Origin: a virus | Direction: 5' to 3' (one strand) | IMG/VR virus record: IMGVR_UViG_3300030116_002663 | Location: 1 to 26,039 of that record | Length of the DNA: 26,039 bases | Shown here: piece by piece, positions 1-26,039 of the stretch | How the letters are laid out: each line of letters starts with the position of its first letter | Numbering within the stretch: position 1 is the first letter of the stretch | Notes under the pieces: generated by a model | The model's input: the letters and a program-made list of their open reading frames with translations, nothing else | Databases searched by the model: none | Told to the model about the DNA's origin: nothing | Translations under genes and position numbers: made by a program

Positions 1-2
1 AG

Positions 3-563
3 TCTTTTGAGTTTGCTCAAAGACAAGCTAAAAGCTTATGCGAATCTGATCTTGTACCAACAAGCTATCAAGGTCAAAAAGGATTATCTAACTGTCTAGT
101 TGCATTAGAAATGAGTAAGAGGATGAATCTTAGTCCGTTAACAGTAATGCAAAACTTAAATGTGATACATGGCAGACCAACATGGAGTTCTCAATTTATA
201 ACTTCTAACATACTTGGCTGCGGTAGATTTAAAAACTTTGACTATGTTGTTACTGGTAAAGATGAGACGCTATCTGTTCAATGCCAAGCTATAAGACTTG
301 AGGACAACAAGTTAGTTAAAGGTACGGCAGTATCTATGAAGATGGCACAAAAAGAAGGTTGGACTAGGAAGAATCCTAAGTATCAATCAATGCCAGAATT
401 AATGCTTAAAAACCGAGCAGCTACTTTCTTTGGTAGGCAATACATTCCTGATCTTTTATTAGGTGTGCAAACTAGCGAAGAAGTAGTTGATATACAACCT
501 ATTGATGTTACTACGAGTAATGTTGAAGTAGTACAGGAGGCTAAAGATGACTTCGGATTTTAA
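3..563 (+). CDS. RecT-like single-strand annealing protein (5' end outside window)
   Basis: The reading frame is open from the left edge, so the N terminus is missing and 186 residues are visible; the first in-frame ATG at 111 is internal. The stretch with LVALEMSKRMNLSP, VMQNLNVIHGRPTWSSQF and, later, SMPELMLKNRAATFFGRQ resembles a phage family I know as RecT-type recombinases, which anneal single-stranded DNA during recombination and replication. That family call is from memory of motifs, not a search. The protein ends in an acidic-aromatic tail (AKDDFGF). The position just upstream of an SSB-like gene supports a recombination role, since annealing proteins and SSBs often sit together. A different DNA-metabolism role remains possible. 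Confidence 0.6.
   Translation, partial: SFEFAQRQAKSLCESDLVPTSYQGQKGLSNCLVALEMSKRMNLSPLTVMQNLNVIHGRPTWSSQFITSNILGCGRFKNFDYVVTGKDETLSVQCQAIRLEDNKLVKGTAVSMKMAQKEGWTRKNPKYQSMPELMLKNRAATFFGRQYIPDLLLGVQTSEEVVDIQPIDVTTSNVEVVQEAKDDFGF
535..540 (+). promoter_or_regulatory. Shine-Dalgarno AGGAGG for the HTH gene
   Basis: A perfect AGGAGG lies 6 nt before the ATG at 547, inside the end of the upstream recombination gene. It fixes the start of the HTH gene and implies coupled translation. Confidence 0.8.
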
Positions 564-738
564 GAAAGAGTTTTTAACACCTAACGAACTTGCTGAAAGA
601 TGGCGAGTTCATATTGGTTCTGTTGAGAGATGGAGAAGAGAAGGCAAACCGCCTTCTTTCTACACCATCAATGGAAAGATCCTCTATAAGTTGGCTGAGA
701 TAGAGGATTTAGAATCAGCCAAACGTCAATCCAATTAA
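547..738 (+). CDS. Excisionase/MerR-type helix-turn-helix protein
   Basis: A 63-residue protein. Residues about 9-55 (FLTPNELAERWRVHIGSVER, then WRREGKPPSFYTINGKILYK) have the layout of the small winged HTH found in excisionases and MerR-like regulators: a recognition helix followed by a wing and a tail helix. It would bind DNA as a regulator or recombination directionality factor. The start is fixed by AGGAGG 6 nt upstream, and the gene overlaps the preceding one by 17 nt. No integrase is visible in this window, so an excision role is unproven; it may simply regulate early genes. Confidence 0.75.
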   Translation: MTSDFKKEFLTPNELAERWRVHIGSVERWRREGKPPSFYTINGKILYKLAEIEDLESAKRQSN

Positions 739-747
739 TTTTTATCT

Positions 748-1125
748 ATGGACTTTAAATTACCACTTGCAGTTTTCTCGCAAACAGAAGAAGACCACAA
801 AAAGCGTTATAAGGAGAACTATGATCCTTCTAAAAACTATCCTAAGTATTCTGGAGTTTTGCAAATTACAGAAGAACAGATTATCAAGCTATGTACTTAT
901 GTACAAAAAGCAAAGCCAGAACATAGCGACTTTCATGGAGAAGGTGTAGTTACTATTAGAGCTACAGGCTATTTAAATGAAGCTAAGTCAGGTAAAAAAT
1001 ATATCGGTCTAAACCTAGAGCCTGATTTTAAGACTATGAAAGCTATAGAAGAAGCTGATGCGAATGAGTCTGCAAGTCCTTCAAATTCCACACCTAAAAA
1101 ACAAGAAGAGGAATTTCCTTTTTAA
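748..1125 (+). CDS. Small SSB-like single-stranded DNA-binding protein
   Basis: A 125-residue protein. The central part (about residues 25-95) alternates polar and hydrophobic residues, as in VVTIRATGYLNEA and KKYIGLNLEP, compatible with an OB-fold. After a Ser/Pro/Lys linker it ends in EEEFPF, which matches the acidic tip ending in Pro-Phe of bacterial and phage SSBs (typically DDIPF), used to dock partner proteins. This tip is the strongest evidence. The gene lies 9 nt after the HTH gene and shares the block with the RecT-like protein. It is shorter than bacterial SSB (about 170 residues), as phage versions often are. Confidence 0.65.
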   Translation: MDFKLPLAVFSQTEEDHKKRYKENYDPSKNYPKYSGVLQITEEQIIKLCTYVQKAKPEHSDFHGEGVVTIRATGYLNEAKSGKKYIGLNLEPDFKTMKAIEEADANESASPSNSTPKKQEEEFPF

Positions 1126-1216
1126 TATTGGGGCTGTGAAGACTTTTTAAGAGTTTTGGCTTCATGTAAGACCCCTCACTTTTAGTAGATTTTAAGCAAA
1201 ATTAAGCTAAAATAGA
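1126..1216 (+). other. Intergenic gap with weak imperfect stem
   Basis: The gap holds GGGG (1130-1133) and TGAAG (1137-1141), which could pair with CTTCA (1160-1164) and CCCC (1172-1175). The stem is interrupted and there is no clean T-run, so it is at best a weak terminator or processing hairpin. The stretch before the next gene is AT-rich (TTAAGCAAAATTAAGC, then TAAAAT) and may carry a promoter, but no convincing -35/-10 pair was found. Confidence 0.25.
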
Positions 1217-1621
1217 ATGAAATTATCCTTATCTATGCCTTTAACATTTAACAGTAAACAAATTGATAAAGTTGTCACGATTGATGACGTTGGATCTTTA
1301 TCTAATCCAGAGATTTTGTTGTTAAAAGATGAATTAATGACGGCTATTAAAAATATGGATGATTATATTAAGAAATTTAAACAGGAAAAACAAGAAAAAT
1401 ATGACAAAGATTGGCATCAAAAAGTAAGGCGAAAACAACAGGTTTGCAAAGCATTTTTATCACAACTTATTAGTTTAGATCATGATGAAACTTTATTTAG
1501 GTCAATATACGATAAACATTTTTCACAAATTATCTTAGAATATATAGATAGGAACGAGTTTAGATCTATTCACAACAAGGCACGTTCTTTAGCTATTGCT
1601 GAATTGGAAAAAATAACATGA
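1217..1621 (+). CDS. Hypothetical helical protein
   Basis: A 134-residue protein of no family I recognise. The N-terminal 30 residues look beta-like (LSLSMPLTFNSKQ, KVVTIDDVG). The rest is charged and probably helical, with a lysine/glutamate-rich segment (KKFKQEKQEKYDKDWHQKVR) at about residues 53-75. There is no signal peptide, membrane segment or cysteine cluster. No strong ribosome site precedes the ATG. It overlaps the next gene by ATGA, so the two are probably co-translated. It is likely an early accessory gene. Confidence 0.7.
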   Translation: MKLSLSMPLTFNSKQIDKVVTIDDVGSLSNPEILLLKDELMTAIKNMDDYIKKFKQEKQEKYDKDWHQKVRRKQQVCKAFLSQLISLDHDETLFRSIYDKHFSQIILEYIDRNEFRSIHNKARSLAIAELEKIT

Positions 1622-1914
1622 CACCAAAATACACAAACGGGAAAAGAAGTAACAAGTCAGACTTGAAACTTCAAAAATTAAAAGAAAACAGATTAGAAGA
1701 ATATGCTAAAAAATTAGATAGAGATATAAGAGGTTACGATCACATTGTCGAATATGCCGATAATCATACTGCAATTCTTCGTAGTGATTGGGTTGATGAA
1801 AATATTAGAACTATTATTGTCAAACATAACTACAAAGTTAATAAAGTAGATAAAATGTTAATTCGTGATTTTACTGACAAAGAACAGGAGGCAGCAGAAA
1901 ATGAGATCGAATAA
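1618..1914 (+). CDS. Hypothetical basic small protein
   Basis: A 98-residue protein starting inside the stop of the previous gene (ATGA overlap). The N-terminal third is lysine/arginine rich (NGKRSNKSDLKLQKLKENR) and the C terminus is acidic (DKEQEAAENEIE). The middle (YDHIVEYADNHTAILRSDWV, then IRTIIVKHNYKV) suggests a small alpha/beta fold. I do not recognise the family. The gene overlaps the following small gene in another frame, and the ribosome site of that gene lies within this one, typical of a compact phage early operon. Confidence 0.65.
   Translation: MTPKYTNGKRSNKSDLKLQKLKENRLEEYAKKLDRDIRGYDHIVEYADNHTAILRSDWVDENIRTIIVKHNYKVNKVDKMLIRDFTDKEQEAAENEIE
1886..1891 (+). promoter_or_regulatory. 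Shine-Dalgarno AGGAGG deciding the start at 1901
   Basis: AGGAGG lies 9 nt before the ATG at 1901 and supports that ATG rather than the earlier in-frame ATG at 1865, which would add 12 residues and has no such site. Confidence 0.7.
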
Positions 1915-2122
1915 TTTTCCTGACAAAGAAATACTAGAAATGACACCTGATATGGAAGGTGTTACCAGACCAAAAAAAGATAAAAAAACTAAAAAATTTA
2001 CTTTTATTGTAAATGGTATTGGAAAAGCTCCTATGAAACTAACAACTTACGCAGAAACACAAAACAAAGCAATTAAATATATTAAAGCTAGATGGAGAGA
2101 TTGTACCTATAGGTTGATATGA
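1901..2122 (+). CDS. Hypothetical small protein
   Basis: A 73-residue protein when started at the ATG preceded by AGGAGG. The N-terminal segment is polar (EILEMTPDMEGVTRP) with a lysine run. The C-terminal half reads as a small beta-alpha-beta unit (FTFIVNGIGKAPMKLTTYAE, then QNKAIKYIKARWRDCTY), similar in style to short phage proteins in which a strand pair is followed by an amphipathic helix. No family is recognised. It overlaps the upstream gene by 14 nt and the next micro-gene by ATGA. Confidence 0.65.
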   Translation: MRSNNFPDKEILEMTPDMEGVTRPKKDKKTKKFTFIVNGIGKAPMKLTTYAETQNKAIKYIKARWRDCTYRLI

Positions 2123-2202
2123 CGAAAAAAGAAAAAATAGAAGCTGCTAAGAAACGAATAGCAGAACTAGAAATTCTTATTAAGTGTTGGCAACAGAAAT
2201 AA
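2119..2202 (+). CDS. 27-residue helical micro-protein
   Basis: The ATG overlaps the preceding stop (ATGA) and the frame runs 27 codons to TAA. The peptide begins MTKKEKIEAAKKRIAELEIL and ends in CWQQK. Its heptad-like pattern of Ile, Ala and Leu makes one amphipathic helix with a basic/acidic surface. From memory, similar lone-helix micro-proteins recur in marine cyanophage genomes; I have not checked this. Overlap coupling and clean composition argue that it is translated. Function unknown. Confidence 0.5.
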   Translation: MTKKEKIEAAKKRIAELEILIKCWQQK

Positions 2203-2205
2203 ATT

Positions 2206-2391
2206 TTGTATGTCACACATTTAGTCTCCAAAGGTAATTTTGGAGTTCAGCCCATATATTATGGTCTTACAGTAAAATTTAAAGGATGGTTTTATGACGG
2301 AAAAGTTGTCTATCTCAGCAGAACATTTGAGACACGATCAGAAGCGCAAGCAGCAGCAGAGAGACTTAGGGCAGATCATATGTTGCGGTAA
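2206..2391 (+). CDS. Hypothetical protein, TTG start uncertain
   Basis: A 61-codon frame following the stop of the 27-residue gene in the same phase. No in-frame ATG exists except near the end, so a TTG start at 2206 is assumed and no ribosome site is obvious. The product has beta-strand-like text (PIYYGLTVKFKGWFYDGKVV) and then a helix with RSEAQAAAERLRADH, which looks like a real protein rather than noise. It overlaps the next gene (from 2294) by 98 nt in a different phase. Either both are translated or this one is a decayed or mis-started frame. Confidence 0.45.
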   Translation: MYVTHLVSKGNFGVQPIYYGLTVKFKGWFYDGKVVYLSRTFETRSEAQAAAERLRADHMLR

Positions 2392-2461
2392 TCATGTGTT
2401 TAGGGTTATAAATGGTAGAAGATACTGGCTAAGCCCTCCACCTGATGATTACGAGGCATAA
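2294..2461 (+). CDS. 55-residue hypothetical protein
   Basis: ATG at 2294 is preceded by AAAGGA at 2281-2286, a reasonable ribosome site 7 nt away. The product starts MTEKLSISAEHLRHDQKR, has a Gln-rich helix, then a compact segment with CCGNHVFRVINGRRYW, and ends LSPPPDDYEA. The end looks like a small beta unit with a proline-rich acidic tail. No family is recognised. It overlaps the preceding frame by 98 nt and ends 8 nt before the next gene. It is too short for many gene callers. Confidence 0.5.
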   Translation: MTEKLSISAEHLRHDQKRKQQQRDLGQIICCGNHVFRVINGRRYWLSPPPDDYEA

Positions 2462-2469
2462 ACCCCAAA

Positions 2470-2784
2470 ATGGCTTCTCTTAGATACCATGCTGGTCGCA
2501 TGGTTCTATATGAAGAAGAACCTACAGTATGGCGAGTTAAAATAAAAACAAAAAAGGGCAAATTAAATTTACCATTACAAGCTAAAGAATTAGAACCTGC
2601 GCTTATTGAAGCTGAATATTTATATGCAGATGCTAGATGTATGAGTAGAGATCACCCTTTATGTATAGATTGCATTCACCACCTAGTTATAAAAGCAGAA
2701 TGTGGTCTTGGTATGCCAGAAGGGAAAGCTAGTGGAGGGGTTTGGGCGAAGGATTGCGCTTACTTTTGGGAGAAGAAGATTTAG
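2470..2784 (+). CDS. Cysteine-rich probable metal-binding small protein
   Basis: A 104-residue protein. The C-terminal half holds Cys57, Cys65, Cys68, His70/71, Cys78 and Cys96, within CIDCIHH, ECGLGMPEG and KDCAYFW. The CxxC plus later cysteines suggest a zinc or iron-sulfur site. The N-terminal half (EPTVWRVKIKTKKGKLNLPL) is probably a beta-sheet. I recall this Cys pattern with a GxPE turn from small cyanophage proteins of unknown function, but that is memory only. It is the last plus-strand gene of the left block, and its 3' end overlaps the 3' end of a minus-strand gene by 56 nt. Confidence 0.65.
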   Translation: MASLRYHAGRMVLYEEEPTVWRVKIKTKKGKLNLPLQAKELEPALIEAEYLYADARCMSRDHPLCIDCIHHLVIKAECGLGMPEGKASGGVWAKDCAYFWEKKI

Positions 2785-3031
2785 GGTCTATTTTATCTAT
2801 ATGATCGCCAGCTTGGTTTATTATCTTTACTAATCTGAAATTTTCTTTTGCAAAAGCACTTATAAGATCTGAAATATCGTTAGGATCAAGCGTATCTATG
2901 ATGTGACGTAAAAATACCTCAACTTGCAATTCCTCTTCTAATGTAACGTCAGCTAAAACCCAAGGCTCTACTTTGCGTCTTTTTTTAGCTTGTTTGTTAA
3001 ACCAGTTTGACCAAGGCATTACAAGTTTCAT
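2729..3031 (-). CDS. Hypothetical acidic/basic protein
   Basis: I chose the ATG at 3031 (100 residues) because GGAGGG lies 7 nt upstream; a GTG seven codons earlier (3052) is possible but lacks a site. The protein starts MKLVMPWSNWFNKQAKKRRK, has a central helical part with EEELQVEVFLRHIIDTLDP and DISDLISAF, and ends in a Ser/Pro/Lys tail. There is no transmembrane segment and no recognised family. It is convergent with the cysteine-rich gene and overlaps it by 56 nt at the 3' end, so the tail codons are antisense to that gene. Confidence 0.55.
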   Translation of the reverse strand: MKLVMPWSNWFNKQAKKRRKVEPWVLADVTLEEELQVEVFLRHIIDTLDPNDISDLISAFAKENFRLVKIINQAGDHIDKIDPKSSSPKSKRNPSPKPLH

Positions 3032-3038
3032 TACAAGT

Positions 3039-3044
3039 CCCTCC
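3039..3044 (-). promoter_or_regulatory. Shine-Dalgarno GGAGGG for the minus-strand gene at 3031
   Basis: Read on the minus strand, GGAGGG is followed by 7 nt and then ATG. It sets the start at 3031. Confidence 0.6.
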
Positions 3045-3084
3045 AACCACACCCTAGCGTACTGGTCTTATAAGGCAACAAAGC

Positions 3085-3090
3085 TATACT
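3085..3090 (+). promoter_or_regulatory. Possible -10 box (TATACT) before the lysine-rich micro-gene
   Basis: TATACT (5 of 6 to consensus) lies 23 nt before the ATG at 3114, in the 82-nt divergent gap. No good -35 sits at the right distance, so this is only a candidate. Confidence 0.2.
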
Positions 3091-3113
3091 TGGCTTAGTT
3101 ACACTTACACACT

Positions 3114-3176
3114 ATGCCCGGCCATTACGGAACTGGAATGAAAAAGAAAAAGAAGAAAAAAGGCGGTAAAAAGTAA
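3114..3176 (+). CDS. 20-residue polylysine micro-protein
   Basis: The frame reads MPGHYGTGM, then seven lysines, then GGKK and a TAA stop. The peptide is extremely basic, 10 of 20 residues being Lys including one uninterrupted run of seven. I recall micro-ORFs starting MPGHYG or MPSHYG with lysine-rich tails from marine cyanophage genomes, which makes chance less likely, but I cannot verify this here. It sits alone on the plus strand between two minus-strand genes, with no clear ribosome site. It could bind nucleic acid or acidic surfaces; function unknown. Confidence 0.45.
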   Translation: MPGHYGTGMKKKKKKKGGKK

Positions 3177-3177
3177 T

Positions 3178-3339
3178 TTATCTACCCGGAAATAAAGCTC
3201 TTTCTAACATATCGCAAAGGCGATTATCAACATTATTATCTGATTTATTGACCATAGCCCGTACTATATCAAGTGCGAGTTTTTTTATTGCTTTCCCACG
3301 AAGGAAGGCAAAAAGAATAGGCTCAATTACTTTTAGCAT
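3178..3339 (-). CDS. Small hypothetical protein, probable amphipathic/membrane-associated
   Basis: A 53-residue product from the ATG at 3339; a TTG at 3375 would add 12 residues (SYYKSSNII...). The sequence has a hydrophobic N-terminal helix (MLKVIEPILFAFLRGKAIKK), then LALDIVRAMVNKSDNNVDNR, and ends ALFPGR. The layout resembles short cyanophage proteins that I remember as conserved but unnamed, often near lysis or tail accessory genes. The stop is 1 nt from the end of the opposing lysine-rich micro-gene. No ribosome site is clear for either start. Confidence 0.55.
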   Translation of the reverse strand: MLKVIEPILFAFLRGKAIKKLALDIVRAMVNKSDNNVDNRLCDMLERALFPGR

Positions 3340-3392
3340 TGTAATTATTATATTGCTAGATTTATAGTAGCTCAATCCTCATACTTAGAGCT

Positions 3393-3428
3393 ATAGCCTC
3401 TTCTTCTGGTCATAACGGAAGAGGCTAT
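3393..3428. repeat. 11-bp perfect inverted repeat (hairpin)
   Basis: ATAGCCTCTTC (3393-3403) is the exact reverse complement of GAAGAGGCTAT (3418-3428), with a 14-nt loop. The right arm includes the stop codon of the minus-strand gene ending at 3425. On the minus strand no T-run follows, so a classic intrinsic terminator is doubtful; an RNA-processing or transcript-protecting hairpin is an alternative. Confidence 0.7.
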
Positions 3429-3655
3429 CTTCTTGGCTTTATTTCTACAACTGCTAGTTCTACTTCTTTTAAACGATGAAATACCTCTTTCATGTCATCG
3501 TGCATATCATCTATTTTTGTAGTCAATAATTCTATAGCTGTTGTATTTCTCACGAGATCATCTCTTGATTGCCTACCCCGATAAGATATTGACCCTACAG
3601 ATACAAAACAAGCTGTCAATAATGCCCCACCTACTGCTGCGACTACCTCTACCAC
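3425..3655 (-). CDS. Small membrane protein with C-terminal coiled coil (holin-like candidate)
   Basis: I chose the GTG at 3655 (76 residues) because a GAGG lies 9 nt upstream and the product then begins directly with a membrane helix. A TTG at 3670 or one at 3730 would extend it, the latter running far into the divergent gene. Residues about 1-24 (MVEVVAAVGGALLTACFVSV) form one transmembrane helix. The rest (RDDLVRNTTAIELLTTKIDD, then MKEVFHRLKEVELAVVEI) is a heptad-patterned coiled coil. One TM plus coiled coil recalls small holin or lysis-accessory proteins, but no family motif proves it. Confidence 0.55.
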   Translation of the reverse strand: MVEVVAAVGGALLTACFVSVGSISYRGRQSRDDLVRNTTAIELLTTKIDDMHDDMKEVFHRLKEVELAVVEIKPRR

Positions 3656-3684
3656 TTTACGAGTCCTCAATATATGTCTATTAT
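3656..3684 (+). promoter_or_regulatory. Candidate sigma-70-type promoter for the exported cassette
   Basis: TTTACG (4 of 6 to the -35 consensus) and TATTAT (5 of 6 to the -10) are separated by exactly 17 nt, just at the divergent boundary. Transcription would begin near 3691, which would favour the ATG at 3698 over 3674 for the first gene. AT-richness makes chance matches common. Confidence 0.25.
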
Positions 3685-4123
3685 ACAGAAAAACCCTATG
3701 GAAAAAGAAAAAATCAAAGATATACCACAAAAGAGTAAAGAATTAGAAGATGACAAACCTGACTATCAGGAGAAAATCACCTTTTTAGTTTCGACTATAG
3801 CTCAAGCTTTTATATTAACTTGGTGCTTATTAGTTTTATCTTTAGGGTATGTAAAACTACCAAATAAATTATTTGGAATAGATATACCAGATCAACCAAG
3901 AGTTGATAGTACTTTTGCTGCTGGACTTTTAGGAAATATTTTAGGTGGTCTTGGTATAAGTGTTAATGCTGCACAGGGAGCTAAAAAGAAGAAGAAAGAA
4001 GAAGGAGAAAATGGTAATATCAATAACTCTAGCGGTGGCACTCAAACCATCATAATAAAGCAGCCACTAGAAATTGTCACGACAAAACCTGACGTTATTA
4101 AAGTTGATCCTACAAAAAAATGA
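3674..4123 (+). CDS. Inner-membrane protein, first gene of the exported cassette
   Basis: 149 residues from ATG 3674, or 141 from ATG 3698 (MEKEKIKDIPQ). A charged N-terminal stretch is followed by one clear membrane helix, ITFLVSTIAQAFILTWCLLV, near residues 35-60. Then comes a segment DQPRVDSTFAAGLLGNILGG with a small-residue second hydrophobic stretch, a lysine-rich turn, and a Ser/Gly/Thr-rich C-terminal tail. It overlaps the next gene by ATGA, so it is probably made together with the three secreted proteins and may anchor or organise them. The function is unknown. Confidence 0.65.
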   Translation: MSIIQKNPMEKEKIKDIPQKSKELEDDKPDYQEKITFLVSTIAQAFILTWCLLVLSLGYVKLPNKLFGIDIPDQPRVDSTFAAGLLGNILGGLGISVNAAQGAKKKKKEEGENGNINNSSGGTQTIIIKQPLEIVTTKPDVIKVDPTKK

Positions 4124-4620
4124 AAAAACTACTTCCATTTATTTTTGCACTATCAGCAGTATCTCCAACCTATGCAGATCTTTCTCATAGTATTACTAGC
4201 TCTACAAAGTTAACAGTAGGCGGTGCAAGTACTACTGCTGATCGTATAGGATCTAGCTACTCTATTAGCGGTACAGGAGTTGATACAACACATGGCTCTG
4301 GTGATAATGCTGTAGCTAATGGAGTTGGCGCACTTGTAATTAGTAGCGGTGTAGGTACACCTCCTGATCTTACCGTTACCCAAGACGTACCTGCTAATAG
4401 TTTTAGTTTTAGTCAATCATTTACCCAAGCAGATGCAATTGCGGGGTCAGCAGTAACAACAGGTGCAGCCCCTAATTTTTCTGACATAACTTCTATAGCT
4501 GGAGGAACTGCTGGAAATTTAGCTGGAACAATTACTTCTGCTGGGGCAGTTACACTTACTGCTGGAGGACATAATACTGAAGCACTTGGTCAAATAACCT
4601 CTACATTAATAGTTGATTAA
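4120..4620 (+). CDS. Secreted beta-rich protein A
   Basis: 166 residues with a textbook Sec signal peptide: KK, a hydrophobic core (LLPFIFALSAVS), and a likely cleavage after PTYA (residue 19). The mature part has almost no charged residues and is rich in Ser, Thr, Gly, Ala and Val (TKLTVGGASTTADRIGSSYS, SFSFSQSFTQADAIAG, AGNLAGTITSAGAVTLTAGG), a composition typical of beta-structured surface or periplasmic proteins. There is no enzyme motif or lipobox. I recall similar proteins in marine cyanophages, always unnamed. It is the first of three consecutive exported products. Confidence 0.7.
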   Translation: MKKLLPFIFALSAVSPTYADLSHSITSSTKLTVGGASTTADRIGSSYSISGTGVDTTHGSGDNAVANGVGALVISSGVGTPPDLTVTQDVPANSFSFSQSFTQADAIAGSAVTTGAAPNFSDITSIAGGTAGNLAGTITSAGAVTLTAGGHNTEALGQITSTLIVD

Positions 4621-4628
4621 CTAAAGCT

Positions 4629-5057
4629 ATGTATAGGTATGCCATTTTGCTAAGTCTTTTTAGCGCACCTGTATATGCTCAAAGTGTTATTCCTAATTTC
4701 AATCAAGGTGTGCTTACTCAAAGATCAGAAACCAAGAGTACTGTAGTGGAGGACATAAAAAGTTTTGATATACGCAATGGTTATCAACTGACAGTAGGTG
4801 GTGAAAATGTAAAAAGCTCTACTGGTAATGTAGCTCCTGATGGGTGGACAAAATTAGATACAACGATACAAGGCACAGGAACCACTTATGTATCCCCTAA
4901 TTTAGATAACAAACCTACTTTTAGTATTGTGAACGAGGGCGAGAGTTTTCAATATTATGAAACGTTAGAATCTCCCGGTATCACTAACTATACCCATATT
5001 CTTAGAACTACCCAAATAGAAAATATTACTGATACAACAAGTACCTTTAGTCAATGA
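4629..5057 (+). CDS. Secreted protein B
   Basis: 142 residues. The signal peptide is MYRYAILLSLFSAPVYA, with probable cleavage after residue 17. The mature part begins QSVIPNFNQGVLTQRSE and is Thr/Ser/Asn rich, probably beta. A segment YQLTVGGENV echoes KLTVGGA in the preceding protein. It ends in TDTTSTFSQ. The stop overlaps the ATG of the next gene (ATGA). No cysteine, lipobox or enzyme motif is present. It is probably periplasmic or virion-associated; function unknown. Confidence 0.7.
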   Translation: MYRYAILLSLFSAPVYAQSVIPNFNQGVLTQRSETKSTVVEDIKSFDIRNGYQLTVGGENVKSSTGNVAPDGWTKLDTTIQGTGTTYVSPNLDNKPTFSIVNEGESFQYYETLESPGITNYTHILRTTQIENITDTTSTFSQ

Positions 5058-5707
5058 AGAAATATTTATGTTTACTCTTTTTGATTAATAATCCTGTCTT
5101 TGCAAATTCTGTGAATACGACTTCAAATAGTAGTGGTAGCGTTGTTAATCAAGCTGTACAGGTAGTACCCTCTAGGAATTTTAATTACCAGATGAACACT
5201 ATTCAATGTCAGGGCGCAACTTTAAATATTTCGCCATTTGTGTCTACAACTTATGGATTTGCCACTCCCTACGAGGAAACATTTGATAGACCAGTATATT
5301 CAAGGCGTGATACTGAAGGTGATTTTGATGATGAGAATGAGCCTATAGGTGATGGAGATGTAGACGTTGGTTATAGAGGTGAAATATTGTATTTTGAAAA
5401 AGTTAGAACTGGACAAAAACAATCTAATGTATCTATAAATGGAGGTATTACTGCGACATTTAGTATTCCATTAGATCGGGAACCTATAAGGCAATGTCGT
5501 GAGGCAATGAAGAAACAAAACGAATTATATGAAGCTTCACTAGCAGCGAAACGATTAAATTTTGAAATGAGTAGAGCAAAAACTTGTGTAGATAATTATA
5601 AGAATGGAATTAGGTTTAAGGAAGGCACACCAATGGCAAAATTATGCGAAGACGTAGAAATGTTGGAGTTTGAGTCCCATACACATAAAATTGAGAAAAA
5701 ACCATAA
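5054..5707 (+). CDS. Secreted protein C, helical C-terminal half
   Basis: 217 residues. The signal peptide MKKYLCLLFLINNPVFA is followed by a Ser/Asn-rich mature start. An acidic loop (DTEGDFDDENEPIGDGDVDV) lies around residues 90-112; then comes a beta stretch and a helical lysine/glutamate-rich C-terminal third (QCREAMKKQNELYEASLAAK). Four mature cysteines (in TIQCQ, RQCRE, KTCVD and KLCED) could form disulfides once exported. It starts inside the stop of the previous gene. It is the last gene before the convergent terminator. No family is recognised with confidence. Confidence 0.7.
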   Translation: MKKYLCLLFLINNPVFANSVNTTSNSSGSVVNQAVQVVPSRNFNYQMNTIQCQGATLNISPFVSTTYGFATPYEETFDRPVYSRRDTEGDFDDENEPIGDGDVDVGYRGEILYFEKVRTGQKQSNVSINGGITATFSIPLDREPIRQCREAMKKQNELYEASLAAKRLNFEMSRAKTCVDNYKNGIRFKEGTPMAKLCEDVEMLEFESHTHKIEKKP

Positions 5708-5711
5708 AAAT

Positions 5712-5738
5712 GCCCCTTCAGAATCGCCTGTAAGGGGC
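5712..5738 (-). terminator. Convergent intrinsic terminator (hairpin 5712-5738)
   Basis: GCCCCTT (5712-5718) pairs perfectly with AAGGGGC (5732-5738) across a 13-nt loop. On the minus strand the stem is followed by ATTTTTAT, a good U-run, so it should end the long late operon whose last gene stops at 5761. On the plus strand the stem follows the secreted gene C but has only a poor T-run (TTGT), so termination that way is weaker. It sits between two converging transcription units. Confidence 0.75.
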
Positions 5739-5760
5739 TTGTAAAAAAGTCTGCTTATGT

Positions 5761-6450
5761 TTATACCTTGTTAATTTTGCTTTTCATAGGTTTTTTGCCA
5801 GAAAACTTTGTACCCTTCTTGCCTATAGCTTTTTTGATTTTACCTATAACTTGCTTAAATAAAGGTTTTAGTACTCTATTAAGAATAGGTGTAAGTGTTG
5901 CAGCCGTAGTTGCTACTACTGTTATGGCAAATGTTGTAGATACTGTATTAAGACTTGGAAGATATTTTTCAACTGCTGTTGTAGCTTCATATTGAACAAC
6001 ACATTCTTTAGTCTCTTCTATATATTTAAACCCAACAACTTTTTCTGTTCCTTTTGCATTTAAATCTCCTATTCTTGGATTATTTTTTTTTGGATCTGGA
6101 CATGGTGGCTCTGTGTCTACTTTAGGCACTTCTGGTTCTTTCGTATCTGTTTTTGGTGGGGAGGTATTAGTTGGAGGTTTTTGTTCTTCTACAAGAAGAA
6201 TTTTCTTTTTGTCATATTGCAATGGTACATAATATGGCAAAGGACATACTAATTTATTCCCATTTGGATCATCTACAAATAACTGACTATTTTTTGTTCC
6301 ATCATTTCTTAAAGTTACGCAAGGCATTGTTAATGCCGGTGGGAGAGTTTTAGTTATATGAGGTGTACTAGGTAATGATTGTTCTACAGGAATATTTATT
6401 ATTGGTATGCGTGGTATTGCTGTATTAGGTATTTGATTAATCGTAGGCAT
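5761..6450 (-). CDS. Proline-rich protein with C-terminal membrane segment
   Basis: 229 residues. The N-terminal 40 residues are dense in Pro and Ile (MPTINQIPNTAIPRIPIINI). A middle domain holds Cys44, Cys69, Cys117 and Cys150 around a Pro/Lys/Glu/Thr-rich linker (about 90-125). A hydrophobic stretch at about 171-190 (FAITVVATTAATLTPIL) could cross a membrane, and the last 40 residues are strongly basic. I recall proteins starting this way beside cyanophage fibre genes, unnamed. It is the last gene of the minus-strand operon, 22 nt before the terminator hairpin, and overlaps the zinc-ribbon gene by 14 nt. Confidence 0.65.
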   Translation of the reverse strand: MPTINQIPNTAIPRIPIINIPVEQSLPSTPHITKTLPPALTMPCVTLRNDGTKNSQLFVDDPNGNKLVCPLPYYVPLQYDKKKILLVEEQKPPTNTSPPKTDTKEPEVPKVDTEPPCPDPKKNNPRIGDLNAKGTEKVVGFKYIEETKECVVQYEATTAVEKYLPSLNTVSTTFAITVVATTAATLTPILNRVLKPLFKQVIGKIKKAIGKKGTKFSGKKPMKSKINKV

Positions 6451-6586
6451 CTCTTCGTTGATATACTTCTACAAAAGCAAAGCATTTTGGGCAAGATAAA
6501 TTTGTGACCATACAATACTGCGTGTCTTCTTCAGTATCGTGATCGCCACCCCAGATTAATTCAGTTTTACAATGCCAACAATTCAT
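6437..6586 (-). CDS. 49-residue double CxxC zinc-ribbon protein
   Basis: The product starts MNCWHCKTELIWGGDHDTEE and contains Cys3-x2-Cys6 and Cys32-x2-Cys35 (SCPKCFAFVEV), with an extra Cys25. Two CxxC knuckles 25 residues apart make a zinc ribbon. The MNCWHCKTELIWGGDHD start is one I remember from many marine cyanophage genomes, always as a short unnamed gene. The ATG shares its A with the stop of the upstream gene (TAATG), and the 3' end overlaps the proline-rich gene by 14 nt. Roles in nucleic-acid or protein binding are possible; none is shown. Confidence 0.75.
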   Translation of the reverse strand: MNCWHCKTELIWGGDHDTEEDTQYCMVTNLSCPKCFAFVEVYQRRDAYD

Positions 6587-6816
6587 TAAAATTTTGGAAG
6601 TTTAGTAGTTGGCAATGATGGGCCTGTCATTTTTGGAAGAGCATCATCAAGAGCTTTAGGCATCATGTCTCCAACGCCTCCAAGAACTTTATCCATCATT
6701 TTCTTTTGAAAATTTTCTGATGTTACATACTTATATGTAAAGAATCCACCGCCTAAAATGCCTAGCACTAAAACAGCAGATAAAATTGAGAGATAATTAC
6801 AAATTTTTTGAAACAT
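6586..6816 (-). CDS. Single-pass membrane protein with proline-rich tail
   Basis: 76 residues. The N-terminal helix (ICNYLSILSAVLVLGILGGG, about residues 5-28) is a clear membrane segment. It is followed by a soluble amphipathic part (KYVTSENFQKKMMDKVLGGV) and a Pro/Thr/Lys-rich tail ending TTKLPKF. I recall close look-alikes in cyanophages directly beside the zinc-ribbon gene, which supports a conserved pair. It could be a lysis or envelope-interaction factor; the sequence alone does not say. The stop overlaps the next ATG by one base. Confidence 0.65.
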   Translation of the reverse strand: MFQKICNYLSILSAVLVLGILGGGFFTYKYVTSENFQKKMMDKVLGGVGDMMPKALDDALPKMTGPSLPTTKLPKF

Positions 6817-6922
6817 GAAAATATTATCAATGTCTACAACAATTATAACTCTGACAATAATTCTTGCATTAGCACCACTTTATGTGACTTTAGGCGTAAT
6901 GCTTAGAACGCAACGCCCGTAG
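6815..6922 (+). CDS. Possible 35-residue single-TM micro-protein
   Basis: A plus-strand frame (ATG at 6815, or 6830 for 30 residues) giving MKILSMSTTIITLTIILALA, then PLYVTLGVMLRTQRP and TAG. It is one hydrophobic helix with a basic C-terminal end, like many real micro-membrane proteins. It fills the 86-nt gap between two minus-strand genes and overlaps the 3' end of the next one by 20 nt. There is no ribosome site. Its strand is opposite to all neighbours, which lowers confidence; chance hydrophobic frames are common in AT-rich DNA. Confidence 0.35.
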   Translation: MKILSMSTTIITLTIILALAPLYVTLGVMLRTQRP

Positions 6923-7238
6923 CTTGTACTGGTGTATTTATAAGATCAATCTCTGCTTTTAATCCAGCTTCTAATGCAGTAACAGCATCTGCTCCTAGTG
7001 CATCTTTAACCCAAGTTATCATGGTTGCACTGTCTGGAGTCTTTTTAGATTCGTCAAAAGCAATAAATCCAGAAGGTAGTGACTCAGGTTTAACGAAGGT
7101 TATTTCACCTGTGCGTCTTGCCTTTTCTTCTGTGCCGTCCATTCCTTTTACTCGATAGACAACATTAGTAAAGTAACCATCAGCAACATCTCTTTTACAA
7201 GCAGTGCCGTTGATTTCCCATGTGTAAGTGATAGCCAT
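6903..7238 (-). CDS. Small late protein, hypothetical
   Basis: 111 residues, starting MAITYTWEINGTACKRDVAD. The first 60 residues look like a beta-sandwich (TNVVYRVKGMDGTEE, GEITFVKP), followed by a helical C-terminal part (MITWVKDALGADAVTALEAG). The pattern resembles a conserved small protein found near tail and fibre genes in marine myo- and siphophages, which I cannot name securely. It lies in the late operon after the fibre, so a virion-accessory role is plausible. Confidence 0.65.
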   Translation of the reverse strand: MAITYTWEINGTACKRDVADGYFTNVVYRVKGMDGTEEKARRTGEITFVKPESLPSGFIAFDESKKTPDSATMITWVKDALGADAVTALEAGLKAEIDLINTPVQATGVAF

Positions 7239-7263
7239 GATAACTTAAATTAGGTTTCTTTTA

Positions 7264-7482
7264 TTATTCTACAACTTCTGTTGCAGATTGCTCTACTCCT
7301 TCTTCTTCTTTCACAAGTTCAACAAGTTCTGAATACTTAGCATTAGCAACTTTAAACTGTTCAAGAAGTTGTGCATTGGCGTTATTTAGCTTTTGCGCTT
7401 CTTCAACACCTGCGTTGTACTTATTAGCAAGGGCTTCCGCTTCTGCTTTACGTTTTTTGCATCTTTCAGATAACTTTGACAT
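7264..7482 (-). CDS. Small coiled-coil protein
   Basis: 72 residues, almost entirely helical, starting MSKLSERCKKRKAEAEALAN, with continuing heptads (GVEEAQKLNNANAQLLEQFK, YSELVELVKEEE) and an acidic tail. A single coiled coil of this size could trimerise or act as an assembly or chaperone factor for the fibre gene immediately upstream. There is no hydrophobic membrane segment. No family recognised. Confidence 0.65.
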   Translation of the reverse strand: MSKLSERCKKRKAEAEALANKYNAGVEEAQKLNNANAQLLEQFKVANAKYSELVELVKEEEGVEQSATEVVE

Positions 7483-7539
7483 AAAATAAATGTAATTATT
7501 TTAAAGTGTAACTGCTTGAACGCTTTACGACAATACGGT
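7483..7539 (-). other. Short gap after the giant fibre gene
   Basis: This 57-nt gap holds an imperfect 8-bp stem (TAAAGCGT against ACACTTTA, one mismatch, read on the minus strand) with no U-run. No other signal was seen. Confidence 0.2.
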
Positions 7540-10500
7540 TTATGCTGCCTCTAATGCTGCAACTTTAGCTGATAATTCTTTTACCGCTTCAACTAAGACA
7601 CCAATTAAACCGCTATATTGTAAAGATTTTTTGCCTTCAAAACCATGTACAAGTTCTGGTAATACTTTTTCTACATCCTGTGCTATGACACCCATAGAAG
7701 CTTGAGAGTTTAAATTATATTTATATCCTGTAATTTGTTTTATTTTTTCAAGTGCATTATTTAATGGCTCAATATTAGATTTTAAAGCTATATCAGAAGT
7801 TTCAGTTACTGTACCTGTAACAGTCACTCCCGAAGAGGTTGTTTCTAGTTTTTTCGAGTTGTCATAAAAGAGTTCAACACCACCATTACCGAGACACTGT
7901 ATAGCATCTTCATTGCCTTGAGTTTGAATACGAACATCATCGCCAGCTTGTAAAACCAAGTCATCTGTATCACCATCAATATATAAATTTCCTGTTCCAC
8001 TATGTGTTATATAAGAATTTGACCCATCATGGCGAATCTGTAAATCCACATTATCGCCAAACATCAACTTACGACTATCAGGGACAAATATATTTGAAGC
8101 ATCTGTAAATGACATGACTTCATTACCACCAGTTGTTATCTTTAAATAATCAGCCTGTGGATGACTAATATGGGTATTGCTATCCCCTGCAAAAGTTACA
8201 TTGCCACTTACCTCAACTCCAGCACTTGTAGACTCAAACTTTTTACTCCCATCGTAATATAACTCTACATTCCCATCTTTATTAGCAAAAAACATATATT
8301 CACTACCATCATTAGGTGTCATTCCAAGCTGATCTGATCGTATTTGCAGTTGACCTGTGCCATTAACAATGAAACTATTCGATCCATTGTGATAAATTTC
8401 TAGATCATTTGAGTTTCCGAATATAGCTTTATCGTTATCTCCCATATGAGAGCCATCTGAATTGACTTGACCTGTAACTGATATACCAGCACTGAATGTT
8501 GCCAGCTTTTGACTATTGTCATAGTAGAGTTCTACGCCCCCATTACCAAGAACATTTATACCATTTTCTCCTCCTTGAGGTCTTAATCTAATGTCATCAG
8601 CAGCAGTGATAGTTATGTCATCTGAAGTATCGGTAATTTTCAAATCTCCAGTTGAATTAGTAATGATACTATCTGTTCCATCGTGATAAATTTGTAAATC
8701 ATCACCAGCACCAAAAGTCATTTTAGTGTCATCACCAGCATGAAAACCTAGATTTCCGCTTGTAGGATTTGCTGTTATATAACCTGTAACTAAAACTCCA
8801 TAACTTTTTGTCTCTAACTTAGTCGCATTATTATACTCTAATCTTACACCAGTAGTTCCATCAATATTAAGTAATCCTGTAGCATTTATATGGCTTGCAG
8901 CACCAGCAGCGTGATAAATTTGTAAGTCATCATCTTGTCCAAGACGTAATTTGCCACTATCCGCTATATAAATATTATTCCACCTACCCATGTTTTGACC
9001 TATGTCAAAAGTTTCATGACTAGACGGCATAATAGATTTTGAATATACACCTATTGATGCAGTCTCAAATTTCTTATCGTTGTCATAATAGAGTTCAACG
9101 GCTCCATTAGGTCTTACATAAACTCCAGCTTCGTCATTATTTGGTGCTATAAAAATACCGCCAGCAGAATTTATGTATAAATCTCCTGTATTATTATCAA
9201 TCAGACTGTTTGTTGAGTCATGATAAATTTTTAAATCAGTTCCTGACCCAAACCTAGCCTCAATATTATCAGCGAGTTCAAGTACACCTAAGTTATATAA
9301 ACTTCGACTTGAGTTAAGAACTGTAGTTCCATTTATAGTTAATTCATTAGTATCTACACTACCAGTTGCATCAAAGTTTCCAGTAACTCGCGCACCCCAA
9401 CTTATAGTCTCAAACTTTTTCGAGTTATTGTAATAAAGTTCAACTGAGCTTTCTGGAGTAAATAATGCTTGTGTATGATTTGCATTTCCATCTGTAACTC
9501 TTACTAATCCAGCTAATCTAAGTTCCCCTGTCCCATTATCTTTTACATAGCTGTGCGAGCCGTCATGATATAGCTCTAAATCTTGAGATGCACCAAGTTG
9601 AAGCTTTCCTGAATCGTTTGCTATCTGTACATTTCCAGACGAATTTATACGCATGCGTTCTGTTACGGCATTACCAGTTGCCTGAGTCTTAAATACTAAT
9701 GCAGCGTTATCAGTAGCACCATCTCCAACAGCCGTAATTCTAGCTAAATCAGAATCTATATTATTATTACCAAAATTTATAGATCCTATATCTGAGCTAC
9801 CACTACCAAAATTACGAACTATATGTATAACAGGGTCGGTATCTTGTAACGCTAAAGTAGTTGCAGGGCTACTTACATTTATTCCTAATTTACCAGTAAC
9901 ATTAGCTCCCGAAGAGGTCGTTTCTAGTTTCTTCGAGTGGTCATAAAAAAGTTCTACTGCTCCATTTTGTAAAAAAGCAGCTATAAATTCAGAATTATCT
10001 TCATTATTAATAAAAACTCCGCCACCACCTGATATTTTTAATACACCAGTTCCTGTCTCAGAAATAAACGAATTTGATCCATCATGATAAATTTCTAGAT
10101 CTCCACCATCTCCAAATTTTAATTTACCATTATCTTCTATATAAATATTTCCAGCAGCAGCAGAACCCTCTGTACCGTCCATTTGAATATAACCAGTAAC
10201 AGTAATCCCTCCACTATGTGTATTTAGCTTCTTCGAGTGATCGTAGTACAGTTCTACGGCTCCGTCCTCAACTGCATAAAGCATGGTTTCAGTAATAGCA
10301 GCATTTGTAATTTGAACTGCACTACCAGCAAGTTTTAAACGTCCTGTTCCCTCATCTGCAATGTAAGAGTGATTCCCATCATGCCAGATTTGAAGATCCG
10401 CACTAGCACCAAAAATTATTCTATTATTCCCTCCCGCCGAACTATCTGTAAAAGTTATATTATTAGTAGGATTAATTCCTCCAGTAACATTTATATCTCC

Positions 10501-13500
10501 AGTAACATCAATACCACCGTTTGCATCTACGTTATGGTCAAATACTATGCTACCAGCAGACTCATTATCACTGAAGCGTAAGTTAGCACCATGTCCATAA
10601 ATATCCCATCTCCCTGTACCAGCACCGCCGTACATTCTGACATACTTTCCAGAGTTAGAACTATTACCAACAAGTTGACCACTTGCATTTAATGTACCTG
10701 TAACATCAACACCTGTTGAAGTTATTGTTAATCTATCGTTAAATGAACCATCATAATTCTGTAGCTTTAACCCAGCACCACCATCTTCTACTAATAATCT
10801 ATACAAATCATTATTGTCATCTCCCTGATCGGCTTTTAGACGAATTTGAGCAGCACCGCCTTCAATACCATCAACATTAATACCTTGTTGAACTGTTATG
10901 CCATCGGCTGTTGTCTCTAGCTTCTTCGAGTTGTCATAATATAAACGAACAGCATTGTCAGGTTGAAATGTTGCTAATGGTTCATTGCTTGCATATTTGT
11001 AAAATCCATTATTAGCAGTACCAGCAACTCTAATATATAAACCACCTGTACCAGTTTCATCTATATAGGAATTTGATCCATCATGATATAACTGTAAATC
11101 TTGACTAGCACCGAGTTGTAGTTTTGCATTGTCGTTTGCTATCTGGACATTGCCATCTTCTAAAATTTTAAATAGCTCAGTTCCACTGCCACTATTACCG
11201 TTTTTATAAAATGCAAAATATCTATTTGTATCATCATTATCTGAATCAATATTAAACGTCATTACTTCAAATGAGTTTAAATGACCAGATGCGGTATCAG
11301 CAGCACCTAGTGTTAACTGCCCTCCACTAATAGTTGCATCACCTGTAACCGATACGCCAGTTGAGGTTGTCTCTAACTTTTTACTATTGTCGAAGTAAAG
11401 TTCTACTTCTGCATTTGCATCACAAACAATATAATTTTCATTTGCCTGTGATCTTAATGCAATATCGTTACCGTGTATAAATAAGAAACCAGTGGAATTT
11501 TGTATATAAGAAGATGACCCAGAATGATAAATTTGTAAATCTTGACTAGCACCAAGTTGTAATCTTCCACTGTCTGGTATTTGTATGTTGCCATCAGAGG
11601 TAATGCGTAAACGTTCTACAGGGTCAGAACCTGTTGCAGTACTAAATACTAAACGTGCTGGCACTGTGTTATTACTTACAGAACCATCTACTAAAGCTGA
11701 AATACTTGCTGCGTGATTTGTTAAATCATTTCCATCAGCACCACTAAAACGTATTTCTCCTAAATTATCATTATCTGCCACTGCGTCATTATCGCCAACA
11801 GCAGATCCTCTTGTTCTTCCAAAGTTTAATTTAGGTGAAGAACCAGCAGCAGCAGCACTATTTCTTGTTATGGATAAAGATGTTGAAACTGCTGTTCCTT
11901 CTATTTGTTGTGCTGCTGTAACATTAGCAATGGCTCTTGAAGAAGTATGTCCTAAAAGTAAGTTGCCATCAATATTAACTCCAGTTGAAGTTGTCTCTAG
12001 TTTTTTACTGTTATCGTAATAAAGTTCTACATTATCATTAGCATTACATCCAATAAATTTTTCAGCAGAAGTTAAGCCTAGTATTAATTGAGTATCACTT
12101 GCAAGCTTAAAAACACCAGTTCCATGATGAAAAATATAACTATGATTTCCTCCTGTTGCATCATGTCTTATTCTTAAATCATTACCATCTCCAACATATA
12201 TATAGTTATCGTCTGGTATAGACAGATTGTCAGTAATATCTACTCCAGTTGAAGTTGTCTCAATCTTTTTACTGTTGTCGTAAAATGCTTCAAATGCACC
12301 GTCAGGAGTAAGTCTTATACCTTGCTCACCATTTTTGGCGGTTATTTTTATTTGATTTGTGCCATCACCAATTATATGTATAATCCCATTACTACTTGTA
12401 ATGTAATTATGAGACCCATCATGATATAGCTCTAAATCTTGTGAAGCACCTAGTCTTATTTTTCCTGTGTCATTTGGAATTTGTATATTGCCAAATGTAT
12501 TAGTTCCGCTTGCAGTAGTTTGAAATACTAAGCCACTATTATAAACATTAATTCCATTAGAAGTTGTCTCTAATTTTTTACTGTTATCGAAATATAATTC
12601 TGTTTTTCCATCAGCAATAAATTTTGCTAAATTTTCGCCACCTGTTTTTCCAAGAATTATTTGATTATCAGTTTGTATATATAAAGAACCAGTGCCAGTT
12701 TCTTGAATCTTAGAATCACTACCACTATGAAAAATTGTTAAATCCTGAGAATCTCCTAGTTGTAACTTCTTATTATCAGGTAATGCAATATGCTCACTAC
12801 TTGTCCAGCTATCTGTAGCATCTAACCACTGAAACGTCTTATCTGTCGCACCCTTTAATGTAATACCACCACCATCAGCAGTAGTATCGGTAGGAGTTGA
12901 TACCTTGCCTAGTTCAATATTTTTATCTTCAACTGTAAGTGTAGTCGTATCAATCGTTGTGGTCGTTCCATTAACAGTGAAGTTACCTGTTACAGTTAAA
13001 TCATTAGTAATGGTAACTAAACCAGAAGAATTTATAGTTAGTCTATTAGCATCATTAGTTGTGTCTTTAATATTAAAATCTCCATTACCGTTCTTTATCT
13101 GATAGTCACTGTCATTATTAGTATCGGTAAGATTTATTATTGGAGTTGCACTAGATATTGTTAAATCTCCAGTTAACGTACCACCAGCAAGCGGTAATTT
13201 GTTTGTTATCGCAGTATTAGAAGCATTAATAGCATTAGCTTCAATGCCATCAAGTTTTGTCTTAAGAGTATTTGTAAAATTGTTTTGTGTTAAACCACCA
13301 TCTCCAACAGTTAATTTGTTGGTTAAGTCTGTATATGAAATATCTATATTTGCACTACCATCAAAACTCGCCCCTGCTATCGTTCTTGCTGTTGCTAAAA
13401 CTGTCGCTGATGCTGCGTTTCCTGTAATTCCATCACTTGCAGTAATAAATCCAGCACCATTTGTTAACTGGTTTGTATTAGTTACATTAGTTGCTCCTAC

Positions 13501-14709
13501 TGCAACTCCATCTAATTTAGTTTTCAGTGTATCCGTAAAGTTATTCTGTGTTAATCCACCGTCACCTACAGTTAACTTGTTTGTTAAGTTTGCGTAGGAA
13601 ATATCAATATTGGCAGAACCATCAAAACTAACACCAGCAATAGTTCTTGCAGTGGTTAGTGTGGCAGCAGATCCAGTAGTATTCTGGTTAAGTGTCGGTA
13701 CTCTTGCCGAAGCGATCTGACCTGATGCTATATTCGCAGCATTTATATTAGTTATACTCGCACCATTACCACTAAAAGAAGCACCACTAACAGCATTAGC
13801 ACTGACATTTCCAGTAGAAGTTATATTCTGCGATCCAAAATCAGGTGAGATCTTTGTACCAGCTATTGCAGCACTTCCACTTATCTGTGAATTAGTAAGG
13901 CCATCACTATTTAAAAGAGTCTTAATGTCACTTGCTGTTTGATCTGCGGTTGCATTGCTCTCAATTCCGTCTAATTTTGTACCATCAGTAGCTAAGTTAC
14001 GACCATCTACTGTTCCTGTTACTGTGATATTTCCTGTAACATCAAGTCCAGACCCAACATCTAAGTTTCCAGCAACATCAACTCTTCCAGAAGAATTTAT
14101 ACTTAACCTATTAGCGTTATTGGTTACGTCTTTAATATTAAAGTCCCCGTTACCATTTTTAATTTGATAATCGCTGTCATTATTACTATCAGTAAGATTT
14201 ATTATTGGAGTTGCACTGGTTATAGTCAGATCACCAGTTGCTGTTATATCGCCTGTTACATCAATACCAGCATCTTTGACCCTTAATCTTTCTGCACTAC
14301 CTGTTGCCAAACGAATAGTTGTAGCTCTAATACCAAAATCTGTATTAGCGTTCTCAGCGTCATTTACTGCTTGAAAACCTGTAACACTTCCTATTTCCCC
14401 AATATTTCCAGCAAAACGAATATTTTTATTAGTTCCAGCACTTAATAAAAGTCCACTTGCTAATTTATCAGAGTTAACTGCATCATCAGCTATTTTTGTA
14501 GTATTAATAGCTCCAGCATCTATGGTCGCTACCGTTCCACCGTCACTAATAATTATGTCGCCTATATCACCATCAGCAAAAGCTGGGCCTTGTGGCCCTT
14601 CTGTCGCTACCGTTACAACTGTTGCTTGGCCTTCTTGGATAGTAACAGTATTAGTAGTTTCATTTACTGAAATTGTATTTTTTGTCTCAGTAACAGTAAC
14701 AGTGTTCAT
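7540..14709 (-). CDS. Giant tail fibre with about 13 repeat modules and S74 intramolecular chaperone
   Basis: 2389 residues. The N terminus is Thr/Val-rich (MNTVTVTETKNTISVNETTN) with a GPQGP turn. Residues about 150-600 hold two near-identical blocks around TPIINLTDSNNDSDYQIKNG and a tandem pair around ARTIAGVSFDGSANIDISY. From about 650 to 2290 a module repeats about 13 times: a strand such as GASQDLQIYHDGSNSYI, then VELYYDNSKKLETTSTGV. The last 85 residues, from Ser2305, match the peptidase S74 chaperone (SDIALKSNIEPL, GVIAQDVEKVLPELV). By analogy with endosialidase, Ser2305 and Lys2310 would make the dyad that cuts the chaperone off after trimer folding. It starts inside the stop of the upstream gene. 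It should be the main host-recognition fibre. Confidence 0.9.
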   Translation of the reverse strand: MNTVTVTETKNTISVNETTNTVTIQEGQATVVTVATEGPQGPAFADGDIGDIIISDGGTVATIDAGAINTTKIADDAVNSDKLASGLLLSAGTNKNIRFAGNIGEIGSVTGFQAVNDAENANTDFGIRATTIRLATGSAERLRVKDAGIDVTGDITATGDLTITSATPIINLTDSNNDSDYQIKNGNGDFNIKDVTNNANRLSINSSGRVDVAGNLDVGSGLDVTGNITVTGTVDGRNLATDGTKLDGIESNATADQTASDIKTLLNSDGLTNSQISGSAAIAGTKISPDFGSQNITSTGNVSANAVSGASFSGNGASITNINAANIASGQIASARVPTLNQNTTGSAATLTTARTIAGVSFDGSANIDISYANLTNKLTVGDGGLTQNNFTDTLKTKLDGVAVGATNVTNTNQLTNGAGFITASDGITGNAASATVLATARTIAGASFDGSANIDISYTDLTNKLTVGDGGLTQNNFTNTLKTKLDGIEANAINASNTAITNKLPLAGGTLTGDLTISSATPIINLTDTNNDSDYQIKNGNGDFNIKDTTNDANRLTINSSGLVTITNDLTVTGNFTVNGTTTTIDTTTLTVEDKNIELGKVSTPTDTTADGGGITLKGATDKTFQWLDATDSWTSSEHIALPDNKKLQLGDSQDLTIFHSGSDSKIQETGTGSLYIQTDNQIILGKTGGENLAKFIADGKTELYFDNSKKLETTSNGINVYNSGLVFQTTASGTNTFGNIQIPNDTGKIRLGASQDLELYHDGSHNYITSSNGIIHIIGDGTNQIKITAKNGEQGIRLTPDGAFEAFYDNSKKIETTSTGVDITDNLSIPDDNYIYVGDGNDLRIRHDATGGNHSYIFHHGTGVFKLASDTQLILGLTSAEKFIGCNANDNVELYYDNSKKLETTSTGVNIDGNLLLGHTSSRAIANVTAAQQIEGTAVSTSLSITRNSAAAAGSSPKLNFGRTRGSAVGDNDAVADNDNLGEIRFSGADGNDLTNHAASISALVDGSVSNNTVPARLVFSTATGSDPVERLRITSDGNIQIPDSGRLQLGASQDLQIYHSGSSSYIQNSTGFLFIHGNDIALRSQANENYIVCDANAEVELYFDNSKKLETTSTGVSVTGDATISGGQLTLGAADTASGHLNSFEVMTFNIDSDNDDTNRYFAFYKNGNSGSGTELFKILEDGNVQIANDNAKLQLGASQDLQLYHDGSNSYIDETGTGGLYIRVAGTANNGFYKYASNEPLATFQPDNAVRLYYDNSKKLETTADGITVQQGINVDGIEGGAAQIRLKADQGDDNNDLYRLLVEDGGAGLKLQNYDGSFNDRLTITSTGVDVTGTLNASGQLVGNSSNSGKYVRMYGGAGTGRWDIYGHGANLRFSDNESAGSIVFDHNVDANGGIDVTGDINVTGGINPTNNITFTDSSAGGNNRIIFGASADLQIWHDGNHSYIADEGTGRLKLAGSAVQITNAAITETMLYAVEDGAVELYYDHSKKLNTHSGGITVTGYIQMDGTEGSAAAGNIYIEDNGKLKFGDGGDLEIYHDGSNSFISETGTGVLKISGGGGVFINNEDNSEFIAAFLQNGAVELFYDHSKKLETTSSGANVTGKLGINVSSPATTLALQDTDPVIHIVRNFGSGSSDIGSINFGNNNIDSDLARITAVGDGATDNAALVFKTQATGNAVTERMRINSSGNVQIANDSGKLQLGASQDLELYHDGSHSYVKDNGTGELRLAGLVRVTDGNANHTQALFTPESSVELYYNNSKKFETISWGARVTGNFDATGSVDTNELTINGTTVLNSSRSLYNLGVLELADNIEARFGSGTDLKIYHDSTNSLIDNNTGDLYINSAGGIFIAPNNDEAGVYVRPNGAVELYYDNDKKFETASIGVYSKSIMPSSHETFDIGQNMGRWNNIYIADSGKLRLGQDDDLQIYHAAGAASHINATGLLNIDGTTGVRLEYNNATKLETKSYGVLVTGYITANPTSGNLGFHAGDDTKMTFGAGDDLQIYHDGTDSIITNSTGDLKITDTSDDITITAADDIRLRPQGGENGINVLGNGGVELYYDNSQKLATFSAGISVTGQVNSDGSHMGDNDKAIFGNSNDLEIYHNGSNSFIVNGTGQLQIRSDQLGMTPNDGSEYMFFANKDGNVELYYDGSKKFESTSAGVEVSGNVTFAGDSNTHISHPQADYLKITTGGNEVMSFTDASNIFVPDSRKLMFGDNVDLQIRHDGSNSYITHSGTGNLYIDGDTDDLVLQAGDDVRIQTQGNEDAIQCLGNGGVELFYDNSKKLETTSSGVTVTGTVTETSDIALKSNIEPLNNALEKIKQITGYKYNLNSQASMGVIAQDVEKVLPELVHGFEGKKSLQYSGLIGVLVEAVKELSAKVAALEAA
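7830..12600 (-). repeat. About 13 degenerate fibre modules encoded in tandem
   Basis: Each module of roughly 60-170 codons pairs a DLxIYHDGS strand with a VELYYDNSKKLETTS strand. I counted 13 of each by reading the protein. Copies are diverged (YFDNSKK, FYDHSKK, EYNNATK and others), so recombination-driven expansion with later drift is likely. Boundaries are approximate. Confidence 0.8.
13010..14230 (-). repeat. Duplicated ~160-bp block flanking the tandem pair
   Basis: Two copies (about 13010-13170 and 14065-14230) encode the same block: TSATPIINLTDSNNDSDYQI / NGNGDFNIKDVTNNANRLSI and a near match. The two copies lie about 1.05 kb apart in direct orientation. Confidence 0.7.
13246..13657 (-). 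repeat. Tandem pair of ~150-bp repeats in the fibre gene
   Basis: Two units (about 13246-13396 and 13508-13657) encode near-identical peptides running from ARTIAG through FDGSANIDISY and LTNKLTVGDGGLTQNNFT to LKTKLDG. They are separated by a segment containing TNQLTNGAGFITASDGITGN. Confidence 0.75.
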
Positions 14710-15047
14710 GCTGTGTATCCTTCGGTTATACTAATAATACCTTCTAAATAATATTCTTTTAACCCCGCAGGGTTAGTTAATAAAACATCATAATATAATT
14801 TATCAGTTATAAATGTTTCGGTTTGGACATCAGTTAAAGATATAGCAACAGACCCAGCAGCACGATCCGTATAAGTAACAGCAAAATCTGCATATTTTAT
14901 ATTCCTATCTCGATCCCAAACTTGTGCCTGTACTGTATATCCTGTTAGATTAATTGCTGCATTATTACTATCTTTAAATAACAAGGGAATACTATGATCT
15001 GATCTACGCTGTAACGTAAAATTATATGTACCGGGTTTAATTGCCAT
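14706..15047 (-). CDS. Small beta-sandwich tail/fibre-associated protein
   Basis: 113 residues, starting MAIKPGTYNFTLQRRSDHSI, then PLLFKDSNNAAINLTGYTVQ and strands AQVWDRDRNIKYADFAVTY and GSVAISLTDVQ. The pattern resembles the N-terminal domain of BppU-type baseplate or receptor-binding connector proteins (Ig-like), which link fibres to the tail tip; this is a fold-level guess from pattern. The stop overlaps the start of the giant fibre (ATGA), so the two are probably co-translated and partners. Confidence 0.65.
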   Translation of the reverse strand: MAIKPGTYNFTLQRRSDHSIPLLFKDSNNAAINLTGYTVQAQVWDRDRNIKYADFAVTYTDRAAGSVAISLTDVQTETFITDKLYYDVLLTNPAGLKEYYLEGIISITEGYTA

Positions 15048-15076
15048 AAGAAACTACCAACTATCTTAAGGATAGC

Positions 15077-15895
15077 TTATGTTACCTCAGTAAGATTGAA
15101 TTTATATTTTTTACCACTAACTCTATTTATTAAAAACAAATCATCTGCCCCTTCCTGTATTGACCAGCTACCTTGTGTGTTATCAACCTCATTAGGTAAT
15201 GAGCTAAGGTTAGACATATTGATATCCTGTGTTGTAACTGCTCCTTGAACAGTAATCCCATTCGCTGTAGTTTCAAATTTCTTTACACCATTAAAGAACA
15301 AATGTTGGCCCGCATCTAAATAAGCCTCATAAGCTTCTTCTGTTGTACCACTGGTAGGACTGTTGTCAGCATTTTTTGTTTGTATCGTTAAACATGGGAA
15401 ACTAGAATTATTTGTATACGTTTTAGTTGTCATAATTGTTGGTTGATCGGTTAAAGCAGTAAAAAAATTGAAACCAACTGTATGAGACATCGCAAAATCA
15501 TTACCAGTTCCTATTATCATTTTTGTTTCATCTTTAAAAACCAAAGCTCCTCTTCCACTTGTATTATCAGCATCAAACGTAATATCAAATGAACCGCTTG
15601 AATGTGTACCATTAAAAACTACATCACCGTTAAAAGTGCTTGTTTGATCTACAAAAAGACCTCCTGTTAAGTTCGCTAAATTAAAATAGTTTGCTACGTT
15701 ATTATTATTACTTGCATCTTTATACATCAACTTACCCGTATCTCCATTTGCAAACCATTGATGTTCAAAAGCTGCATTAGCTGGAGGAGTAGTACCAAAA
15801 TTATTACTTGCTAACTGTTGAAAAGCATCTTGTATATCTAAACGAACTTCTTGACCTGTATCATTGTCTATTACGTAATCGTTATTGTTTGACAT
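15077..15895 (-). CDS. Short tail fibre protein
   Basis: 272 residues. The N terminus MSNNNDYVIDNDTGQEVRLD, then IQDAFQQLASNN and PPANAAFEHQWFANGDTGKL, matches a start I know from marine phage fibre proteins, where it may be the tail-attachment domain. Residues 195-219 (AGQHLFFNGVKKFETTANGI, then TVQGAV) are one diverged copy of the repeat strand found in the giant fibre. The C terminus (WSIQEGADDLFLINRVSGKK) is a probable knob. It lies between tail-tip protein J and the giant fibre, 30 nt after J. Confidence 0.8.
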   Translation of the reverse strand: MSNNNDYVIDNDTGQEVRLDIQDAFQQLASNNFGTTPPANAAFEHQWFANGDTGKLMYKDASNNNNVANYFNLANLTGGLFVDQTSTFNGDVVFNGTHSSGSFDITFDADNTSGRGALVFKDETKMIIGTGNDFAMSHTVGFNFFTALTDQPTIMTTKTYTNNSSFPCLTIQTKNADNSPTSGTTEEAYEAYLDAGQHLFFNGVKKFETTANGITVQGAVTTQDINMSNLSSLPNEVDNTQGSWSIQEGADDLFLINRVSGKKYKFNLTEVT

Positions 15896-15925
15896 TTTAT
15901 TTTTTTATTTATTATACATTGTAAT

Positions 15926-18900
15926 TTATCCGTAACCAATAGCAACAAAAGTAAAGTTACGGGCAACTCTTTGACTATTACTATCTAACACGTTAATTGT
16001 AAAATTAGTATTCGTGACACTTGTAACTGATAAAGTGTCTCCTGTAGTTAAATTTAAAACTGTTACTTCTACATGAGGTTTTAAATTTGCTCCAATAGTT
16101 AAAGAAGCATCACCAGCAAAAAATGGTTTAACAAAAGTAACTACTGTATCTTGACTGCTTGATGTAGTTAATGTTTGGATGCTAGTCTCTGTTCTTCGAT
16201 TGATTTTTACATTACACCCAAGTTGTTTTACTTTTATATTTTGATTTAAATTTCTGCAAAATAACTCTAAAACAAACCTAAATCCTCGACCTCTAAATGT
16301 AGAGTTAGTAACCTCAACAAACGGACAACCATTAAAATCGTTGACTACATAACTTGATGAATTTGCGGGTGCATTATTTGTAGATTGTACTTTTACTTTT
16401 ACTGAAATATCAAATGTTTCAGAACTAGGAAGTTGATCCCAAGTTCTAAATGTATCTACATTTCCAACATGGTCATCCCAATTTACATTTGATATTCCTT
16501 CCGCAGATATTACTTTTTCTAATTGAACTGTTGCAACTTGTTTTAAATCTAATATATCTTTAAATAAATATGCTGCCGATCCACTTGTTACTCCAGTACT
16601 TGTTAATGTCAAGGCATCAAGCGATGAGCTAAATTCGGTGTTAAAAAGAGGTATGCCAGAAAAACCTTGGAACTTAGGGCTAGTTGTATGTTCTGCAATA
16701 GTTTGTACAATTGCAGTTGTTTGTTTCTTTATGTCATTATATTGAACATTTGATGCTGGAGTTGTATTAATAACTATTGACGTAGAGCTCAAGCTAGCTC
16801 TACCTCCATCATCAATAAATTTAAGCATATGTTCACCGGGAAGATTTTGGACAATAATTTCTGAAGAATTTCCCGGAAAAGATAATGTATCATTATCAAG
16901 AAAAAAACTTCCACTGCCATCAGTATTACTGTCATAGCAATAAGCAACAAATCCACCATGAGTAACATCAGCTTCAGTTGATTTATCAAACTTAATTTTT
17001 ATTAATTCATCACTAACAGCTTCAACAAAAAGATTTGAAACATTACTAGGAGCTTTTGTTTTACCTTGAAATTCTTTTATTATTTGCGCTTCATCATTAC
17101 TTTGTTGCCCAAAAGCATTTATAGATCGCACAGCAAAACTATATAAACCTGCCTGTGCATTAAAAATATCGTAACTAATTTCTGATGTTTTAATTCTTTT
17201 AAGATTTCCACCATCTACATTAAACTCTAATAAATATTCTTTAACTCCATTAACAGGTGTCCAAGAAACATTAATTACTGATGTAGCCCTATTGTCTTGA
17301 AGAATAATATTTTCAACAGCATCTAAATTTGTAGGAGGTGATGGTAAATCTATAACAGTTTTAACAGGTTCAACTGTTATTGCATCAACAGACTCTACTA
17401 TTGAATAAATTAATTCATTATATAAAACTGCTGTAACACTATAGCTGCCATCATTTTTCCCTTCTGAAATACTAATTACTTTATATTTAGGTAAAGAAGA
17501 TACATTATTAACTTGCCTATCAACTACATAATAAGTATTTGGTAATGGATTACTTCTAAATTTATTAGTGGTAATAGTTTTTTGAGCAAGATCAACAGAC
17601 AATACTGGTTTCGTTTCAACATATTTACGACTTAAATTAGGATCGTTTTCGTTTTCTGGTGTATCTAAAACAATAGTTAATTGCATGCTTGTTGTTCCAG
17701 TACTGCTTAGATTTGTCTTTTCAACGTCATCTACTGTTATTACAGTCGTATTATTATCTTCATTTGTAGTTGCCGAGACTATACGACCACCTGTTCTATC
17801 TTCCATTTTTAGAGGATCTTGAATAGCTATTACTTGACCCGGCCTAACAATTACGCCTGCTTCAACTGTTACTGAAAAAGATACTGTTTCACCTCTTGTA
17901 AATTGTGTTAATAAAAACCACTTTGCTGCTCTAATTGCTTGTGTTCTTGATGTACACCCAAAAGTCTTTAGGTTTTTTGTATTTTTTCCAAAAGCATTTT
18001 CTACGCCTGCTAAATTGGAATGTAAATCTTTTAAAAAAACATTTGCTATTTGTAGGTCTTGAACTTCATTATCAAAATATGAAACTGTACATTGAGTAAA
18101 TTTTGTTTTTTGTGCAGTGCTGTTATAAACAAATCCAAATTCGGTGACATTTGCCAATCCAAAAACATAACTTACATCAGTTGGTCTGTCTTGAGATAAT
18201 TTCAAAGAACCTACAGAATAAAATGGAACAGCGTTCATAGCTGAACAAAAATCTCTTATGACTTGATAAGCATCTTTTTTTTGGCCTAGTATTGCGTTGC
18301 AAGCAAATCTAGGCTCTTTTGTGCCGTCAGATAATGTTAATAGTTCTGAACTATATTTTGACGCTTCAAAAAAACTATATATATCTAATTTATCTTCTTG
18401 TATATGTTCTCCAAAACCTTTACTTGTTGTAAGTAAATCAAATAATATCCACGAAGGATCATTTGTGAAGACTTTTGTTGTAGTTAAAGTGCCATTAAAA
18501 ATATAATTCGGAGGATAATAAATAAAATTAAAGTTTTTTATAGTTCCAAAAGTGCCTAAATTTAATTCACGCGATCTTTTTTCAGTTCTAATTACTTCAG
18601 GAGTTCTACCCTCTGAATCTGGTGCTGGTATTCTTATTTTTGTTCCTTGTACTAAATATTTTCGACTTGGGTATCTCCCAAATTGTTCAGCATCAAATCG
18701 TAAACCAGCTAAAGCAAAATTATTATATGGTCTTTGCTCTGACTTTATTTCAGTAAACGATTGAAAAACAATTTTATTTCTAAATTTTGCATTAGTTTCG
18801 TCTAAATCATTTCTTACAACTTTAATAGTTAAAGGATAACTTGAAAGAGTACTTAATAAAGCTATATTAAATACACGTGAATATTGACCATTGTTAGAGA

Positions 18901-20137
18901 ACATTTCCTCATCAGTAAGTCCTAAAGCATCCCCATTAATACTTGTTAAAACAAGAGTTTTATCATACACATCGTTATAAGATACACTTGTGAAGCTAAC
19001 ATTTGTAATCGTTTTGTTAAATAAAGTATCATTTCCATCTAAAAATTTTATTGTGTGACTTCCACCTGTTGTTAAATTATTTACATTTCTCCCTTCAAAT
19101 TGTAACTTGAAAACATGACTTCCAGTTTTACTAAAGAATCCTAGAGCCCCTAGAGTTGTTAAATCTATCTCATAATCTCTTGTATAGCCTCGCACAGCAA
19201 CACCTTTAACACTTTCATTTACAAATGGATAATGTGTTGTACCATCATTCTCTATGATTTGAATACCAAAATTAACACTTAATGGATCAGTTGTCCCATC
19301 ATCGTTCAATTTACTCAAATCAGGGAATTGTAAAGTAACTCTAAGTTTGTCAAAATCTATAGTTGAAGCATTAATGTTGCTGGTCGTAGCAGAGACTCCT
19401 ACGCTAGTCATAACATCAGCAGTTAAAGGAGTTGTTCTTTGTGCGTCATTTGTAGTGTCAGTATAGTTAGCTGGTCTTTTTATTATGATATATTTATACC
19501 CCGGAACACCGGATTTTTCTGCATTTCCAACTTCAATCACTTTTTCACTTCGTACTAAACTACTGTAGTTTGTAGTAGTTCTTTCTATGTTTACAAACTC
19601 ATTAACTTTAAATAAATGAGTATTACTTTGATATATAAAAAGAAGTGACTGTGCTGGTTGTTGAGAAATTGTATCATCAAACAGTGTATCTTGACTAATC
19701 CTATATCCAGAATCAGAATTGCCTTTCTTTACAACAGTAGCTGTTCTATTTGAATTATTAATAAAATAATCACCACTTACTGCTGTGTTGTAAGGGGTTC
19801 GATCAACTTCTCTACTTACGGATCGTGTATTTTCAATCGCATCTATCAAATTAATTATTTCTTGACTCGCTGTGCCATTTCTCAAATCTATTGTTACATC
19901 TGAAAAATTTTGCCTTCCATTAACATCTTGTACTTGTGTATCATCTAAAAAAATATTTTCAAGATAGGAATAACTTTGAGAGGAACTTCCAAGTTTTATA
20001 CCTTCTATTTCTCCATGACATAGTAAATCAATTATTTTTGCAAACTGAATACTTTTTATATCATCTTCTTTTAAATTAGAATCTACCTTTTTAACATTTT
20101 GTTTTCCAAAAAACTGATCGCCAACAATTCTAACCAT
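15926..20137 (-). CDS. J: Tail tip host-specificity protein J (lambda-like central hub)
   Basis: 1403 residues; lambda J is 1132. The N terminus has the J-type motif FAKIIDLLCHGEIEGIKLGS near residue 30. The central region (FGCTSRTQAIRAAKWFLLTQ, then GVIVRPGQVIAIQDP) matches the hub domain. From about residue 933 a fibronectin type III domain follows (SPPTNLDAVENI, VINVSWTPVNGVKEYLLEF), then a second Ig-like unit. The C-terminal 170 residues (VQSTNNAP..., FRGRGFRFVLELFC, ending FTFVAIGYG) resemble the receptor-facing tip domain of many marine phage J proteins. The stop of I overlaps its start (TAATG). It should close the tail tip and contact the host. Confidence 0.9.
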   Translation of the reverse strand: MVRIVGDQFFGKQNVKKVDSNLKEDDIKSIQFAKIIDLLCHGEIEGIKLGSSSQSYSYLENIFLDDTQVQDVNGRQNFSDVTIDLRNGTASQEIINLIDAIENTRSVSREVDRTPYNTAVSGDYFINNSNRTATVVKKGNSDSGYRISQDTLFDDTISQQPAQSLLFIYQSNTHLFKVNEFVNIERTTTNYSSLVRSEKVIEVGNAEKSGVPGYKYIIIKRPANYTDTTNDAQRTTPLTADVMTSVGVSATTSNINASTIDFDKLRVTLQFPDLSKLNDDGTTDPLSVNFGIQIIENDGTTHYPFVNESVKGVAVRGYTRDYEIDLTTLGALGFFSKTGSHVFKLQFEGRNVNNLTTGGSHTIKFLDGNDTLFNKTITNVSFTSVSYNDVYDKTLVLTSINGDALGLTDEEMFSNNGQYSRVFNIALLSTLSSYPLTIKVVRNDLDETNAKFRNKIVFQSFTEIKSEQRPYNNFALAGLRFDAEQFGRYPSRKYLVQGTKIRIPAPDSEGRTPEVIRTEKRSRELNLGTFGTIKNFNFIYYPPNYIFNGTLTTTKVFTNDPSWILFDLLTTSKGFGEHIQEDKLDIYSFFEASKYSSELLTLSDGTKEPRFACNAILGQKKDAYQVIRDFCSAMNAVPFYSVGSLKLSQDRPTDVSYVFGLANVTEFGFVYNSTAQKTKFTQCTVSYFDNEVQDLQIANVFLKDLHSNLAGVENAFGKNTKNLKTFGCTSRTQAIRAAKWFLLTQFTRGETVSFSVTVEAGVIVRPGQVIAIQDPLKMEDRTGGRIVSATTNEDNNTTVITVDDVEKTNLSSTGTTSMQLTIVLDTPENENDPNLSRKYVETKPVLSVDLAQKTITTNKFRSNPLPNTYYVVDRQVNNVSSLPKYKVISISEGKNDGSYSVTAVLYNELIYSIVESVDAITVEPVKTVIDLPSPPTNLDAVENIILQDNRATSVINVSWTPVNGVKEYLLEFNVDGGNLKRIKTSEISYDIFNAQAGLYSFAVRSINAFGQQSNDEAQIIKEFQGKTKAPSNVSNLFVEAVSDELIKIKFDKSTEADVTHGGFVAYCYDSNTDGSGSFFLDNDTLSFPGNSSEIIVQNLPGEHMLKFIDDGGRASLSSTSIVINTTPASNVQYNDIKKQTTAIVQTIAEHTTSPKFQGFSGIPLFNTEFSSSLDALTLTSTGVTSGSAAYLFKDILDLKQVATVQLEKVISAEGISNVNWDDHVGNVDTFRTWDQLPSSETFDISVKVKVQSTNNAPANSSSYVVNDFNGCPFVEVTNSTFRGRGFRFVLELFCRNLNQNIKVKQLGCNVKINRRTETSIQTLTTSSSQDTVVTFVKPFFAGDASLTIGANLKPHVEVTVLNLTTGDTLSVTSVTNTNFTINVLDSNSQRVARNFTFVAIGYG

Positions 20138-20808
20138 TACTCTGACACCTCCTGTTGAATTAAAGACTTAAACGGTGTACTACCGCCTATATCTTTTCTC
20201 ACTTGTAAAGAATCAACACCTGATGAAATAATAATAGAACCAGCCAATATCTCTCCATAAATTATCGGAATTGGAGTTCCAGCAGTTGCAACATTATTTA
20301 TATTTGAGAAAGAATAAGATGCTCTTAAGTTTGGATCTGCAATATCAAGGTCTTGCGGGTTCCCATACTCTTGACCTAAACCTAACAATGAAGATACACC
20401 ACTAACTGCCATTACAGCCCCAACAGTTTGCAATGTCTTAGCTAAAAACGCAAAATTCTTAGCAAAAGTGGCTCCTTGTGTTATTCCAAAAGTACCTGCC
20501 AGACCTCCAGAGTAATAGTATATTGCTACACCAACTACCACCATTGCAATTTTCTTGAAAACTCTACCTGCACCGATTACTAAAGGTATAACTTCTATAT
20601 CTCCATTAATGTTTAAATCTATATTATCTAATGTCTCGCCATTTACCCTAATTTTGTACATTTGATTTGACATATGATTTTCAAGATCAGGAAAATTCGC
20701 TTTTAAAAAAAGGAATACATCTTTTGGAGTTTTTATAGCAGCCTCAAAACATGACTGACCACAATATTTTCTTAATAACCCATAAACTTTTATTTTTCTA
20801 AGTTTCAT
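20137..20808 (-). CDS. I: Tail assembly protein I
   Basis: 223 residues, as for lambda I. Residues 1-80 look like the ubiquitin-like N-terminal domain (MKLRKIKVYGLLRKYCGQSC, then NGDIEVIPLVIGAG). Residues about 85-150 are hydrophobic with two helical stretches (KKIAMVVVGVAIYYYSGG, LQTVGAVMAVSGVSSLLG). The C-terminal part (NPQDLDIADPNLRASYSFSN, PIPIIYGEILAG) is the conserved family tail. It sits between K and J as in lambda, overlaps K by 11 nt and J by one base. It is needed for tail-tip assembly and is generally not kept in the mature virion. Confidence 0.88.
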   Translation of the reverse strand: MKLRKIKVYGLLRKYCGQSCFEAAIKTPKDVFLFLKANFPDLENHMSNQMYKIRVNGETLDNIDLNINGDIEVIPLVIGAGRVFKKIAMVVVGVAIYYYSGGLAGTFGITQGATFAKNFAFLAKTLQTVGAVMAVSGVSSLLGLGQEYGNPQDLDIADPNLRASYSFSNINNVATAGTPIPIIYGEILAGSIIISSGVDSLQVRKDIGGSTPFKSLIQQEVSE

Positions 20809-21502
20809 ATCTATATATTTTTTTTGTGATCTTTTGGTATTCTAAATCATAAATTTCTCTACAACTTAACTTACCAACAGTATGATGCAAAATTGTTGAA
20901 TCTCCAATATATAAAGCAACATGACTAAGCTTGTTATACATACCCTCCATAAGCATTACGTCACCTATTTTTAATTCTTGATTTGTAACTTCTTTAAATC
21001 CTGTATCTTTAGCACATTTTTCAAACAATGGATTATTTTCAAATTCTTTTAAACTTTTTGGTCTTGTCCATTTTTTTAAAGTTATATTCTTATTTAATAA
21101 AAACCAATCATATATTAAAGACCAACAATCTTGCACACCCCATACAAATTTTCTTCCTATTAAAGGATTTGTTAAATTCTCTTTTGGTGTAATTTCATTC
21201 CATGAATCATCTTTATTGCTGTAGATATACCACAGCATTTTTAAATAATTACAACTTAAAATATCAACTTCTGAAGGTATTGAACTAGATACAGGGTGGG
21301 AATGAAATATACCAATTATTTCTCCTTGATTTTCACAGTCAGCATAATCATCAGGATCAAGAGCAAAAAATTCCATAGTAGATTCTGCAACATTTTTACA
21401 TGGGTAAAAAACCTTTTTTCCTTTTATTATTGCAACCAAACCACAAGCTTCTTTTGGATAAAGTTTTTCAGAATATTCTTTTGCTTTTTCTTTCCAATTC
21501 AT
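20798..21502 (-). CDS. K: Tail tip peptidase K: JAMM + NlpC/P60
   Basis: 234 residues, close to lambda K. The N-terminal half is a JAMM/MPN metallopeptidase-like domain: Glu18 in YPKEACGLV and HSHPVSSSIPSEVD, with His67, His69, Ser77 and Asp80 fitting the H-x-H-x7-S-x2-D zinc motif exactly. The C-terminal half is NlpC/P60-like: Cys126 in GVQDCWSLIYDWF and His194 in LSHVALYIGD, with a further His at 206 or 207 as third residue. It would cleave peptidoglycan cross-links during entry or help tip assembly. It lies between L and I as in lambda, with an ATGA overlap to L. Confidence 0.92.
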   Translation of the reverse strand: MNWKEKAKEYSEKLYPKEACGLVAIIKGKKVFYPCKNVAESTMEFFALDPDDYADCENQGEIIGIFHSHPVSSSIPSEVDILSCNYLKMLWYIYSNKDDSWNEITPKENLTNPLIGRKFVWGVQDCWSLIYDWFLLNKNITLKKWTRPKSLKEFENNPLFEKCAKDTGFKEVTNQELKIGDVMLMEGMYNKLSHVALYIGDSTILHHTVGKLSCREIYDLEYQKITKKIYRYET

Positions 21503-22371
21503 TGATTTATAAACCTGCCAATACCGGGAAAATCTTCTTCATTAGCAAGTTTTGATGGCGCATTTACTCCTATTAAATCAAAAGTTGAAATTAATTCAAA
21601 TCCAACAACATCTCTATCCTCTGAAATCATCCTTTCTACATAATATATTTCCTTATCAAATTCTGCTGATGGATTAGGTGTGCCGAAAGGATTTATATTA
21701 TCAAGAAAATTAATACTATCAAGATGTTTTGCTAAAGTTCTATGCCTTGTTATTTTTGCTCCACCAAAATTTATTGGACAAGAAAAATCACCAATTTTAA
21801 AAATATTATATGATTTTAAAAAAGAAGTAATAGTTCCAAAAGCATTTGCAAATTTTATTTTTGGTCTTGGCAATGCACCATTAGTTGAATAAGTATAGCC
21901 TTCAGCTTCGCATGGATATTTGTCATAGGTATTACCTTGCCAAACAACACTTTGCGAATCTTTTAAATTTACACCGCTATGAAATAAATATGTAATAGGT
22001 AGCGGAGGAGTAGTATTTGATTGCTTAAAAGTTACGCCATTAGTTTGACTTGAAACAGTTTGACTTGTTAATGATTTTACTGTAAATGTAGTGGTAGATG
22101 GCTTAGTTACAACAGTATAAAAAGTATCAATCATATTTTCAGCTTCATTTCCATTAGCCAATAATTCTTTAAATTTTAAATTTACAAGATCACCTACACT
22201 TGGCATTGAATTAGTATTTGGTGCAGTTATTGTTATGACGTTACCTGATTGTGCATAATTCATATCAATATTGTTAGGAATATAATGCAAGTTTTCAACT
22301 AATTCAATTGAAAAAAAATCAAGAATAGAAATATTATTTAAGCCTTGTAAATCAGAAACAGGAATAGACAT
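21499..22371 (-). CDS. L: Minor tail protein L-like, with inserted beta domain, no C-terminal Cys region
   Basis: 290 residues; lambda L is 232. The conserved core starts near residue 126 (TYLFHSGVNL, VVWQGNTYDKYPCEAEGY, LPRPKIKFANAFGTIT, AKHLDSINFLDN, ISEDRDVVGFELISTFDL) and matches lambda L text. Two differences stand out. Residues about 34-125 (NVITITAPNTNSMPSVGDLV, FYTVVTKPSTTTFTVKSL) form an extra beta-rich domain in the N-terminal part. The protein ends at FPGIGRFINQ, just after the FPG motif, so it lacks the cysteine-rich C-terminal region that holds an iron-sulfur cluster in lambda L. Gene order and overlaps (TAATG with M) support the name. Confidence 0.87.
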   Translation of the reverse strand: MSIPVSDLQGLNNISILDFFSIELVENLHYIPNNIDMNYAQSGNVITITAPNTNSMPSVGDLVNLKFKELLANGNEAENMIDTFYTVVTKPSTTTFTVKSLTSQTVSSQTNGVTFKQSNTTPPLPITYLFHSGVNLKDSQSVVWQGNTYDKYPCEAEGYTYSTNGALPRPKIKFANAFGTITSFLKSYNIFKIGDFSCPINFGGAKITRHRTLAKHLDSINFLDNINPFGTPNPSAEFDKEIYYVERMISEDRDVVGFELISTFDLIGVNAPSKLANEEDFPGIGRFINQ

Positions 22372-22961
22372 TACGGTTCAAATACTTGTCTAAATTTTGC
22401 GTTTAATGTAGCTGTTCTAGCGTTTTCCAAAGTATAAGACCAATCTTCACACGCATATTGTCCCGCACCTGATCGTATGTATGTAATATTAAATTGTGCC
22501 GTACTACCCGAATTACTATTAGTTTTTATTGTAAATTCGTTTTGATTGGTATATGTTTGCACTAAATGATTCCCAGTGCCAACCAAAACATTATTACTTG
22601 TTGTTATGTTTATAAAATCATTTAAAGCAATACCATGATTATTAGAAGCTACTACACCAACAGTAGTTCCACTAGCAACTGTTATTTGTACGGTTTTTGC
22701 TGATATAGATTCTGTCTCTGGTGTAAATGTAAAACTAGCTCCAAGCAATGCTTGAGTTTTTAAAAACGCATCAATCGTTCTAGCCTCTTCGTGAGTTATG
22801 TGTTTGAAATTTACATTAAATTCATTTGGATCTTGTTGTGTCGGCAAGCCAAAAACTACCCTTTGTTCAAATCCATCTCCAAGTTTTGTTACCCTTACTT
22901 TCGGCTTTTCTGTTTTTTGAAAAGTAAAACTTGGTTTGATTGTTGTAGGAAAAATTGCCAT
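22371..22961 (-). CDS. M: Minor tail protein M-like, with inserted beta domain
   Basis: 196 residues; lambda M is 109. The family frame is clear at both ends: PKVRVTKLGDGFEQRVVFGL, EEARTIDAFLK, FTFTPE, then CEDWSYTLENARTATLNAKF ending RQVFEP. Between FTFTPE and the Cys-Glu-Asp-Trp stretch lie about 80 extra residues (about 84-165: VQITVASGTTVGVVASNNHG, ALNDFINITTS, QNEFTIKTNSNSGSTAQF), a beta-rich domain like that in the neighbouring L protein. It is probably part of the tail-tip ring. The TMP stop overlaps its start (TAATG), as in a coupled operon. Confidence 0.87.
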   Translation of the reverse strand: MAIFPTTIKPSFTFQKTEKPKVRVTKLGDGFEQRVVFGLPTQQDPNEFNVNFKHITHEEARTIDAFLKTQALLGASFTFTPETESISAKTVQITVASGTTVGVVASNNHGIALNDFINITTSNNVLVGTGNHLVQTYTNQNEFTIKTNSNSGSTAQFNITYIRSGAGQYACEDWSYTLENARTATLNAKFRQVFEP

Positions 22962-25279
22962 TAGCTATTTAGTAAACCTCCCGGCCTTTGTTCTTCAATA
23001 ATAGTTGTTCTCACAACTGATCCCAATAATTCTCCAAATGCCTGACTTTGCTCGTCATCGCCCTCGGCAGATGTACCAGAAGCATCAACATTAACAACTA
23101 TATTACCAACCCCTCCTCCTTGAGCAATAACACCAAGTTTTCCATCTTTTCCACGCTTCAATGGGAGGATTCCTTCTGGCCCAGCTTCGCCTAAGATGCC
23201 TGCTCCGTTTTTCATGGGGAAAATATGAGGAGAATTGACTATGCCTCCCAACTTATAAGGAACAATTTTATTTCTTGCAAATACATTACCCATAGCACTT
23301 GGTACAATTTCTCCTTTTTCTATAGCATTTCCATTTGCATTGAGATTTAAGAAACCAAGTATAGGAGTTGCAATATTTTTCATAAAAATTGCTTTTAAAA
23401 TAATTCTATTCAACTCTTTAATAGCTGATTTTGCTAATTCACCAAAACCTTTTTTGCCTTCTATAAAGAAATCAGCAAACGCATCTCCAAGTTTATTTGT
23501 GACATCTAATGCAAGATCTCCTACTTTTTTCTCTAAGTTTGTTGCTTCTTCAACAAGTTTTTCAAACCCTTCTTTAAAACCTTCTGTAGCTGGTTTTGCA
23601 TTTTTCAATTTCTCAACTATATCTTCAACATTTAGACCTACAGCAAAAGTTTCTCCTTCTATTTCTTTATATATTTCTGCTGCTCTCTTTTCTATTTCTA
23701 AATTTTCTACTTCTTGCTTACCTATTAAACCAAGCTCTTCTTTAATTTTTGCAAGATTTAATTGTTTTTCTATAGGGCTTGTAGGATCATCAAAGTTACT
23801 CGGTTTGTCAGCATCTTGCTCATTTAAAAAATCTAACCTATTTTCTTTTGCAGATAAAAATTTAGATCTGTCTTCAGCTTTTAGCATACTTATATCAAAA
23901 GCACCTGTTTTTGCAAACCTTCTTTTGCCCATTTTAGTCATTGCATCTCGCCCACCAACTGCTTCAAAAGCATAATCAAAAGCTAGTATTTCATTAGACA
24001 CTTCTTTATTACCCTTAATTACTGCTCTGAAAAACTTAAGAGTTGCTGTCGTTGCATCAGCCATGCCTGCTATAAACTTCTGAATTAATGATCCAATAGG
24101 AATAAACAAATCACCAAATTCCTTTTGCAATGCTCGCAAAGAAACAGCCATTCTTTGTCCAGCATCAACCGATGAATTTGCCATCTCTTCAGCAGCAGCA
24201 GCGTGATCCTCGCTAAGTTTGACAACAAACTTCATAACATCATTCAAACCTACAGTTCCATCTCTTAAATCTTTTTGTAGTTCTGGTAAAGATCTGCCTG
24301 TTGCGTTTGCAAACTTAACAACTGCACCGGGGAGCCTTTCTCCAAGTTGGCCTTGTAATTCTTCAGCCGACACCTTACCTTTACCGAAAATTTGTGACAT
24401 TGCTCGAATAGCAGACTGTACGTCTTCAGCATCTCCACCAGTTGCTTTAATAGCTTCTGACACACCTTTAAATACTTTCTCAGCATCATCAACATTACCG
24501 CCAGCACCAATAACAGATGCAGACAATGTAGTGAATTGTTTTGTAGCAGCCCCTAAAGGTACGTTTAACCTTTTAGAAGTAGTAGATATAATTCTTTGAG
24601 CTTTTTCAAACTCACCTTGTGTTTTGGTAACACCTTTTAGTGCTATTTCTAATTTTTGTATTTGCGCTGAATATTGAGCAGCAGCTTTCGCAGCCTTAAT
24701 AGTTTCAACTCCAAGACCAATAGCAGCACCATAAGCTCCACCTCTTACACCTCCAACTGCTGCCCCTGCCAAGCCCATAGAGCCAACAGCACCAAAATTA
24801 CCAGCAACTCCAGATCCAGCCAATGCTCCAAGTGCTGCTTTTTGACCAACACCCATATTCTTGGCAGATCCGACAATACTGTCTCTAAACTTTGCAAACC
24901 TACCTCTGGTGTCAGGCATAGGGCCAACTATAGAAGCACTGGCATATTGCTGCCCCGGCTGTATGCTCAGACTTGCATTTAATTTGTCAATTTCTGCTGT
25001 AAAACGACTGTATGACGCACCTCCCTTATCAACTTGATCTCTTAAAACCTTAAAAGCTGCTATTTGATCTCTAATAATTTTATTACTCTTAGCTAATCCA
25101 CCATTAAAACTCGTAGCCCTTTTATCTACTCGTAAAATACTGGCAACTGTATCGTCTAAACTTTTTTTATTTAAAACAAGAGTTTTATTTATTTTGCCAA
25201 AAGTCGCATTTAATTTTTTTAGCTCATCATTACCAAAAGTCTTTATACTTATTTTTACGGTATTAACTTCAGTCGCCAT
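22961..25279 (-). CDS. H: Tape measure protein
   Basis: 772 residues. The N-terminal 110 are helical. A Gly/Ala-rich hydrophobic stretch follows at about 145-195 (KAALGALAGSGVAGNFGAVG). Residues about 205-365 carry the tape-measure domain (IQKLEIALKGVTKTQGEFEK, TLSASVIGAGGNVDDAEKVF, VSAEELQGQLGERLPG, LPELQKDLRDGTVGLND). A Lys/Glu-rich coil leads to the C-terminal HIFPMKNGAGILGEAGPEGI and LPLKRGKDGKLGV motif typical of lambda-type tape measures. It fixes tail length, about 115 nm by the usual rule (inference). AAGGAG lies 9 nt before the ATG, and the gene abuts the chaperone stop with no gap. Confidence 0.93.
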   Translation of the reverse strand: MATEVNTVKISIKTFGNDELKKLNATFGKINKTLVLNKKSLDDTVASILRVDKRATSFNGGLAKSNKIIRDQIAAFKVLRDQVDKGGASYSRFTAEIDKLNASLSIQPGQQYASASIVGPMPDTRGRFAKFRDSIVGSAKNMGVGQKAALGALAGSGVAGNFGAVGSMGLAGAAVGGVRGGAYGAAIGLGVETIKAAKAAAQYSAQIQKLEIALKGVTKTQGEFEKAQRIISTTSKRLNVPLGAATKQFTTLSASVIGAGGNVDDAEKVFKGVSEAIKATGGDAEDVQSAIRAMSQIFGKGKVSAEELQGQLGERLPGAVVKFANATGRSLPELQKDLRDGTVGLNDVMKFVVKLSEDHAAAAEEMANSSVDAGQRMAVSLRALQKEFGDLFIPIGSLIQKFIAGMADATTATLKFFRAVIKGNKEVSNEILAFDYAFEAVGGRDAMTKMGKRRFAKTGAFDISMLKAEDRSKFLSAKENRLDFLNEQDADKPSNFDDPTSPIEKQLNLAKIKEELGLIGKQEVENLEIEKRAAEIYKEIEGETFAVGLNVEDIVEKLKNAKPATEGFKEGFEKLVEEATNLEKKVGDLALDVTNKLGDAFADFFIEGKKGFGELAKSAIKELNRIILKAIFMKNIATPILGFLNLNANGNAIEKGEIVPSAMGNVFARNKIVPYKLGGIVNSPHIFPMKNGAGILGEAGPEGILPLKRGKDGKLGVIAQGGGVGNIVVNVDASGTSAEGDDEQSQAFGELLGSVVRTTIIEEQRPGGLLNS

Positions 25280-25953
25280 TTACTGCTGCTCCTTACTATT
25301 AAGTTGTTTAACGGCAACAGCTTCCATTAATTGTAAACCAGCGAGCATTTCTTGTCGGTTATCTACATGATAGAGGTCAAATAGACCTCCATCAAGTAAT
25401 AATACCTCATATTTTAATCCTACTACACCTCCAAAAGATGTGTTCCATTGTGTTTGACAACGAAGGAACATATTAACAATCTCCCAATTTTCATCAAATA
25501 CCTCAAAATCTGTTTCTTCTTTTGGTTGCTCCTCGATTTTTACACCAAACGCAGCAGCGTCTTTCTGTGTTTCATCTATAACTTGTTTGCCACCCGAAGC
25601 CCAATATAAGGCAGCATCAGTTAGTTTCCCGATTGTGCATTTGCATAGAAAGATTTAAAAGCATCTAATACACCAGCAACAAAATCTGTATCTTCTGCAA
25701 AACTTTTTAATTCTGCTTTTGAGAACTGAATAGGAGTACCATCCTCCTCGTTTAAATCTTCCCAACCAACTAAAACTTTTTCTAATGCCTTATACTCGCT
25801 TTCTTCGTTAAAATTATTTAGCTCAGTTCTTGATAAACGTCTAAATTTACCAATAAATTCGCTTGTTTCAAATTCACCAATGTTAGTTTCAGAAGGTGTT
25901 TTAACCTCTACAGGCCAAGAATACACCTTCGTCTTTTTTCTTACAAATGCCAT
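25280..25953 (-). CDS. GT: Tail assembly chaperone G-T made by -1 frameshift
   Basis: A frame without its own good start continues from the G frame. Slipping -1 on GGGAAAC (25624-25630) moves reading from GGA AAC to GGG AAA and then CTA ACT GAT. That adds 114 residues (LTDAALYWASGGKQVIDETQ..., WNTSFGGVVGLKYEVLLLDG..., ending LNSKEQQ) to the 110 of G, for 224 in all. The T part is not an independent gene: an ATG at 25471 lies inside it. In lambda the same layout (G, G-T, H) makes chaperones that bind the tape measure and are lost on assembly. The site and the open -1 frame are seen; use of the site is inferred. Confidence 0.87.
25289..25294 (-). promoter_or_regulatory. Shine-Dalgarno AAGGAG for the tape measure gene
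   Basis: On the minus strand AAGGAG sits 9 nt before the ATG, within the end of the G-T frame. It gives the tape measure gene its own start independent of frameshifting. Confidence 0.7.
25621..25953 (-). CDS. G: Tail assembly chaperone G (unshifted product)
   Basis: 110 residues, starting MAFVRKKTKVYSWPVEVKTP. It is acidic in the middle (GWEDLNEEDGTPIQFSKAEL) and ends FKSFYANAQSGN. Size, acidity and position directly before the tape measure with a shared slippery end fit the lambda G family, which binds the tape measure before tail polymerisation. The stop TAA follows the slippery heptamer at once (AAC TAA), so the standard product ends at the frameshift site. No ribosome site is obvious at the ATG. 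Confidence 0.85.
   Translation of the reverse strand: MAFVRKKTKVYSWPVEVKTPSETNIGEFETSEFIGKFRRLSRTELNNFNEESEYKALEKVLVGWEDLNEEDGTPIQFSKAELKSFAEDTDFVAGVLDAFKSFYANAQSGN
25624..25630 (-). promoter_or_regulatory. -1 ribosomal slippery site G GGA AAC
   Basis: Read on the minus strand in the G frame the heptamer is G|GGA|AAC, an exact X XXY YYZ slippery sequence (lambda uses GGGAAAG). The zero-frame stop TAA comes directly after. The weak pair TGCC...GGCA downstream is not a convincing stimulatory stem. Confidence 0.88.
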
Positions 25954-26000
25954 AAATTAAAATATATACTTCTCTACTCTACCTCAGTAGTCAATACTTA
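25954..26000 (-). other. Gap between major-tail-type end and G
   Basis: This 47-nt AT-rich gap on the minus strand holds a short CTAC/GTAG stem and TATATATTTT text. No terminator or clear promoter was seen. Confidence 0.25.
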
Positions 26001-26039
26001 TTAAGTAAAGATTAGGCTGAACTCATTATTAGCTGCATC
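26001..26039 (-). CDS. Probable C-terminal end of the upstream tail gene (major tail protein?)
   Basis: On the minus strand the first bases read DAANNEFSLIFT then TAA, the only open frame giving a sensible end. Position immediately before G suggests a major tail tube protein, by the lambda V-G-T-H order. With only 12 residues, the identity is inference from context. Confidence 0.4.
   Translation of the reverse strand, partial: DAANNEFSLIFT

Follow-up and report, generated by a model that had tools for sequence, protein, structure and literature searches.

A large share of the main photosynthetic cells of the ocean falls victim to marine cyanophages, and the route by which they break the outer membrane of these cells is an open question. 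The closest described systems are two-component spanins, such as lambda Rz/Rz1 and T7 gp18.5/18.7, and class II (two-TM) holins, such as T7 gp17.5. In the T7 gene order, holin 17.5 and spanins 18.5/18.7 are flanked by the tail fibre gene and the terminase genes. A published list of phages without a recognised spanin includes P-SSP7, P-HM1, P-SSM2, P-SSM7, Syn9, S-SM1 and others; 20 of the 91 such phages infect Prochlorococcus or Synechococcus, and the same work suggested that a type I N-out/C-in membrane protein together with an outer-membrane protein could replace spanins (PMC6139136). For T4-like cyanophages, Sullivan et al., 2010 (PMC3037559), in the parts of that paper drawn on here, reported a cluster of five hypothetical genes (T4-GCs 218, 219, 234, 235 and 237), often found with a 'plasmid stability' protein and present in all T4-like cyanophages but S-PM2, and proposed a functional link among them. 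Those parts treat the cassette as one of cyanomyoviruses only and make no mention of export, convergent layout, a late promoter or occurrence in siphoviruses or podoviruses, and neither function nor export of the products is given in the portions of the literature found on the T4-like version.

The window analysed here, a 26,039-nucleotide stretch of viral DNA (IMG/VR record IMGVR_UViG_3300030116_002663, positions 1 to 26,039), carries a related gene set in a different phage type. Its plus strand encodes X (3674-4123; a start at 3698 is also possible), A (4120-4620), B (4629-5057) and C (5054-5707), joined by 4-nt ATGA overlaps at X/A and B/C and by an 8-nt gap at A/B, exactly as a preliminary description of 3674-5707 as a four-gene unit had it. 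Convergent with C, on the minus strand, follow D (5761-6450) and E (6586-6816) and then the tail operon, giving the layout X>A>B>C> <D<E. On the left side, also on the minus strand, lie H (3425-3655, with a probable GTG start at 3655), the divergent neighbour of X, which has a TM segment and a coiled coil (phrog_26178), and F (3178-3375), a small hydrophobic/amphipathic protein (phrog_2738/402); both are probably further partners of the module. The unit first described is thus a real conserved set, but a larger one, with D, E and probably H and F, and one that is found in several phage types. The convergent terminator assigned to it earlier needs correction as well. A hairpin at 5712-5738 (dG -16.4, z -4.6) lies between C and D and is better described as shared by both operons, and because its U-run is on the minus-strand side it fits a terminator of D/E better than one of X-A-B-C; a terminator scan of the window did not have it among its listed terminators.

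All three proteins A, B and C begin with a Sec signal peptide by a simple rule, with cleavage after TYA, VYA and VFA, respectively, while none of the 19 other window genes was positive, in agreement with the preliminary description. The same rule was satisfied by 59 of 86 relatives of A, 48 of 67 of C and 20 of 67 of B, to be read against a pass rate of 3-5% for shuffled N-termini and with the B starts in relatives being uncertain. Cleavage precedes the residues D, Q and N with no Cys at +1, and a lipobox is absent in A, B and C. The small protein X, previously taken for a one-TM protein, has two hydrophobic segments (residues 37-55 and 79-97) followed by a K-rich C-terminus; since the annotation of gp43, the homolog in P-SSP7, likewise has two TM regions, X is a TM hairpin. 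The TM segment is C-terminal in the Pro-rich protein D, which ends in a cationic tail and is predicted to be N-out/C-in; it is N-terminal instead in the small protein E and in H. Profile HMM searches placed A in phrog_564 (E 1.4e-50), B in phrog_650 (2.9e-34), C in phrog_848 (9.5e-54; also phrog_1755), D in phrog_570 (7.9e-38), E in phrog_568 (3.7e-15) and X in phrog_2714/phrog_721 (1.2e-11), and the Pfam cut-off was exceeded by DUF6322 for B and DUF6450 for X. We found no support for the 'plasmid stability' label on the E family, E being a short single-TM protein. Searches of Pfam, PHROGs and NCBIfam matched no module member to a family of holins or spanins; the best spanin match of H had E 0.21, and its charge pattern is ambiguous.

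The beta-rich, Ser/Thr/Gly-rich protein A and the likewise beta-rich B are paralogs, as the profiles of their mature parts match each other at E about 1e-5, compared to never below 0.75 for reversed and shuffled profiles. In mature C all four Cys are invariant across 84 sequences, which strengthens the disulfides suggested earlier. Structure prediction of single chains, as the preliminary description had proposed, yielded an extended model for B (pLDDT 85, pTM 0.49) with two strands of ~24 residues (26-49 and 117-141) and, for C (pLDDT 72), a model of strands plus a 42-residue helix, but no significant match to a solved structure. Foldseek and VIA-align comparisons of the B and C models returned weak matches only, to collar proteins, PA/lysenin pores and TolC; in direct comparison with the pore and outer-membrane factors (PA, lysenin, TolC) Z was at most 2.8 for B and 3.2 for C, and A and C profiles found no match among sequences of solved structures. 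The long strands of B show no membrane-type alternation (p 0.4-0.7), for which reason a membrane barrel was dropped for B; such alternation is present in one strand of C (p 0.004). The database label 'OMP1 protein' is likewise unsupported, as AlphaFold shows no closed barrel for B, the paralog of A. Going by these models, the long strands and low pTM point to one component of an assembly.

Relatives of these genes are widespread. Searches by tblastn gave 411 phage records for A, 414 for B and 426 for C, all named as Synechococcus, Prochlorococcus, Cyanophage, 'Marine' or uncultured, so that A, B or C occurs in more than 400 phage records, virtually all of them cyanophages, among siphoviruses, T4-like myoviruses and podoviruses; a DNA search of the whole window against phages gave no match. 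Among IMG/VR loci the order A>B>C is kept in 181 of 197, X lies directly upstream of A in 127 of 150, D is convergent and next in 146 of the 155 with room for it, and the 3' ends of C and D overlap in 97 of 146. The ATGA overlaps also persist across related loci (X/A, 146 of 152; B/C, 137 of 149), and +8 is the most frequent A/B gap. This conservation of gene set and order excludes a chance origin of the cassette. In four loci all six genes share a strand, in the order E>D>X>A>B>C, indicating that D and E travel with the X-A-B-C unit. The module is therefore a conserved membrane/exported protein set of most marine cyanophages of three tail types, which bears out the earlier expectation of a conserved set of unassigned function in these phages.

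The arrangement varies with phage type. In T4-like Kyanoviridae it is A>B>C> <D, followed further on by E and X, and in the podovirus MedDCM-OCT-S37-C6 (Oinezvirus) X>A>B>C> <D<E. The T7-like P-SSP7, S-RIP1, NATL1A-7 and S-TIP37 lack A and carry D>X>B>C, all on the same strand, with the tail fibre gene on one side and the terminase genes on the other. A gene of a type related to H borders the module in S-RIP1 and stands at the corresponding position in Syn5, and F is found there in several T7-like cyanophages; Syn5, which shares host strain WH8109 with S-TIP37, has only H and F at that place, without X and A-D. As for the T4-like version, the gene tags of P-SSM7 equate A with T4-GC237, C with T4-GC235, D with T4-GC234 and X with T4-GC218 and put T4-GC713 at the position of E, and HMM order in three loci (L001, L003 and L206) shows the same T4-GCs clustered. 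The set is thus indeed unnamed and conserved, but its T4-like version is the cassette of Sullivan et al., 2010, which in the parts considered does not count B; what is added here relative to that work is the export of the products and the spread to other tail types.

The tail genes of the window are of the lambda-like siphovirus type, and, with one single-cell marine virus record set aside, its tail protein gpI is most similar to those of the Prochlorococcus siphovirus isolates MED4-117, MED4-184 and P-HS2. The window phage is a cyanosiphovirus, and its own host, judged from sequence, is presumably similar. MED4-117 (38.8 kb, 63 genes, Prochlorococcus host) carries X>A>B>C> <D<E at the same place, flanked by the J tail-fibre side and by the recombination genes. 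Outside its tail genes, the only membrane or exported gene products we found in MED4-117 are those of X-A-B-C-D-E, a weak 81-aa protein and a hydrophobic stretch in the terminase; the same scan of a sister genome of ~50 kb (L262, L263, L066) gave F and H in addition to X and A-E, as well as a single possible ORF of 47 aa in another part of the genome. A lysing phage needs at least one membrane-acting protein, and since hardly any others are present, the membrane step of MED4-117 lysis most likely resides in the module.

Late expression is suggested by promoter-like motifs. The motif [CT][TA]AAATA occurs upstream of A, mostly ~34 nt away, in 13 of 17 distinct T4-like upstream sequences, against a mean of 3.4 and a maximum of 8 in shuffles, an enrichment that is partly post hoc as the motif was chosen after viewing those sequences; strict ATAAATA was not enriched (3 of 28). 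Both NATAAATA, the reported late promoter of cyanomyoviruses, and CTAAATA, that of Aeh1, are late motifs in T4-like phages.

We consider the best-supported reading, with a probability of about 0.45, to be that X-A-B-C with D-E constitutes a late-expressed cell-envelope exit (lysis) module of cyanophages. In such a scenario, X, a TM hairpin with a charged tail, would open or prime the inner membrane in a holin-like manner; A, B and C, exported by Sec, would come together in the periplasm or else at the outer membrane, where the disulfide-braced helix of C would serve as a periplasmic arm; D, if its C-terminal TM segment is oriented N-out/C-in as predicted, and E would anchor the complex in the inner membrane; and A-E with X would jointly reach across to the outer membrane and rupture it, a spanin task that would here need no lipoprotein. 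Like the two-component spanins, the module appears late and envelope-targeted and takes the same genome place in T7-like phages, and spanins are absent as recognisable genes exactly where it is common. It differs from them in lacking a lipoprotein and, in its core, a recognisable i-spanin with an N-terminal TM; in their stead it has three exported proteins that are soluble and a membrane protein anchored by its C-terminus. D and the exported A-C agree with the spanin substitute suggested in PMC6139136, which is agreement, not proof. X resembles class II holins in being short, with two TM segments and a charged C-terminus, and in its corresponding place in T7-like cyanophages, making it a holin candidate; unlike them it has no sequence relation to the holin families of the databases searched, which are too diverse for this to exclude the role. 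The conserved ATGA overlaps and the four one-strand loci support a single unit, and in the freshwater phage DSL-LC03 the module adjoins two annotated endolysins.

Several findings speak against an exit module: the lack of a holin or spanin family match and of a lipobox in A-C, a mechanism to which no structure match corresponds, the lack of a recognised endolysin in the window's relatives (among the families and proteins tested), and the presence of C relatives, and in freshwater Synechococcaceae of the A-B-C set plus a relative of D, on the chromosomes of cells not undergoing lysis. Nor would it be the sole lysis route, because Syn5 and S-PM2 lyse cells without the cassette. Of the three roles suggested originally, virion release is nevertheless best supported, by late-gene position, late-promoter-like motifs and elimination. 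A tentative extension, rather doubtful as yet, is that a non-lipoprotein system for outer-membrane disruption, which combines a hairpin resembling a holin with three proteins exported by Sec and an inner-membrane protein anchored at its C-terminus and which derives partly from a host exported-protein family, replaces spanins in most marine cyanophages, be they myo-, sipho- or podoviruses. The module offers a concrete, testable candidate for outer-membrane breakage in more than 400 sequenced phage records, T7-like isolates included, and connects a family of phage genes with an uncharacterised Synechococcus operon for exported proteins.

That operon bears on the reading ranked next. On marine Synechococcus chromosomes, A'-B'-C' encode exported proteins in A-B-C order, namely a beta-rich pair A' and B' that are paralogs of each other, as A and B are, followed by a homolog of C (97% probability, E 3.6e-11), C being homologous to chromosomal proteins of picocyanobacteria. 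The operon (L259:5977-8035, L260:7084-9163, L261:4541-6366, L248:4811-6604) differs from the module in that no X, D or E was found adjoining and in an additional large Ser/Ala-rich exported protein, with which it looks like an undescribed surface structure. It keeps alive the idea, somewhat unlikely in our view, that X, D and E anchor a fibre, coat or plug built of A-B-C at the outer membrane or cell surface, with C derived from a host operon, and that this structure alters the infected-cell surface, for example by blocking superinfection or jamming a host appendage. Tests for homology of A'/B' to phage A/B detected none, which weakens this link. In a genome scan, three freshwater Synechococcaceae genomes proved to carry A-B-C chromosomally, beside ndh genes and an NAD kinase, and their B groups with that of phage DSL-LC03 (support 97/87), as expected for a domesticated protective module, long branches and composition leaving the direction open. 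The patchy distribution similarly suggests an accessory role. Late-promoter-like motifs and late-gene position, however, fit exclusion poorly, and the membrane step of MED4-117 lysis would have hardly any candidate left.

It is less probable still that only X (or H/F) is lytic and that A-C are exported accessories, such as a nutrient porin or an envelope-stress factor, travelling along. T7-like phages without A show parts to be dispensable, in P-SSM7 the phosphate-uptake genes (pstS) are near the module, and further host-like genes are present in T4-like cyanophages; yet the strict order, the X-A and B-C translational coupling and the tight D link in three phage types speak for one machine, late expression would come too late for nutrient gain, and no porin-like fold was among the structure matches of B or C. 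We regard as very improbable that A-C are virion (tail) accessory proteins. Sec signal peptides would export them from the cytoplasm, where virions assemble, and X, D and E are membrane proteins. Table 2 of PMC3037559, as far as that source was used, has a single detected virion protein among genes present in 15 of 16 T4-like cyanophages, so that at most one of the five cassette genes would be virion-borne. This has to be set against the adjacency of the module to tail fibre genes in siphoviruses, T7-likes, the Oinezvirus podovirus and S-SSM7 and the weak shape matches of B to phage collar proteins.

A few further observations concern the surroundings of the module. In T4-like phages the tail-to-tail overlap of C and D extends up to more than 200 nt (L003:8656-8750, L001:9787-10007 and similar), the two C-termini being encoded on both strands, and an antisense effect is possible. 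In DSL-LC03 (L205:5525-11755) a 549-aa autotransporter-like outer-membrane protein lies beside the module along with the endolysins. In the freshwater Synechococcaceae (L217, L218, L219; L242-L244), A-B-C stand beside ndhI/G/E, and the D relative is seen in two, where the contig reaches far enough, all three contigs ending shortly after the module. A protein with an effector-associated domain (EAD9), whose usual setting is bacterial conflict systems, is encoded in MED4-117 (L264:20141-20539). In the window, a phrog_7802 (DUF7936) gene at 6903-7238 lies between the tail fibre and the module, and in S-RIP1 directly upstream of the module; the tail fibre itself (7540-14709; 2389 aa) has many similar repeats and a C-terminus that, by eye, resembles an intramolecular chaperone domain.
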